Program-made: the position numbers and the translations under genes
Part shown: positions 1 through 64,000 of the stretch, piece by piece
Numbering within the stretch: position 1 is the first letter of the stretch
Layout: each line of letters starts with the position of its first letter
Assembly (NCBI RefSeq): GCF_002163715.1
Contig: NZ_CP015698.1
Coordinates: 1,116,001 to 1,180,000, forward strand
DNA length: 64,000 bases
Direction of reading: 5' to 3'
Source: Curvibacter sp. AEP1-3
Lineage (GTDB): Bacteria; Pseudomonadota; Gammaproteobacteria; Burkholderiales; Burkholderiaceae_C
Notes under the pieces: model-generated
The model's input: only the letters and a program-made list of their open reading frames with translations
Databases searched by the model: none
What the model was told of the DNA's origin: nothing

Positions 1-1158
1 GCTGCTGAAGTCGTCACTCAAGAATGGGGCCAAGGCCTGATCCGCTCCTGGAATACGGCCGGTTGGTTCAGCCTGCCGCAGCGTTTGGGTAACCGCATTG
101 CCCCGTTGATTGGAGCGGATGCGGATGAAGTGGTGGCCACCGATAGCACGTCTATCAACCTGTTCAAGGTGCTGTCTGCCGCCTTGTCCATTGCCGCGCA
201 GGACTCGCCTGAACGCAAGCTCATCGTGAGCGAGCGCAGCAACTTCCCCACCGACCTGTACATCGCCGAAGGCCTGTGCAAAGAGCGCGGCTACACCCTG
301 AAGCTGGTGGAGCCCGAAGAGATTGCCGCCGCACTGACTGCCGACGTGGCCGTGCTGATGCTCACCCATGTGAACTACCGCACCGGCGCCATGCACGACA
401 TGCTCGCCGTGACCGTTGCCGCCCACTCCGCTGGTGCTTTGATGATTTGGGACCTGGCCCACAGCGCGGGCGCGGTGCCAGTAACCCTCAAGGCCTCGGG
501 CGCCGACTTCTCAGTGGGCTGCGGCTACAAGTACCTGAACGGCGGCCCCGGCGCACCGGCCTTTGTGTGGGTACACCCCAAACACGCCGACCGCTTCTGG
601 CAGCCCCTGGCCGGCTGGTGGGGCCACGCGGCACCCTTTGCCTTCACCCCCGATTACCAACCCGCCCCCGGCATCACCCGCTACCTGTGCGGCACCCAGC
701 CCATCGTCAGCATGTCGCTCCTGGGCTGCGGGCTGGAGGGCTTTGAGGCCGCTGAAAAGCTGGGCGGCATGACGGCCCTGCGCGCCAAATCACTGGCATT
801 GACAGACCTGTTCATCCAGCTGGTGGAAGAGCGTTGCCAAGGCTACGGTCTGGGCTTGGCGACTCCGCGTGAGCACGCCCAGCGCGGCTCGCAGGTCTGC
901 CTGACGCGTGAGCACACGGCCGGTGGCGCCTTGGGCTCCGGTGCCTTTGCCATCGTGCAAGCGCTGATTGCACGCGGAGTGATTGGCGACTACCGCGCGG
1001 GCGATGGCGGCATCCACAAAGACATCTTGCGCTTTGGGTTTACGCCGCTGTACATCGGGTTTGAAGATGTGTGGAACGCGGTGGAGCACTTGCGCCAAGT
1101 CTTGGAAACTGGCGAGTGGCAAAAGCCCGAGTTCAACCAAAAGCACGCGGTGACCTGA
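1..1158 (+). CDS. kynU: Kynureninase, 5' end cut by window
   Basis: PLP-dependent hydrolase that cleaves L-kynurenine to anthranilate and alanine in the cytoplasmic tryptophan (kynurenine) pathway. The reading frame is open from base 1, so the start codon lies outside the window. The N-terminal part shows the family motifs [23 protein letters not shown] and DSTSINLFK. The PLP-binding lysine is expected in [12 protein letters not shown] (codon at 529-531). The C-terminal [13 protein letters not shown] segment is also typical. The stop codon lies one base before the kynA start, so the two genes are almost certainly cotranscribed and probably translationally coupled. Assignment is secure; only the N-terminus is missing. 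Confidence 0.96.
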
Positions 1159-1159
1159 T

Positions 1160-2044
1160 ATGAGCAACACCACCTCTGGCTGCCCGATGCACGGCGGGGG
1201 CGCCCCCACCGCGGGCGAATCGATCGTCGCCGAAGAAAAAGCCCAGCTCGACTTCAGCAACTCCATGAGCTACGGCGACTACCTGCAGATCGACACCATC
1301 TTGGGTGCGCAAAAGCCGCTGTCCCCCACGCATGACGAGCTACTCTTCATCATCCAGCACCAGACCAGCGAGCTGTGGATGAAGCTCATGCTGCACGAGC
1401 TCACCGCCGCTATTGCGCACATCGCCCAAGACGACCTGCCGCCCGCCTTCAAGATGCTGGCGCGCGTGAGCAAGATCATGGAGCAGCTGGTGCATGCCTG
1501 GGATGTGCTGGCCACCATGACGCCGCCCGAGTACACCGCCATGCGACCCTACCTGGGTCAGAGTAGTGGCTTCCAGAGCTTTCAGTACCGCTGCATCGAG
1601 TTCTCGCTGGGCAACAAAAACGCCGCCATGCTCAAGCCTCACGCCCACGCGCCCGAGCGCCTGGCGTTGGTGCAAGCGGCGTATGAAGCGCCGTCTTTGT
1701 ATGACGAAGCCCTCAAGCTCATGGCCCGCCGCGGCATTGCCGTGCCCGCCAGCCACCTGCAGCGGGACTGGACCCAACCCTACACCGCCAGCCCCGAAGT
1801 CGAAGCCGCTTGGCTGCAGGTCTATCGCGACCCCAAGGCCCACTGGGACCTGTACCAACTGGCCGAAGAGCTGACCGACCTGGAAGACGCCTTCCGCCTC
1901 TGGCGCTTCCGCCACGTCACCACGGTGGAGCGCGTCATCGGCTTCAAGCGCGGCACCGGGGGAACCGGCGGCGTGAGCTACCTGCGCAAGATGCTGGACG
2001 TGGTGCTGTTCCCCGAGATCTGGACGCTGCGGACTGCGCTGTAG
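1160..2044 (+). CDS. kynA: Tryptophan 2,3-dioxygenase
   Basis: Heme-dependent cytosolic dioxygenase that opens the indole ring of L-tryptophan to N-formylkynurenine, the first step of the kynurenine pathway. The 294-residue length fits the bacterial family. Visible signatures are the substrate-pocket segment around [11 protein letters not shown], the helix with [15 protein letters not shown], and the [10 protein letters not shown] core motif. The C-terminus contains [17 protein letters not shown], where the glycine-rich loop closes over the active site. It starts one base after the kynU stop. A formamidase (kynB) would complete the route to anthranilate but is not in this window; it may lie upstream of kynU. 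Confidence 0.97.
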
Positions 2045-2068
2045 GCCAGTTACAAGCCAAATAGGCTG

Positions 2069-2115
2069 CTAGCGCATGTGGAATATGCGCGAGCGGCTAT
2101 CAAATAAATAGCAAT
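2069..2115. repeat. Dispersed palindromic repeat, copy 1
   Basis: Two hairpins in a row: GCGCAT/ATGCGC (2072-2077 with 2085-2090) and GCTAT/ATAGC (2096-2100 with 2108-2112). It lies between the convergent kynA and DinB-like genes, where it could act as a bidirectional transcript end. Other copies are at 4375, 6939, 8474, 10781, 37573, 44313 and 45471, and inside genes at 20457, 28721 and 54535. Confidence 0.85.
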
Positions 2116-2125
2116 CTACTGCTAC

Positions 2126-2632
2126 TCAAGCGGGCTGGCGCCGTGCCGGCTCGCGCTGGTGCAAGAACTTGGTGAGCAGGTCACGCGGTGGCGCCATGCC
2201 TATGCCCTTAAGCACCTGCCCCACATTGCCACGGTGGTACGAGCCGTGGGCCAACACGTGGAAGAGCATCTCCTCGCGCGTCATGCGGCCGGCATCCCCA
2301 TCGGTGAACTGAAAGCTCAGGTTCTCGGCCAACGCTGATTCGCTCTGCCCCGCCACATAGGCCTCAAACCAGTGGTCCGTCTCGGCAGCGGCGAAATGCA
2401 AGTCACCTAACGCGGGCGTGTCGTCGGTGTTGGTCTGGGTGTAGCCATGCGCCTCGCCCAACAAATGGGCGCGGAAGATGCGGTCCACCACATAGATGTG
2501 GTTCAGCGTGCGGGTGGCTGTGTGCAGCGGCTCGGCATGCTGGACCGCGTCCACCAGATGCATGGCATCAAACAACTCGGCATTGGCCCACGTCTTCTGG
2601 GCGAACAGGGTTTTGAGAATGGCGAGGGACAT
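2126..2632 (-). CDS. DinB-family protein
   Basis: A 168-residue protein of the DinB/YfiT-like four-helix-bundle superfamily, whose members carry a three-histidine metal site and often act as thiol-dependent transferases. The C-terminal helix shows the characteristic HVLAHGSYHRGNVGQVL segment, in which the His residues would be metal ligands; an upstream His lies in RTLNHIYVVDRIFRAHL. Convergent with kynA and separated from it by a palindromic repeat. The substrate cannot be told from sequence, and the family name does not imply a role in DNA damage. Confidence 0.85.
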   Translation of the reverse strand: MSLAILKTLFAQKTWANAELFDAMHLVDAVQHAEPLHTATRTLNHIYVVDRIFRAHLLGEAHGYTQTNTDDTPALGDLHFAAAETDHWFEAYVAGQSESALAENLSFQFTDGDAGRMTREEMLFHVLAHGSYHRGNVGQVLKGIGMAPPRDLLTKFLHQREPARRQPA

Positions 2633-3260
2633 TGCAGATTCCGGAGTGGATGGCTGTGGGGGCTTACTGATTATCGGATGCGAGCTTCGGGGACGTGCTG
2701 TTCTTAAATTGGGTTGCTGTCTGGAGGGAGGCCCCTAGCTTGGCATGTGTAAATGCAGCATTTCCGTTCAATAGAAGCCCGGGATCAAACCCATTTCTTG
2801 CCGCTTTGGGCCAGTTGCGTTCCTCGATCAATGACGGCTTTGAAGCTCCATGGCATCCAGTGAATCTGGGAGGATTCAACAGGCCATTGCAAGCTACTCC
2901 GAAACCAATAGTCTGTCCGAAGCGACACACGCGCGATGGAACAGTCGACCAAATTCCGTCATCTGAATGTAGTGGTACTCAAACCCAAACATGCTAAATC
3001 GGGCGTGGGCCACTTGCAGACTAGTGACCAATGATTGTTTGTGTGGCCCGTCCGTCCTTCCTCAGAAATCAAAGTAGGTCATACAAGGATGAGGGAAGAA
3101 ATAGCGGCAATTTACACGTCAAAATTGCAGCGCAACAGGATTCAATCTATGACAGCTCTATGCAAAGTGACCGAAGGCAATCTTTAGGCTCAACCTCTAC
3201 CAATTTCCGAACGCATCAAAACTGGATCTGCTCGCGCAGCAAAACTTCTTTTCTCGTTCA
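2633..3260. other. Intergenic stretch without a supported gene
   Basis: About 630 bases of visibly lower GC than the neighbours. Only short, unconvincing frames are present; the best is a 32-codon one starting at 2936 with no clear ribosome binding site. I see no tRNA, no strong terminator and no recognisable gene remnant. The composition suggests that it belongs to the same foreign or decayed islet as the membrane-protein gene downstream. Confidence 0.5.
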
Positions 3261-3824
3261 ATGTTTTCCAAGATTTTGTCAGGCAAGTACTCTCAAGAAA
3301 GACTCCAGCTCTTAACGGTTGCTGTTAGCTGCGTAGTGCTCATCACGCTGAACGCTACTGTGTATTTTTTTGTACCCCTTAGCCAAGAAATAACGCTTCA
3401 ACCCTTAACGGGTGCTGGTACTGAAATCACTCCCACAGTAAAGATGCTTTACCTTGGAGCACTAGGGACATTCATGACAGTTGCACTTTCCCTGGTTCGA
3501 AATCCGGCGAGGTGGATTATTTGTTTTTTTCTTTTTATTGCAATTGTTCTATTGGGACGTTTCACGCTTTCGAAGCTAAACATCGTTCTCGATGAGTCGA
3601 TACCGAAATTAGTCCAAGGGAAGCTGAAAGAAATTTCAAAAGAAACAAGACGCGGTAAAACTCTCTGGGCCATTATCAAAGATGAAAATGATCAGCCGAT
3701 TCTGATCACAACGAGGTTCGACGTTTCCCGCAAGCTTGTGCAGGTTGATGGGACAAGCGTGACCCTCTTCATGTGTGAGGGATACTTTAAAAAGCCCTAC
3801 ATCTGCACTGAAACACCCAAGTAG
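3261..3824 (+). CDS. Hypothetical membrane protein
   Basis: I do not recognise this 187-residue protein. Hydrophobic segments at about residues 16-40, 62-79 and 84-101 suggest three inner-membrane helices. They are followed by a soluble C-terminal half of about 85 residues containing KEISKETRRGKTLWAIIKDEN and ending in a Cys-containing CEGYFKKPYICTETPK. Base composition is clearly more AT-rich than in neighbouring genes, and both flanks (about 630 bases each) lack genes, so it sits alone in a probable acquired islet. Start taken at the ATG preceding FSKILSGKY; no strong ribosome binding site was identified. Confidence 0.6.
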   Translation: MFSKILSGKYSQERLQLLTVAVSCVVLITLNATVYFFVPLSQEITLQPLTGAGTEITPTVKMLYLGALGTFMTVALSLVRNPARWIICFFLFIAIVLLGRFTLSKLNIVLDESIPKLVQGKLKEISKETRRGKTLWAIIKDENDQPILITTRFDVSRKLVQVDGTSVTLFMCEGYFKKPYICTETPK

Positions 3825-4455
3825 TTGATTTGACTTGATTGCAGAGCAAAAGAGTGATTCCTATCAATCTGCGGCGCCGCTTCTGAGCGTCTACTTCTAA
3901 GGCATTGCTTCTGCTTAAGGCCACAACTTTTTTTGTGTGTAGCAAGTCCGCAGCCAAGTCGAAATTCAGAGATGTCAGAAGTCCGCTTTGAGTCGAAAGT
4001 GAACGCTTTCAACAACACAGAGATGTTTCACTGCATAGATTCAACGTCGAGCCCGGCACTCGCCACCGAGTCCAGATGTTTGGGCCTCCGACCGAACACT
4101 TCGCCACCAACCAAAGCATCCCCCATATATCTCCCGAACACTCCTTGGCATCACCAAGCAATGGAGCCCCCATAACCATCACTTGCTTCATCCGCTATGA
4201 GATTGTCCCGTTCCAGAAAGATCTGTTCTCGGGCTACGCCAACACCTCTTCCCGCATCACTCAAGGCTAGAGCTGACATTTGCTAAGCCCTTCTGAGTCT
4301 CTCAAGGGCAACAACTACGAAAGCACATAGATGGTCTGATGCCATCAATCAACGCGTTATGAATGAAATTGACCTCTAGCGCACACCGAATGTGCGCTAG
4401 CAGCTATTCATTTGATAGCATGTGATTTATCCGCAAGCCCCCACAAGGACCCCAC
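3825..4455. other. Intergenic stretch, mostly empty
   Basis: About 630 bases of low GC with no supported coding sequence. The only structured part is the palindromic repeat near 4375-4432, just upstream of the alcohol dehydrogenase gene. Short frames at 3933-4270 have no homology I recognise and no codon-usage support. Confidence 0.5.
4375..4432. repeat. Dispersed palindromic repeat, copy 2
   Basis: The most regular copy. The first hairpin has perfect 10-base arms, CTAGCGCACA (4376-4385) and TGTGCGCTAG (4391-4400), with a 5-base loop. The second pairs GCTAT (4403-4407) with ATAGC (4415-4419). It lies 24 bases before the alcohol dehydrogenase start, so it may be in that gene's leader. Confidence 0.88.
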
Positions 4456-5496
4456 ATGCAAGCCGTTGTCTACGAAGCCTTTTCCGCCCCACCCCGCCTG
4501 CAAACCGTGCCGGACCCGACGCCGGAGGCGCATGGCGTGGTCGTGAAGGTGCAGGCTACCGGCGTGTGCCGCAGCGATTGGCATGGTTGGGTGGGGCATG
4601 ACACCGACATCGTGCTGCCCCACGTCCCCGGCCACGAGCTGGCGGGCACGGTGGAAGCCGTGGGCAAAGACGTAACCTGCTGGAAGGTGGGCGACCGCGT
4701 CACCGTGCCCTTTGTGGGCGGCTGCGGCAGCTGCCCGGAGTGCCACTCGGGCAACCAGCAGGTGTGCGAAAAGCAGTTCCAGCCCGGGTTCACGCACTGG
4801 GGTTCGTTCGCGCAGTATGTGTCCATCCACAAGGCAGACCTGAACCTTGTGGCTCTGCCCGAGACCTTGGACTTTGCCACCGCCGCCAGCCTGGGCTGCC
4901 GCTTTGTGACCTCATTCCGCGCGGTGGTCGATCAGGGCAAGACCTCTGCGGGCCAATGGGTGGCGGTGCACGGCTGTGGCGGCGTGGGCCTGTCAGCCAT
5001 CATGATTGCCCACGCGGTGGGCGCCAATGTGGTGGCCATCGACATCTCGGAAGACAAGCTCGCCATGGCGCGTGCCATGGGTGCGGTGGCCACGGTCAAT
5101 GCCACCCAGGTGGCCAACGTGGTCGAGGCGGTGATGGAGATCACGCAAGGCGGCGCGCATGTGTCGCTGGATGCGCTGGGCCACCCCACCACCTGCTTCA
5201 ACTCCATCAGCAACCTGCGCCGACGGGGCAAACACATTCAGGTGGGGTTGATGCTGGCCGAGAACAGCACGCCGGCCATTCCCATGGCCAAGGTCATCGC
5301 CCATGAGCTGGAGATTTTGGGCAGCCACGGCATGCAGGCCCACCGCTACGGCGCCATGCTGGACATGGTGCGCACCGGCAAGCTGGCCCCTGAAAAGCTA
5401 GTAGGCAAAAAGATCAACCTTCAGCAGTCGATCGACGCGCTGATGAACATGGACAAGTTTGAAGTAGCGGGCGTGACCGTGATCACCGAGTTCTGA
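4456..5496 (+). CDS. Zinc-dependent alcohol dehydrogenase
   Basis: Medium-chain dehydrogenase/reductase, 346 residues, predicted to interconvert an alcohol and an aldehyde or ketone with NAD(P). Catalytic zinc ligands are visible as Cys38 ([10 protein letters not shown]), His60-Glu61 (GHE) and Cys148 (SLGCRF). The structural zinc lobe has Cys90, Cys93, Cys96 and Cys104. The nucleotide-binding fold carries GCGGVGLS at about 173-180, followed by an acidic residue in VVAIDIS, which favours NAD. The nearest characterised types are zinc alcohol dehydrogenases of the YogA/AdhA kind; the substrate is unknown. Convergent with the CoA-transferase gene, 21 bases apart. Confidence 0.92.
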
Positions 5497-5517
5497 CACT
5501 CTCTGCCAGTCGACGAC

Positions 5518-6813
5518 TCACAAAATCTTCAGTTGCTTGGCCTGTGCGGTCAGCTCATCGCGGAACTTGGGGTGTGCAATGGCGATGAGCTCTTGCGTGC
5601 GCTGCTTCATGGACTTGCCGCGCAGCTGGGCCACGCCGTATTCGGTGACCACGTAGTTGATGTCGTTCTTGCTGGTGGTGACGTGGGTGCACGGCGACAG
5701 CGAAGGCACGATGCGGGAGATGGTGTCGTCCTTGGCGGTAGACGGCAGCACGATGAAGGCCTTGCCTCCCTTGGACCGGTTGGCCGCGCGCACAAAGTCC
5801 GACTGGCCGCCGGTGCCGGAATACGGCGCATGGCCCAGGCTCTCGGAGCCGCACTGGCCCAAAAAATCGATCTGCAAGGTGGCGTTGATGGCTACCAGGT
5901 TGTCGTTCAGGCCTGCAATGGCCGGATCGTTGGTGAACTCTACCGGGTGCATCTCCAGCCCCGGGTTGCGGTGCATAAAGCGGTATAGCTTGGCCGAACC
6001 CAGGCCGAAGGTGGCCACCATTTTTCCGGGCATGAAGTTCTTGCGCCGGTTGGTCACGGCACCCGCCTCTACCAGGGTCATGATGCCGTCGCCAATCATC
6101 TCCGTGTGGATGCCCAGGTCCTTTTTGCCGGTGAGCTGCATGACCACCGCGTCCGGGATGCCGCCATAGCCGATCTGCAATGTGGAACCGTCGTCAATCA
6201 AATCGGCCACGTACTTGCCAATGGCCTGCTGCACCGGCCCGATCTTCGGCAGGCCCACCTCCATGACCGGCGCATCGCTCTCCACCAGCGCCGCCACTTG
6301 CGAGATGTGCACATGGCAGTTGCCAAAGGCAAATGGCACGTTGGGGTTGACCTCCAGCACCACGGCGCGGGCTTTTTTGACGGCCGCCATGGTGTAGTCC
6401 GCGCCCAGGCTCAGCGCGAAGAAGCCATGTTCGTCCATGGGCGACGCCATGGCAAACACCACGTCTGCCGCCATCTGCCCGCGCTCGATTTGCGCCGGAA
6501 TTTCCGAGAAATAGTTGGGGATGAAGTCAATCCATCCCTCTTGCCCGCCGGCCCGTGTGGCCCCGCCAAAAAAGAAGGCAACGTGGCGCACGTGTTCGGT
6601 GGTGGCGGGGTCGATGTAGCCGTACTTGCGCATGGCCAGAATCTGGCAAACCTTCACATCGCGAAAGCTGCGCCGCTGCTCTGACAGCGCGGTGAGCAAA
6701 CTGGGTGGTTCGCCCACACCGGTGGGGACGATGATGGTGTCGCCATCACGCACCTGCCGGATGGCTTGGTCGGCGGATGTGCGTTTGTGTTCGTAAGACT
6801 GCTGGTGCGTCAT
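5518..6813 (-). CDS. Acetyl-CoA hydrolase/4-hydroxybutyrate CoA-transferase family protein
   Basis: A 431-residue class I CoA-transferase of the Cat1/AbfT-like family, expected to move CoA between acetyl-CoA and another carboxylate or to hydrolyse acyl-CoA. Family segments are IVPTGVGEPPSLL near the N-terminus, QIGYGGIPDAVV, GIHTEMIGDG (the Glu of this type of motif is the usual acyl-accepting residue), YSGTGGQSDFVRAA and the C-terminal VTEYGVAQLRGKS. The protein is a little shorter than typical AbfT but contains both halves. Single gene with about 160 bases to the next gene on the same strand. Substrate cannot be assigned. Confidence 0.9.
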   Translation of the reverse strand: MTHQQSYEHKRTSADQAIRQVRDGDTIIVPTGVGEPPSLLTALSEQRRSFRDVKVCQILAMRKYGYIDPATTEHVRHVAFFFGGATRAGGQEGWIDFIPNYFSEIPAQIERGQMAADVVFAMASPMDEHGFFALSLGADYTMAAVKKARAVVLEVNPNVPFAFGNCHVHISQVAALVESDAPVMEVGLPKIGPVQQAIGKYVADLIDDGSTLQIGYGGIPDAVVMQLTGKKDLGIHTEMIGDGIMTLVEAGAVTNRRKNFMPGKMVATFGLGSAKLYRFMHRNPGLEMHPVEFTNDPAIAGLNDNLVAINATLQIDFLGQCGSESLGHAPYSGTGGQSDFVRAANRSKGGKAFIVLPSTAKDDTISRIVPSLSPCTHVTTSKNDINYVVTEYGVAQLRGKSMKQRTQELIAIAHPKFRDELTAQAKQLKIL

Positions 6814-6938
6814 GGGGGGCCTGCGTGTGGGGTGGAGATGATGAACCGCCTGATTCTTCGCCCTCTAACTGACGCAGTGCTTGCCCCGGGACTGACGCAG
6901 ATCAATCGCATACCGAAAATACTGCCAACGCTCTTCCG

Positions 6939-6973
6939 GCATGCGCGAGAAGCTACGTTTTTAATAGCAATTT
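6939..6973. repeat. Dispersed palindromic repeat, partial copy 3
   Basis: Partial copy containing ATGCGCGAGAAGCTAC and ending in AATAGCAATT. It abuts the stop codon of the minus-strand secreted-protein gene at 6972, the same position relative to a gene end as several other copies. Confidence 0.65.
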
Positions 6974-8369
6974 AGAAGGGAACGTCCTTCTTGCCTTCGC
7001 CCTTGGCATTTACATTGATGGACTGCACGGCCGTCAGGCCTATATCGGAAAATACCGCATCGAATATTTGCGGTACCCATGCACCTTGCGCTTTGAACTC
7101 GGTGGCGTAGCGGATGATGATGGGGTTGCTGGCATCTACCCAATACTTCACCGACATAGCTCCCTGGTTAGGGTACTGGTATGCGACTTGGGCTACGCCT
7201 TTGGTGGCTACCAAACGGGCGATCTCGGCATTCCAGTCCGACACCACTTCGTCACTGACACCCACCGGTGCTACGGTGCCCGAAAAAGCCTCTGCCGCAA
7301 AAATGGGAAAGTTGGCTGAACTGCTTTGCAGGCACAGCCCCATGGATTTTTTGACAATGAAGATCCTGGATGAGCCCGCTGTTTTAAATGTGGTGTGGAC
7401 CACAGATTGCATAGGCACATTCGGCAAACTGAAGTTCGCGCCGAATTGCGGAATGCACGCAAGCAGACTGGACTTGAGATTGTCTCCATCGGCACTGCGC
7501 AGTTCAAAAGTCTTCCTTATGCGAATGTCCGCTACCGGTATGACATCGGTAAACGTGGACTGAATGCGGTTGTCTATTGCAACGGGGCGCCCTGTCGCCA
7601 CCGACCCGGCAAAGGGTGCTGGCAAATTGATGCTGCTTGCACTACCGTCTGTAGCCGCCAACAAGCTGAGTCCGGTAGCGTGAATCCAAGGCTGCAAATG
7701 GGCAGCGTAAACCGGGTCACTCAAATTCCCTTCCTGCCTGACAAAGAAAACAACATCAAAGGCAAACCCACGGAAGCGGCTGGCACTGATATTGACCAAG
7801 ACCACGTTGTCTGGCAGCGTGTGCGCATCCGGCGCCACTGGGGACAGTGCCGCCTTGATCCATAGGTTGCTGCTAGCTGCCGCATCGGTCACCGTTTTTT
7901 TGAAATTGGATAAACCTGCGCTGCTTGCACACACATACGCGCTGGATGAAGCTACCTCAGCCGCAGAGCGCTCTGAAAAGTTGTCTACCCACTGGTTTTT
8001 ACTCGTGCTCGGGTTGCAGGGCTTTCTGCCAGTATCCAGGTTGCTCAAACGGCCCGTGATAGACACAAACATCAACGGCAGCAGGCTGCCGGGCTCGCTG
8101 TTCTTGAAGGTCAGGTCATGTTTTGCAACGGAGCCCGTGGGTTCGCGTGTCCGCATATTGACCACGGCAATTTCTTTCACACTGTGCCCCACCAGGGTCC
8201 ATTGCCCCGGTGGTATCGGAAAGGGCTTGGAGAATAAACCCAGGCCCACGCCCCCTTGGACAGAGGCACCAATCGCCAAATTTTCATAGTGCGTGGGATT
8301 GGCCGGCTGGGCATGCGCAGCCCCTCCCAAACACAGCGCCAAAGCCACCCAGTGCGGTACGAATTTCAT
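6972..8369 (-). CDS. Hypothetical secreted protein
   Basis: I do not recognise the family. The 465-residue product begins with a classical Sec signal, MKFVPHWVALALCLGGAAHA, with probable cleavage after AHA, so it is likely periplasmic or exported. The mature part is rich in Ser/Thr and short beta-like segments and has scattered Cys residues (for example RKPCNPST, SAYVCASS, SLLACIPQFG, MGLCLQSS) that could form disulfides. The start is placed at 8369 rather than at an upstream in-frame codon (8396) because AAGGGAG lies about nine bases before it and the signal peptide starts there. Single gene. Confidence 0.7.
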   Translation of the reverse strand: MKFVPHWVALALCLGGAAHAQPANPTHYENLAIGASVQGGVGLGLFSKPFPIPPGQWTLVGHSVKEIAVVNMRTREPTGSVAKHDLTFKNSEPGSLLPLMFVSITGRLSNLDTGRKPCNPSTSKNQWVDNFSERSAAEVASSSAYVCASSAGLSNFKKTVTDAAASSNLWIKAALSPVAPDAHTLPDNVVLVNISASRFRGFAFDVVFFVRQEGNLSDPVYAAHLQPWIHATGLSLLAATDGSASSINLPAPFAGSVATGRPVAIDNRIQSTFTDVIPVADIRIRKTFELRSADGDNLKSSLLACIPQFGANFSLPNVPMQSVVHTTFKTAGSSRIFIVKKSMGLCLQSSSANFPIFAAEAFSGTVAPVGVSDEVVSDWNAEIARLVATKGVAQVAYQYPNQGAMSVKYWVDASNPIIIRYATEFKAQGAWVPQIFDAVFSDIGLTAVQSINVNAKGEGKKDVPF

Positions 8370-8473
8370 ATACAAACACTCCCTTATTGGCCGCATCGCG
8401 GGAAAGACCGGGGAACTCTACACGATGAAATATTGCACCGTGGCCTTTCCAATACCCAATATAAAAATATGCC

Positions 8474-8520
8474 ACTAGCGCAGATGGGATTTTCGCCAGC
8501 AGCTCCTCATTTGATAGCAA
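8474..8520. repeat. Dispersed palindromic repeat, copy 4
   Basis: Starts CTAGCGCAGATGGGA and ends TTTGATAGCAA. Its last 14 bases overlap the end of the phytanoyl-CoA-dioxygenase-like gene: the stop codon and the last codons (VAIK) are supplied by the repeat. Confidence 0.8.
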
Positions 8521-9361
8521 CCAAGGGAAACAGCGCATCGTCCATCACCGCGCCATCCGGCAAACGGTCTGCCAGCCCGGCAAACGGGGGCGAGGTGCGC
8601 CAGCTGCGCACAGCGTGGCGGGCATCGTCGCCCAGATAGCGGGCTGAGAACACGCGGCGCCGCGTGCCCGGCCCTACCCCGCTGCTGGCGTGTAGGGCCA
8701 GCATGTGGAATGCAACGGCATCGCCGGGCTGCAAGGCCCAGGCGAGTTGCTCAAACTTTTCAGGGTGTGCATCGATGGCAGGCAGCTCGGCCAGCGTGCC
8801 TACAGGAAACCACTTGGCCTGCTGGTCGCGGAAGGTGCGCGGCATGTACCAGGTGCCCGCGTGCGAGCCAGCCACAAAGCGCAGCGTGCTCTCCAGAGGC
8901 ACAGGGTCCACGGGTATCCAGAAGCTCACGTTCTGCCGGCCGGCCACGTTGTAGTAGGGCTGGTCCTGGTGCCAGGGGGTGGGTTGGCGGGTGCCCGGCT
9001 CTTTGACCAGAAGGTGGTCGTGGTAGATGCGCACCGTGTCGCTTTGCATCAGCTGCGCGGCGACCAAGGGCAAGGCGCTGTGCTGCATGACGGCCGTGTA
9101 GTCCGGGTTGTGTTGCCAGGTGCAAAAGTCTTCAACAAAGCGGCCCGGGTCGTCCGGCTGGCTGGCCACCAAAGCCAGCGGGCTCAGGTGCGCCAGGTTG
9201 TGCTCGATGCCACGCTCCAGCTGCGCCACTTCAGCGGGCGTGAGCACACCGCGAAGCACCACAGCGCCGTAGCGTGCGTAATGGTGAACGGTGTCGGGCG
9301 GCAGGGTGTAGCGCATGGGATGCAGAGGCGAATGATGAATGGAAAGCAGTTTATCTGCCAC
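8507..9361 (-). CDS. Phytanoyl-CoA dioxygenase family protein
   Basis: Fe(II)/2-oxoglutarate-dependent oxygenase of the PhyH family, about 270-284 residues. The iron-binding triad is visible as His and Asp in PTPWHQDQPYYNV and the distal His in HMLALHASSGVGPGT; the Arg in TRRRVFSARYLGDD is in the usual place for binding 2-oxoglutarate. Two starts are possible: a GTG at 9361 or an ATG at 9316 (MRYTLPPDTVHHY), and neither has a strong Shine-Dalgarno. The ATG fits better the usual family N-terminus just before the YARYGAVVLRG strand. The C-terminus is encoded by a dispersed repeat. Substrate unknown. Confidence 0.88.
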   Translation of the reverse strand: MADKLLSIHHSPLHPMRYTLPPDTVHHYARYGAVVLRGVLTPAEVAQLERGIEHNLAHLSPLALVASQPDDPGRFVEDFCTWQHNPDYTAVMQHSALPLVAAQLMQSDTVRIYHDHLLVKEPGTRQPTPWHQDQPYYNVAGRQNVSFWIPVDPVPLESTLRFVAGSHAGTWYMPRTFRDQQAKWFPVGTLAELPAIDAHPEKFEQLAWALQPGDAVAFHMLALHASSGVGPGTRRRVFSARYLGDDARHAVRSWRTSPPFAGLADRLPDGAVMDDALFPLVAIK

Positions 9362-9418
9362 CCATCATCAACGTAACGCAGCTACCGTCAGTTAGACTGG
9401 GCCAAAGGAAACATCACT

Positions 9419-9589
9419 ATGGCCGGCGTATTTGGCAAAGACCCCAACATGAAGCGAAAAGGTAGCCGGGAGGAGCTGGACCGCATCATGGCTGAGCGAG
9501 CCCGCAACAAGGAAGCTGCGGCAGCCAGGTTCAAGCTCAAGAAGCCGGCCGCCGCAAGCACCCCGAAGGCAGAGACCCCCAAGGCATAA
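9419..9589 (+). CDS. Small basic hypothetical protein
   Basis: A 56-residue frame, MAGVFGKDPNMKRKGSREEL onward, rich in Lys, Arg and Ala and predicted to be helical, with an Ala/Pro/Lys tail ending in TPKA. An AAGGAA about ten bases upstream supports translation. It starts about 58 bases after, and divergently from, the PhyH-like gene start at 9361. No function recognised; the coherent composition and ribosome binding site make it more likely real than not. Confidence 0.6.
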   Translation: MAGVFGKDPNMKRKGSREELDRIMAERARNKEAAAARFKLKKPAAASTPKAETPKA

Positions 9590-9598
9590 ACCGCCCCC

Positions 9599-9937
9599 TC
9601 ACTTGCTACGGATGCGCTGGCTTTTTCGCGTGCGCTCCATGAAGTCGTCGGGCCTGGTTTTGACCCAGGCCACAAAAGACGCCATGTCAGGGTGGGCCAG
9701 CAAAGCCTCCACCGAGTTGAACTGTCTGGCCAACTCGGTTTCCGTGAATAGCGCGTGAATCTGGCGGTGACATATCCGGTGCAGGTATTCGGTGTGCCTG
9801 CCGCCTTTGGACTTCGGAATCAAATGGTGGGCGTCGCGCTGAGCCGCAGGAATCTTGCGTTCACACAGCGGGCACCTGAAATCCGCAGGCACTTCCTGAA
9901 CCCGCTCTTGCTGAAGCAGGCGCCTGATACGACCCAT
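9599..9937 (-). CDS. HNH endonuclease domain protein
   Basis: A 112-residue protein with a compact HNH nuclease motif: CPLCERKIP provides the first Cys pair, DAHHLIPKSKGG the catalytic His region, and LHRICHRQIHALF the second zinc pair and final His. The start chosen is the ATG at 9937, which overlaps the stop of the preceding BLUF gene as TAATG and implies coupled translation. The open frame continues upstream to 10051, but that part is antisense-like shadow of the BLUF gene. Similar stand-alone HNH proteins are widespread in Proteobacteria with unknown role. Confidence 0.85.
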   Translation of the reverse strand: MGRIRRLLQQERVQEVPADFRCPLCERKIPAAQRDAHHLIPKSKGGRHTEYLHRICHRQIHALFTETELARQFNSVEALLAHPDMASFVAWVKTRPDDFMERTRKSQRIRSK

Positions 9938-10170
9938 TACAGAACGGCGGGGTCTTTGTTCCGGGAGTCTTTCAGGATGCGGTGGTACAGCGCATTCACT
10001 GCCGTCCGGTCCCCCTCCAGCTGCTGCAAGAAGATGCCATTGGACAAGCAAAGCGCACCTGTAATGCCCGCAGCCTGGTTGTTACGCGCGGAACTCTGCA
10101 AGATGTCTTTGACATCGCCCGGGCCGAGGATGCCGGCAGAGCGGCTTGCGTAGGTGAGCTGGATGAGCAT
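9937..10170 (-). CDS. BLUF-domain photosensor, C-terminally truncated
   Basis: A 77-residue protein with the N-terminal two thirds of a BLUF (blue light, FAD) domain: MLIQLTYASR holds the flavin-interacting Tyr7, NNQAAGITGAL the conserved Asn31, and GIFLQQLEGDRTAVN the conserved Gln49. BLUF domains normally run to about 95-100 residues and end in a strand with the conserved Trp or Met; that part is absent because the frame stops at 9937. I checked the other two frames just downstream and neither continues the domain. The HNH gene starts on the same four bases. It may be non-functional or may represent an unusual split arrangement. Confidence 0.8.
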   Translation of the reverse strand: MLIQLTYASRSAGILGPGDVKDILQSSARNNQAAGITGALCLSNGIFLQQLEGDRTAVNALYHRILKDSRNKDPAVL

Positions 10171-10275
10171 GAATGGGGGTGTCCTTGATTGATTTCATGA
10201 TAGCCAGACACCCGACTTTTTGCCTGCGTCCCCCAAGTAACCTCTGAAGCCACTTCCAACGGTCTCTGAAAGCCC

Positions 10276-10689
10276 TTACACCTTGACGCTTGTGCGCAGC
10301 AATGCGGTCCGCAACTCGCGGGTGGCTGGAATTGAAACATCCACGCCCTGCACCGCGAGGTCGAATGGTGAGCCAGGCTTGATGCCGGCAGGGAGCAGTT
10401 TTTTGACGGGAGTCACATTGGGGTGCTTGCCATCGGCTGGGCACATGCGCACACCAAATCCGAATTCCTCAAGCACCCCTTTGGCATACAGCTCTGCCAA
10501 TTGCTGAAACGACACAAAGGTGGAACGCTTCACGTCTTTTCCGTTCGGCTCACGGACGCTGCGAACGATCTCGAACTTTCCCAGCGAGTCCCGCTGGGTA
10601 TTCGTAAAGGGATGCACCACCAAGGTCACACGAAGGCCTCCTTTGGGGGGCGCCAGCGTGTGCTCGACGGCGATATCAGTTAGCAACAT
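10276..10689 (-). CDS. Hypothetical protein
   Basis: A 137-residue soluble protein without signal peptide or membrane segments; family not recognised. The N-terminal half contains GGLRVTLVVHPFTNTQRDSL and the C-terminal half FGFGVRMCPADGKHPNVTPV, which could be two short beta-rich repeats. The start at 10689 is preceded by AAGGAAA about five to six bases upstream, which decides it over an upstream in-frame codon at 10773. It stands alone, about 100 bases downstream of the BLUF gene start on the same strand order. Confidence 0.6.
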   Translation of the reverse strand: MLLTDIAVEHTLAPPKGGLRVTLVVHPFTNTQRDSLGKFEIVRSVREPNGKDVKRSTFVSFQQLAELYAKGVLEEFGFGVRMCPADGKHPNVTPVKKLLPAGIKPGSPFDLAVQGVDVSIPATRELRTALLRTSVKV

Positions 10690-10780
10690 GTCGTTTTCCT
10701 TGTGAATCCATGGGCCGCATTCTGCCGCCTGTATTGACCCGCTACCGCCCTCCTCAAGCAAATGCGGCATCAAAACGGCC

Positions 10781-10827
10781 TCCAGCGCACGTGGAATAAG
10801 CGGGAGCAGCTTCTATTTTGATAGCAA
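10781..10827. repeat. Dispersed palindromic repeat, copy 5
   Basis: Degenerate copy with CAGCGCACGTGGAATAAGCG followed by GGAGCAGCT and TTGATAGCAAA. It lies 18 bases after the end of the CorA-like gene, between it and the minus-strand hypothetical gene. Confidence 0.75.
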
Positions 10828-10845
10828 ATCGTCTGTCCTAGCCAC

Positions 10846-12504
10846 TCAGTCGCGGTCCCGATCGCGCGCCCAGATGGCAGCAAAGGCTTTCAGCTTGGTC
10901 CACGGGCTTACGCGCTCTTCGGACAGCACATCCAGAAAATCAGACAAGCGCTTGGACTTGGCCATGGTGTACACGGTGAGCGCAATCGTCACCACAAACA
11001 CCACCCCGAACACCAGCACCTTGCGGGACATGGGGGCGTCTGCCTCGGCCAACAGGTTCATGCCCAAGAAGCCGGTGGTGATGGTGCCAATCAAACCCAG
11101 TATGGTGACCACTGTGAGGCGCACCACGGTATTGGCTTGGCGGCGCAGGCTGTCAGCCTCCAGATAGTTATTCATGTCGGCGATGCGCTCTTTGACTTCC
11201 GAGTACAGCGGGTCCAGCCCCAGGTGATGCGCGCACTTGGCAAACAGTGCGCGGGTCTGGGCCTGCTCCGAAATTTCATGAAACCAATAGCGATGGGTAA
11301 AGCGCAAGAAGCTGGCAAAGGTGCTGCGGATACTTCGCTTGAAGGTCCGCACGCTGCCAGGGTCGCTGATGTTGAGGTTGCGCAGGGTTTCGGCCAGCCG
11401 GTCTGAAAACATCAAAAGCGCTGCCTTCTGAAAGTGCGCAATCAAAAACAGCAAAAAATGCTGGTGCCTGAACTGGGCCAACACACCCCGGTCCCGGCAC
11501 GAGAAGAACTGGCTGTTGGCATCCCCCACCACCACCAGCGAATGGCCGGTGCAGAGATAGCGGGTGTGGGGTGCAGCACCACCGGTTGTCCAGAAGCGGT
11601 CGTAGCAATAGCGCTCTTCAAAGTCCTGCAGGTGGTCATTGGCAAACGGCAGTGCAGCTTCGCCATCGGCACTGCCTGCACCGGTGACCAAACCCAGGCG
11701 CACAAAGTCGCTGCGGCTCAGGGTCTGCGGCTCGTCCACCGCCAGGTAGCCCAACAGGGGCATGCGGTAGTACTCGATCTGCCGGTAGCGCAGTGCGCCT
11801 AGCTGGTCTGAATGGTCGCTCACCAAGGGCTGCAGCAGCCAATCCCAATGGGCAGCAATGCGGGGTGCGCGGTGGCGGGCCACATGCGACATGAACAGAT
11901 CGGGCTGCCCCGCGTCAGACTGCGCCAGCACCTGGCCTTGAGCACCCAGCCACTCGGCCTGGTGCAGGCAGTGCTGCGCCTGCCCCTGCGCATCCCAACC
12001 CGAGGGGTAGCCGCGGCCGAAGCGGTATAGCAACTCTTGCGAATGCGTGAGTGGCAGGTTGTCGCCCGCCACCTCCACATTGAGCAGCACCAGGTCCAGA
12101 TCCAAAAAGAAATACAGGTCCACGTGCACCACACTAAGAGTGATGGCCGCCATGCCGGGCCGCAGCACCACCCGCACCGCGCCGACGTCGTGCCTGCGGA
12201 ACACCCGCATGGGCGAACCATGCGCCTGCCCACCACCTTTGGCATGACCTTCGCCATACAGAAAGCGCTGCACATAGGGCAAGAAGGTCACGAACTCGTT
12301 GTAGTGCCGCTCATGAAAGTTGCAGGCGTCGCCGGTGTATTCGTCCACCACTTCGCGCCAGGGCGTTGCGTCGCCCATGGCGGCCAGAATCTCCCAGGGC
12401 TTGGAATGCCGGGCCTCAGCCCCCCGCACCGGCATCAGCCGCAGAGGCCATAGCAAGATTTGACCGAAATGGCGAACGCAGTGGGGAGCTTCAGGCGTGT
12501 GCAT
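10846..12504 (-). CDS. CorA-like membrane protein
   Basis: A 552-residue protein. The C-terminal region has two closely spaced hydrophobic helices, the first ending in TTGFLGMNLL, which includes the Gly-Met-Asn signature of CorA/Mrs2 divalent cation channels. The helix before them (SLRRQANTVVRLTVVTILG) matches the CorA stalk. The 400-residue cytoplasmic N-terminal part is longer than in classical CorA (about 316 residues in all) and I do not recognise it. Probable inner-membrane divalent cation transporter or a diverged relative. The start is uncertain: ATG at 12504 (MHTPEAPHCV) chosen, upstream in-frame codon at 12549 possible. Confidence 0.7.
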   Translation of the reverse strand: MHTPEAPHCVRHFGQILLWPLRLMPVRGAEARHSKPWEILAAMGDATPWREVVDEYTGDACNFHERHYNEFVTFLPYVQRFLYGEGHAKGGGQAHGSPMRVFRRHDVGAVRVVLRPGMAAITLSVVHVDLYFFLDLDLVLLNVEVAGDNLPLTHSQELLYRFGRGYPSGWDAQGQAQHCLHQAEWLGAQGQVLAQSDAGQPDLFMSHVARHRAPRIAAHWDWLLQPLVSDHSDQLGALRYRQIEYYRMPLLGYLAVDEPQTLSRSDFVRLGLVTGAGSADGEAALPFANDHLQDFEERYCYDRFWTTGGAAPHTRYLCTGHSLVVVGDANSQFFSCRDRGVLAQFRHQHFLLFLIAHFQKAALLMFSDRLAETLRNLNISDPGSVRTFKRSIRSTFASFLRFTHRYWFHEISEQAQTRALFAKCAHHLGLDPLYSEVKERIADMNNYLEADSLRRQANTVVRLTVVTILGLIGTITTGFLGMNLLAEADAPMSRKVLVFGVVFVVTIALTVYTMAKSKRLSDFLDVLSEERVSPWTKLKAFAAIWARDRDRD

Positions 12505-12775
12505 GCAAATCAGTATCGCACCGGGCTTTGCCGTTTCACAAGAGGGCAAGCAGGTGGTGGGGCCAACTGTTCCCTGATGGCGCCTTTGTTGACGGACTGT
12601 CTCACCGCCCCCCTCCGTAGGCGAGGCGCTTTATGGCCCAGCAGCTGGACTCAGCGCAGGAACACACTACCCCGGGCGATGCAAAGCCCTTCCAAAATTC
12701 CGGTTCAAAGCACGTGGAGGCACACACACCGCTCTGCGTGGCCACAATGCGTCCTGCTACCTTGACGGACTCACC

Positions 12776-13801
12776 ATGGATTCACTTTCACAACTGGTAT
12801 TGGGCAGTGCAATTGGCGTTGCGGTGATGGGCAGACGCACGGCTGTCTGGAAGGCAGCGCTATGGGGTGGGGTGGCCGGCACTTTGCCGGATCTGGACGC
12901 ACTGGTCGATTTCGGCGATCCGGTGAGCAATATGGTGCAACACCGAGCCCAGACACACGGGCTCTTTTACCTGACACTGTTTGCACCATTTATGGCTTGG
13001 TGCGTGAGCCGCTTGCACCAGCAGCCCGCACTCTTCAAGCGCTGGTGGCTGGCCTTGTGGTTGGCCCTGTTTACCCACCCGGTTCTGGACTACTTCACGA
13101 TCTACGGCACGCAGCTGATGCAGCCTTTCTCCAGCCATCCGTTTGGGCTGGGCAGTATGTTTATCGTCGATCCGCTGTACACCTTGCCCCTGCTGCTGGG
13201 CCTTGTGGTGGCCTTGATCGCGAAGCCTCCTACGGGTTTGCGCTGGAATGCAGTGGCCTTGGCGTTTTCTTGCCTGTACCTGGGCTGGAGCGTGACCGCT
13301 CAGCAGATGGTGAAGAGTGTGGTGCGAGATGACCTAGCGGCGCGTGGCATCCCGTATTCTCAATTTCTGGTGACCCCCGCCCCGCTGAACACAGTGCTAT
13401 GGCGCGTGGTGGTAATGCGCACCAACGGATATGAAGAGGGCTTCTACTCGCTACTTGACGGCGAGCGTCGCATTCAATGGGATTCCTTCCCGCAAGACGA
13501 CGCTCTACGCCATGAGCTGAAAGACAACCCGCATGTGGAGCGACTGGCTGCCTTCACCCACGGATTTTTCAAAATACAAATGCAAGGAGACCGCGCAGTA
13601 TTCACCGACTTGCGTATGGGCCAAGAACCAAGCTATGTATTCAGTTTTGAAGTGGCACAGCGAACAGCTGCAGCAGAGAACACCAGTAGCCGCTTGGAAA
13701 CTGTGCAGCCTGTGGCGGCAGGCGACCGGGGAGACCCGTCTCGTCTGCTCGTTTGGCTATGGCCGCGCATGTTGGGGCAGCCCCTGCCACCGCCACGCTG
13801 A
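12776..13801 (+). CDS. Membrane-bound metal-dependent hydrolase family protein (YdjM/DUF457 type)
   Basis: A 341-residue inner-membrane protein of the LexA-binding, membrane-associated hydrolase family (YdjM-like). The N-terminus MDSLSQLVLGSAIGVAVMGR, the GTLPDLDALVDFGDP motif and the HRAQTHGLFYL and HPVLDYFTIYG segments supply the conserved Asp and His residues thought to bind metal. Four or five hydrophobic segments fill the first 190 residues; the C-terminal 150 residues are soluble and unrecognised. Single gene; the function of the family is not established. Confidence 0.85.
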   Translation: MDSLSQLVLGSAIGVAVMGRRTAVWKAALWGGVAGTLPDLDALVDFGDPVSNMVQHRAQTHGLFYLTLFAPFMAWCVSRLHQQPALFKRWWLALWLALFTHPVLDYFTIYGTQLMQPFSSHPFGLGSMFIVDPLYTLPLLLGLVVALIAKPPTGLRWNAVALAFSCLYLGWSVTAQQMVKSVVRDDLAARGIPYSQFLVTPAPLNTVLWRVVVMRTNGYEEGFYSLLDGERRIQWDSFPQDDALRHELKDNPHVERLAAFTHGFFKIQMQGDRAVFTDLRMGQEPSYVFSFEVAQRTAAAENTSSRLETVQPVAAGDRGDPSRLLVWLWPRMLGQPLPPPR

Positions 13802-13937
13802 TTGGGCATCAGCCAAGCTACGCCCGACTGGGTGAATCAAACACGGCATACCCATCCGATGCTGGGGTCAATGCCTGAACCGGTAAGACCTTTGCAATGT
13901 CAGCCCTGCCTGAGCTTCCAAGACAGAGTTGTTAAGG

Positions 13938-15485
13938 CTATGCGGGTGTCCACAATGCCGGCAGCCCCGCCAGAGGCGCCAACGGGCGCGACACCGCACC
14001 GCTTTTCACCAGTTCTGTGGCATGCGCAATGTCCGGCGCCAGATAGCGGTCCACATGGTGGGCAGGCACGTCTTTGCGCAGCAGCGCATGGACCTCTTCC
14101 AACACGGCCGAACTCTTGAGTGGGCGTAAGAACTCGATGCCCTGTGCAGCCGCCAACAACTCGATGCCGAGGATGTGTGCGGTGTTGTGGATCATGGCTT
14201 GCAAACGTCGCGCGGCAAATGTGGCCATCGATACATGGTCTTCCTGGTTGGCGCTGGTGGGCAGGCTGTCCACACTGGCGGGGTGGGCCAGCGATTTATT
14301 CTCGGACGCCAGAGCGGCAGCGGTGACGTGCGCGATCATGAAGCCGCTGTTCAGACCTGCATCGGCCGTCAGGAAAGGCGGCAGACGTGACACGCTGCTG
14401 TCGATCAGCATAGCGATGCGGCGCTCGGCAATCGCGCCCACTTCGGCAATGGCCAGGGCCATGCCGTCCGCCGCCAAGGCCACGGGTTCGGCGTGGAAGT
14501 TGCCACCGGAAATCATGGCGCCGTCTTCGGGGAAGACGAGCGGGTTGTCGGTGACCGCATTCGCTTCTATCAGCAGCACGCGGGCAGCGTGGCGCAGCTG
14601 GTCCACGCAGGCGCCCACGACCTGCGGCTGACAGCGCAGGCAATAAGGGTCTTGCACGCGGTCATCCCCCTCGGCGTGACTGGCGCGGATGGCGCTGCCC
14701 TTGAGAAGCTCGCGGTAGTACTGGGCTACGTCGATCTGGCCGGGCTGGCCACGCACCGCATGGATGCGCGGGTCAAACGGGCCGTCGCTGCCACGGGCCG
14801 CGTCCAGCGTGAGTGCGCCAATGACCAGCGCGGCCTCCAGCACCGGCTCGAAGGCCAGCAAGCCGTGCAAGGCCAGCGCGGTGGAGGTTTGGGTGCCGTT
14901 GATCAGGGCCAGGCCTTCTTTGGCTTCCAGCGTCAACGGCGCAATTCCAGCGGCTTGCAGGGCTTGCAGTGCCGGTACGCGCACGCCGTCGACCAGCATG
15001 TCGCCCTCGCCCATCAATGCCAGCGTCATGTGCGACAACGGCGCCAAATCGCCCGAGGCGCCGACCGAACCTTGCGAGGGCACGCAGGGCACCAGGCCCG
15101 CGTTGTGCACCGCCAGAATGGTGTCCACCACCACATCGCGGCAGCCCGAATAGCCGCGCGCCAGGCTGGCAGCCTTGGTAGCCATCATCAGCCGCATGAT
15201 GGGTGCTGCCAACGGCTCGCCCACGCCCACGCTGTGGCTGCGGATCAGGTTGCGCTGCAAGGTGTCGAGCTGGTCTTTGTCGATGCGCTTGTTAGCCAGC
15301 TTGCCGAAGCCGGTGTTCACACCATAAACAGGCGCATCCCCATCGGCTGCCGCCTTGACCAGCGCATGGGCGGCGCGGATGTTGACGCGGGCGGATTCGG
15401 GCAGGCTCAGCTGGCACACGCCGGCGTGAATGAGGCCGAGTTCATCCAGCGTGATCTTGCCGGGGTTGAGAATCAATGAAGTCAT
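13938..15485 (-). CDS. hutH: Histidine ammonia-lyase
   Basis: Converts L-histidine to trans-urocanate and ammonia, the first step of histidine degradation; cytoplasmic. The 515-residue length matches the family. The Ala-Ser-Gly triad that self-cyclises to the MIO electrophile is in [13 protein letters not shown], and the downstream [10 protein letters not shown] and [12 protein letters not shown] segments are typical. The start is set at the ATG at 15485 ([13 protein letters not shown]), where family homology begins, although the frame is open for 52 more codons upstream. Downstream partner of hutU on the minus strand (110 bases apart). Confidence 0.97.
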
Positions 15486-15595
15486 AAATATTTCCGGAGG
15501 GAGGGGTTCAACCAGGGACACCGCAGAACCGGCTCCGCCGGGCTGCAGGTGTCGTCCCCTGGAGGGGAAGCGCCAAAGGCGCACAGGGGTGCTTC

Positions 15596-17281
15596 TTAAC
15601 CTTTCAACATGGGCAGGTTCATACCTTGCTCGCGTGCGCATTGCTTTGCAATCTCATACCCGGCATCCGCATGGCGCATCACGCCGGTGCCGGGGTCGTT
15701 CCAGAGCACGCGCTCCAGGCGCTTGGCGGCAGCGTCTGTGCCGTCGGCCACGATGACCACGCCACTGTGCTGGCTGTAGCCCATGCCCACGCCACCGCCA
15801 TGGTGCAGGCTGACCCAGGTGGCGCCGCCTGCGGTGTTGAGCAGTGCGTTCAACAAAGGCCAATCGCTCACGGCGTCAGAGCCGTCTTGCATGCTTTCGG
15901 TCTCGCGGTTGGGTGATGCGACCGAGCCGCTGTCCAGATGGTCACGGCCAATGACGATAGGAGCTTTGAGCTCACCGTTCTTCACCATCTCGTTAAAGGC
16001 CAGACCTGCGCGGTGGCGCTCGCCCAGGCCGATCCAGCAGATGCGTGCCGGCAGGCCCTGGAAGGCAATTCGCTCGCCCGCCATGTCCAGCCAACGGTGC
16101 AGGTGCGCGTCTTCGGGGAATAACTCTTTCATCTTCGCGTCCGTCTTGCGGATGTCTTCCGGGTCGCCACTCAAGGCCACCCAGCGGAATGGACCCTTGC
16201 CACGGCAGAACAGGGGACGCACATAGGCGGGCACAAAGCCGGGGAAGTCAAATGCGTTCTTCACGCCCTGGTCCAGCGCCACCTGGCGAATGTTGTTGCC
16301 GTAGTCCACGGTGGGAATACCCATGGTCTGGAAGTCCAGCATGGCCTGCACATGCACCGCGCAGCCTTGCGCGGCAGCCAAGCGCAGCGCAGCGTGCTGG
16401 GTGTCGTCCGCCTGCGCTGCGCGCCACTGCTCTACTGACCAGCCGGGCGGCAGGTAGCCGTGCACCAGGTCGTGTGCGGAGGTCTGGTCGGTCACCATAT
16501 CGGGGCGCGGTCCACCGGCGCGGGCGCGGCGCACCATCTCGGGCAGCAGCTCGGCGGCATTGCCCAGCAAGGCCACCGACACCGCCTTGCCTTCAGCCGC
16601 ATAACGGGCCATGCGCTGCAGCGCGTCGTCCAGATCCGTGGCTTGCTCGTCCACATAGCGGGTCTTGAGGCGGAAGTCGATGCGGCTTTGCTGGCACTCG
16701 ATATTCAGAGACGAGGCTCCGGCAAAGCTGGCCGCCAGCGGCTGCGCGCCCCCCATGCCGCCGAGGCCGGCCGTCAAAATCCATTTGCCTTGCAAGCTGC
16801 CACCAAAGTGCTGCTTGCCGGCTTCCACAAACGTCTCGTAAGTGCCTTGCACAATGCCCTGGCTGCCGATGTAGATCCAGCTGCCGGCCGTCATTTGGCC
16901 ATACATCATCAGGCCCTTTTTATCCAGCTCGTGAAAGTGCTCCCAGGTCGCCCACTTGGGCACCAGATTGGAGTTGGCAATCAGCACGCGCGGCGCATCC
17001 GCATGGCTGCGGAACACACCCACCGGCTTGCCACTTTGCACCAGCAGGGTTTCGTCTTCATTCAGGTTGCGCAGGCTCACCAGGATGGCGTCAAAGCAAT
17101 CCCAGTTACGCGCTGCCTTGCCGATACCGCCATACACCACCAGCGCGTCCGGGTCTTCTGCCACCTCAGGGTCCAGGTTGTTTTGCAGCATGCGGTAGGC
17201 GGCTTCGGTGAGCCAGTTCTTGCAATGCAGGGTGGTGCCGTGGGGTGCGCGCACATGCCGGGCTTGGGAGGGAGCAGACAT
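15596..17281 (-). CDS. hutU: Urocanate hydratase
   Basis: Adds water to urocanate to give 4-imidazolone-5-propanoate, using tightly bound NAD as electrophile; cytoplasmic. The 561-residue product shows [16 protein letters not shown] near the C-terminus, the segment [28 protein letters not shown], which includes the family active-site region, and [16 protein letters not shown] for NAD binding. The ATG at 17281 ([11 protein letters not shown]) is preferred to a TTG at 17302. First gene of a hutU-hutH transcription unit that diverges from hutC; the gap contains a HutC-type operator. Confidence 0.97.
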
Positions 17282-17326
17282 CTTCAAACTCGCTTTCAAC
17301 AAAAATGCAATGTCGCGGAGTCTACT

Positions 17327-17336
17327 TGTCTAGACA
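17327..17336. promoter_or_regulatory. Probable HutC operator
   Basis: Perfect 10-base palindrome TGTCTAGACA inside ACTTGTCTAGACATG, located between the divergent starts of hutU (17281) and hutC (17361). HutC-family GntR repressors recognise TGTnTAnACA-like sites (established for Pseudomonas and other hut loci). Its position would let one site control both arms of the locus and allow HutC autoregulation, with urocanate the expected inducer. Binding here is inferred, not shown. Confidence 0.75.
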
Positions 17337-17360
17337 TGCCTATGCAACTACAATTTACGG

Positions 17361-18089
17361 ATGGTTTCCACCACCCCCACCCCCTCAGGCGCTGCAGCGC
17401 CCTATACCCACGTCAAAAACTTTTTGATGGAAGGCCTGTCGCAGGGCCGCTGGACGCCGGGCAGCCAGATGCCCTCTGAGTCCGAGCTGGTGCAACAGTT
17501 CAAGGTCAGCCGCATGACGGTAGGCCGCGCTATCCGCGAGTTGCAGGCCGAAGGCTTTGTGACCCGGGTACAGGGCGTGGGCACGTTTGCGGCGCATCTG
17601 GCGCGGGTGTCGTCCACCCTGACCATCAAAGACTTGCACGAAGAAATTGCAGCCCGTGGCCACCAGCACCAGGCACGGGTCATACTGTCGCGCGAGGAGC
17701 TGGCGGTGGACGGCTTGGCCCAGCAACTGGGCCTGCCGCTGGGGGCGCCGGTGTTTCACACCCTGATCGTGCACTCCGAGAACGGGGTGCCGCTGCAGTG
17801 CGAAGACCGCTACGTGAACCCCGCCTGCGCGCCCGACTATCTGGGCGTGGACTTCAGCCAGACCACACCCACCCACTACCTGCTGGAAGTCGCCCCCTTG
17901 TGGGAGGCGCAGTACTCCATCGAGGCCGGTCCGCCCAGCCCGCAAGAGGCCGAGCTGCTGGGCATCACCCCGCAGGACCCCTGCCTCATCATCGTGCGCC
18001 GCACCATGAACCGCGATGTGCCCATCACCCTGGCGCGCCTGGTGCACCCTGGCACGCGCTACCAGATTCAAGGACAGTTCAAGCCATGA
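17361..18089 (+). CDS. hutC: Histidine utilization repressor, GntR/HutC family
   Basis: A 242-residue transcriptional repressor. Residues about 14-80 form a GntR winged helix-turn-helix (MPSESELVQQFKVSRMTVGR, then AIRELQAEGFVTRVQGVGTF). The C-terminal UTRA domain, about residues 100-240, binds the effector; in HutC proteins this is urocanate. It opens the plus-strand operon hutC-hutD-hutI-hutG-hutF and probably represses both this operon and hutU-hutH through the palindrome at 17327-17336. Its stop overlaps the hutD start as ATGA. Confidence 0.93.
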   Translation: MVSTTPTPSGAAAPYTHVKNFLMEGLSQGRWTPGSQMPSESELVQQFKVSRMTVGRAIRELQAEGFVTRVQGVGTFAAHLARVSSTLTIKDLHEEIAARGHQHQARVILSREELAVDGLAQQLGLPLGAPVFHTLIVHSENGVPLQCEDRYVNPACAPDYLGVDFSQTTPTHYLLEVAPLWEAQYSIEAGPPSPQEAELLGITPQDPCLIIVRRTMNRDVPITLARLVHPGTRYQIQGQFKP

Positions 18090-18682
18090 CACTGCGCCTC
18101 ATCCACGCGCAGGAATGCGCCCCCCAGCCCTGGCGCAACGGCGGGGGCCAAACCCGCGAGTTGCTGGTGTGGCCCCCCATGGGCGAGTGGCAGCTGCGCA
18201 TCAGGCGGGCTGACATTGCGGCGGACGGCCCCTTCTCTGCTTTCCCCGGTGTGCAACGCTGGTTTGCCGTATTGCAAGGCGCGGGGGTGGAATTGGCGTT
18301 GCCCATGCCGCAGACATTGCGTGCCGGCGATGCGCCGCTGGAATTTGACGGTGCCGCTGCGCCCCACTGCCGCCTGCTGGACGGCCCCACCCAAGACCTG
18401 AACCTGATGGCGCGGCAAGGCCGAGGCTTCATGCAGATAGTCATTGCGGGGCAACCCTGGCACAGCCCGCTGGCCATGCGCGGCCTGTACAGCACCGGCG
18501 CCGGCACCTGGAGCGACGGCGCACGCCAAGTGCAAATTAGCGCCCACACCCTGCTGTGGGACGAGTCACCCAACACCGCCCCGTGGACGTTTACGCCAGA
18601 CGCCAGCACAGAGCCCATTAAGGGCGCACCGGCGTACTGGCTGGGCTTCACCCCGGACACAACTGAGGGAGCCACACCATGA
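18086..18682 (+). CDS. hutD: HutD family protein
   Basis: A 198-residue cupin-like protein (HutD/Ves family). The N-terminal [18 protein letters not shown] and the following [31 protein letters not shown] segments are family hallmarks. HutD is a conserved accessory protein of hut operons, proposed to set an upper limit on histidine use, possibly by binding a pathway intermediate; it is not an enzyme of the pathway. The ATG at 18086 overlaps the hutC stop by four bases, which decides it over longer frames. Its stop overlaps hutI in the same way. Confidence 0.9.
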
Positions 18683-19908
18683 GCCTTACCCACACCGCCA
18701 CCACGCTTTGGCACCACGCCCGCATCGCCAGCTTGCATGGCAGCGAACCCTGGGGGTGGCTGGAAGACGGCGCCATGCTGACCCGTGGAGAACACATCAT
18801 CTGGTGTGGCCCGCGCACTGAGCTGCCTGCCGAGCACAAGCAAAGCATCACGCAAGAGGTAGATTTGGATGGTGCCTTAGTCACTCCCGGCCTGGTGGAC
18901 TGCCACACCCACTTGGTGTACGGCGGCGACCGCGCAGCCGAGTTCGAGATGCGCCTGCAAGGCGCCAGCTACGAGCAGATTGCGCAGGCCGGCGGCGGCA
19001 TACGCTCCAGCGTGGCCGCCACCCGTGCCGCCAGCGAAGCCACCTTGCTGGCAAACGCCACCCGCCGCGCGCGCAGCCTGATGGCCGAGGGGGTGACCAC
19101 CATCGAGATCAAGTCGGGCTACGGCCTGAGCCTGGAAGACGAAGCCCGCTGCCTGCGCGTGGCGCGCACTCTGGGCGAGAGCCTGCCCTTGAACGTGCGC
19201 ACCACCTACCTGGGCGCCCACGCCGTGCCGCCCGAATTTGCCGGGCGTAACGACGACTATGTGGACGCCGTGTGCGCCTGGATGCCCGAGCTGCATTCCC
19301 GAGGGTTGGTCGATGCCGTGGACGCATTCTGCGAAACCATAGGCTTCCCTCCCGCCCAAACGCGGCGCGTTTTTGAAGCGGCCCGGGCCTTGGGCCTACC
19401 CGTCAAGCTGCATGCCGAGCAGCTCAGCGACCAGGGCGGCGCGGCACTGGCGGCAGAGTTCGGCGCCCTCTCGTGCGACCATCTGGAGCACCTTAGCGAG
19501 GCTGGCATACGCGCCATGCAAGCCGCCGGCACGGTGGCGGTGCTGCTGCCCGGCGCTTATTACTTTTTGCGCGAGACCAAGCTGCCGCCGATGGATGCCC
19601 TGCGCGCCCACGGCGTGCCCATGGCCATTGCCACCGACCACAACCCCGGCACCTCGCCTGGCTTGTCGATGCTGCTCATGCTCAACATGGCCTGCACCTT
19701 GTTCCGCCTGACGCCCGAAGAAGCCCTGCGTGGCGCCACGGTACACGGCGCACGCGCCTTGGGCCTGCACGACCGGGGAACCTTGGCAGCCGGCCAGCGG
19801 GCCGACTTCTGTGTGTGGAACCTGGACCACCCCCGCGAACTGGCCTACTGGTTCGGCCACAACCCTTGCCGCCGCATCATCGTGGGCGGACTGGAGCGCA
19901 CACCGTGA
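18679..19908 (+). CDS. hutI: Imidazolonepropionase
   Basis: Hydrolyses 4-imidazolone-5-propanoate to N-formimidoyl-L-glutamate, the third step of histidine degradation. A 409-residue amidohydrolase-superfamily protein with the HxH metal motif in [19 protein letters not shown], the [13 protein letters not shown] strand, further metal ligands around [11 protein letters not shown] and [15 protein letters not shown], and the catalytic-site Asp in [18 protein letters not shown] overlap with hutD upstream and GTGA overlap with hutG downstream show tight translational coupling. Confidence 0.97.
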
Positions 19909-20714
19909 CATCCCCCATCACCCACCCGACCTTCACGCTCACGCGCGGTAGCAGCCCGCTGCTGGTGAGCTTTCCGCATGTGGGCACCGACATCCCAGAC
20001 GTCATCCGCAGCCGCTTGATACCCCGCGCGCATGCCGCAGAAGACACCGACTGGCACCTCGAGGCCCTCTACGCCTTTGTGCGCGACATGGGCGCCGGCA
20101 CCCTCGTCCCGCGCCATGCACGTTATGTGGTGGACCTGAACCGCCCGCCCGAAAGCGCGCCCATGTACCCCGGCGTGAACAACACCGAGCTGTGCCCCAG
20201 CCGCTTCTTCAGCGGCGAGCCGCTGTACCTGCCGGGCCAGGAGCCCACCGAATCTGAAGTCGCCCAGCGCGTGACGGACTATTGGCGGCCGTACCACGAC
20301 GCGCTGGACGGCGAATTACAGCGCCTGCGCACGCTGCACGGCCACGCCGTGCTGTTTGATGCGCACAGCATCTGCTCGGTGCTGCCCTGGCTGTTTGAAG
20401 GCCGCCTGCCGGACCTGAACCTTGGCACCGTAAACGGCAGCAGTGCCTCACCAGCTCTGCGCGAGCAGCTATCAAAAGTATTGCAAAGCCAATCTGAATT
20501 TACCCATGTGGTGGACGGCCGCTTCAAAGGCGGCTACATCACCCGGAACTACGGACGCCCAGCGGAGCAGGTGCACGCCATCCAGCTGGAAATGTGCTGG
20601 CGCTGCTACATGGCCGAGGAACCGCCCTACACCTTGGCACCAGACCGCGCAGCCCGCGTGCTGCCCGTGCTGCACGCGCTGGTGCGCACCCTGACCGACT
20701 GGAGGCCCGCATGA
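19905..20714 (+). CDS. hutG: N-formylglutamate deformylase
   Basis: Removes formate from N-formyl-L-glutamate to yield glutamate, the last step of the five-step hut route. A 269-residue protein with [49 protein letters not shown] and [11 protein letters not shown] motifs. A GTG start at 19905 is required by the GTGA overlap with hutI and places the start just before the conserved region. Codons around 20457-20489 (residues about 185-196, [11 protein letters not shown]) coincide with a dispersed palindromic repeat. ATGA overlap with hutF. Confidence 0.95.
20457..20489. repeat. Dispersed palindromic repeat inside hutG
   Basis: The stretch CTGCGCGAGCAGCTATCAAA is nearly identical to intergenic copy 1 (GCGCGAGC-GCTATCAAA), followed by a weak half of the second hairpin. 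It is read in frame as [10 protein letters not shown] within a helix. Gene length is normal here, so the repeat replaced rather than lengthened the sequence, or the resemblance is partly chance. Confidence 0.5.
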
Positions 20715-22090
20715 GCGAGCACGTTTTTTGGGCCCCGCAAGCCTGGGTGAATGGCCGCTGGGAGCGCGATGTGTGTCTGGAAGTTGACGCACGCGGGCAC
20801 TGGGCGGCCATCACGCCGGGCGTCACCCCAGCCCCAACCCACGCCACCGTGCTTCCGGGGCCGGTGCTACCGGGATTGGTGAATGCGCACAGCCACGCTT
20901 TCCAGCGTGCCTTTGCCGGCCTGGCGGAGCGGCGCGAGACGGAGGCCGACGACTTCTGGTCCTGGCGCGACCGCATGTATGGCGCGGCCCTGCGCATCAC
21001 CCCCGCTCAGATGCGGGCCGTTGCAGCCCAGCTGTACGTGGAACTGCTGCAAGGCGGCTACACGCAGGTGTGTGAGTTCCACTACCTGCACCACCAGGAA
21101 GACGGCCAACCCTACGCCGATGAGGCCACCATGGTCTGGGCCCTGGCCGACGCGGCACAGGACGCAGGCATGGGCCTCACGCTGCTGCCCGTGCTTTATG
21201 AGCGTGCCGGCTTTCAGCAGTCGAATCTGCGGCCCGACCAGCGGCGTTTTGCGGGCACTCCGGACTTCATCGCCCGCTTGCAGGCTACGGTACAGGCCAG
21301 CGGCCGCCCGCTACTGAATGCAGGCGTGGCCATCCACTCACTGCGGGCTGCGTCAGCGGCATCCATTGACGCCTTGCTGGCCCACGTGGGTGATGCCCAC
21401 ATGCCCATCCATATTCACGTGGCTGAGCAAATGCAGGAGGTGCGCGACTGCCTGGCCGCCACCGGGCAGCGCCCCATCGCTCACCTGGCGCAACGTTGGT
21501 CCATGGACTCCCGCTGGCAACTGGTGCATGCCACCCACACCGAGGCCGCTGAGATAGAGGCCGTCGCCCGCAGCGGTGCCGGCATCGTGATTTGCCCCAG
21601 CACCGAAGGCAACCTGGGCGACGGCTTTGCAGACCTGCCCGGCTGGCTGGCCGCAGGCGTGCCCATGGCTCTGGGCTCCGACAGCCATGTGGGCCGGCAA
21701 TGGAACGAAGAAATCCGTTGGCTGGAATACGGCCAGCGCCTGCGACTGCAACAGCGCAACGTAGCGGCAGCGCAGGGGCATCAGCCTGCCACCGCTGCGC
21801 GCTTGTTGGAAGCTGCGGTACACGCAGGTGCAGCAGCCAGCGGTCATGCAAATTGGGGCCTGCAGGTAGGCGCGCGTGCTGACGCTCTGGTGCTGGATGT
21901 GCAGGCCCCCGGCCTCTTGGGCGTGCCAGGCTCGCACTTGCTGGACGCTTTGGTATTTGCTACGCACCCACCGGCCATCAGGGATGTCTATGTGGCAGGC
22001 CAGCACGTGATCCGCCAGGGTCAGCACCCTGCGCAAAGCGCCGTGGCGCAACACTTTGAAGCCGCGATGCGGGAGTTGTGGGGGACTTGA
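20711..22090 (+). CDS. hutF: Formimidoylglutamate deiminase
   Basis: Converts N-formimidoyl-L-glutamate to N-formyl-L-glutamate and ammonia, the step before HutG. A 459-residue amidohydrolase with the HxH site in GLVNAHSHAFQRAFAGLAERRE, the IHIHVAEQMQEV strand, and the catalytic Asp in MALGSDSHVGRQWNEEIRWLEYGQRL. The ATG at 20711 overlaps the hutG stop. The pair HutF plus HutG identifies the five-enzyme version of the pathway instead of the formiminoglutamase version. Last gene of the plus-strand hut operon. Confidence 0.96.
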   Translation: MSEHVFWAPQAWVNGRWERDVCLEVDARGHWAAITPGVTPAPTHATVLPGPVLPGLVNAHSHAFQRAFAGLAERRETEADDFWSWRDRMYGAALRITPAQMRAVAAQLYVELLQGGYTQVCEFHYLHHQEDGQPYADEATMVWALADAAQDAGMGLTLLPVLYERAGFQQSNLRPDQRRFAGTPDFIARLQATVQASGRPLLNAGVAIHSLRAASAASIDALLAHVGDAHMPIHIHVAEQMQEVRDCLAATGQRPIAHLAQRWSMDSRWQLVHATHTEAAEIEAVARSGAGIVICPSTEGNLGDGFADLPGWLAAGVPMALGSDSHVGRQWNEEIRWLEYGQRLRLQQRNVAAAQGHQPATAARLLEAAVHAGAAASGHANWGLQVGARADALVLDVQAPGLLGVPGSHLLDALVFATHPPAIRDVYVAGQHVIRQGQHPAQSAVAQHFEAAMRELWGT

Positions 22091-22094
22091 GCGC

Positions 22095-22235
22095 TTAGCC
22101 CAGAAACCGCAGCATGCCGTAAAGCGACAAGGCACCGCACACCACGAGCATGCCTGTTTTGACAGCGCGGTTGCTGGTGAGTGTGCCCGCAACGCTGCAC
22201 ACCAGGATGGCGATAAAGATAAAGCTGGTTTTCAT
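22095..22235 (-). CDS. Small membrane protein
   Basis: A 46-residue frame, MKTSFIFIAILVCSVAGTLT onward, with two hydrophobic segments (about 4-19 and 28-44) separated by a short basic loop (SNRAVKTG) and ending LRFLG. It is the next frame on the same strand after the flavin monooxygenase gene, 39 bases downstream, and its end nearly meets hutF. No clear Shine-Dalgarno. It resembles the many small conserved two-helix membrane proteins, but no function can be given. Confidence 0.5.
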   Translation of the reverse strand: MKTSFIFIAILVCSVAGTLTSNRAVKTGMLVVCGALSLYGMLRFLG

Positions 22236-22274
22236 GGCTGCGATGCTAACGGAGTGCAGCTGCGGTTTCGGCCT

Positions 22275-23480
22275 TCAGGCTGCGTTGTAGCCATACAGCC
22301 AAGGCAAATCCAACAGCTTGTCGCCCAGCAACTTCATCGATACATCGCGTGCTACACGCATGGGTCCCTGAAGGTGAAAAATCTCGCCATTGCGGATGGC
22401 ACGGGCTTGCACCCGTGCATTGCGCTGCCAACGCGCCGCAGCGTAATGGTTGAATCCTGCGGGCACATCGCCCGCGTGGGCTCGCAGTGACAAGCTGAGT
22501 TGCTGCGCATCTTCAATGGCCATGCCTGCGCCCTGGGCCAGGTAGGGGCGCATGGGGTGCGCTGCATCCCCCAGGAGGGCGAGCCGGCCCAGCGCCATTT
22601 CTTGCGCGCTGCGCATCGGCGGACGGTCACTCAGGGCCCAGAGGCGCCAATCGTCAATCGCATGCACCAGGTCCAGCAAGGGGCCACCGGCATTTGCCAG
22701 CCGAACACGCAGCTCGCCGGCGTTGGCACTGTGGTCCCACACCGATGGGTCGCCCACTACCGAACCGTGCACGATGACGACCACGTTCAGCCATTCGCCA
22801 CGGCGCACCGGGTATTGCACGGCATGGAAGTGCGGCCCCATCCACGCAGTGACTACCTGCGAGCGAACACCAGCGGGTAAATCACTCTGCGGCACCATGG
22901 CCCGGAATGCCAGATGGCCGGTGACGCGCGGCGCACCGTCATCCACCAGCTGGCGACGCAGTGCACTCCACACGCCATCGGCACCAAGCACGCCGCTCGC
23001 ATCCAGCTCGCGGCCGTCATGGGTGAGCACCTGCACCTGCTCGCCCACGGGGGCCACACTGGCAATCCGGGTGTTGAGGTCGATGTCGATACCTCCAAGG
23101 GACTCCACGGCCTCGCGCAAAAGAGCGTGCAAATCCTGCCTTGCAATGGTGGCGTAGGGTGCGCCATAGACGGCCAGGGCCCTTTCGCCCAAGGGCAAGG
23201 TACCCAGCAATTGGCCGCTGAGGGCACTGCGCACTTCCAGCCTGTCCGGAAAAGCGGCGACGTCTGCCACCGCCTGCTGCAGACCCCAGCCGTGGAGGAT
23301 GCGGGTCACATTGGGGCCGAGCTGCACACCGGCGCCTACTTCACCGAATGCGGGAGCCTGCTCGACGAGCCGCAGGCCTTGGCCTTGTGGGCCGAAAGCC
23401 CCGTGCCGGCCGCACGCCAACGCCGCTGCCAAGCCGCCTATGCCCCCACCCACGATGACCATGTTGTCTTCCATGGGCAT
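22275..23480 (-). CDS. FAD-dependent aromatic monooxygenase
   Basis: A 401-residue class A flavoprotein hydroxylase of the salicylate/3-hydroxybenzoate 6-hydroxylase type. FAD-binding motifs: GGGIGGLAAALA near residues 11-22, the mid-protein DG motif in VLGADGVWSALR, and GDAAHPMRPYLAQGAGMAIEDA in the third flavin motif. NAD(P)H-dependent ring hydroxylation of an aromatic acid is expected; the exact substrate is open and no ring-cleavage gene is adjacent. Faces the diguanylate cyclase gene across a gap of about 106 bases. Confidence 0.9.
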   Translation of the reverse strand: MPMEDNMVIVGGGIGGLAAALACGRHGAFGPQGQGLRLVEQAPAFGEVGAGVQLGPNVTRILHGWGLQQAVADVAAFPDRLEVRSALSGQLLGTLPLGERALAVYGAPYATIARQDLHALLREAVESLGGIDIDLNTRIASVAPVGEQVQVLTHDGRELDASGVLGADGVWSALRRQLVDDGAPRVTGHLAFRAMVPQSDLPAGVRSQVVTAWMGPHFHAVQYPVRRGEWLNVVVIVHGSVVGDPSVWDHSANAGELRVRLANAGGPLLDLVHAIDDWRLWALSDRPPMRSAQEMALGRLALLGDAAHPMRPYLAQGAGMAIEDAQQLSLSLRAHAGDVPAGFNHYAAARWQRNARVQARAIRNGEIFHLQGPMRVARDVSMKLLGDKLLDLPWLYGYNAA

Positions 23481-23586
23481 GGATTCTGCCGTGTTGCCCC
23501 CGCGAAAACACTGAGGCAGCGCAAATCACGTGCAGGCGGCTTGCAGCGCTATAGTGGGGTTGTCGTTGAACTCATCCATAAAAACC

Positions 23587-25041
23587 ATGGCCAGCCACAC
23601 CGATTTTGAGTTGCTCTTCGACTCAGCCCCTATATCTCTCTGGCTGGAAGACTACAGCCTGCTCAAAAACCTGTTCGACCAGTGGCGCTCTGAGGGAGTC
23701 ACTGAGCTGGAAACCCATCTGTTTGCGGACCCGCGTCGTGTGCAAGCCTGTGCAGACTGCTACCGGGTGCTGCGCGTCAATCGCCAGACCTTGTCAGTAT
23801 TTGCGGCCCAAAGCCAGGATGAATTGATCAACCGCTTGGGCGAGGTGCTGCGCGGGGACACCTACACCCGCATGTTGCCCGAGTTGCTGGCGTTCTGGCA
23901 GGGGCAATTGCAGTATTCCGGCGTGACTGTGAACTACGCGCTGGACGGTCGGCGCATGGATGTCCGAATCAGCATCCGCATCCTGGAAGGGCACGAGGAC
24001 ACTTGGAGCCGTGCCATGGTGGCGATTGAAGACATCACCGAGCACACCCTGGCCCAAGGCTTGCTGGAAAGCAGCGAACGCCATGCGCGCAACCTGTTTG
24101 AGTTTTCACCGGTGTCGCTCTGGGTGGAGGATTTCAGTGGTGTCAAGACACTGATGGACGAGGTGCGGGTCTCCGGCATCAGCGATTTCAAGACCTTTTT
24201 GAGCGTGCATCAGGAGTTTGTGCACCGCTGTATGGAGCGCATCCGGGTGCTGGATGTCAACCAGCACACCCTGCAGATGTTTTCTGCCGGCTCCCGACAT
24301 GACTTGCTGAGCCAACTGGAGCGGGTGTTCCGGGACGAGATGCAGCACTCGTTTGCAGAGCAGTTGCTGGACCTGTGGAACGGCAAAACCGTGCAAACCC
24401 GCGAGGTGATCAACTACTCGCTCAACGGAGAGCTGATCAACATCCACATGCAGTTCTCGGTGTTGCCGGGTTATGAACACGACTGGAGCCTGGTGCTGGT
24501 CTCGCTGGTGGACATTACCGCCCGCAAAAAGGCTGAGGCCTACCTGGAGTACTTGGGCAAGCACGATGCACTCACCCAGTTACGCAATCGGGCTTTCTTT
24601 GTCGAGGAACTCAACCGCATTTCGCGCAAAGGCCCCTGGCCACTCAGCGTGATGGCCATGGACCTCAATGGCCTCAAGCATGTGAACGACAACCACGGCC
24701 ACGCCGCCGGCGACGCCATGCTGCGCCGCACGGGCGAAGTACTTTCCAAGGCCACGGCAGGCCAGGCACTCTGTGTGGCACGCACCGGGGGAGATGAGTT
24801 TGTGATCCTCATGGCAGGCCATGACGAGCGCGCAGCCCAGGCCCTGAAAGAGCGCATTGACTCCATGCTGGAGATGAACAACCAGTTCTACCCCGGCCAG
24901 AAGATCAGCCTGTCCATTGGCGTGGCAAGTTGCCAGTCTGCGGCTGAAGTGGAAGAAACGGCCCAGTTGGCCGACCAGCGCATGTATGCCGCCAAGCGGC
25001 GCTTCTACGAAGAAGCCAAGCTGGAGCGACGCAGCAACTAG
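23587..25041 (+). CDS. Diguanylate cyclase with two PAS-like domains
   Basis: A 484-residue soluble signalling protein. Residues about 1-160 and 165-310 are two tandem PAS-like modules that resemble each other (each contains a variant of SLWLED, then an RVLxVNxxTL segment, then an E/D-rich end), suggesting internal duplication. A GGDEF domain follows from about residue 320, with LGKHDALTQLRNRAFF and the intact catalytic ARTGGDEFVILMAG. The usual RxxD product-inhibition site is absent: GQAL stands at that place. No transmembrane helix. Start set at the ATG at 23587. Converges with the metal-sensor gene, with a 4-base overlap of the gene ends. Confidence 0.93.
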   Translation: MASHTDFELLFDSAPISLWLEDYSLLKNLFDQWRSEGVTELETHLFADPRRVQACADCYRVLRVNRQTLSVFAAQSQDELINRLGEVLRGDTYTRMLPELLAFWQGQLQYSGVTVNYALDGRRMDVRISIRILEGHEDTWSRAMVAIEDITEHTLAQGLLESSERHARNLFEFSPVSLWVEDFSGVKTLMDEVRVSGISDFKTFLSVHQEFVHRCMERIRVLDVNQHTLQMFSAGSRHDLLSQLERVFRDEMQHSFAEQLLDLWNGKTVQTREVINYSLNGELINIHMQFSVLPGYEHDWSLVLVSLVDITARKKAEAYLEYLGKHDALTQLRNRAFFVEELNRISRKGPWPLSVMAMDLNGLKHVNDNHGHAAGDAMLRRTGEVLSKATAGQALCVARTGGDEFVILMAGHDERAAQALKERIDSMLEMNNQFYPGQKISLSIGVASCQSAAEVEETAQLADQRMYAAKRRFYEEAKLERRSN

Positions 25042-25496
25042 GCGCTGCGCCCCTGCCCTTTGCGGTGGGTGCCTTGCAGATGCCCGTGCCCTGCCGGGTT
25101 GGGCGCTTGCGTGGAGAGGCCTTCCAGAATGCCGCAATGCTCGGCATCGAGTGCGCCCTGGCACTGTGCACGCAAGCCCTTGAGCTGTTTTTCCAAGGCC
25201 CGCAGCTCGCGAATACGCTGTGCCACATGGCCGATGTGGGCGTCCAGCAAGGCATTCACATCCGCGCAGTTGTCGCCCGGCGCATCCTGAAACGCCAGCA
25301 GTGCGCGGATCTCGTCCAGGCTCATGTCCAGGCTGCGGCAGTGGCGTACAAACTGCAGGCGCCGGGTGTGGGCGTCCGAGTAGTGGCGGTAGTTGGCATC
25401 GGTGCGGGCGGCGACAGGCAGCAAGCCCTCGCGCTCGTAGTAGCGTATGGTTTCCACCGGGGTGGAAGTGGCCTTGGCCAGATCGCCGATTTTCAT
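25038..25496 (-). CDS. MerR-family Cd(II)/Pb(II)-type metal-responsive regulator
   Basis: A 152-residue MerR regulator of the CadR/PbrR group. The winged helix is MKIGDLAKATSTPVETIRYY and the dimer helix spans about residues 70-110. Metal-sensing cysteines are at 77 (DNCADV), 112 and 121 (CQGALDAEHC), the triad seen in Cd/Pb sensors; a His-rich tail (GHGHLQGTH) is also typical of CadR. It diverges from a cation transporter gene, and the intervening promoter has the elongated spacer and dyad typical of MerR control. Cadmium, lead or zinc could be the inducer. Confidence 0.88.
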   Translation of the reverse strand: MKIGDLAKATSTPVETIRYYEREGLLPVAARTDANYRHYSDAHTRRLQFVRHCRSLDMSLDEIRALLAFQDAPGDNCADVNALLDAHIGHVAQRIRELRALEKQLKGLRAQCQGALDAEHCGILEGLSTQAPNPAGHGHLQGTHRKGQGRSA

Positions 25497-25532
25497 GATG
25501 TGCCCCGCAATAACCTTGCTGCAGTGTAGCGC

Positions 25533-25563
25533 TTGACCCTGAAGTGGCTACAGGGTTTCCAAT
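25533..25563 (+). promoter_or_regulatory. MerR-type promoter and operator
   Basis: TTGACC (-35, 25533-25538) and a weak TCCAAT (-10, 25558-25563) are separated by 19 bases, the over-long spacer characteristic of MerR-activated promoters. The spacer region holds the perfect dyad ACCCTG (25536-25541) and CAGGGT (25551-25556), resembling known pbr/cad operators. It reads toward the cation transporter gene starting at 25586 and lies upstream of the divergent regulator. Confidence 0.75.
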
Positions 25564-25585
25564 GTCGACATTGAAAGGAAACACC

Positions 25586-26257
25586 ATGTCTCACGCTTGC
25601 GAACACCACACCCCTGCTGCCCACAGCATTCTTGACTTACCTCGCTACCGCAGGGTGCTTTGGGTGGCCCTTTGGATCAACGCGGCCATGTTCGGCGTGG
25701 AACTGTTCAGCGGCTGGCATTCGGGCTCGCTGTCCCTTTTGGCGGACTCGATTGACTTTGCGGGCGACGCGCTGAACTACGGCGTATCACTCGCAGTGCT
25801 GTCTGCCGCCCTGGCTTGGCGGGCCCGCGCGGCCGTGGTCAAGGCGCTGTGCATGATGAGCTTTGGCGCCTTGATATGGGGCCGCGCAATCTGGAGCCTG
25901 TACACCGGCACCGTGCCCGATGCCACCACCATGGGGGTAGTCGGCCTGCTGGCACTAGTGGCCAACGTAGCGGTGGCATGGATGCTCTATGCCTTCCGCG
26001 AGGGCGACGCCAACATGCGCAGCGTGTGGTTGTGCTCGCGCAACGACGCCATCGGCAATGTGCTGGTCATGCTGGCGGCAGCAGGGGTACTCGGTACCGG
26101 CAGCGGCTGGCCGGATTTGCTGGTGGCCGCCGGCATGGCTGCGCTTGCCCTGCAAGGCGGCTGGCAGGTGATGCGCCAGGCCCGGCAGGAACTTGCCGGT
26201 CAACCGGCAGCTGCCGCATCGAGCTGTGGCGACAACCACCACGGTCACTCTCACTGA
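25586..26257 (+). CDS. Cation efflux (CDF-like) transporter
   Basis: A 223-residue inner-membrane protein with about six hydrophobic segments and a His-rich C-terminus (DNHHGHSH) and N-terminus (CEHHTPAAH). Acidic and polar residues that could bind metal lie in SLLADSIDFAGDALNYGVS and in LCSRNDAIGNVLVM, equivalent to the paired motifs of cation diffusion facilitators, although the long cytoplasmic C-terminal domain is missing. The ATG at 25586 is preceded by AAGGAA seven bases upstream. Gene context (divergent Cd/Pb-type sensor) supports heavy-metal export. Confidence 0.82.
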   Translation: MSHACEHHTPAAHSILDLPRYRRVLWVALWINAAMFGVELFSGWHSGSLSLLADSIDFAGDALNYGVSLAVLSAALAWRARAAVVKALCMMSFGALIWGRAIWSLYTGTVPDATTMGVVGLLALVANVAVAWMLYAFREGDANMRSVWLCSRNDAIGNVLVMLAAAGVLGTGSGWPDLLVAAGMAALALQGGWQVMRQARQELAGQPAAAASSCGDNHHGHSH

Positions 26258-26303
26258 ACACCACGGGCGGCTATTCGCAGCGTTTTGCCGCCCCTGCGTT
26301 GCC

Positions 26304-26948
26304 TTAGTTGGCGACGGTAAAGCGCTTCTGGATGTGCTTAGGCGTTTCCAGCTCGTCCACGATAGCCACCGCCAGGTCATCCACCGAAATGCTGCCGGGC
26401 GCTCCGCCCTCCGCCCACAGGGGCTCATCGGCACCCACGCGGTATTGGCCAGTGCGCACGCCGGGGTTCAGCAAGATGGGGGGCGACACAAAAGACCAAT
26501 CGAGCGCAGATTCTTGTTGAATCAGGTTCAAGGCATCGCGGGCGGCAGAGGCTGCCACTTTGATCTCGGCGGGGAACTCAGGGGTATCCACCAGCTGCAC
26601 GCCGGGCGCCACAAACAGGCTACCCGCGCCGCCCACCATCAAGAAGCGCTTCACGCCGGACTGCTTGACGCCGTCAAAAATAGCGCGGGTGGCTTGCAAA
26701 AAGATCTCGCCGATGCGCGGCTCCGTCCAGCCGGGGTTGTACGCGCTGACCACTGCGTCATGACCGGCAGCAGCCTGAGCGACTTGGGCAGCATCCAATG
26801 CGTCAGCCGCGACCACGGTCAAACCGGCTTGGGCAGCCAGCTTGCCGGGATTACGGGCCAACACAGTCACTTGGTGGCCACGACTCAATAACTCCGCCAA
26901 CAAAGGGGTGCCTACAAAACCAGTGGCTCCAATCAATGCAATCTTCAT
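26304..26948 (-). CDS. NAD(P)-binding oxidoreductase/epimerase-like protein
   Basis: A 214-residue single-domain Rossmann protein of the atypical short-chain dehydrogenase type (YwnB/NmrA-like). The nucleotide-binding motif is MKIALIGATGFVGTPL, followed by the basic residue in VTVLARNPGK that favours NADPH. The C-terminal half includes FLMVGGAGSL, a typical family strand. The ATG at 26948 has AGGAG nearby and is clearly better than an upstream codon at 26978. It diverges from a LysR-type gene, which probably controls it. Substrate unknown. Confidence 0.85.
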   Translation of the reverse strand: MKIALIGATGFVGTPLLAELLSRGHQVTVLARNPGKLAAQAGLTVVAADALDAAQVAQAAAGHDAVVSAYNPGWTEPRIGEIFLQATRAIFDGVKQSGVKRFLMVGGAGSLFVAPGVQLVDTPEFPAEIKVAASAARDALNLIQQESALDWSFVSPPILLNPGVRTGQYRVGADEPLWAEGGAPGSISVDDLAVAIVDELETPKHIQKRFTVAN

Positions 26949-27015
26949 AAAAACTCCTGTTTCAAGGTGGTTAAGCAATGGCGTTAGTTTGATTGCTTCA
27001 CGAAAACCTGAATAG

Positions 27016-27038
27016 ACGGTAAATTTCGCTTTTACCGT
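27016..27038. promoter_or_regulatory. Palindrome in LysR divergent promoter region
   Basis: Perfect 8-base arms, ACGGTAAA (27016-27023) and TTTACCGT (27031-27038), with a 7-base spacer, lie between the divergent starts of the NAD(P)-binding protein (26948) and the LysR-type regulator (27062). Position and symmetry fit a regulator binding site controlling both genes. Confidence 0.65.
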
Positions 27039-27061
27039 GAAGTAAAACTTAACAATTAGCT

Positions 27062-27930
27062 ATGGACCAACTCAAACGCATGGCCGTATTTGCCGAAGTG
27101 GTTGCTGCCGGCAGCCTGAGCGGCGCAGCCCGTCAGCTCGGCATGACGCCCTCGGCCGTCAGCCAGCACCTTCGCCAGCTGGAAGACGCACTGAGCCTGG
27201 CGCTGCTCCACCGGTCCACCCGCAAGCTGACGCTGACAGAGGCCGGCGCCCGCTATGTAGAGGGCTGCACCGCCATGGTGGCCGCGGCCCGCGCTGCAGA
27301 CCAGGCGCTGGTGCTGCACCGGGACGAGCCCGAGGGTGAGCTGCGCATAACCGCCCCCATCGGCATGGGGGCCTTGTTGGCGCAAGTCTTGTTGCCCCTG
27401 AAGGACCATGCCAAGTTGCACATCAGCCTCTTGCTGGACGACGCAGTGCTGGACCTGATTGAAGACCGGGTGGACATTGCACTGCGCACCGGCAGCTTGC
27501 CGGACTCCAGCATGGTCTCGCGCCGGCTGGGCGTGATGGAAGCCCAGATGTGCGCATCACCCGCCTACCTGGCACAGCACGGCTGGCCCCAACACCCACG
27601 TGACCTTGCACACCATGCCTGGCTGGGTGGCCGCCCGTCAGGCAATGGCGAAGAAACCTTGGTGCTGCATGGACCGGGTGGAGAGACAGAGCGCGTGCAG
27701 GTGACAGGTCGGGTGCGGGCCTCGCAAGTCACCGTACTGCACTCCCTGTGCGTGGCAGGCTGGGGCATTAGCGTCACGGTGACCGAAGACGACCGCCGTG
27801 CCATGGCCGACGGCCGCCTGGTGCAGGTGCTACCCGACTGGAAGCTGCCCGAATTCGTGATCTATGCCGTCACCCCGCGACGGGGCGAGCAGCCTGCCAA
27901 AGTGCGGCATGCGCTCACCCTGCTGGCGGA

Positions 27931-27955
<25 letters not shown>
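27062..27955 (+). CDS. LysR-family transcriptional regulator
   Basis: A 297-residue LysR-type regulator: N-terminal winged helix ([40 protein letters not shown]) followed by a substrate-binding domain starting near residue 90 ([13 protein letters not shown]). It belongs to the CrgA/AaeR-like subgroup by these motifs. Divergent from the NAD(P)-binding protein gene and therefore probably its regulator; the effector is unknown. The 3' end overlaps the 3' end of the aconitase gene by 25 bases, convergently. Confidence 0.9.
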
Positions 27956-30819
<2,864 letters not shown>

Positions 30820-30988
30820 TAGGGGCTCCCCATGGACATGAAAGAAACATTCTGTCAGCAGCACAATGACTGTTCTGTGACCAGTGGCTTTACCCGCCTG
30901 TGGGCCGGCGCAGCCTTGTCACGTGTGTACTGGACGCCTCGCACCATACAGGCCATAAAGCGCAATCGCAACCAAAAGCACCAGAATC

Positions 30989-33220
30989 ATGAGCGAGACA
31001 AACCACCCCGTGCACACCCACCACCGTATCTGCCCCCTGTGCGAGGCCTGCTGCGGGCTGGAAATCAAGGTCCAGGACCAGAAGGTCATCAGCATCCGCG
31101 GGCACGAGGCCGATGTGCTGAGCCGCGGCTATATCTGCCCCAAGGCGATTGCCCTCAAAGACCTGCATGAAGACCCCGACCGCCTGCGCACCCCGCTGAT
31201 CAAGCGCAACGGCAAACACGAACCCGCGACCTGGGACGAGGCCTTTGCCGAAATCGAGAAGCGCCTCCCCCCCCTCATGGCCGCGCACGGCAAGCACGCT
31301 GTGGCCATGGCCGTGGGCAACCCGTCTGCCCACAAGATCGGCCTGCTCACCTACTTCGGAAAGCTGGCGCGCGCCATCGGCAGCCGCAACGTGTTTTCCG
31401 CATCGACCCTGGACCAAATGCCCAAGCAACTGGCCAGCGGCCTGATGTTCGGCCACTGGCTCTCCACTGCCCTGCCCGACATCAGCCGCACCGATTTGCT
31501 GGTGGTGATTGGGGCCAACCCGCTGGCCAGCAACGGCAGCATGTGGACCGTGCCCGACTTCAAGGGCAAGGCCAAAGCGCTGCAGGCCCGGGGGGGCCAG
31601 CTCATCGTGATCGACCCGCGCCGCACAGAAACAGCCGCCGTGGCCGACGCGCACCACTTCATCCGCCCGGGGGCCGACGTGTTTTTGCTGGCGGCCATGG
31701 TGCAGGTGCTGTTTGCCGAAAACCTGGTGAACCTGGGACGCGTGGCCCCTTGGGTGCAAGGCACCGAAGAGGTTCGCGCAGCGGTAGCCAGCTTCACGCC
31801 TGAAGCCGCAGCCGCCCGTTGCGGCATGCCGGCCGACACCATCCGCAGCCTGGCGCGCCAGATTGCCAGCACGCCCAAGGCGGCGGTGTATGCCCGCATT
31901 GGCACCTGCACCCAGCAGTACGGCACGCTGGCGAGCTGGTTGGTGGATGTGCTCAACACCCTGACCGGCCACCTGGACATGGAAGGCGGCATGCTGTTTG
32001 CCAAATCTGCCGCCTTTGCCAGCAACACCGTCGGCAAACCCGGCATTGGCAAAGGCGTGAGCACAGGCCGCCACCATGCCCGCGTGAGCGGCGCACCCGA
32101 GGTGTATGGCGAACTGCCCATCACCTGCATGGCCGAAGAGATCGAAACACCGGGCGAGGGCCAGGTGCGTGCACTGATTACCGTGGCTACCAACCCGGTA
32201 CTCTCCAGCCCGGACGGCCCGCGCCTTGCCAAAGCCTTGGACTCGCTGGACTTCATGGTCAGCCTGGACATCTACCTGAACGAAACCACCCGCCATGCCG
32301 ATGTGATCCTGCCCGGCCTCTCGCCGCTCGAAGACTTGCACTACGACGTGGCTTTCCCCCAGCTCTCGTGGCGCAACCACGCGCGCTACAGCGCACCCGT
32401 ATTGCCCCGCCCCGAAGGACAGCCCGAAGAGTGGCAGACCCTGCTCAAGCTCACCGCCATCGTGCAAGGCCAGGGCGCCCGGCAGGACGCCGACCTGCTC
32501 GACGACCAGCAGTTTGCCGATGACGCCAACCGCCTGTTCGGCCCCCATGCCGCTGCTGTGATCGCAGCAACCGGCAGCTTGCGCGGCCCCCAGCGCGGGC
32601 TGGACGTGGCACTGCGCAGCGGCCCCTACGGCGACCAGTTCGGCCTGAAGCCTGAAGGTTTGAATCTGAAAAAGGTCATGGCCGCCAGCGACAGCGGTGG
32701 CATTGACCTGGGCGAGCTGCAACCCCGCATTCCCGAAATCCTGCGCACCCCCAGCGGCAAAGTGGAGCTCACGCCTCCGCTTTTGCTACAAGATTTGGAG
32801 CGCGCCGCGCAGGATCTGCGGGCGCCAGCACCCGATTTGGTCATCATCGGCCGGCGGGATGTGCGCACCAACAACAGCTGGATGCACAACCTGCCCACGC
32901 TGGCCAAAGGTCCTTTCCGCTGCACGGCGCTGATCCACCCTGACGATGCTGTGCGCTACGGAGTGGCGGATGGAGGTATGGCCACCCTGCGCAACGGGCA
33001 CCGCAGTGTGCAGGCGCAAGTGCAGGTCAGCACCGACATGATGCCCGGCGTGGTCAGCCTGCCGCACGGCTGGGGCCACAACCTGCCGGGCGCGCAGCTG
33101 CGGGTAGCGGCAGAGCGCCCGGGCGCCAACATCAATGCCTTGCTCGATGACCAACTTCGGGACCCGCTGTCGGGCAACGCCGTGCTGGGCGGCGTGGCCA
33201 TCACTATGGAAGCTGCATGA
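30989..33220 (+). CDS. Molybdopterin-dependent oxidoreductase
   Basis: A 743-residue member of the DMSO reductase superfamily (formate dehydrogenase/assimilatory nitrate reductase-like). The N-terminal [4Fe-4S] site is formed by Cys15, Cys18, Cys22 (or 21) and Cys50 (ICPLCEACC...YICPK). The molybdopterin domains contain NVFSASTLDQMPKQ, where the metal ligand would be expected (an Asp rather than Cys or Sec), VVIGANPLASNG, HADVILPG and the C-terminal SLPHGWGHNLPGAQ. No Tat signal, so it is cytoplasmic. No partner subunit is adjacent. Substrate unknown; these proteins are often mis-labelled formate dehydrogenase. Starts 170 bases from, and divergent to, acnA. Confidence 0.9.
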   Translation: MSETNHPVHTHHRICPLCEACCGLEIKVQDQKVISIRGHEADVLSRGYICPKAIALKDLHEDPDRLRTPLIKRNGKHEPATWDEAFAEIEKRLPPLMAAHGKHAVAMAVGNPSAHKIGLLTYFGKLARAIGSRNVFSASTLDQMPKQLASGLMFGHWLSTALPDISRTDLLVVIGANPLASNGSMWTVPDFKGKAKALQARGGQLIVIDPRRTETAAVADAHHFIRPGADVFLLAAMVQVLFAENLVNLGRVAPWVQGTEEVRAAVASFTPEAAAARCGMPADTIRSLARQIASTPKAAVYARIGTCTQQYGTLASWLVDVLNTLTGHLDMEGGMLFAKSAAFASNTVGKPGIGKGVSTGRHHARVSGAPEVYGELPITCMAEEIETPGEGQVRALITVATNPVLSSPDGPRLAKALDSLDFMVSLDIYLNETTRHADVILPGLSPLEDLHYDVAFPQLSWRNHARYSAPVLPRPEGQPEEWQTLLKLTAIVQGQGARQDADLLDDQQFADDANRLFGPHAAAVIAATGSLRGPQRGLDVALRSGPYGDQFGLKPEGLNLKKVMAASDSGGIDLGELQPRIPEILRTPSGKVELTPPLLLQDLERAAQDLRAPAPDLVIIGRRDVRTNNSWMHNLPTLAKGPFRCTALIHPDDAVRYGVADGGMATLRNGHRSVQAQVQVSTDMMPGVVSLPHGWGHNLPGAQLRVAAERPGANINALLDDQLRDPLSGNAVLGGVAITMEAA

Positions 33221-33325
33221 AGGTAACTAAGGCCAGATAGTCAAGATTGGAGGGGCGGACTCTACTCTCAGGTTGAAAAGGCATTTAGGATGTCCGGACA
33301 CTTCGAGAATAGGTTGGAAAGCCCC

Positions 33326-34078
33326 ATGAGAACAGCGTTGCGTTTGGCTACGGCTTGTCTGGTCATGTCCCTGACGCTGGCCGCCCACGCCCTGACTTTC
33401 CGCGCAGCGAGCGATCCTTACCCACCCTATGGTGACCCCAAGCATCCCGACGGCGGCTTGGGAATCGAGATCATCCGCTCGGCCTACAAGACGCAAGGCC
33501 ATGAGGTCACGATGGAATATGTGCCTTGGGCGAGGGCAGAAGCCGGGGTCAAAAACGGGACCTACGACATCCTCCCCTTCACATGGCGAACAGATGCCCG
33601 AGAGAAAGTGCTGCTTTTCAGCGCACCGTTTGCCGTGGGCAATGTCCGCTTCATCAAACGCAAGGGCGACCCCTTCAATTTTCAGGGAATGGAAAGTCTG
33701 GAAGGAAAGCGCATAGGCGTTATCCAAGGCTATGGGTATAGCGATGCCTTTGCGCAGTCCACCGGCTTCATGCGGGAAAACGGAAAAGACCTTCCCACCA
33801 ATGTCCACAAGCTCCTGCTAAAGCGCCTGGACCTGACGATCGAAGACGAAACCGTGGCTCGCGCGGCCCTCTTTGCAGACGGCCCCGACATGCTGGAACA
33901 GATTGAATTCGTGAAAACGCCTTTGGCAGTCAACCCCCTCTACATCACCGCGGGAATGCAAAACCCGTTGGCTCAGGAAATCATCAGCGCCTTCAACAAG
34001 GGGCTGGAGATCATCAAAGCTAATGGCACGTATGACCGGATCTTCAAAAAATACGGTGTAGAGCGTTCTGTACGCTGA
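33326..34078 (+). CDS. Periplasmic amino-acid-type solute-binding protein
   Basis: A 250-residue extracytoplasmic solute-binding protein (bacterial family 3, PBP type II fold). The signal peptide is MRTALRLATACLVMSLTLAA with cleavage near AHA; mature motifs include FRAASDPYPPYGD, LGIEIIRSAYK, GTYDILPFTWRTDARE and GKRIGVIQGYGYSD. No ABC permease or ATPase gene is adjacent, so it may be an orphan binding protein or feed a transporter elsewhere. The ATG at 33326 places the signal peptide at the N-terminus; a longer frame starts at 33290. Confidence 0.85.
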   Translation: MRTALRLATACLVMSLTLAAHALTFRAASDPYPPYGDPKHPDGGLGIEIIRSAYKTQGHEVTMEYVPWARAEAGVKNGTYDILPFTWRTDAREKVLLFSAPFAVGNVRFIKRKGDPFNFQGMESLEGKRIGVIQGYGYSDAFAQSTGFMRENGKDLPTNVHKLLLKRLDLTIEDETVARAALFADGPDMLEQIEFVKTPLAVNPLYITAGMQNPLAQEIISAFNKGLEIIKANGTYDRIFKKYGVERSVR

Positions 34079-34129
34079 CACGCTCCGGACTCCTTCCGGC
34101 GCGAGAGCCTGCCTCGCTCCAGGGACAGC

Positions 34130-35032
34130 CTAGAGCAGTGCCTGCCCTGCCGCAGCCACCACGCTGCGGGTGAGTCTCTCCAGTTCCGGCAAGGGCTGCT
34201 GGGCGACTTGCCAATACAGCGGCACATCCAGCGCGCGACCCGGCACCAGCTCCACCAGACGGCGCTTGTCCATATGATCTTGCACCGAGAGCAGCGGGTT
34301 CATGCCCCAGCCCACATCGGCCAGCGCCGCATCCACAAAAGCCTGCGATGAAGGCAAGCGGTGGGCCGGCAGCATCACATCGCGGCGCAGCTGGCGGCGC
34401 ACCCATCGCTCCTGCAGACGGTCGTTGCGGTCAAACACGATACTGGGTGCGCGGGCCAGGGTGTCGGCATTCACCCCCCCGGCGAAGTGCTGTTGCATAA
34501 AGGCTGGCGAGGCCGTGGCGCAATAGCGCAAGGTGCCCAGCTTGCGCACTTTGCAGCCCTGCACCGCCTTGGCATGCGAGGTCACCGCGGCCAACACATG
34601 CCCACGGCGCAGCCATTCGTTGGTCTGGTCCTGATCGTCCACCGCCACATCCAGCAGCACCCGGCTCTGCGCGCAGAAGTCGCGCATGGCAGTCACGAAC
34701 CAGGTGCTCAGGCTGTCTGCATTGATGGCAATGCGGATGGTGGTGTGCTCGGCCTGCGCGTCTTCCGGGGCCAAGGCCGGCAGGTCACGCCGCAAATCGT
34801 GCTCCAGCATGGCCACCGAATCCGCATGGCGGCAGATGCGGGCACCTGCCTCGGTGGCAGTACATGGCTGCCCCCGCACGATCAGCACCGCCCCCACCCG
34901 CTCTTCCATCTGGCGGATGCGCTGCGACACCGCCGATGGCGTGATGTGCAGTACCCGCGCGGCGCGCTCGAAGCTGCCTTCGCGCACCACAGCGGCGACA
35001 GTGGCAAGCAATGTGGATTCCAGCATGATCAA
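34130..35032 (-). CDS. argP: LysR-family regulator, ArgP/LysG type
   Basis: A 300-residue LysR-type regulator that matches ArgP (IciA)/LysG: N-terminal MLESTLLATVAAVVREGSFE, then AARVLHITPSAVSQRIRQME and the RGQPCTATEAG wing, followed by ADSLSTWFVTAMRDF and an effector domain ending PLYWQVAQ. In the family it senses lysine and arginine and controls the exporter argO/lysE. Here the divergent neighbour at 35108 is exactly such an exporter, so regulation of that gene is well supported by context. The first Met at 35032 or the one at 35026 could be the start. Confidence 0.9.
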   Translation of the reverse strand: MIMLESTLLATVAAVVREGSFERAARVLHITPSAVSQRIRQMEERVGAVLIVRGQPCTATEAGARICRHADSVAMLEHDLRRDLPALAPEDAQAEHTTIRIAINADSLSTWFVTAMRDFCAQSRVLLDVAVDDQDQTNEWLRRGHVLAAVTSHAKAVQGCKVRKLGTLRYCATASPAFMQQHFAGGVNADTLARAPSIVFDRNDRLQERWVRRQLRRDVMLPAHRLPSSQAFVDAALADVGWGMNPLLSVQDHMDKRRLVELVPGRALDVPLYWQVAQQPLPELERLTRSVVAAAGQALL

Positions 35033-35107
35033 GCTTAATGAAGTGTGGCTAATTCCAGCGTAGCAGATTTCATGTGATTTTCAGCACTTCAATCCGATAC
35101 TTGCGCC

Positions 35108-35764
35108 ATGCAAGCACCCTCCGACTTCCTGGCCACTCTTACCACCGCACTGCCCAGCGTCATGACCGGCCTGACGCTCAGCCTGTCACTCATCATGGCC
35201 ATCGGTGCCCAAAACACCTTTGTGCTGCGCCAAGGGCTGCGCCGTGAACATGTGGCTGCTGTGGTGGCCGTATGCGCCCTGCTGGATATCACCTTGATGA
35301 CCATCGGCGTGAGCGGGCTGGCCGCTACCCTGGGCAACTATCCGCGTGCCTTGAACGCGCTGGCACTGGCCGGCGCTGCCGTGGTGGGCTGGTACGGACT
35401 CTCGGCATTGCGCCGGGCGCTGGCGCCACATGCCATGCATGCGCAGCTCCAGGGCGCTCCGCAAACGCTGCGTAAAACCGTCATTCAGGTATTGACCATC
35501 AGCCTGTTGAACCCGCATGTGTATCTGGACACCGTGATTCTGGTGGGTGCGGTCGGTGCCAAGCAGGCCGCCGGCACCCAGGGCTGGTTTCTGGTGGGAG
35601 CCGGTGGCGCCAGCGCGCTGTGGTTCATCACCCTGGGCTTCGGCGCGCGGCTTCTCAGCCCGCTGTTTGAACGCCCTGTGGCATGGCGGGTGCTGGACCT
35701 CCTGGTCGCGGCGATGATGGGCCACATCGCCTACAGCTTGTGGTCGCAAGCGACTGTACTGTAG
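35108..35764 (+). CDS. LysE/ArgO-type amino acid exporter
   Basis: A 218-residue inner-membrane protein with five or six hydrophobic segments. The segment SLSLIMAIGAQNTFVLRQGL and the later ISLLNPHVYLDTVILVG are signatures of LysE/ArgO, which export basic amino acids (lysine, arginine) and protect against their toxic accumulation. Divergent from an ArgP/LysG-type activator 75 bases away, as in Corynebacterium lysE-lysG and E. coli argO/argP. The choice between lysE and argO is not resolvable, so no symbol is given. Confidence 0.92.
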   Translation: MQAPSDFLATLTTALPSVMTGLTLSLSLIMAIGAQNTFVLRQGLRREHVAAVVAVCALLDITLMTIGVSGLAATLGNYPRALNALALAGAAVVGWYGLSALRRALAPHAMHAQLQGAPQTLRKTVIQVLTISLLNPHVYLDTVILVGAVGAKQAAGTQGWFLVGAGGASALWFITLGFGARLLSPLFERPVAWRVLDLLVAAMMGHIAYSLWSQATVL

Positions 35765-35794
35765 GCTCAGCGCTCTTTCATCAAGGAGACAAAT

Positions 35795-36175
35795 ATGAAT
35801 TGGTTGGATCTGGTCACCGCAGTGGCGATTGCGCAGTACATCTGGTTTGGAGTGCTGGTAGGCCAAGCCCGTGGACGTTACGGGGTGCATGCACCGGCCG
35901 TCACCGGCCATGAAACGTTTGAGCGCTATTACCGCGTGCAGATGAATACCCTGGAGCTGCTGGTGCCTATGGTGCCAGCCATGTACCTGGCGGCGCGCTA
36001 CTGGTCGCCGGTGTGGGTGGCAGCCGCGGGCGCCGTCTACGTGGTGGGCCGATTCATTTATTTGCGCGCCTATGTCTCCGACCCCAAAACCCGCACCCTG
36101 GGTTATTCACTCAGCGCTTTTCCGCTGTTGGGCTTGTTGGTCGCGGTGGTTGCGGGCGTATTCATGGCGGCTTGA
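35795..36175 (+). CDS. MAPEG family membrane protein
   Basis: A 126-residue protein with four hydrophobic segments. The FERYYRVQMNTLELLVPMVP segment is the hallmark of the MAPEG family (membrane-associated proteins in eicosanoid and glutathione metabolism), in which the Arg and Asn residues help bind glutathione; RAYVSDPKTRTLGY is also typical. A glutathione transferase or peroxidase activity in the inner membrane is possible. Begins 30 bases after the exporter gene and may be cotranscribed with it. Confidence 0.88.
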   Translation: MNWLDLVTAVAIAQYIWFGVLVGQARGRYGVHAPAVTGHETFERYYRVQMNTLELLVPMVPAMYLAARYWSPVWVAAAGAVYVVGRFIYLRAYVSDPKTRTLGYSLSAFPLLGLLVAVVAGVFMAA

Positions 36176-36196
36176 ACGCCATTGCCGGCCGGCGGC

Positions 36197-36805
36197 TCAC
36201 TCTGCCGGTTCTGCATCGGTCAGGTCTATCCATTCCACTTGCCCGCTACCAGCATCGTTGAGGCGGGCCACCAAAGCAGTAGCAGCGTGGGCGGGCAGCG
36301 CAAACTCCAGCTCTACCCGCTCGCCATGGCGCACCTCACCCAAGGTGGCACCCGCAGCGTCCAGCTCGCGGCGCATGCGACCTTCCTGCGGGTAGGGCAC
36401 TGCGCACTTCAGCGCCTGCATTTTCACAATAGCTACTTTTTCGGCTTGCAGCAGAGCCTGCGCCACCGTGTCGGTGTAAGCGCGCACCAGCCCGCCTGCA
36501 CCCAGGTTCACGCCACCGTAGTAACGCACCACCGTGGCCAGCACCCCTTCCAGATCCTGATGGCGTAGTACGTCCAGCATGGGCCGTCCGGCGGTACCGC
36601 TAGGCTCGCCGTCGTCTACCGCCGCCGAATGCCCACCCGCCATCAGCGCCCAACACACGTGCGTGGCGGTGGGGTGCTCGGCCCACAAGTCCGCCACCAC
36701 CTTTTGCGCTGCAGCGCGATCCTCCACCGCTTGCACCCGGCCGATAAACCGGCTCTTTTTGACGATGAGTTCGCTGTTGCTGGGTTTTGCTATCGTGTGC
36801 GCCAT
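36197..36805 (-). CDS. YigZ/IMPACT family protein
   Basis: A 202-residue protein of the UPF0029/IMPACT family. The N-terminal part contains ELIVKKSRFIG, then HVCWALMAGGHSAAVDDGEP and GTAGRPMLDVL, followed by VVRYYGGVNLGAGGLVRAYTD, the most conserved block. A C-terminal DUF1949-like domain follows. The molecular role of YigZ is not established, although eukaryotic IMPACT affects translation control. The ATG at 36805 is chosen because it places the start just before the conserved N-terminus; upstream in-frame codons overlap the divergent gene's start. Confidence 0.88.
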   Translation of the reverse strand: MAHTIAKPSNSELIVKKSRFIGRVQAVEDRAAAQKVVADLWAEHPTATHVCWALMAGGHSAAVDDGEPSGTAGRPMLDVLRHQDLEGVLATVVRYYGGVNLGAGGLVRAYTDTVAQALLQAEKVAIVKMQALKCAVPYPQEGRMRRELDAAGATLGEVRHGERVELEFALPAHAATALVARLNDAGSGQVEWIDLTDAEPAE

Positions 36806-36851
36806 GATCGGAGTGTAGATTCCGCCTGCACCGTCTTTTTCCTTCGTAACC

Positions 36852-37571
36852 ATGTCCATGACCCGTCGCACCCGGTTTCTGCTGGCCCTGACCACCTTGC
36901 TCCTGGCGGCTCTGGCCGGTGGCGCCTATTGGCTGCATGGCAACCTGGACCGGCTGGTGCAGCAAGCCATTACCCGCTATGGCAGCGAGATCACCGGTGC
37001 GCCAGTCAGTGTGGCAGCCGCCAGACTGGAGCCCACCAATGGCCGCGGCGAGCTGCGGGGCTTGCGCATCGGTAACCCCGCCGGCTTCAAAACGCCCTAT
37101 GCCGTGCAGGCAGACCGCATAGAGCTTGAGCTGGATCTCAGCTCACTCGCCTCGGACGTAGTGGTGATCCGCAAAGTTGCGGTCATTGCACCGGATGTGA
37201 TTTATGAAAAAGGCGAGCGGCAAACCAACTTTGATGTGCTACAGGCGCAGATTGCCAAGGCCGTAGGCCAGTCTTCCAACACAAGCCCCGGTAAGAAACT
37301 GATCGTGCAGGAGCTGGTGGTGCGCAATGCCCGCGCGCAAGCCAGCGCGGCCTTCCTGAGTGGGAAAACCGTCACAGTGACATTACCCGACTTGCAACTG
37401 CGTGACCTGGGCAAAGCCGAAGGTGGCCTGACCCCGGCCCAGCTGGGCCAACGGATTGCAGCTGCCATGGAAAAGCGGCTGACCGCTGCGGTCAGCTTTG
37501 ACAGGTTGCTTCAGTCGGTAGGCGGCGCACTGAACCGGGCGGGTGACGCCTTGCAGGGACTTTTCAAGTAA
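36852..37571 (+). CDS. AsmA-like membrane-anchored protein
   Basis: A 239-residue protein with a single N-terminal membrane helix (about residues 9-28) and a periplasmic remainder. The segments VSVAAARLEPTNGRGELRGL, RIGNPAGFKTPYAVQADRIEL and VAVIAPDVIYEKGE read like the beginning of AsmA/DUF748 domains, which are involved in envelope lipid transport or assembly, but the protein is much shorter than AsmA. Family assignment is inference from these repeats. Divergent from yigZ; its start lies within 50 bases of the yigZ start. A second start six bases downstream (MTRRTRF) is equally possible. Confidence 0.7.
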   Translation: MSMTRRTRFLLALTTLLLAALAGGAYWLHGNLDRLVQQAITRYGSEITGAPVSVAAARLEPTNGRGELRGLRIGNPAGFKTPYAVQADRIELELDLSSLASDVVVIRKVAVIAPDVIYEKGERQTNFDVLQAQIAKAVGQSSNTSPGKKLIVQELVVRNARAQASAAFLSGKTVTVTLPDLQLRDLGKAEGGLTPAQLGQRIAAAMEKRLTAAVSFDRLLQSVGGALNRAGDALQGLFK

Positions 37572-37572
37572 A

Positions 37573-37628
37573 AAGCGCGTCTTGCGCCGGTGGAATATGC
37601 GCGAGCAGCTATTTATTTAATAGCAATC
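37573..37628. repeat. Dispersed palindromic repeat, copy 6
   Basis: Contains GGTGGAATATGCGCGAGCAG and the hairpin GCTAT (37608-37612)/ATAGC (37620-37624). It sits between two convergent genes and touches the stop codon of the TetR gene at 37627. A likely bidirectional transcript end. Confidence 0.88.
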
Positions 37629-38253
37629 ACACTACCGATGAAGTCTTCAAGCCGGCCAGGTAAGCGTCCAGCGTAGCAAGGCCCACGGCTTCCAGGTCAA
37701 AGGCTTGCGGATCCAAGAGCCAGTTGTATTTGATACCACCCACCAGCGCAAACAGGCCGATGGTGGCGTTGCGCAGATGTGCATCCGCCTTGATGTGGCC
37801 CAGCTGCTGGGCTATCTGCAGCAGGCGCTGCATGTCGTCCATGCACTCGTTGCGGCCGCTGATCTTGCGCTGCTGCATTTCCTGCATTTCATCGACGTAC
37901 TCCACCTTCTGCATCGCGATCTCGAACACGCGGCGCACTTGCGGTTCTGTTGCAACCTGGCGTAAAGCGGTGGCAGTGTTGCGGCGTATTTTGTCCAGCG
38001 GCCGTGCTTCGTCGTCCGGGGTGATTTCTGTCATGCGCGCCATCATGGGCAAGGTCACCCGCTCCATCATGGCGTGAAAGAGCTCACCCTTGTTGTCGAA
38101 ATGCCAGTAAATGGCGCCGCGCGTCAAGCCGGCATCTTTGGCAATCTCCTGCAGGGAAGTGCGAGACACCCCGCGCTGGTGAAACACGCGTTCAGCAGCG
38201 TCAAGGATCAGTTCGCGGGTGGCTAAGGCTTCTTCTTTGGTGCGGCGGGCCAT
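37627..38253 (-). CDS. TetR-family repressor, AcrR/TtgR type
   Basis: A 208-residue TetR regulator. The N-terminal helix-turn-helix (DAAERVFHQRGVSRTSLQEI then AKDAGLTRGAIYWHFDNKGE) is close to AcrR, TtgR and other RND efflux repressors, and the ligand domain follows (MMERVTLPMMARMTEI). Divergent from the RND efflux operon, with a long palindrome between them that closely matches the known AcrR operator. Expected to repress the operon and itself until a hydrophobic drug or other ligand binds. Confidence 0.92.
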   Translation of the reverse strand: MARRTKEEALATRELILDAAERVFHQRGVSRTSLQEIAKDAGLTRGAIYWHFDNKGELFHAMMERVTLPMMARMTEITPDDEARPLDKIRRNTATALRQVATEPQVRRVFEIAMQKVEYVDEMQEMQQRKISGRNECMDDMQRLLQIAQQLGHIKADAHLRNATIGLFALVGGIKYNWLLDPQAFDLEAVGLATLDAYLAGLKTSSVV

Positions 38254-38295
38254 GGATTGACCTCATAGAAATGAGCGGGTATTGTAGTTTTTTCG

Positions 38296-38321
38296 ATACA
38301 TACATTCGTGCATGTATGTAT
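38296..38321. promoter_or_regulatory. TetR/AcrR-type operator with overlapping promoter
   Basis: Palindrome of 26 bases: arms ATACATACAT (38296-38305) and ATGTATGTAT (38312-38321), perfect over 10 bases, with a 6-base centre. The arm is nearly the same as in the E. coli acrR/acrAB operator. A TATACT -10 element (38319-38324) for the efflux operon overlaps the right arm, so bound repressor would block RNA polymerase; the repressor gene's own start is 43 bases away on the other side. Confidence 0.88.
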
Positions 38322-38441
38322 ACTAACCTCCATTGTCGCGGTCTGCTTCGCTATTTCTTGAGGGTTTGCCCTAGATCAAGCCGCCGGCAAGTCTCACCCC
38401 CGATTACCGCCCCAACTACCTCTGTCACAAGGGAATTCTGT

Positions 38442-39698
38442 ATGTCGCTGTTCCGTCAGACCCAGGGTGCCTCACCCGCTCTCTCCTCCGGCCGTGTGGC
38501 CTTGTTGGCCATTCCATTGGCTGTAGCCCTGGTGGCCTGCGGCGCCAAAGACGGCGCTCAGGGCGCCGGCGGCCCGCCCGGTGGCGGCATGCCCCCTGCT
38601 GAAGTCGGTGTAGTGACCGTGTCCAGCCAGGCGGTGGCTTTGCAATCGGAATTGCCAGGCCGCGTCAGCGCCCTGCGCGTGGCACAAGTTCGCGCCCGTG
38701 TGAGCGGCGTAGTGCTGCAACGTGCCTTCCGCGAAGGCAGCGAAGTCAAAGCTGGCCAGGTGCTGTACCAACTTGACTCCGCCCCCTACCGCGCTGCGTT
38801 CGAGAGCGCCCAAGCTACCGTGGTGAAGGCCCAGGCCACGCTGGCGCAAGCCACCGCCCAAGTGGAGCGCAACAAAGCGCTGGTAGAAGCCAACGCCATC
38901 AGCAAGCAGGAATTCACCACCCTGCAAACCACCCAGCGCCAGGCAGAAGCCGATCTGGGTGTGGCCAAGGCGGCCGTGGAGACCGCACGCATCAACCTTG
39001 CCTACGCCACCATCACCGCACCGATTTCCGGCCGCATCGGCCAGTCTGCAGTGACCGAAGGGGCCTTGGTGGGTGCTGCTGACGCCACTGCGCTAGCCAC
39101 CATCCAACAAACCGGCTCGGTGTATGTGAACTTCACCCAGTCCAGCACCGAAGTGCTGCGCCTGCGCAAAGCCATTGCCTCCAAGCAATTGCGCGCCTCG
39201 GGCGACGGCTCGGTACCGGTGCGCATCGTGCTGGAAGACGGCAGCGAGCTGCCCAAGGCCGGCAAGTTGCTATTCAGCGACTTGACGGTGGACGCCACCA
39301 GCGGCCAGATCACCCTGCGCGCCGAAGTGCCCAACGCTGACGGCCTGTTGCTGCCCGGCCAGTACGTGCGCGTGCGCTTGTCCCAGGCAGAACTGCCCTC
39401 CGGCATCATGATTCCGCAGCAAGCGGTGACCCGCACCAACCAGGGCGACACCGTGCTGGTGGTCGGCGAAGGCGGCAAGCCCGGTCCGCGCCCCGTGAAG
39501 CTCGGTGGCAATGCCATCAACAACCAGTGGGTGATTCTGGACGGCTTGAAAGAAGGCGACCAGGTCATTGTGGACGGCTTCCAGAAAATGATGGTGCCCG
39601 GCGCCCCCGTGAAGCCCGTGCCATGGACTCCCGGTGCCGCTCCCGCAGGCGCTGCTGCTTCCACCCCCGCTACAGCCGCGTCTGCAGCTGCCAAATAA
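38442..39698 (+). CDS. RND efflux periplasmic adaptor subunit (AcrA/MexA type)
   Basis: A 418-residue membrane-fusion protein linking the inner-membrane pump to the outer-membrane channel. It is a lipoprotein: a hydrophobic stretch ends at ALVACGAKDG (lipobox Cys about residue 34). The domains follow in order: GRVSALRVAQVRARVSGVVL lipoyl half-motif, alpha-hairpin from about 105-180 rich in Ala and Gln, second lipoyl half (ATITAPISGRIGQSAVTEGALV), and beta-barrel and proximal domains. The ATG at 38442 with AAGGGAA upstream is chosen over a longer frame. First gene of a three-gene efflux operon under the AcrR-like repressor. Confidence 0.95.
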   Translation: MSLFRQTQGASPALSSGRVALLAIPLAVALVACGAKDGAQGAGGPPGGGMPPAEVGVVTVSSQAVALQSELPGRVSALRVAQVRARVSGVVLQRAFREGSEVKAGQVLYQLDSAPYRAAFESAQATVVKAQATLAQATAQVERNKALVEANAISKQEFTTLQTTQRQAEADLGVAKAAVETARINLAYATITAPISGRIGQSAVTEGALVGAADATALATIQQTGSVYVNFTQSSTEVLRLRKAIASKQLRASGDGSVPVRIVLEDGSELPKAGKLLFSDLTVDATSGQITLRAEVPNADGLLLPGQYVRVRLSQAELPSGIMIPQQAVTRTNQGDTVLVVGEGGKPGPRPVKLGGNAINNQWVILDGLKEGDQVIVDGFQKMMVPGAPVKPVPWTPGAAPAGAAASTPATAASAAAK

Positions 39699-39717
39699 AT
39701 CGCTAGAGGCACATTCC

Positions 39718-42700
39718 ATGGCTCAGTTTTTTATCAACCGCCCCATCTTCGCGTGGGTGATCTCGCTGTTCATCCTGGTGATGGGCGGCGTGGCCATCAC
39801 CCAGCTGCCGATCTCGCAGTACCCGCCGGTGGCACCACCGTCCATCGTCGTGAACACCGCTTACCCCGGTGCATCGGCCCAAACGCTGGAGGATAGCGTG
39901 CTGTCCGTCATCGAGCGCGAAATGAACGGTTCCCCCGGCCTGATTTACATGGAGTCAGTCGCGCAAGCGGACGGCTCCGGCAGTATCACCCTGACCTTCG
40001 AGACAGGCACCAACGCCGACCTCGCGCAGGTAGATGTGCAAAACCGCTTGTCACGCGCCACACCGCGCTTGCCAGCAGCGGTCACGCAGCAAGGCGTGCG
40101 CGTGGACAAATCGCGCTCCAACTTTCTGATGTTCACCATGCTGTCCTCCGACAACCCGGAGACCAGCACGATTGAACTGGGCGACTACGCCTCGCGCAAT
40201 ATCGTGCCCGAGTTGCAACGCTTGCCCGGTATCGGCCAGGCCCAGCTATTCGGAACCGAGCGCGCCATGCGCATCTGGCTGGACCCGGCCAAGCTGGCGT
40301 CGTTCAACCTGTCTACCGCAGAAGTCAACGCCGCCATCAGCGCACAAAACGCGCAGGTGTCTGCCGGCGCCATTGGCGACCTGCCCAACATTACCGGCCA
40401 AAGCATTGCAGCGACCGTGGTGGTCAAAGGCCAGCTCGCCAGCGTGGCGCAGTTCGGCAATATCGCGCTGCGCAGCAACGCCGACGGCTCGGCCGTGCGT
40501 CTGAAAGACGTGGCTCGCATTGAGCTCGGCGCCCAGGCGTATGCCACCTCCGCCCGGTTGAATGGCAAGCCAGCCATCGGTATCGGCGTGCAGTTGGCCC
40601 CCAGCGGCAACGCCATGGCCGCAGCCAAAGCCGTGCGTGCCCGCATGACCGAGCTGCAGGCCTACTTCCCCAAAGGCATGAGCTGGAGCATTCCTTACGA
40701 CAGCTCGCGTTTCGTGAACATCTCCATCAAGCAAGTGGCTGAAACCCTGGTCGAAGCCGTGGTACTGGTGTTCCTGGTGATGTTCCTGTTCTTGCAGAAC
40801 TGGCGCTACACCATCATCCCGACCATCGTGGTGCCGGTGGCGCTGCTGGGTACTTTTGCCACCCTGCTGGCGCTGGGCTTCTCGATCAACGTGCTCACCA
40901 TGTTCGGCATGGTGCTGGTGATCGGTATCGTGGTGGATGACGCCATCGTGGTGGTGGAAAACGTCGAGCGCATCATGAGCGAAGAAGGCTTGCCACCACT
41001 GCAAGCCACCAAGAAGGCCATGGGCCAGATTTCGGGCGCCATCATCGGTGTGACCGTGGTGTTGATTGCCGTGTTCGTGCCGCTGGCTTTCTTTGCAGGC
41101 TCGGTGGGCAACATTTACCGCCAGTTTTCTGCGGTAATGGTGAGCTCCATTGCGTTCTCGGCCTTCCTGGCCTTGTCGCTGACCCCCGCCTTGTGCGCCA
41201 CGCTGCTCAAGCCTGTCGAGGCCGGCCACGCGCACGCCAAGACCGGCTTCTTCGGCTGGTTTAACCGCCGCTTTGACTCCACCGCCAAAGGCTACGAAAG
41301 CCTGGTGGCCCGCTTGCTGAAAAAAGCCGGCCGCTACCTGGTGATCTATGTGGCCATCATTGCCGGTGTGGCTGTGGTGTACCTGCGCTTGCCCACTTCC
41401 TTTTTGCCGGGTGAAGACCAGGGCAACATCATCGTGAACGTGCAGCTGCCCCCGGGTGCCACCCAACAGCGCACCTTGAAAGTGATGGAGCAAGTGGAAG
41501 GCTTTATTCTCAAGCAACCTGAAGTCGAAGGCATGGTGGCGGTGTTGGGCTTTAGCTTTTCCGGCCAGGGCCAGAACGCCGCATTGGCTTTCGTGACCCT
41601 GAAAGACTGGTCGCAGCGCGTGGGCCCCGAGCATTCGGCGCAGGCATTGGCCGGCCGCGCCTTCGGTGCACTCATGGGCATCCGTGATGCATTCATCTTC
41701 CCGCTGGCGCCGCCTCCCATTCCTGAATTGGGCAATGCCACCGGCTTTACCTTCCGCCTGCAAGACCGCGGAGGCAAGGGCCACGCGGCGCTCATCGGAG
41801 CACGCAACCAGCTGCTGGGTATGGCGTCCAAGAGCAAGGTGCTCACCCAAGTGCGCCCTGATGGTCTGGAAGATGCGCCGCAGCTGCAAATCGACATCGA
41901 CCGCGACAAAGCGAGCGCTTTGGGTGTGAGCTTCAGCGCCATCAACAGCACCATCTCCACGGCGCTGGGTTCGAGCTATGTGAACGACTTCCCGAATGCG
42001 GGCCGCCTGCAACGGGTGGTGGTGCAAGCTGAAGGCACGGCGCGTATGCAGCCGGATGACATCCTGAAGTTCAACGCCATCAACAGCAGCGGCAAAGCAG
42101 TGCCCTTGTCTGCCTTTGCCACCACGCAATGGGTGACCGGCGCGATGCAAACCGTGCGCTACAACGGCTACTCCGCCGTGCGCATCAGCGGTGCAGCAGC
42201 TCCCGGCTTCAGCACCGGCGAGGCCATGGCCGAAATGGAGCAACTGGCAGCCAAGCTGCCCGAAGGCTTCGGCTTTGAGTGGACTGGCCAGTCCCGCGAA
42301 GAGAAGAAGGCCGGCTCGCAAGCGACTGTGTTGTATGCCTTCGCGATCCTGGCGGTGTTCTTGTGCCTGGCTGCGTTGTACGAGAGCTGGTCCATCCCCC
42401 TGGCGGTGATTTTGGTCGTGCCCTTGGGTGTGTTCGGTGTCGTGTTGGCCACCTTGTTCCGCGGCTACGCGAACGACGTCTACTTCCAGGTGGGTCTGAT
42501 CACCATCATCGGTTTGTCGGCCAAGAACGCGATTTTGATTATTGAGTTCGCCAAGGACTTGCAAGCCCAAGGCAAGAGCGTGATCGAGTCCGCCTTGTCG
42601 GCAGCGCATCTGCGCTTCCGTCCCATCGTCATGACGTCGCTGGCGTTCATGTTGGGTGTGTTGCCTCTGGCGATTGCCAGCGGTGCGGGCTCGGCCAGCC

Positions 42701-42873
42701 AACGTGCCATCGGCACCGGCGTGATCGGCGGCATGGTAGCGGGCACCATCCTGGCGGTGTTCTTCGTGCCGATCTTCTTCGTGGTGGTGCGCAGCATCTT
42801 CAAGGGCAGCGAACGCCAACACCAATTCGACGTTGAACACGGACACCAGATCGGAGCGCAATCCCATGAGTAA
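39718..42873 (+). CDS. RND multidrug efflux permease (AcrB/MexB type)
   Basis: A 1051-residue inner-membrane proton-driven pump of the hydrophobe/amphiphile efflux-1 family. N-terminal MAQFFINRPIFAWVISLFIL is the first helix; two large periplasmic loops and 12 membrane helices follow. VIGIVVDDAIVVVENVERIM contains the proton-relay Asp pair in helix 4, and the relay Lys-type helix is near TIIGLSAKNAILIIEFAKD. Substrate specificity is probably broad (dyes, detergents, antibiotics) by family. The ATG at 39718 lies 19 bases after the adaptor stop; the gene ends with an 8-base overlap with the outer-membrane factor gene. Confidence 0.97.
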   Translation: MAQFFINRPIFAWVISLFILVMGGVAITQLPISQYPPVAPPSIVVNTAYPGASAQTLEDSVLSVIEREMNGSPGLIYMESVAQADGSGSITLTFETGTNADLAQVDVQNRLSRATPRLPAAVTQQGVRVDKSRSNFLMFTMLSSDNPETSTIELGDYASRNIVPELQRLPGIGQAQLFGTERAMRIWLDPAKLASFNLSTAEVNAAISAQNAQVSAGAIGDLPNITGQSIAATVVVKGQLASVAQFGNIALRSNADGSAVRLKDVARIELGAQAYATSARLNGKPAIGIGVQLAPSGNAMAAAKAVRARMTELQAYFPKGMSWSIPYDSSRFVNISIKQVAETLVEAVVLVFLVMFLFLQNWRYTIIPTIVVPVALLGTFATLLALGFSINVLTMFGMVLVIGIVVDDAIVVVENVERIMSEEGLPPLQATKKAMGQISGAIIGVTVVLIAVFVPLAFFAGSVGNIYRQFSAVMVSSIAFSAFLALSLTPALCATLLKPVEAGHAHAKTGFFGWFNRRFDSTAKGYESLVARLLKKAGRYLVIYVAIIAGVAVVYLRLPTSFLPGEDQGNIIVNVQLPPGATQQRTLKVMEQVEGFILKQPEVEGMVAVLGFSFSGQGQNAALAFVTLKDWSQRVGPEHSAQALAGRAFGALMGIRDAFIFPLAPPPIPELGNATGFTFRLQDRGGKGHAALIGARNQLLGMASKSKVLTQVRPDGLEDAPQLQIDIDRDKASALGVSFSAINSTISTALGSSYVNDFPNAGRLQRVVVQAEGTARMQPDDILKFNAINSSGKAVPLSAFATTQWVTGAMQTVRYNGYSAVRISGAAAPGFSTGEAMAEMEQLAAKLPEGFGFEWTGQSREEKKAGSQATVLYAFAILAVFLCLAALYESWSIPLAVILVVPLGVFGVVLATLFRGYANDVYFQVGLITIIGLSAKNAILIIEFAKDLQAQGKSVIESALSAAHLRFRPIVMTSLAFMLGVLPLAIASGAGSASQRAIGTGVIGGMVAGTILAVFFVPIFFVVVRSIFKGSERQHQFDVEHGHQIGAQSHE

Positions 42874-44305
42874 GCATTCTTTCCAACGCCCTGCCCTGCG
42901 TCTGGCCACCCTGTCGACGGCGCTGTGGCTGGCTGGTTGCAGCTTTATCCCTACCTTCACCCGGCCCGCGGCTCCCGTGGCGCCTGCCTTCCCCCAAGTT
43001 GCGGTATCCAGCACACCCACAGCCGAAGCCAAAGCGGCGGCAGATATTGAGTGGCAAAGCTTTTTCAAAGACGCACGCCTCAAGCGCCTGATTGAGCTGT
43101 CTTTGGAGAACAACCGCGACCTGCGCGTGGCAGCCCTCAACATCGACGCGACCCGGGCCAAGCTGCAAGTGGCCCGTGCCGACCAGCTGCCCACCGTGAA
43201 TGCTGGCATCAACGGCAGCCGCGGCCCGGCTGCCAGCGGCGCCATCACCAGCAGCTATACCGCCGGCCTGAGCGTCACGGCCTATGAGCTGGATTTCTTC
43301 GGCCGCGTGCGCGCCCTGAGCCAAGCGGCCCAGTCGCAACTGCTGGCGACCGAAGAAGCCCGCAAGACCGTGCAAATCAGCCTGATTGCGTCGGTCGCCA
43401 ACACTTACCTGACCCTGTTGGCCGATGACGAGTTGCTGCGCATTACCCGTGAAACACTCAAGACCCGGCAAGAGAGCCTGCGCCTGATGCAGCTCAAGTA
43501 CGACAACGAAGCTGCCTCCAAGCTGGACCTGAGCACCGCCCAGAGCCTGTTGGAAGCTGCCAAAGTGTCACTGGCCCAACAAACCCGCCAACGTGCGACT
43601 GACGAAAGTGCCTTGGTGCTGCTGGTAGGCCAGCCCTTGCCGGCGGACCTGCCGGCCGGCCTGGGCCTGGCAGAGCAAGGCTTCTTGAGCGACCTGCCGG
43701 CCGGGGTGCCGTCGGAGTTGCTGGTGCGCCGCCCCGATATGCGCCAGGCCGAGCAAAACCTGCTTGCGCTGAACGCCAACATCGGTGCAGCACGTGCAGC
43801 CTTCTTCCCGCGCATCACGCTCACTGCCAGCGCAGGCGTGGCCAGCAACGACCTGGACACCTTGTTCAGCAACGGTACCAGCGCCTGGACCTTTGTGCCC
43901 CAGCTGCTGATGCCCATCTTTGATGCGGGCCGCAACAAGGCCAACTTGGAAGCTGCCAAGGTGAACAAGGACATCGCCATCGCCCAGTACGAAAAAGCCA
44001 TTCAGACCGGCTTCAAGGAAGTGGCCGATGCTTTGGCCGGCCGCGCCACCTTGGGCGAGCAACTGCAAGCCCAGACCGCGCAGCTCGTCGCTACCCAGAC
44101 CACCATGCAACTGACCGACCTGCGCTTCAAAGCCGGAGCGGCCAGCTCGTTTGAGGTGTTGGAAGCTCAGCGCTCGCTGTTTGCAGCCCAACAGGCACAG
44201 GTGCAGGTGCAAACCCAGCAACTGCAAAACCTGGTGACCTTGTACAAAGTGCTGGGCGGTGGATGGACCGAAGCTGCCGACGTGCAAACAACAGCTCAGC
44301 CTTAA
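42866..44305 (+). CDS. RND efflux outer membrane channel lipoprotein (OprM/NodT family)
   Basis: A 479-residue TolC-like outer membrane factor. The lipoprotein signal is ALWLAGCSF with lipidation Cys at about residue 25. Two homologous halves rich in Ala/Leu/Gln helices are visible, including LGLAEQGFLSDLPAGVPSEL with RRPDMRQAEQNLLALNANIG, a signature of this family, and DAGRNKANLEAAKVNKDIAI. The start ATGAGTAA overlaps the permease stop by 8 bases, implying coupling. Third gene of the efflux operon; a palindromic repeat ends it. Confidence 0.95.
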   Translation: MSKHSFQRPALRLATLSTALWLAGCSFIPTFTRPAAPVAPAFPQVAVSSTPTAEAKAAADIEWQSFFKDARLKRLIELSLENNRDLRVAALNIDATRAKLQVARADQLPTVNAGINGSRGPAASGAITSSYTAGLSVTAYELDFFGRVRALSQAAQSQLLATEEARKTVQISLIASVANTYLTLLADDELLRITRETLKTRQESLRLMQLKYDNEAASKLDLSTAQSLLEAAKVSLAQQTRQRATDESALVLLVGQPLPADLPAGLGLAEQGFLSDLPAGVPSELLVRRPDMRQAEQNLLALNANIGAARAAFFPRITLTASAGVASNDLDTLFSNGTSAWTFVPQLLMPIFDAGRNKANLEAAKVNKDIAIAQYEKAIQTGFKEVADALAGRATLGEQLQAQTAQLVATQTTMQLTDLRFKAGAASSFEVLEAQRSLFAAQQAQVQVQTQQLQNLVTLYKVLGGGWTEAADVQTTAQP

Positions 44306-44312
44306 AGTAAAA

Positions 44313-44363
44313 ACGGGCGCTAGCGCCCGTCGAATATGCGCGAGCAGCTCCTGAATCAGGAGC
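44313..44363. repeat. Dispersed palindromic repeat, copy 7
   Basis: An 18-base perfect palindrome ACGGGCGCTAGCGCCCGT (44313-44330) is followed by GAATATGCGCGAGCA and the hairpin GCTCCTGA/TCAGGAGC (44347-44363). The second hairpin replaces the usual GCTAT/ATAGC pair. It lies between the end of the efflux operon and the convergent lipoprotein gene, a suitable place for a transcript end. Confidence 0.85.
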
Positions 44364-44373
44364 GCACGCGTTT

Positions 44374-45249
44374 TTACTTCTTGCCGCTGAACGTACCCGA
44401 AAAGTTGTATCCGGATCCGGAAACCGACCAGTTACCCGAAACCGTGGAGGCCCCGGCACTGATGGTTCCGCTGAATGACACAGTGACTGGATTACCGCCC
44501 AATGTTCCGGGGTTGCTCGAACTGAATCCGCCGCCACTTGCAATGTTGCCGGTCATCACGGCGCCGCCAGTGTTCGATATCGTGCCGGAAGTAATTTGGC
44601 CGCCACTATTCACAGTGAACGTAAACGTGCCACTGCTTGACCCGCTGTAGTTGCCGTTATAGGTACCGGCCATGGCCGCCAACAACGTGCCTTGCAAGTG
44701 AGTTTGTGCGTTCGAGTCGCCTACTGCCGCATGGGTGCCTGAGGTGGATGCACCATTCAGTGCCGCATAGGCGTTCGTAACTGCCGTGTCTGAATCGTAG
44801 GCACTGCTAGTCTGGGCAAAATTGATGGTACGGCCGACTGCCGCTGAGTGAATACCACTGGTGATTTGGATGCCGTTGGAAGGATTATTGTCATCGTCCA
44901 CCGTTTGCAAGAACTTGGCGATGTTGGTGACAGTAACGTTGGTTTCGTCCGTCGCACCGCTGATCAGCGTGACAGGGCTCATAAATGCCTGAGCCACTGC
45001 AGAGCCCAGCACCACATCACCGACTTTGAAGGTGACCGTATCGCCGGACTTGTAGGTGAAATGTCCTGACGCATCCGTCTTTGCAGCTACCCCGCCAATC
45101 ACATAGGTCAAGCCGGATACGGCACTGTCCGAGAAAACTCCTGTGAGGCTAGTCGTCCCCCCTGCGGAACTCCCACCGCCCCCTCCACCGCATGCCGAAA
45201 GCAACGCAGCACAAGCAAAAGTTGCGGCACCAAAAGCCAACTTCATCAT
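44374..45249 (-). CDS. Gly/Ser/Thr-rich putative lipoprotein
   Basis: I do not recognise the family. The 291-residue product has a lipoprotein signal (AALLSAC, Cys about residue 20) followed by a glycine tether of seven residues, as in many surface-exposed lipoproteins. The mature part is acidic and low in aromatics, rich in Thr, Ser, Gly and Val, with beta-strand-like segments such as VTFKVGDVVLGSAVAQAF and GTFTFTVNSGGQITSGTI; it resembles cell-surface beta-repeat proteins in composition only. Outer-membrane or surface location is inferred. Single gene with an unusual codon bias toward Thr/Ser. Confidence 0.65.
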   Translation of the reverse strand: MMKLAFGAATFACAALLSACGGGGGGSSAGGTTSLTGVFSDSAVSGLTYVIGGVAAKTDASGHFTYKSGDTVTFKVGDVVLGSAVAQAFMSPVTLISGATDETNVTVTNIAKFLQTVDDDNNPSNGIQITSGIHSAAVGRTINFAQTSSAYDSDTAVTNAYAALNGASTSGTHAAVGDSNAQTHLQGTLLAAMAGTYNGNYSGSSSGTFTFTVNSGGQITSGTISNTGGAVMTGNIASGGGFSSSNPGTLGGNPVTVSFSGTISAGASTVSGNWSVSGSGYNFSGTFSGKK

Positions 45250-45470
45250 GATCTCCCTGTAAAAATTTGTGCCAGATCATAGCGGCGTAAGGTGGCAAAA
45301 AAAATTGCAAAAAAATCAAAGTGATCGCTAAACGTAGCGTCAGGAACGAACTGTGAAGGCACCACTATTCATTGGTCAGCAAGGCCTGACTGACCGTCAA
45401 CATCCTCTTCTTGAAGGGCTTTTTGCGTGCTACACAGTGACGGAAATTCTGTTCTTGAAATCAGCTGAGG

Positions 45471-45510
45471 CTTGTGGAATATGCGCTTGCAGCTCCTGAA
45501 TCAGGAGCAA
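45471..45510. repeat. Dispersed palindromic repeat, copy 8
   Basis: GTGGAATATGCGCTTGCAGC followed by the perfect hairpin GCTCCTGA/TCAGGAGC (45492-45508), the same variant as copy 7. It lies 43 bases before an intrinsic terminator. Confidence 0.8.
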
Positions 45511-45552
45511 GTGTGAGCAGGCGTAAATCACCCGTTTGGGGGATAGGCACCC

Positions 45553-45587
45553 AAGCCCGCAGTCCATAGACTGCGGGCTTTCTTTTT
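45553..45587 (+). terminator. Intrinsic terminator upstream of DUF3617 gene
   Basis: Perfect 12-base stem AAGCCCGCAGTC/GACTGCGGGCTT (45553-45564 and 45569-45580), 4-base loop, then TCTTTTT. Reads to the right and ends 20 bases before the next gene's start, with no gene upstream on this strand. Confidence 0.85.
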
Positions 45588-45606
45588 GCCGGAAGTTATT
45601 GCACGC

Positions 45607-46059
45607 ATGACACGCATCGCCCCCACCGCCCTCGCCCTGCTCCTGGTGAGCACATTTGCCCACGCGGGTGACAACATCCGCCCCGACCCCGGCATGTGGG
45701 TGGGTGTCACCAAACTATCGGTCGACCGCACCAACTGGCGCACCATGAGCGACACACGGGGCTGTATGACCAAAGAAGATGCAACAGATTGGGAGAGCAA
45801 TGCACGCCAGCAAATTGCAGCTGCGCAATGCTCGGTACAAAGCTTGACCGTCGGCATGGGCAAGATCAGCGGCACCATTAGTTGCGCCAACGAAAACCAA
45901 GTGCAGATGAAAGTCGACGGCCGCTACGACAACCGGAGTTACGACATCGACCTCGTCTCCACCAGCACCATCATGATGCCCCCCACAGCCGGCGGCCAAG
46001 CAGTTCCCGTCAAGCTCTACGGCAAGTGGACGGGGCGGATGGTAGGAGCTTGTTCCTAG
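45607..46059 (+). CDS. DUF3617-like secreted protein
   Basis: A 150-residue protein with a Sec signal peptide, MTRIAPTALALLLVSTFAHA. The mature part contains RPDPGMWVGVTKL, a pair of Cys residues (RGCMTKED and AAQCSVQS) and a third in TISCANENQVQMKVDGRYDN, then VSTSTIMMPPTAGGQ and GKWTGRMVGACS at the C-terminus, a layout seen in DUF3617 family proteins. Function unknown; periplasmic location expected. The ATG at 45607 fits the signal peptide. Its last 240 bases recur at 49915-50154 as a truncated copy. Confidence 0.75.
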   Translation: MTRIAPTALALLLVSTFAHAGDNIRPDPGMWVGVTKLSVDRTNWRTMSDTRGCMTKEDATDWESNARQQIAAAQCSVQSLTVGMGKISGTISCANENQVQMKVDGRYDNRSYDIDLVSTSTIMMPPTAGGQAVPVKLYGKWTGRMVGACS

Positions 46060-46585
46060 CAAAACTGGGCGCGAATGCAGAGGAAATTTGTCCGAACAAC
46101 TTATTCATCAAAAGCAGTTTCGGGCGACAAGAATGTCAGCTCAAGGCTCGACGTCCCCCCGTATTTGAGTAGCAAATGATCTTGGAGTCCAAGGTTGAAT
46201 TTAACTGCTTTTGAATAAGTGTTTTGGCGTATGCCGCCGGGGTCATTCCGCCAAGCGATCTCTTTGGTCGTTCTTCGTTGTATTCCTTTCTCCATGCTTC
46301 CACGACAACTCGGGCGTGATGCAAGCTGGTGAACCAGTGCTCGTTCAGGCATACATCCCGGAACCGTCCATTGAATGATTCGATGTAAGCGTTCTGGTTT
46401 GGCTTGCCGGGTTCGATCAGGAATAGCTGAACACCTCTTGCGTGCGCCCATGTCAGCATGGCCCGACTGTAGAACTCTTTGCCGTTGTCGGTTCTGATCG
46501 CCTTTGGCAGACCTCTGGTCGCGGCAAGCCGCTCCAGAATTCGCACCAGATGGTTTCCTCCCAACGCCCGCTCCAGCACGATGGC

Positions 46586-46960
46586 TGTGAACAATTAAAA
46601 GTAAATGGGAAAAAGCACAAGTTAGTGAGAAGAATTATTTTGAAATCTCATATTGGAAATCAACATGACTATTAGCAAACGTAAACCCTCCGCAAAAGTG
46701 CTTGCTAAAAGCCTATTTCGACTTGTTCTGGAGGCTGAGAGGCTTGCCGCAAAGCTAAATCAATTTGGTAATGGTCAGTACGTCACATCCGTTGAATCCG
46801 CAGCTCGTCAAATTTCAAGCGCAGCAATGCGCCTTGAACAGTCAGCATTCGGGAATTAGCAAAAAGTAGTCTCACTAACTTCTGCACTTTGTCTCATAAA
46901 CTTCTATATGAAATCAGTAAAAACTGGCTTAATTTTCTCAACAACTTCTGATTATTCACA
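46586..46960. mobile_element. 375-bp miniature transposon with 5-bp target duplication
   Basis: Flanked by ATGGC on both sides (46581-46585 and 46961-46965). Ends are imperfect inverted repeats: TGTGAACAATTAAAAGT on the left and, reading inward from the right, TGTGAATAATCAGAAGT (14 of 17 match). Short iterons follow: two on the left (46597-46610, 46617-46630) and three on the right (46870-46883, 46892-46905, 46936-46949) with core AGAAGTTnnTGAGA. A TG...CA end, 5-base duplication and asymmetric iterons are features of Tn7/Tn5053-type elements. It carries no transposase; one 64-codon frame lies inside. Mobilised in trans, if at all. Confidence 0.88.
46665..46859 (+). CDS. Small basic protein within the miniature transposon
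   Basis: A 64-residue frame beginning MTISKRKPSAKVLAKSLFRL, with a central amphipathic helix region (VLEAERLAAKLNQFGNG) and a Ser/Ala-rich second helix. TTGGAAA lies six or more bases before the ATG. The codon usage is AT-rich, unlike the surroundings. It is the only sizeable frame in the element. No family recognised; it may be a passenger or a leftover from a larger parent element. Confidence 0.5.
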   Translation: MTISKRKPSAKVLAKSLFRLVLEAERLAAKLNQFGNGQYVTSVESAARQISSAAMRLEQSAFGN

Positions 46961-47402
46961 ATGGCGACAGCTTCATGGGTCGCGTCATCGACGATGGTCA
47001 GGTTCTTGATGCTGCACCCCTCAGCGGTGCGATCAAACACGAAGTCCATGGACCACACCTGATTGGCTGCCGTGGGGGGTTCCAGGGGATGCCGATCTGC
47101 CAGAGGGATCTTCTTGCGCCTGCGCTTTTTCACCTGCAAGCCTGCCTCGGCGTACAAGCGGTCCACGCGCTTGTGTTTGACCTTCTCTCCTGCCTGGCGC
47201 AGCTTCAGGTAAATCATTCCGGCACCGTAACGCCGATGACGCTGGGCCAAGGAGATGATCTTCTCCTTGAGCGCACAGTTGCGGTCCTGGGCAGGCTCGT
47301 AGCGGTAGGCACTGGCGCTCATGCCAATGACGCGCAAGGAACAACGCTCGCTTAGTCCGTGGCTGACCAGGTGGCGCACCAGTTCGCGTCTGGCCGGTGC
47401 GC

Positions 47403-47666
47403 TCACCACTTTTTTCTCAAGGCTTCTTTCGTCACCTCGTTTTCCAGCATCGCTTCGGCCAGCAGCCGCTTCAGGCGTGCGTTTTCAGTTTCGAGCTCCT
47501 TTAGGCGCTTGGCAACTGATACGTTCATGCCGCCAAACTTGCTACGCCACAGGTAGTAGCTGGCCTCCGAAAAGCCATGCCTGCGGCACAGCTCGGCTAC
47601 AGCCAGGCCCGCTTCCGCTTCCCGCAGGAAGCCAATGATTTGTTCTTCGGTAAATCTCTTCTTCAC
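47403..47666 (-). CDS. IS3-family transposase OrfA
   Basis: An 87-residue helix-turn-helix protein: KKRFTEEQIIGFLREAEAGL then AVAELCRRHGFSEASYYLWR followed by a leucine-zipper-like ETENARLKRLLAEAMLENEV. A GTG at 47666 matches the family N-terminus better than the upstream codon at 47705, which lies in the terminal repeat. The 3' end contains the slippery heptamer A-AAA-AAG (47415-47409) just before the TGG TGA stop, the usual -1 frameshift signal producing the OrfAB transposase; OrfB overlaps here in the -1 frame. Confidence 0.9.
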   Translation of the reverse strand: MKKRFTEEQIIGFLREAEAGLAVAELCRRHGFSEASYYLWRSKFGGMNVSVAKRLKELETENARLKRLLAEAMLENEVTKEALRKKW

Positions 47667-47810
47667 GTCCAATCTCCTGTCTATGGGATTGGACTCCAAG
47701 ATCATTTGCTACTCAAATACGGGGGGACGTCGCTACATTTGGATCATCTGGCCGAAGATTAAACATATGAGATAGTCGCGTCCATGATTCATGAGCTATA
47801 AGTGACGCAT

Positions 47811-47840
47811 AAAAAAGCCCAGACTAGTCTGGGCTTTTTT
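47811..47840. terminator. Bidirectional intrinsic terminator
   Basis: A 30-base perfect palindrome: six A, then AGCCCAGACTAGTCTGGGCT-type stem (47816-47835), then T-run. Works on both strands; it lies 27 bases after the stop of the minus-strand secreted-protein gene at 47867. Confidence 0.9.
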
Positions 47841-47866
47841 ATGCGAGTTCTTAACTGTTGATCAGA

Positions 47867-48424
47867 TTATGGACAGATAGCATTCATTACGTACGACACA
47901 TCTGAGAAAGTAGTAGGTACGCATGCTGGAGCTGGAGTTTTCTTGTTCTTGTTCGAGTCGTCTTGCACCACTGTTCCGTCAATTACTACGGCCCCAACAA
48001 CGAGCGCGGCAACAAGTGCATAGTTGATACCCGAAGTTCCCGTTGTCTGTTTGAGGTTAACCTCATCCGGACTCAGATTGAGGAGCGTGGCGTCTGTCAA
48101 AACATTCACACCATTCACATGCATGCTGTGAAGTGCTTTCGTATCTGCATCAAAACGTACATCAATCAGTTTTTTGGACTTATTCTCACTCAAGCTCAGT
48201 TTTGGAGTCACAAAGTCAAAAGCCGGCCCGTTCTGGGCCCGAATCACATTGACATTGAATCCGAAAGTGGGCGCAGGGGGCTTGGCCCGGGTACTGCCCC
48301 CCAAACTAATTCGGTATTCCACACCAGCACTTACTGCCCTAGGCTCGAAAGACTCAGCGTTTGACGCGGTTGATATGGTGGCCATCAGACCAGCTGCAAT
48401 CAAGGCGAGAGGTTGGAATTTCAT
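47867..48424 (-). CDS. Hypothetical exported protein
   Basis: A 185-residue protein with a signal peptide (MKFQPLALIAAGLMATISTA, probable cleavage near SNA). The mature part is charged, with a predicted hydrophobic segment near residues 135-150 (NYALVAALVVGAVVIDG) and two Cys residues in the last 20 residues (PACVPTT and NAICP) that might pair. Family not recognised. It is followed 27 bases downstream by a strong bidirectional terminator, so it is transcribed as its own unit. AT-richer than core genes. Confidence 0.65.
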   Translation of the reverse strand: MKFQPLALIAAGLMATISTASNAESFEPRAVSAGVEYRISLGGSTRAKPPAPTFGFNVNVIRAQNGPAFDFVTPKLSLSENKSKKLIDVRFDADTKALHSMHVNGVNVLTDATLLNLSPDEVNLKQTTGTSGINYALVAALVVGAVVIDGTVVQDDSNKNKKTPAPACVPTTFSDVSYVMNAICP

Positions 48425-48691
48425 AAGATTTCAACTCAATGTAAAGAAATGTTAAGGCCCATCCTAATTTGATTCCCATCAATTCAGAGCAATACAAACC
48501 CTTCATCCGCGAATTTTGACTTATACGTCAGGCGTTTTGTTGCGGAATAACGTCGCATGCGACTCCCCAACGACTAACCTTGTATGGGGCTATTTCTGAC
48601 AAAGCCATTCCAAACGTATGAAAGCAACTGTGTAGCCCGCCGATGTATGTGCCACTCACCGTCTGGCGTAGAAGGTAAGTCGGCAAGGGAT

Positions 48692-49732
48692 TTAGCGTGG
48701 ACTGGCGACAGCGAAGTGCTTTTCAGCCACTCGAAGCACCTCACGTTGAACGGCGATCGGGTCTGGTGCACGTCGCGTGTCCGTGGCGACAGCTGCAAGG
48801 CTGGCATCCAAAAAACGCTGCGGCGCACTGCGCAGCGTCAAGGCGTCAACCATCGAACTCGCGGAAGTGTTCCAACCCATCAGTTGACCGAGCCGAGTCT
48901 CGTAATTTAAGCGACGTGCCAACTCAGACTGCGCCTCGAAAAAGGCAAGGATTTGAGCGGGCGAAAAAACGCGGCTCCAAAGTGCAATTTGACGCTCAGG
49001 AGTGACCAAACGACCTGGAAGATAAAAGCCGTGGGATGGAATGTTCATCCAACTGCGGACCAAGTCAAATGAACGATTGACACGCACCGGCTCAGGCATC
49101 ATTTTGGCCCCCCCCCCCGCTTCAAAGGCAAGTGCCACCAGTTCAGAACAGTAAAGCTCGCTAGCGTCCGCACTGTTGAAGTGTGCATCGAAACGGGTGG
49201 CGCGCTTGAAATGCATTCTGACAAAGTCCAGCATAAGCTCCACGTTCACATCTTCGGGCGGGTCATACAGTCCATAGACACGATCAGAGAGCACATAGTC
49301 CTGATAACGAATGCGCCGCGTTCCCCCCGCTTCGGCGTCGGGCAGTGTTTCACCTTTCAACGATATCCTGATCGCGTTAGTGTCGTAGACCCAAACTCCA
49401 TCCGATTCGACCGAAATGATGCCAATGTGGGTCCATGGTAGAAATGTATCGGCAAACAACCCCACAAACAATCCCACTGCTTCCCGATTAGCCCAAACCA
49501 GAATGCGTCCTGAAACCAGCTCGGACTCAGGGGGCGCGTGACTGCGGTGCTCGGCAGCAACCTCCCAGTTGCTCTGCGATGGAAAGATAGACGTCGGGGA
49601 GACCGCGTAAGCGTCGGATTCACCCTCGTTAAGTGGCGCCAGCTCATTCACCACAGGGGCTGGCAAAGAGGAGCATCCCACCAGGGCAATCGCACCAACG
49701 AATGCAAACGATCTAAACCAGCGAGCGATCAT
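48692..49732 (-). CDS. Putative lipoprotein, permuted papain-like (YiiX/YebB type) peptidase fold
   Basis: A 346-residue protein with a lipoprotein signal (AIALVGCSS, Cys at about residue 20). The middle resembles YiiX/YebB permuted NlpC/P60-type enzymes: FLPWTHIGIIS would supply the catalytic His and ELYCSELVALAFEAGG the catalytic Cys, in the permuted order. The C-terminal 120 residues are helical and unrecognised. Assignment is by motif only. A run of eleven G (49108-49118 on the plus strand as C) encodes the AGGGA after the Cys block, a possible slippage point. Likely outer-membrane anchored and acting on cell wall or lipid. Confidence 0.65.
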   Translation of the reverse strand: MIARWFRSFAFVGAIALVGCSSLPAPVVNELAPLNEGESDAYAVSPTSIFPSQSNWEVAAEHRSHAPPESELVSGRILVWANREAVGLFVGLFADTFLPWTHIGIISVESDGVWVYDTNAIRISLKGETLPDAEAGGTRRIRYQDYVLSDRVYGLYDPPEDVNVELMLDFVRMHFKRATRFDAHFNSADASELYCSELVALAFEAGGGAKMMPEPVRVNRSFDLVRSWMNIPSHGFYLPGRLVTPERQIALWSRVFSPAQILAFFEAQSELARRLNYETRLGQLMGWNTSASSMVDALTLRSAPQRFLDASLAAVATDTRRAPDPIAVQREVLRVAEKHFAVASPR

Positions 49733-49914
49733 TGTGAGGTCACTCTCAAGATCGCACGCGAGGATAGAGAATTTGGCTTCATGAAACCAAGTATGGCACG
49801 GGTTACAGGGCAGTCCTCAGCCGCAAACTCGGTTACAGCTTACGTTTTTGGCTCCTTACAGGCATACGACCTAGCTTGAGATCAAGCCCAACTCGTTTAA
49901 CGACATCCGCATAA

Positions 49915-50154
49915 GCGGCGCAATGCTCGGTACAGAGCCTGACCGTGAGCATGGGCAAGATCAGCGGCACCATCAACTGCGCCACCGACACCCAAGTGCA
50001 AATGAAAATGGATGGTCGCTACGACAGCCGCAGTTACGACATCGGCCTCGTCTCCACCAGCACCATCATGATGCCCCCCACAGCCGGCGGCCAGGCAGTT
50101 CCCGTCAAGCTCTACGGCAAGTGGACGGGGCGGATGGTTGGAGTTTGTTCTTGA
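49915..50154 (+). pseudogene. Truncated duplicate of the DUF3617-like gene
   Basis: A 240-base segment aligns without gaps to bases 45820-46059, the last 80 codons of the intact gene. It runs from AAQCSVQS to the C-terminal GKWTGRMVGVCS and keeps the frame and stop, but it lacks the signal peptide and the first half. Most differences are single-base changes, so the duplication is not recent. A short ATG start inside (49945) would give a 69-residue leaderless product, unlikely to be meaningful. Confidence 0.85.
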
Positions 50155-50165
50155 TGAATTCCGGC

Positions 50166-50212
50166 TCTAGCGCCGATGGCGTGTGTGCGAAGAACTATTG
50201 ATTGAGCAGCAG
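50166..50212. repeat. Degenerate dispersed palindromic repeat
   Basis: CTAGCGCCGATGGCGTGTGT followed by GCGAAGAACTATTGATTGAG loosely follows the repeat order. It comes directly after the truncated DUF3617 copy. Confidence 0.35.
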
Positions 50213-50305
50213 TTCAAGAATGTTTGTTTGCTTTAAATGGGAACCACATTTCCGCAATATTTTTCGATATTTCTAGAATCATGTTCCCTAATTTGAGGAA
50301 TTGCC

Positions 50306-50638
50306 ATGTTGTTCATTGTTCAATTCGAAGACATTGACACCGACCAGCCTGAACGGCTTCCAGAGCGGGCGTTGCACATGTCGAACCATGTGGCTTTTTT
50401 GGCAGCCCATGGTGATTGTGTCGTTGCTTCCGGCGCGCTACGAGACACGCCTGACGGCGTCCCCCAGGGCGGCATTTGGATCCTCAACGTGGATTCCAAA
50501 GCCGAAGCAGAGTCGCTCTACCAGGAGGACCCGTTTTGGAAAGCCGGACTTCGCAAGTCCGTGAAAGTAAGCCATTGGGCCAAGGCCCACTGGTCACCTG
50601 CATTCACTGAATGCATGCTCGCCATGAGCGAGAAATAG
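50306..50638 (+). CDS. YciI-like protein
   Basis: A 110-residue protein of the YciI/muconolactone isomerase-like dimeric ferredoxin-fold family. Visible features are MLFIVQFEDIDTDQPERLPE, the HMSNHVAFLAAHGDCVVASG helix-strand unit with the conserved His, and GGIWILNVDSKAEAESLYQEDPFWKAGL with the conserved Asp-Pro-Phe. Small enzyme or binding protein of unknown role. GAGGAA lies upstream of the ATG. Single gene. Confidence 0.85.
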   Translation: MLFIVQFEDIDTDQPERLPERALHMSNHVAFLAAHGDCVVASGALRDTPDGVPQGGIWILNVDSKAEAESLYQEDPFWKAGLRKSVKVSHWAKAHWSPAFTECMLAMSEK

Positions 50639-50878
50639 TCCACATCCACCAAGAGTTGAATGTCGGCCTCCACCCGACAAAACCTTGACAGGCAACGTTG
50701 GAATAAGTGTTTCCCGTGCGTCTGCCTCAGGATTATCCGAACCGAACCCCGGAACCTTGGCGCCTTGCAAGGTTGCGGGCAATATATGCTGCGCTGATAT
50801 CAGTTTTGTGTACGGTGACGCACATACGCCCCCTGTAAAGGGTAACTAGTATTGACCCAGATCAAAACAGTAGGTGAT

Positions 50879-51220
50879 ATGACCAAAGTACAGAAAACAG
50901 ATGAGCAATCGATGCAGAAAATTTTGAAGCAGGCGGAACTCGTAGCTTTAGATGTGGCGAGAGCCGAAGCCATTGTCGACCATGCACTAGAAGCTGCCGC
51001 GATGGCGATGGCGGCAAAAGGGACCGTTGGCGCTTCGGAGATGACTGAATACGCCAAGGAAATTTTGCAAGTTGCAAGCAGCGCTGCGAAAAAAGCTCTA
51101 CAAGTGGCCAAGAAAGAAGCTCACATTACGCTGGAGTTGGCAAGCAAGCTAGCCAAAGAGAGACTCGCAGAAGAAGATCTCAAGTTGGCCGCGGCTGAGC
51201 CACTTGCGGTATCCAAGTGA
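50879..51220 (+). CDS. Helical coiled-coil hypothetical protein
   Basis: A 113-residue protein almost entirely of Ala, Lys, Glu, Leu and Gln, predicted to form one or two long amphipathic helices (for example LVALDVARAEAIVDHALEAA and AKKALQVAKKEAHITLELAS). No signal peptide or membrane helix. Composition resembles phasins and histone-H1-like or LEA-like proteins, but no specific family can be claimed. The ATG at 50879 with AGGTG five bases upstream is preferred over an upstream TTG at 50852. Confidence 0.6.
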   Translation: MTKVQKTDEQSMQKILKQAELVALDVARAEAIVDHALEAAAMAMAAKGTVGASEMTEYAKEILQVASSAAKKALQVAKKEAHITLELASKLAKERLAEEDLKLAAAEPLAVSK

Positions 51221-51243
51221 ATCCGTACAAGCCGGCAACCGCT

Positions 51244-51274
51244 GCCAAGCAGCCGGATTACCCGGCTGCTTGGC
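51244..51274. terminator. Hairpin between convergent genes
   Basis: Thirteen-base perfect stem GCCAAGCAGCCGG (51244-51256) and CCGGCTGCTTGGC (51262-51274), loop of five. It separates the coiled-coil gene (plus) and parC (minus). No T-run follows on either side, so termination may be Rho-assisted. Confidence 0.6.
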
Positions 51275-51277
51275 CCA

Positions 51278-53683
51278 TCACTCCACCCTTGTCACCCGGT
51301 TCGGCTTGAAGCCCAAGTCCGCCGCTTTGCCCTTGCGGCCACGCGCTGCGCGGGCGTTGTTGAGGCTGCGGATTTCCAGGGTTTCGTCCCGCTCTTTGCC
51401 GCCGCGGCCGATGCCGTCGATGCGGATGCTGCGGGTGTAGGCGGCAGCGCCGGCCAGGGTGTCTTTGTCTTCCAGGTCGATCAGCATCAAACCGCGGCCA
51501 CCATTGGTCATGGTCTTGAGTTCGGTGATCTCAAAGGTCAGGATGCGCCCGCCGGTGGAAGCGCAGGCCACGTGGGTAGCAGGTGCAACCCCTGTTGCAG
51601 GCGTGCCAACTACCGTGACCTTGCCTTGCGCACCCGACACCACAGACGGCGCACACAGGGTTTCGCCCTCGCCCACGCCCACAAAGGCCTTGCCGGCTTT
51701 CTGGCGCGAGGTCATGTTCTCGACGCTGGCAATAAAGCCGTAGCCACCGCTGCCGGACAGCAGCAGCTGCGCGCTGGACGGGCCAGCAAAGTAGTACAGG
51801 ATTTGCGTGCCGCCCTCCAACTCCAGCAGCGTGGTGACCGGTTGGCCATCACCCCGCCCGCCGGGCAGTGCAGACACCGGCACCGTGTAGATGCGCCCGT
51901 TGGAGCCGAACACAAGCAGCGTATCCACCGTGCGACATTCGAAGGTGCCGTACAGGCCGTCACCCGCCTTGAAGGCAAAGGTAGACGCCTCGTGGCCATG
52001 GCCGGTGCGGGCACGCACCCAGCCTTTTTCAGACACCACCACCGTCACCGGCTCGTCCACCACCTTCACTTCGGCCACGGCCTTTTTCTCGGCCTGGATA
52101 AGTGTGCGGCGCGGGTCGGCAAACACTTTGGCGTCCGCCTCAATCTCTTTCACCATCAAGCGGCGCAGTGCGGCGGGGCTGCCCAGAATCTCTTCCAGCT
52201 TGCCTTGCTCGGTGCGCAGTTCCGACAGCTCCTGCTCGATCTTGATGGCTTCCAAGCGCGCCAATTGGCGCAGGCGGATTTCCAGAATGTCTTCGGCCTG
52301 ACGTTCGCTTAAGGAGAAGCGGGCAATCAGCGCGGCCTTGGGCTCATCGCTGTTGCGGATGATGGCAATCACCTCGTCGATGTTGAGCAACACCGTCTGG
52401 CGGCCTTCCAGGATGTGGATGCGGTCCAGCACCTTGCCCAAGCGGTGGCGGCTGCGCCGCTCGATGGTGCTGGCGCGGAAGGCCACCCATTCCACCAGCA
52501 TCTGGCGCAATGACTTTTGCACCGGCTTGCCATCCAGCCCCACCATGGTGAGGTTGATGGGCGACGAGGTTTCTAGGCTCGTATGGGCCAGGAGCGCTGT
52601 GATCAGCTCCTGCTGCTCCACGGTACGGCTCTTGGGCTCAAACACCAGGCGCACCAGGGCGTCTTTGTTCGACTCATCGCGCACCACATCCAGCACGCTC
52701 AAGATGCTGGCCTTGAGCTGGGTTTGGTCTTGGCTCAGGGCCTTTTTGCCGGCCTTAACTTTGGGGTTGGTGAGTTCTTCAATCTCTTCCAGCACGCGCT
52801 GGCTGCTCACGCCGGGCGGCAACTCGGTAACCACCAGCTGCCACTGGCCGCGGGCCAGGTCTTCAATCTTCCAACGCGCGCGCACCTTGAGGCTGCCGCG
52901 GCCGCTGCGGTAGGCATCGGCAATGTCACTGGCGCTGCTGATGATCTGGCCACCACCGGGAAAGTCGGGGCCAGGAATCAAGGTGAACAGTTCGTCGTCA
53001 GACAGCTTGTCGTTCTTGATGAGCGCGACGCATGCGTCGGCCACTTCACGCAGGTTGTGGCTGGGGATTTCGGTGGCCAGGCCCACGGCAATGCCGCTGG
53101 CGCCGTTGAGCAGGCTGAACGGGAGGCGCGCAGGCAACTGCTTGGGCTCTTCGGTAGAGCCGTCGTAGTTGGGCTGAAAATCCACCGTGCCTTGGTCGAT
53201 TTCGTCCAGCAGCAGCGTGGTGATTTTGGCCAGCCGGGCTTCGGTATAGCGCATGGCAGCGGCACCGTCGCCGTCTCTGGAACCGAAGTTGCCTTGACCA
53301 TCGACCAGCGGGTAACGCTGCGAAAAGTCTTGCGCCATGCGCACCAAGGCGTCGTATGCCGACTGGTCGCCATGCGGGTGGAAGCGGCCCAGCACATCGC
53401 CAACCACGCGGGCGCTTTTGACCGGCTTGGCACCGGCGTTGCCATTGGCGCCTCCAAAGCCCAGGCCCATGCGGCCCATGCTGTACAAAATGCGGCGCTG
53501 TACGGGCTTGAGGCCATCGCACACGTCGGGCAGGGCACGGCCTTTGACGACGGAGAGCGCGTATTCCAGGTAGGCGCGCTGGGCGTAGGTGGCCAGGTTC
53601 AGTTCGCCATCGTCGCCGGGCGGCACGGGACCTGTCGGTTCAGCGGGGTCGGGGATCAAATCAAGCGTGGTTTGGTCAGTCAT
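51278..53683 (-). CDS. parC: DNA topoisomerase IV subunit A
   Basis: An 801-residue type IIA topoisomerase subunit that cuts and rejoins DNA to decatenate daughter chromosomes. The N-terminal breakage-reunion domain holds [20 protein letters not shown], the quinolone-resistance region [20 protein letters not shown] and the catalytic Tyr in [12 protein letters not shown]. The C-terminal beta-propeller includes the repeats around residues 530-800. In quinolone-resistance terms the region looks wild-type-like but no allele claim is made. Same strand as, and 12 bases after, the lytic transglycosylase gene; parE precedes that. Confidence 0.96.
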
Positions 53684-53694
53684 GTTTCTTCAGT

Positions 53695-54609
53695 TCAGTC
53701 CACTGCAATCCGGGAATCTTCAGGGGCCACAGGCAGAGCCGGGGTGATCATGTTGCCGCGTCCGATGGCTCCACCAGGCATGGCGCGGGGTGCCAGCACA
53801 TAGGCCGTGCGGGAGCCGGACAACACATAGCCGTCGCCGTAAGGGTTGAGCACTGGCTTGACGCCCACCACTTGCGGCACGGACGTACTGGTTGTGGCGG
53901 GTGGTTTGAGCGCGGCGTAGAGCTCGATCACGGTGGCGACGTAGTTCTGGGTTTCTTTGAAATTGGGCACTTTGTTACCCGCCTTTTGCACCGCGCCCTC
54001 GCCTGCGTTGTACGCCGCAAGTGCCAGATCGGTGCGGCCCGGGAACATGTCGAGCAACAAGCGCAGATAGCGTGCACCGATGCCGACGTTGATCTTGGGG
54101 TCAGCCAGCTTGGCCTCCACCGACATCCAGCGGTCGCTGTCTACACCAAAACGGCGTGCCGTATCGGGCATGACCTGCATGAGCCCGATCGCGCCTTTGG
54201 GCGACACGGCAGTAGGCTCAAAGCCGGACTCAGTGGTGACCAGCGCCTTGAGCAGCTCGTAGTCCAGGCGGTACTTGCGGGCGGCCTCTTGCAACAAGGG
54301 CTGGGCTTTACGGTAGCGCGAGGAATTGTCAAAAAACGCCGCCAGTTTGGGGGACAGCTCGGGCGCATCCGGCACCACAACCTGCGGGACAGTGGCATCA
54401 GCGCCGGACTGCAGGCCACGGATAGAAGCGCGGAAAAACAACGTATAGCGATCGTCCACTTGCTCGGTGGAAAGATACGTTTTACCCTGCGGATCCACAT
54501 AGACCCACACATCGGCTTTGGCATCAAAAGCGGCTGTAGCGCACATCCATATTGCGCAAGCAGCTACTTTTTTCATAGCGAAACGGGACGCGGCAGCACG
54601 CAGGTGCAT
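53695..54609 (-). CDS. Lytic transglycosylase (SLT family)
   Basis: A 304-residue periplasmic enzyme that cleaves peptidoglycan, forming 1,6-anhydromuramyl products. The SLT core holds the catalytic Glu in TTESGFEPTAVSPKGAIGLM, then QVMPDTARRFGV and DLALAAYNAGEGAVQKAGN. The start ATG at 54609 overlaps the parE stop (TGATG); a second ATG at 54576 begins a better signal peptide, MKKVAACAIWMCATAAFDAK. That signal sequence is encoded by a copy of the dispersed repeat (54535-54582). Sandwiched between parE and parC, with which it is probably cotranscribed. Confidence 0.93.
   Translation of the reverse strand: MHLRAAASRFAMKKVAACAIWMCATAAFDAKADVWVYVDPQGKTYLSTEQVDDRYTLFFRASIRGLQSGADATVPQVVVPDAPELSPKLAAFFDNSSRYRKAQPLLQEAARKYRLDYELLKALVTTESGFEPTAVSPKGAIGLMQVMPDTARRFGVDSDRWMSVEAKLADPKINVGIGARYLRLLLDMFPGRTDLALAAYNAGEGAVQKAGNKVPNFKETQNYVATVIELYAALKPPATTSTSVPQVVGVKPVLNPYGDGYVLSGSRTAYVLAPRAMPGGAIGRGNMITPALPVAPEDSRIAVD
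54535..54582. repeat. Dispersed palindromic repeat encoding a signal peptide
   Basis: GTAGCGCACATCCATATTGC, then GCAAGCAGCTACTTTTTTCA, then TAGCGAA: matches the intergenic repeat over its length with two substitutions in each hairpin. It covers the codons for MKKVAACAIWMCATA, the start of the lytic transglycosylase signal peptide. Confidence 0.7.
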
Positions 54610-56579
54610 CAGACGTCGATCTCTACCGAGTCGCCGTGCAATTCCATCAGCTCGCGGCGGGACGATGCCTCGCCCTTGCCCATAAGCTTGGTGATCAGCG
54701 CTTCTGTGTCGCCGAAGTTGATGGAGCCCAGCATGACCGGCAACAGGCGGCGTGTGTCGGGGTTGAGCGTGGTGTCCCACAGCTGCTCGGCATTCATTTC
54801 GCCCAAGCCTTTGAAGCGGCTGATGGACCAAGCGCCTTCACGCACACCCTCTTTGCGCAGCTTGTCGAGGATGGCAGTGAGTTCGCCTTCGTCCAGCGCG
54901 TAGGCCTTGCTGGCGGGCTTTTTGCCGCGGGCCGGCGCATCCACCCGGAACAGCGGGGGGCGAGCCACATACACATGGCCGGTCTCGATGAGCTTGGGGA
55001 AATGGCGGAAGAACAGCGTGAGCAGCAGCACTTGGATGTGGGAGCCGTCCACGTCCGCATCGCTCAAGATACAAACCTTGCCGTAGCGCAGGCCGCTCAG
55101 GTCGGGCGTGTCGTTGGGGCCGTGCGGGTCTACGCCGATGGCGACCGAAATGTCGTGGATTTCGGTGTTGGCAAACAGGCGGTCGCGGTCTACCTCCCAG
55201 GTGTTGAGCACCTTGCCGCGCAGGGGCAGGATGGCTTGGTTTTCTTTGTCGCGGCCCATCTTGGCGCTACCACCGGCGGAGTCACCCTCGACCAGAAACA
55301 CCTCGTTGTAGGCAATGTCGCGGCTCTCGCAGTCGGTGAGCTTGCCGGGCAGCACGGCTACACCGCTGCTCTTGCGCTTTTCGACCTTCTGGCCGGCCTT
55401 CTGGCGGGTTTGGGCGGCCTTGATGGCCAGCTCCGCCAGCTTTTTGCCGTAATCCACATGCTGGTTGAGCCACAACTCCAGCGCGGGGCGCACAAAGCTA
55501 CTGACCAAGCGCACCGCGTCGCGCGAATTGAGGCGCTCTTTGATCTGGCCTTGAAACTGCGGGTCCAGCACTTTGGCGCTCAGCACATAGCTGGCGCGGG
55601 CGAACACGTCTTCGGGCATGAGCTTCACGCCTTTGGGCAGCAGGCTGTGAAACTCGATGAAGCTTTTGACGGCTTGGAACAGGCCATCCCGCAAGCCGCT
55701 CTCGTGCGTACCGCCTGCGCTGGTGGGAATCAGGTTCACATAGCTCTCGCGCACTGGCGCGCCGTCTTCGGTAAACGCCACGCACCAAGTTGCGCCCTCG
55801 CCTTCGGCAAAGGTGTCGTTGTTGCCATCGGCAAAGCCTTCACCGTCAAACATGGGGATGACGGGGTCGGCGCTCAGGGTCTGGCCCAAATAATCTTTCA
55901 GGCCACCCTTGTAGAGCCAGTTCTGGCTTTCCTTGGTCTTTTCATTCACCAGCGTCACGCTCACGCCGGGCATCAGCACCGCTTTGCTGCGCAGCAAGTG
56001 GGTCAGCTCGCCCATGGGCAGGACGGCGGATTCAAAATACTTGGCGTCCGGCCACACCCGCACGGTGGTGCCCTGTTTGCGGTCGCCGTCACCGCCCTTG
56101 CGCACTTGCAGGGCCTCGGTCACGTCGCCGCCTTCAAACACCAGATGAGCGACGGAACCTTCGCGGTAGCTGGTGGCTTCCAGGCGCTTGCCCAGCGCGT
56201 TGGTCACCGACACACCGACGCCGTGCAAGCCGCCCGAGAAGCTGTAGGCGCCGCCCTTGCCTTTGTCGAACTTGCCGCCCGCATGCAAGCGGGTGAACAC
56301 CAGCTCAATGACGGGTGCTTTTTCTTCCGGGTGCATGCCAAACGGGATGCCACGGCCATCGTCTTCCACGCTGACGGAGCCGTCCGCATGCAGGGTGACC
56401 TTGATTTTTTTGCCGTATCCGGCCAAGGCTTCGTCGGCAGCGTTGTCCAGCACTTCCTGGATGATGTGCAGGGGGTTGTCGGTGCGGGTGTACATGCCCG
56501 GGCGCTGTTTGACGGGCTCCAGGCCCTTGAGCACGCGGATCGACGATTCAGAATATTCGGGGGTGGGTTTGACAGCCAT
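54609..56579 (-). CDS. parE: DNA topoisomerase IV subunit B
   Basis: A 656-residue ATPase subunit of topoisomerase IV. The GHKL ATP site is in VLDNAADEALAGYGKK and the following GRGIPFGMHPEEKAPVIELV; the transducer Lys lies in the expected second domain. The TOPRIM domain shows EGDSAGGSAKMGRD and ILSDADVDGSHIQVLLLTLF. The ATG at 56579 (MAVKPTPEYSESSI) matches the family start; the upstream frame to 56624 is not needed. First of three genes parE-transglycosylase-parC on the minus strand. Confidence 0.97.
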   Translation of the reverse strand: MAVKPTPEYSESSIRVLKGLEPVKQRPGMYTRTDNPLHIIQEVLDNAADEALAGYGKKIKVTLHADGSVSVEDDGRGIPFGMHPEEKAPVIELVFTRLHAGGKFDKGKGGAYSFSGGLHGVGVSVTNALGKRLEATSYREGSVAHLVFEGGDVTEALQVRKGGDGDRKQGTTVRVWPDAKYFESAVLPMGELTHLLRSKAVLMPGVSVTLVNEKTKESQNWLYKGGLKDYLGQTLSADPVIPMFDGEGFADGNNDTFAEGEGATWCVAFTEDGAPVRESYVNLIPTSAGGTHESGLRDGLFQAVKSFIEFHSLLPKGVKLMPEDVFARASYVLSAKVLDPQFQGQIKERLNSRDAVRLVSSFVRPALELWLNQHVDYGKKLAELAIKAAQTRQKAGQKVEKRKSSGVAVLPGKLTDCESRDIAYNEVFLVEGDSAGGSAKMGRDKENQAILPLRGKVLNTWEVDRDRLFANTEIHDISVAIGVDPHGPNDTPDLSGLRYGKVCILSDADVDGSHIQVLLLTLFFRHFPKLIETGHVYVARPPLFRVDAPARGKKPASKAYALDEGELTAILDKLRKEGVREGAWSISRFKGLGEMNAEQLWDTTLNPDTRRLLPVMLGSINFGDTEALITKLMGKGEASSRRELMELHGDSVEIDV

Positions 56580-56715
56580 AGCGGCGGATTGTAGGGGAAC
56601 TGCGGCAATCCACTGTATATGCATACATGCAAATACCGATTCTTAGACCCGAGACAGGGGCGCTCTGTGTCCCGCCCGCTGCAAACGATCCGCCGAAACT
56701 GGCTACATTTGCAGG

Positions 56716-57930
56716 ATGAGCTCTTCCCCCAAAACCCTCTCCATGTCCCAGGTGCTGGTGTGCGGCGCCACCATCGTGACGCTGTCCATGGGCATCCGTC
56801 ACGGTTTCGGCCTCTGGCTGCAGCCTATCACCCAGGCCCAGGGCTGGACGCGCGAGACTTTTGCTTTTGCAATCGCTATCCAGAACCTGGCGTGGGGCTT
56901 GAGCGGCATTTTTGCGGGCATGGCCGCCGACCGGTTCGGGGCATTCCGGGTGATCATCATCGGGGCGCTGTTGTACGCGCTGGGCTTGTGCGGCATGGCA
57001 TTGACCACTACCCCATTGATGTTCACCTTGGCTACCGGCGCCCTGATCGGCATGGCGCAAGCGGGCACGACCTATGCCGTGATTTACGGCGTGATCGGCC
57101 GCAATGTGCCAGCAGAGAAGCGTTCCTGGGCCATGGGGGTCGCAGCGGCAGCAGGCTCGTTCGGCCAGTTTTTGATGGTGCCCACTGAAGGCTTTTTGAT
57201 CAGCCACTTTGGCTGGCAGCAGGCCTTGCTGGCCTTGGCAGCGGCCACTCTGCTGATGATTCCGCTGGCACGCGGGCTGAAAGAACCTGCATTCGGCGGA
57301 GCTTCAGCCCCGGCGCGTCAGCAAAGCATAGGGCAGGCACTGCGCGAGGCCTTCAAATACCCGAGCTTTCAATTGCTGATGGCAGGTTACTTTGTGTGCG
57401 GCTTCCAAGTGGTGTTTATCGGAGTGCACATGCCCAGCTACCTGAAAGACAAAGGCTTGTCACCCCAGGTCGCGAGCTATGCGCTGGCGTTGATCGGCCT
57501 CTTTAATGTGTTCGGCACTTACGCAGCAGGTGTGCTGGGCCAGAAGCTGCCGAAGAAGTACATCCTTGCATTTATCTACTTCGCGCGGGCGGTAGCCATC
57601 AGCCTGTTTTTGCTGGTGCCGCTGTCCCCCATGAGTGTGTATGTATTTGCTTCTGTCATGGGGGTGCTGTGGCTATCTACCATTCCACCCACCAATGCAA
57701 CCATTGCCCAGATTTTCGGTGTGGCGCATTTGTCCATGCTGGGAGGATTTGTTTTCTTCAGCCACCAGATCGGATCCTTCATGGGCGTGTGGCTGGGTGG
57801 CTACTTGTATGACCGCACCGGAAGTTATGACATCGTCTGGTACATCGCCATCGCACTGGGCGTGGCCGCTGCACTGGTAAATCTGCCGGTACGTGAAGCG
57901 CCCATTACCCGCGCTCCTCAAGCCGCTTGA
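56716..57930 (+). CDS. Major facilitator superfamily transporter
   Basis: A 404-residue inner-membrane secondary transporter with about 12 hydrophobic helices. Cytoplasmic loop motifs are present: GMAADRFGAFRVIIIGALLY (motif A region) after the second helix, with a second copy (GYLYDRTGSYD) near the end. Sequence blocks such as MGIRHGFGLWLQPITQAQGW are characteristic of the oxalate/formate-antiporter-like and monocarboxylate subgroups, but substrate cannot be assigned. Divergent from parE (about 136 bases apart). Confidence 0.88.
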   Translation: MSSSPKTLSMSQVLVCGATIVTLSMGIRHGFGLWLQPITQAQGWTRETFAFAIAIQNLAWGLSGIFAGMAADRFGAFRVIIIGALLYALGLCGMALTTTPLMFTLATGALIGMAQAGTTYAVIYGVIGRNVPAEKRSWAMGVAAAAGSFGQFLMVPTEGFLISHFGWQQALLALAAATLLMIPLARGLKEPAFGGASAPARQQSIGQALREAFKYPSFQLLMAGYFVCGFQVVFIGVHMPSYLKDKGLSPQVASYALALIGLFNVFGTYAAGVLGQKLPKKYILAFIYFARAVAISLFLLVPLSPMSVYVFASVMGVLWLSTIPPTNATIAQIFGVAHLSMLGGFVFFSHQIGSFMGVWLGGYLYDRTGSYDIVWYIAIALGVAAALVNLPVREAPITRAPQAA

Positions 57931-57941
57931 AACCAACCTCC

Positions 57942-58061
57942 ATGCTCAAAAAAACTGCGACCACACTGGCCTTGTGCGTGCTGCTGACCGCTGTTTTCAC
58001 CTTGTACGCCCAACCTGATTTCATGGTGCAGATGGCCAATCAGCTTTGGGCCTGCTTTTGA
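57942..58061 (+). CDS. Small hydrophobic protein
   Basis: A 39-residue frame, MLKKTATTLALCVLLTAVFT onward, ending MVQMANQLWACF. It has one hydrophobic segment that could be a signal or membrane anchor, after a basic start, and a C-terminal aromatic/Cys tail. It begins 11 bases after the transporter stop and ends 11 bases before the short-chain dehydrogenase start, suggesting it is part of that operon. I recall similar short proteins in Comamonadaceae; the function is unknown. Confidence 0.55.
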   Translation: MLKKTATTLALCVLLTAVFTLYAQPDFMVQMANQLWACF

Positions 58062-58072
58062 GTTTTCCTGCT

Positions 58073-58897
58073 ATGACCAAAAACATCCCTGTCACCATCA
58101 TTACCGGCGCTTCTGAGGGCATAGGTGCCGAGCTCGCGCGTCAACTGGCTACACGCTACGGCGCTGAAATGAACCTCGTGTTGGCCGCCCGCAAACGCGA
58201 GCGTTTGGACGCGGTGGCAGATGTTTGTCGCGCCAGGGGAAGTGAGGTTCTGGTGGTGCCCACGGATGTGTCGATCGAAGCACAATGCCGCAGCCTGGTT
58301 CAAGCCACGATTGATGCTTTCGGGCGCATTGACACCTTGGTCAACAACGCGGGCGTCTCTGCCCAAGCGCTGTTTCAGGATGTAGATGCCCAAGACCTGC
58401 ATTGGTATGAAGACCTCATGCGTATCAACCTGTGGGGCAGTGTGTGGTGCACCCACGCTGCGCTGCCGCACATCAAGCAGACCCAAGGGCGCATCGTCGC
58501 GGTGTCGTCACTGGCGGGTCTGATCGGCGTGCCCGGGCGTACGGCTTACAGCGCCTCCAAATTTGCGATGACAGGCTTTTTCGAAGCGTTGCGTGCAGAG
58601 CTCAAACCTTCCCGCGTTAGCGTGACCACTGCTTTCCCCGGCGTAGTGTTGACTGATATCCGTGCGCACGGACTGAATGCCAAGGGCGAAGTAGCCGGAT
58701 CCAGTGGCCTCAAGGAAGACAAAGCCATGACCGTATCCGAGTGCGCCTATCTGATCGCCACAGGTATGCAAAACCGCCAACGTGAAGTGGTGATGACGGC
58801 CCAAGGCAAGCTGGGGCGTTTTTTGAAGCTTCTGCTTCCGGGTGTGGTGGAAAACATGGCCATGGCAGCGCTGAAAGATGAAGTGAAACCCAAGTGA
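58073..58897 (+). CDS. Short-chain dehydrogenase/reductase
   Basis: A 274-residue classical SDR. The cofactor site is TGASEGIGAELAR; NNAG follows in LVNNAGVSAQ; the catalytic residues are Ser (VAVSSLAG) and Tyr/Lys in TAYSASKFAMTGFFEALRAE. The Arg residues in AARKRERLD favour NADP(H). Members of this clade reduce carbonyls of diverse substrates; none can be named. The gene stop overlaps the methyltransferase start (TGATG), so the two are coupled. Confidence 0.9.
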   Translation: MTKNIPVTIITGASEGIGAELARQLATRYGAEMNLVLAARKRERLDAVADVCRARGSEVLVVPTDVSIEAQCRSLVQATIDAFGRIDTLVNNAGVSAQALFQDVDAQDLHWYEDLMRINLWGSVWCTHAALPHIKQTQGRIVAVSSLAGLIGVPGRTAYSASKFAMTGFFEALRAELKPSRVSVTTAFPGVVLTDIRAHGLNAKGEVAGSSGLKEDKAMTVSECAYLIATGMQNRQREVVMTAQGKLGRFLKLLLPGVVENMAMAALKDEVKPK

Positions 58898-59475
58898 TGC
58901 ACAAACCACATACGCAGGTGTCCGCGCCATCGCCGTGGATTCAGCGCTGGAGCCACCTCATTCCCTCAGGCACTTCGGTTTTGGACGTTGCCTGCGGGAG
59001 CGGCCGCCATTTGGAATGGTTTGCGAGGCTCGGTTGCAAAGTGACGGGGGTCGATAGAGACTTAAGCGGCGCGCGCCAATTGGTACCACTTGCCAGACTG
59101 ATAGAAGCTGACATTGAGAACGGGCCGTGGCCGCTTGCTAGAGATGGAGCCTCCGAACCCGAAATGTTCGATGCCGTTGTAGTGACCAATTACTTGTGGC
59201 GTCCCCTGATGGGTACACTGCTGGCCAGCCTCGCTCCGGGCGGTGTTCTGCTCTATGAGACATTTGCCGCCGGCAACGAAACGGTGGGGCGCCCGGCCCG
59301 GCCCGACTTTCTGCTGAAAAACGGAGAGCTGTTAGACATGTGCAAAGACTTGCACATCGTGGCGTATGAAAACGGTTTTGTGGATCAGCCCGACCGATTC
59401 GTTCAGCGCATTGCAGCACTGAGAAACTTTACCCCCAGTGCACACAGTGACGCTCCGGCGCGTTATGCACTCTAG
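58897..59475 (+). CDS. Class I SAM-dependent methyltransferase
   Basis: A 192-residue protein with a Rossmann-type methyltransferase core. The SAM-binding motif is SVLDVACGSGRHLEWFARLG (motif I), followed by KVTGVDRDLSGARQL (motif II, acidic residue) and FDAVVVTNYLWRP with the LAPGGVLLYETFAAGNE post-motif III region. Substrate unknown; similar small proteins are often annotated as tellurite-resistance-like (TehB-type) but there is no support here. The ATG at 58897 overlaps the dehydrogenase stop; a GTG at 58894 is an alternative. Confidence 0.85.
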   Translation: MHKPHTQVSAPSPWIQRWSHLIPSGTSVLDVACGSGRHLEWFARLGCKVTGVDRDLSGARQLVPLARLIEADIENGPWPLARDGASEPEMFDAVVVTNYLWRPLMGTLLASLAPGGVLLYETFAAGNETVGRPARPDFLLKNGELLDMCKDLHIVAYENGFVDQPDRFVQRIAALRNFTPSAHSDAPARYAL

Positions 59476-59508
59476 TTAAAATGTTTGTTTACTGATTCAA
59501 CACTCGAC

Positions 59509-60405
59509 ATGAACGCTTCTAAAGGTCCAATCCGGGGCAGCATCGTAGCCCTTATCACTCCGATGCTTGATGACGGCTCCGTGGATTACCCCGCGCTGCG
59601 CAAACTCATCGATTGGCATATCGCCGAAGGCACCGACTGCATCGGCGTGGTGGGTACGACGGGTGAATCCCCCACTGTCAGTGTTGAAGAACATTGCGAA
59701 ATCATCCGCGTGTCCGTCGAGCAATCCGCGGGGCGCGTACCGATCATGGCAGGTTGCGGCGGCAACTCCACCCGCGAGGCAATCGCCTTGGCGAAATTTG
59801 CAAAACAGGTGGGCGCCGATTGCCAACTGCAAGTCGTGCCTTACTACAACAAGCCTACGCAAGAGGGCCAATACCAGCACTTCAAGGCCATTGCTGAAGC
59901 CACCGGCGATTTGCCTATCGTGCTCTACAACGTACCCGGGCGCTCCGTGGCCGATATGGCCCACGATACTGTGTTGCGTTTGACACAGGTGCCAGGCATT
60001 GTGGGCATCAAGGAGGCCACCGGCAATATCGAACGGGCGCAATGGTTGATCAAGGACGCCCCCAAAGAGTTCTCCATCTACAGCGGTGATGACCCGACTG
60101 CGGTGGCATTGATGCTGTGCGGTGGACATGGCAATGTGAGCGTCACTGCGAACGTGGCGCCCCGCCTCATGCATGAGTTGTGTGTGGCAGCTATTGCCGG
60201 CGATGTGGCCCGCGCCATGGAAATTCAAATGAAACTTTTGCCCGTGCACAAGGCTCTATTCGTTGAGTCCAACCCGATCCCGGTGAAATGGGCTGTGTCG
60301 CGCATGGGCCTGAGCAAGCCTGCGTTACGTTTGCCCTTGACGCCTTTGACGGACGCGAGCCAACCGGTTCTTGAGCGTGCCCTGCAGTCCGCCGGACTGA
60401 TCTGA
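59509..60405 (+). CDS. dapA: 4-hydroxy-tetrahydrodipicolinate synthase
   Basis: Condenses pyruvate with aspartate semialdehyde, the first committed step of diaminopimelate and lysine synthesis. A 298-residue TIM barrel. The Schiff-base lysine is in [14 protein letters not shown], the catalytic Tyr in [13 protein letters not shown], and [14 protein letters not shown] is the conserved loop of substrate binding. The ATG at 59509 matches the family start. The bamC gene begins 27 bases after the stop, a pairing well known in gamma- and betaproteobacteria. Confidence 0.97.
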
Positions 60406-60432
60406 GCTCCTGACCCTTTTTTGAGGAAATCC

Positions 60433-61515
60433 GTGAATTCCATTTCTAAAGTGATTTTGCTAGGCGCGACCTTGGCCCTTGGGGCCTGTTCTGCGCTCGA
60501 AACTGACAAAGTGGATTACCGATCCGCGGCCAAGGCTCCCAAGCTGGACGTGCCACCGGACTTGACCCAACTCAGCAAGGAAACGCCTTACACCGTAGTG
60601 GGCGGCGCAGTATCTGCCAATGCGTCCAAAGCGGGGCAGGTTGAGACATCCAAGGCTGTAATCGCCGCGGTCGCAGTGGGTGACGTGCGCATTGAGCGTG
60701 CCGGCAACCAGCGTTGGCTTGTTGTGAACCGCCCAGCGGAGAAGCTATGGGAACCGGTCAAGGACTTCTGGCAGGAAAACGGATTTTTGCTGGCGATGGA
60801 CCAGGACAAGCTGGGCATCATGGAAACCGACTGGGCGGAAAACCGGGCCAAGATTCCACAAGACTTCATCCGAGCCTCTTTGGGCAAACTGCTGGATTCG
60901 TTCTACTCCACCCCGGAACGGGACAAGTTCCGTACACGCCTGGAGCGGGACGCAAATGGAAATACAGAAATTTTCATTAGCCACCGTGGCATGGCCGAGG
61001 TTTACACGGCTGACCGCACCAACCAGACAGTGTGGCAGCCACGCCCAGCAGACCCTGAACTGGAAGCTGAATTTCTCCGCCGTCTGATGGTGAAACTGGG
61101 AGTTTCCCAAGAGCAGTCCAAGGCTTTGGTTGCGAACAGCACTCCGAAACCCGTGGCCGTGGTGGGCAATGTGAATGGGCAACCCGTAGTGCAATTGGAA
61201 GAAGGGTTCGACCGCGCATGGCGCCGCACGGGTCTGGCATTGGATCGGACTGGTTTCACGGTGGAAGACCGGGATCGCAAACAAGGCATCTACTTTGTGC
61301 GGTACCAGAATCTGACCTCAGAGAACTCCGAGCCTGGATTCTTTAGCAAAATGTTCAGTGGCTCCAAAAAAGCCAATGAAGCTACCAAGTACCGCATTGC
61401 AGTGCGCAGCGTGGGGGAGAAATCCACCGTCAGCGTACTGGATGCCGATGGCAATGCAGAGAGCTCTGCAACAGCTCAACGCATCGTCAAAGTGATTGCG
61501 GACGACATCAAGTAA
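60433..61515 (+). CDS. bamC: Outer membrane assembly lipoprotein BamC
   Basis: A 360-residue lipoprotein of the BAM beta-barrel assembly machine (NlpB/DapX family). The signal peptide is SISKVILLGATLALGACSAL, lipidation Cys in LGACSA. The mature N-terminus, KVDYRSAAKAPKLDVPPDLT, is the extended segment that contacts BamD; two helix-grip domains follow (PAEKLWEPVKDFWQENGFLL and FDRAWRRTGLALDRTGFTVE). The start is a GTG at 60433, decided by TGAGGAAA immediately upstream. Encoded directly after dapA; a perfect terminator hairpin follows. Confidence 0.93.
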   Translation: MNSISKVILLGATLALGACSALETDKVDYRSAAKAPKLDVPPDLTQLSKETPYTVVGGAVSANASKAGQVETSKAVIAAVAVGDVRIERAGNQRWLVVNRPAEKLWEPVKDFWQENGFLLAMDQDKLGIMETDWAENRAKIPQDFIRASLGKLLDSFYSTPERDKFRTRLERDANGNTEIFISHRGMAEVYTADRTNQTVWQPRPADPELEAEFLRRLMVKLGVSQEQSKALVANSTPKPVAVVGNVNGQPVVQLEEGFDRAWRRTGLALDRTGFTVEDRDRKQGIYFVRYQNLTSENSEPGFFSKMFSGSKKANEATKYRIAVRSVGEKSTVSVLDADGNAESSATAQRIVKVIADDIK

Positions 61516-61546
61516 ATTTTTACATCACCTTGGCGGGTGATGCGGG

Positions 61547-61584
61547 GACGAAAAAAAACCACCTTGCGGTGGTTTTTTTTCGTC
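61547..61584. terminator. Strong bidirectional terminator
   Basis: Seventeen-base perfect stem with loop TTGC: arm GACGAAAAAAAACCACC (61547-61563) and its complement (61568-61584). The A-run on one arm and T-run on the other make it usable in both directions. It separates bamC (plus) from the Ala-rich lipoprotein (minus), whose stop is at 61595. Confidence 0.93.
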
Positions 61585-61594
61585 TGCAAGCAGA

Positions 61595-61789
61595 TTACTG
61601 CTTGGCTGGCTCGGAAGCAGCAGCTGCGGGAGCAGCAGGAGCAGATGCGTCAGCAGCAGGAGCGGAAGCAGCGGCGGCAGGAGCTTCAACAGCAGCAGGA
61701 GCGGCAGCAGGAGCAGCTTCTTCTTTTTTACCGCAAGCAGCCAGGGCGGCAGCAGCGATCAAAGCTGCCAAAACGAGAGACTTGTTCAT
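61595..61789 (-). CDS. Ala-rich small lipoprotein
   Basis: A 64-residue protein with a lipoprotein signal, MNKSLVLAALIAAAALAACG, cleaved before Cys19, then KKEEAAPAAAPAAVEAPAAA and a Ser/Ala/Pro/Glu tail. Short Ala/Pro-rich lipoproteins of this kind are common in Burkholderiales and are thought to be envelope-anchored, function unknown. Low-complexity repetitive codons (GCT/GCA) may make the gene hypervariable. The start at 61789 fits the signal peptide; the frame extends further upstream without support. Confidence 0.75.
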   Translation of the reverse strand: MNKSLVLAALIAAAALAACGKKEEAAPAAAPAAVEAPAAAASAPAADASAPAAPAAAASEPAKQ

Positions 61790-61944
61790 TTTTAAAGACT
61801 TCAGTGAGTTAACGAAACAATTTCCGGAAATTGTCTGGATGGCAAGCCACCCAGCCCTGACGAAAAGCATTCGGTCTCTTTCCACCAGAGCTTGAAATTA
61901 TACAAGACCCAAAACAGTGCATTCGGGTAAACCCTCTTGAAGCC

Positions 61945-62445
61945 CTAGAGACCCAATGTTGTTGCAGGAAATCCGGGCGAGCTTTGGCGTCTGCACTCGT
62001 CTAACAGTTCTGTTAATTCGACACGCACGCGAGGCTCGTTACCGAATACGCCGATAGATCGGGTGAGTTCGCGTCTATGCAAAAACCACTCAGGCCCCAC
62101 CAATGCACTGGGCATTTCACTGTCGTCCAGATGCTTCACCACACGGCAATCCACTAGGTGGCTCCAGGTACCACGCCATTGAACAAAACGGGGATGGAGC
62201 AGCGTGACTTGGTTGTAACGCTTAGCGAGCATGGTGAGTTTGCGACCCGGCCCGGCCCAAGCATTCAAGGCCTCAACGACCGCCTTTTCACGCAAAGGCC
62301 AGTCTTCAAAGTTGACATCACTCCACACCATGTGTGGCCATTTCTGGGCAGCTGCAACCGCCATGAAATCGCGGAAGCGCTGGGCAAACTCCGTGGGGCC
62401 GGAAAAAGTGCCAGCGCTCAACACAGGAGGCTCATTGGTCGACAT
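61945..62445 (-). CDS. Hypothetical protein downstream of roxA
   Basis: A 166-residue soluble protein. The N-terminal half has FAQRFRDFMAVAAAQKWPHM and VWSDVNFEDWPLREKAVVEA, the centre a Trp-rich part (VQWRGTWSHLVDCRVVKHLD). I do not recognise the family. Its start at 62445 overlaps the end of roxA by 14 bases, so the two genes are probably translated together. No signal or membrane segment. Confidence 0.7.
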   Translation of the reverse strand: MSTNEPPVLSAGTFSGPTEFAQRFRDFMAVAAAQKWPHMVWSDVNFEDWPLREKAVVEALNAWAGPGRKLTMLAKRYNQVTLLHPRFVQWRGTWSHLVDCRVVKHLDDSEMPSALVGPEWFLHRRELTRSIGVFGNEPRVRVELTELLDECRRQSSPGFPATTLGL

Positions 62446-63562
62446 GTAACCAGCCCGCATCACACCAGTCTTGCACAAGGTCCCGTGCGCCCTCACTCAG
62501 ACGTTGAACCTCTTTGGCTTCCAAGTAACGCTGATCGGCCAGCCGCTTAATCAACTGCGCATCCCGTCCTGAGGCGTTGAAGCTTTCGCCATTGATGAAG
62601 ACGTGATGCTCGTCGTAGAGCATGCGTGTCCGGCGATCCAAGCGGATAGCGCCATCAACATCCTGGCCCTCTCCATCAAACCAGACATTCGCTTTGGGCT
62701 CACTCAGATACTCTCCCAAAGCACGTGCAACTGCCTTGGGGTCTTTGAGAGCGGCGTGCACCGCGGACTGGGCGAACTCCAGCATGGTTGCAGGTAGAGC
62801 CGCATGCGCTTTTACTGCTGATTGCTTGGGATCGGCATACAAGGTCGCTGGCAACTCATCCAGAGCCTGCTCCGCGAGTCGCTGCAAAACTTCCTGCGCC
62901 AACTCAGACTGCGAGGGGGAACGGAAGCCGATGGAATAAGTCATGCACTCGCCTTCGGCGATACCGTCGTGGGCATATTTCGGCGGGAGATACAGCATGT
63001 CGCCGGGCTCGAGCACAAACTCCTCTTCAGGCTCAAAGTTGGCAAGAATTTTGAGGGGCATGTCCGGCTTCAGGGACAAGTCTTTCTGGCGACCGATGCG
63101 CCAGCGGCGCCGCCCATGCGCCTGCAAGAGAAACACGTCGTAGCTGTCAAAGTGAGGGCCCACGCCGCCCTGGTCAGTGGCATAGCTGATCATGAGGTCG
63201 TCGAGGCGCGCGTCCGGCACGAAGCGGAATTGGTTGATCAAGCTGTGCACCCGTTCGTCATGCATGTCCACGCCCTGCACCAGCAAGGTCCAGCCTGCTT
63301 GCTTAAAAGGTGGCAAGGCTTTGCGTGCAAACGGTCCGTGCTTGAACTTCCATCCTGCGCCTTTGCCCGAAGCATCCTGCACCACCAGACGCGATTCCAC
63401 GTCTTCTTGTGCCGCCATCTCCAACAACTCGATGCGTTCCAACAAAGGCGCAAACCCGGGAATGGCCTGCCGGATCACCAAAGGCTTTTTGTGCCAATAG
63501 CGTTGCATGAAGGTTTCCGGGCTGATGCCGCCCAGCAGCTGGAGAGGAGTTTGAATGTTCAT
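62432..63562 (-). CDS. roxA: JmjC/cupin ribosomal oxygenase (YcfD/RoxA type)
   Basis: A 376-residue Fe(II)/2-oxoglutarate oxygenase of the ribosomal oxygenase group; the E. coli homologue YcfD hydroxylates an arginine of ribosomal protein L16. The JmjC core has the metal-binding His-x-Asp in GVGPHFDSYDVFLLQAHGRR and the distal His in LPPKYAHDGIAEG. The N-terminal PLQLLGGISPETFMQRYWHK and the C-terminal winged-helix-like dimer region are also as in YcfD. The ATG at 63562 is chosen because homology begins there; the frame continues upstream into the divergent gene. Confidence 0.9.
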   Translation of the reverse strand: MNIQTPLQLLGGISPETFMQRYWHKKPLVIRQAIPGFAPLLERIELLEMAAQEDVESRLVVQDASGKGAGWKFKHGPFARKALPPFKQAGWTLLVQGVDMHDERVHSLINQFRFVPDARLDDLMISYATDQGGVGPHFDSYDVFLLQAHGRRRWRIGRQKDLSLKPDMPLKILANFEPEEEFVLEPGDMLYLPPKYAHDGIAEGECMTYSIGFRSPSQSELAQEVLQRLAEQALDELPATLYADPKQSAVKAHAALPATMLEFAQSAVHAALKDPKAVARALGEYLSEPKANVWFDGEGQDVDGAIRLDRRTRMLYDEHHVFINGESFNASGRDAQLIKRLADQRYLEAKEVQRLSEGARDLVQDWCDAGWLHVDQ

Positions 63563-63578
63563 GGGACAATTCTCGCCT

Positions 63579-64000
63579 ATGGAAATCACCACACAATGCG
63601 TCGTTGCCCTGACATGGACGCTGAAAGACACTTTGGGCGAAGAGCTGGACGTTTTGGACGAGCCGGTCGAGTTTTTGTTGGGCGGCAGTGACTTGCTGCC
63701 CTCGATTGAAGCCGCCTTGCAAGGCCATGTGGCTGGCGACAAGGTCCAATTACAAATTGAACCGGATCAGGCGTTTGGCGACTTCAATGACCAGCTGATC
63801 TTTCTCGAGCCACGCACCCTGTTCCCGGCAGACTTGCAAGAGGGCCTGACCATGGAAGGCTATGCTTTACCTGAAGGCTGCAACCCGGACGCGCCCAAAG
63901 AAGCGCTCTACACCATCACCGACATCTACCCAGAGCATGTGGTGCTGGACGGCAATCACCCTCTAGCTGGCATTGCGATTCGCATCCAGATGAAGGTGGA
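63579..64000 (+). CDS. FKBP-type peptidyl-prolyl isomerase (SlyD-like), cut by window end
   Basis: The first 140 codons of an SlyD-type FKBP. The N-terminal half (CVVALTWTLKDTLGEELDVL) is the FKBP domain start, LPSIEAALQGHVAGDKVQLQ is its core strand and helix, and an insert-in-flap region follows; near the end, LDGNHPLAGIAIRIQMKV is the DxNHPLAG signature of SlyD. It accelerates proline isomerisation and acts as a chaperone; in some species SlyD binds nickel. The Met at 63579 begins 16 bases from the divergent roxA start. The C-terminus lies beyond the window. Confidence 0.9.
   Translation, partial: MEITTQCVVALTWTLKDTLGEELDVLDEPVEFLLGGSDLLPSIEAALQGHVAGDKVQLQIEPDQAFGDFNDQLIFLEPRTLFPADLQEGLTMEGYALPEGCNPDAPKEALYTITDIYPEHVVLDGNHPLAGIAIRIQMKV

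Follow-up and report, generated by a model that had tools for sequence, protein, structure and literature searches.

The window analysed here, a stretch of 64,000 nucleotides from the genome of Curvibacter sp. AEP1-3, contains on its minus strand an IS3-family element close to ISCte3 (46150-47731, with end coordinates that are approximate and set by eye) having inverted ends ...CCCCCCGTATTTGAGTAGCAAATGATC on both sides, and its transposase gene (orfB) is interrupted by a 375-bp insert at 46586-46960. One match of this host element, at 80% and covering 49% of the query, was to a plasmid sequence annotated as IS3-like element ISCte3 family transposase. The insert is AT-rich, with 38% GC vs 60% for the window, is flanked by the duplicated pentamer ATGGC (46581-46585 and 46961-46965), and both of its termini begin with TGTGAA, with 14 of 17 bases matching between them upon recomputation, in agreement with the first-pass annotation of the locus. 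No other TGTGAA/TTCACA pair spaced by 100-2000 bp and having equal 5-bp flanks was present in the window, and such pairs occurred at 0.005 per window in 200 mononucleotide shuffles. The OrfB frame, also as annotated earlier, is restored upon removal of the insert: flanks joined with one ATGGC gave a stop-to-stop frame of 322 codons, to be compared with 196 codons for the longest on that strand with the insert in place. Of four other IS copies used for comparison, three uninterrupted ones aligned to the joined flanks across the junction and thereby represent the empty site, either without gaps (L006, 83%) or with small gaps away from it (L007, 81%; L009, 78%), with no alignment at the junction for the fourth copy (L008). 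An RNA element was also sought, with no Rfam match at gathering score within 46000-47800. The presence of a miniature element at this position is confirmed.

Inside the insert lies a single 64-residue frame on the plus strand (46665-46859), likewise as first annotated and here regarded as putative cargo, with a weak Shine-Dalgarno-like GGAA upstream as judged by eye. Protein searching found one relative of this ORF, P0002, being of equal length and 81% identical; the cluster of the ORF itself represents eight contigs, and neither Pfam nor PHROG gave any match at E<=1.

Searching the complete genome (4.38 Mb, two contigs) with the insert gave four places, namely the window copy, a second copy and two partial matches located 34 kb apart. 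The second copy (C1:3951280-3951654, L001) is identical to the first over all 375 bp, and its flanks (L001 1489-1500 and 1876-1887) read TTTGG and TGCCT, without a flush 5-bp duplication; TGCCT is found again in the left flank eight bases off the end, which may be due to chance. Both flanks together were found in no other of 100 same-genus genomes, its own included, among the best three candidates per genome.

The left end of the insert (46586-46631, plus strand) has two TnsB-type sites, which an iteron scan placed as a degenerate outer iteron AAAAGTAAATGGGAA (46597-46611) and an inner iteron ACAAGTTAGTGAGAA (46617-46631), both on the plus strand, and the right end (46867-46960, minus strand) has three, given by the same scan as AGAAGTTGTTGAGAA (46935-46949), AGAAGTTTATGAGAC (46891-46905) and AGAAGTTAGTGAGAC (46869-46883), counted from the terminus and all on the minus strand. 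The two plus three iterons with a common core proposed in the first-pass annotation held as regards the layout, with all three right iterons being exact copies of AGAAGTTnnTGAGA, but the two at the left are imperfect, with one mismatch in the inner and three in the outer. Their summed score at fixed positions was 54 of 60, with a maximum of 32 in 20,000 shuffles, a control that is partly circular because the consensus and the positions came from these same elements. The exact motif AGAAGTTNNTGAGA occurs seven times in the genome, whereof six are in the two miniature copies and one in the resident element described below; allowing one mismatch gave 19 matches vs 13 for a reversed control pattern, so that only exact matches discriminate.

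Full-length relatives and their insertion sites

The two partial matches mark the termini of a single element of 34,558 bp (C1:2398021-2432578) flanked by a duplication of AGTGC, hereafter called the resident element, which near its right end has the genes tnsA, tnsB, tnsC (TniB) and tniQ. Domain E-values were 2.5e-12 for the TnsA N-terminal domain, 5.9e-6 for Mu-transpos_C (TnsB), 2e-67 for TniB and 5.5e-31 for TniQ, with the TnsB also being similar to that of Tn6677 (3.7e-38) and of Tn7 (2.6e-14). All four are open reading frames, with tnsB lacking internal stops, and the gene set of an autonomous Tn7-like transposon is hence present inside this element. Its left end lies within the last codons of lipA and provides the stop codon of that gene (L013 2022; lipoyl synthase by NCBIfam TIGR00510). 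The earlier proposal of a miniature derived from a TnsB/TniA-type transposon is thereby supported, with the same type of ends found on a full-length element having TnsA, TnsB, TniB/TnsC and TniQ. The proposal had also named the class as Tn7/Tn5053-like, of which the Tn7-like part stands; membership in Tn5053/Tn402, with TniA, TniB, TniQ and TniR and no TnsA, was rejected on account of the TnsA found in the resident element and in eight relatives (six of the tblastn loci given below, G412 and G451).

The likeness between the miniature and the resident element is confined to the ends, at 78% over 50 bp for the left and 83% over 48 bp for the right, and the resident element therefore need not be the direct parent; a full-length relative does exist in the same genome, as had been suggested, but a parent in the strict sense it may not be. 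The outer iterons of the resident element are decayed, with one clear site left at each end, and its inner left iteron AGAAGTTAGTGAGA is one base off that of the miniature. The right end of the miniature matched that of an element in another genome, G412, at 80% over 94 bp, and is closer to it than to the resident right end (77.9 vs 48.2 bits), so that the miniature may in fact be mobilised by a relative absent from the present genome.

Longer relatives were also found in other genomes. The one in G239 spans 43,068 bp with a duplication of ATTGC at the 3' end of lipA (C1:29151; lipA by likeness), and its tnsA, tnsB, tnsC and tniQ matched at 57-74% identity; with it and the resident element, the full-length relatives having tnsB-like genes that were predicted earlier have been found. 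The G412 element spans 23,366 bp between ends at C93:30206 and 53571, with a duplication of ACGCC and tnsA near the right end. In G434 the left end lies 2 bp past the lipA stop (L021 711; lipoyl synthase by TIGR00510) and the duplication is TGAAA, with the ends on two contigs; the right-end contig, holding 1.76 kb of the element, showed no tns gene. One end was seen in each of two further cases, this being a right end with tnsA in G451 and, in L024, a left end within an epimerase-like gene. The longer relatives of three genomes (the present one, G239 and G434) and two miniatures (G408 and G814) have the 3' end of lipA as a common site, and a second common site adjoins a SNF2-family helicase gene at its 5' end, where the right ends of G412 and G451 are found (L055 5207; L056 2347). 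The miniature of the window lies inside an IS3 gene and not at such a fixed attachment site.

A right-end sequence model (R1) was built from eight sequences with the miniature of the window among them; under filtering at the cost of weak matches, it gave matches in 8 of 103 same-genus, 8 of 399 family and 6 of 399 order genomes, with the own genome counted each time. By tblastn, a tnsA match was found by the end in 6 of 19 loci (G239, G134, G099, G190, G509 C1 and G681), and the other 13 were left ends, miniatures, contig edges or unresolved. The relatives have one asymmetric layout with two sites at the left end and three at the right, decayed in some: counted from 1, left sites start at +12 and +32, and right sites at about +12, +54-56 and +76-78. 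All five putative sites are recognisable in the miniature of the window, in G239 and in the miniature of G884, and both left sites are present in L021 and L024; the third right site is lacking in the miniature of L034 (score 4 of 12) and weak in that of L038 (8 of 12). Judged by this likeness, the ends of the miniature belong to a Tn7-like family of the genus of the host and its relatives.

Other miniature elements and their small ORFs

Three further miniatures came from scanning viral contigs for the pattern of the ends. That of L034 is 316 bp with a duplication of GCGAG, lies near a spanin-like gene and holds a 71-aa ORF; that of L038 is 369 bp with a duplication of AGTGG, lies within a phosphoadenosine phosphosulfate reductase-like gene and holds a 62-aa ORF matching PHROG 6161 at 9.9e-9; and that of G884 (L085/L086) is 585 bp with a duplication of TAGCC, holds overlapping ORFs of 57 and 83 aa and has a superinfection-exclusion-type PHROG match among its neighbours. 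The DNA retrieved for the three contigs (L034, L038, L086) gave no match to tns genes. Two more miniatures are located at lipA in bacterial DNA, one of 189 bp with a duplication of ACCAA (G408) and one of 290 bp without duplication, having 2 of 5 bases equal (G814). The latter lacks any ATG-initiated ORF of at least 30 aa, and in the former the only such ORF is 36 aa long and runs on the opposite strand. The 5-base duplications that the first-pass annotation proposed to look for in other copies were seen in eight other elements, though neither in the second copy of the window's miniature nor in G814.

All four miniatures with ORFs, none of which is at lipA, read from the two-site left end towards the three-site right end, with ORFs that differ from each other and start at nucleotides 52-80. 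In three of the four, 101-103 bp separate the last stop from the right terminus, and in L034 49 bp. The miniature of the window itself is composed of a two-site left end of about 50-60 bp, a small ORF and a three-site right end of about 100 bp. Iteron scores of all six miniatures exceeded those of all 20,000 shuffles made for each, with most of the elements having been found through these same patterns. The 71-aa ORF of L034 matched only itself in the protein search. This ORF and the 64-aa ORF are likely to be genes, a status that we do not put more firmly because the one has no relative besides itself and the other a single one.

No further copy of the miniature of the window was found in plasmids or phages, and the same was true for that of L034. 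Among 399 family genomes, its own included, blastn found the former only in its own genome and as the right end of G239, considering the best two candidates per genome, and 2 of the 399 had a match to a paired-iteron pattern. P0002 led to 48 stretches in viral contigs, of which none was confirmed as a miniature. Chance matches to the patterns were dropped, being six of eight genome-contig stretches, L035-L037, L039-L041, L093 and L095, and nine of 13 stretches in a further pattern scan; G399 (L065), a decayed end pair whose termini are not clear, was left out of the count. One of the dropped viral contigs (L037 3046-3110) has three tandem AGAAGTTAGTG repeats, without a visible transposon end.

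Mechanism, alternatives and relation to known systems

We consider the 375-bp element to be very probably a non-autonomous miniature Tn7-like transposon that would be moved in trans by TnsABC, because of how its ends are laid out, its 5-bp duplication, the empty site, the identical second copy, the resident relative and the independent viral miniatures with other small ORFs. It has the TGT/ACA termini and 5-bp duplication of Tn7-like ends as well as repeated TnsB-type sites with unequal spacing at the two ends, sites that are in part decayed or missing in the resident element, L034 and L038. The tnsA, tnsB, tnsC and tniQ genes that an autonomous Tn7-like transposon carries are not inside the 375 bp, which hold the 64-aa ORF only. 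The element also has the features of a MITE, including absence of a transposase, a size within about 50-500 bp, terminal repeats, a duplication and evidence of movement, the latter being the second identical copy and the empty site; the 585 bp of the G884 miniature exceed the usual MITE size.

In the mechanism that we propose, TnsB made elsewhere in the cell would bind the iterons of the miniature, TnsA and TnsB would excise it, and its joining to the target, at cuts staggered by 5 bp, would be the task of TnsC. The miniatures would have derived from full-length elements through loss or replacement of the interior, the small ORF would move along as cargo, and miniatures in phage genomes could pass between hosts having the transposase. 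Binding of TnsB to the end iterons is, as are cargo function, target choice and mobilisation in trans, what we infer from the features described above. More tentatively, and with the balance of our judgement slightly against it, one- or two-gene Tn7-like cassettes may move within and between phages and chromosomes using the transposases of resident full-length elements, with phages gaining and losing small accessory genes.

The miniature could instead be a decayed remnant of internal deletion that was moved once or twice by chance, with its ORF as a leftover having no cargo role. In-situ deletions would leave short elements at the usual site of the longer ones, just as G408 and G814 are found at lipA, the latter with no ATG-initiated ORF of at least 30 aa and the former with the 36-aa ORF on the opposite strand, and no protein family matched the 64-aa ORF. 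We nonetheless find a remnant unlikely, as two identical copies at unrelated sites, three viral miniatures with different ORFs at the same position and in the same direction, a 64-aa product with a relative of equal length and the absence of ORF-bearing miniatures from lipA all argue against it. More plausible, if still somewhat short of an even chance, is mobilisation by a close relative of the resident element, for example of G412 type, that was lost later or is carried by other hosts of these phages. This is a variant of the trans-mobilised Tn7-like miniature that we prefer, and both can hold together: the longer match of the right end to G412 and the decayed outer iterons of the resident element speak for such a relative, but the tnsA, tnsB, tnsC and tniQ of the resident element are open and its inner left iteron is one base from that of the miniature.

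Far less probable than either, and in our view highly improbable, is an ordinary IS-derived MITE or a miniature of Tn5053/Tn402 type. Elements of TniA type also have 5-bp duplications and multiple end repeats, and the right-end contig of G434 had no tns gene in the part seen, but tnsA is located at the right end or close to it in the resident element, in the six tblastn loci, in G412 and in G451. To our knowledge, IS-derived MITEs do not typically have asymmetric ends with multiple iterons.

Large cargo and tightly controlled targeting are what Tn7-like transposons are known for. In the parts of the surveys and the review that were searched (PMC11406308, PMC8649781, PMC10293859), with the ends, 5-bp duplications and end-specific TnsB spacing described in PMC11406308, Tn7-like transposons resemble the miniatures in having TGT...ACA termini, 5-bp duplications and arrays of TnsB sites spaced differently at each end, and resemble their long relatives, several of which are located at a common chromosomal site, in carrying tnsA, tnsB, tnsC and tniQ. 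The miniatures differ from them in lacking tns genes, in being 189-585 bp, and in that those bearing ORFs are away from the common site. The shared insertions at the 3' end of lipA suggest an attachment site that goes unnamed in these three sources, in which neither the word lipA nor the word miniature occurs. In the open-licence literature, judged mostly from listings, no Tn7-derived miniature element was found, nor was lipA found there as a Tn7-like insertion site; mentions of MITE and Tn7 in the searched text of PMC7043111 are unrelated.

The counterparts among Tn3 elements are the TIMEs, which according to the portions used of PMC4133298 and PMC13367494 are transposase-less derivatives of a large family thought to move in trans. 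They are like the miniatures in size (about 200-300 bp), in giving 5-bp duplications and in lacking a transposase, but use Tn3 ends and transposase and carry genes mostly as pairs flanking a segment, although TIME-RES, a TIME derivative, encloses a resolvase gene (same sources). The present miniatures, unlike TIMEs, enclose one or two small ORFs as single elements, with the three found outside the genome of the window being in viral contigs. Bacterial MITEs, as covered in the text used of a 2024 review (PMC10969869), are likewise short and without transposase, with terminal repeats and target duplications, and that text mentions Tn7 for its attachment site only.

The miniatures suggest a little-noticed route for the movement of small genes, with similar ones in phage-type DNA. 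If Tn7-like ends indeed carry single small genes that phages ferry, small accessory genes of phages could move in a way that escapes annotation, and the minimal natural ends with TnsB sites that still work would become testable, as a natural counterpart of engineered mini-Tn7.

Other genes of the resident element

A 577-aa gene (L013 2061-3794, plus strand) adjoins the left end of the resident element, on the strand opposite to tnsABC. Its protein family is conserved, with 673 of the 8000 proteins scored reaching E<=0.001, and a homologue is found about 5.9 kb inside the G239 element. No Pfam, NCBIfam or PDB sequence match supported a TnsE-like selector or revealed a known domain, and a TnsE-like target selector is hence a guess. 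A 334-aa ORF, weakly like a tyrosine recombinase, was also considered as a core gene and was dismissed because the G239 element has no match to it. Elsewhere in the genome there is a second, distant TnsB homologue, 27% identical (G000 C1:2769083-2770483, L106).

The cargo of the resident element includes genes with ORC-CDC6-like and PRTase-CE domains at L013 18302-19972 and L014 297-1208, both on the minus strand, which we take to be genes of conflict or defence type. It also includes a luxI/luxR-type pair adjoining fatty-acid desaturase, cyclopropane-synthase-like, AMP-binding and patatin genes (L014 2202-2771 and 3291-4250, minus strand, and 5146-11866, plus strand; G000 C1 about 2418200-2427900), apparently constituting a quorum-sensing and lipid-modification cargo.
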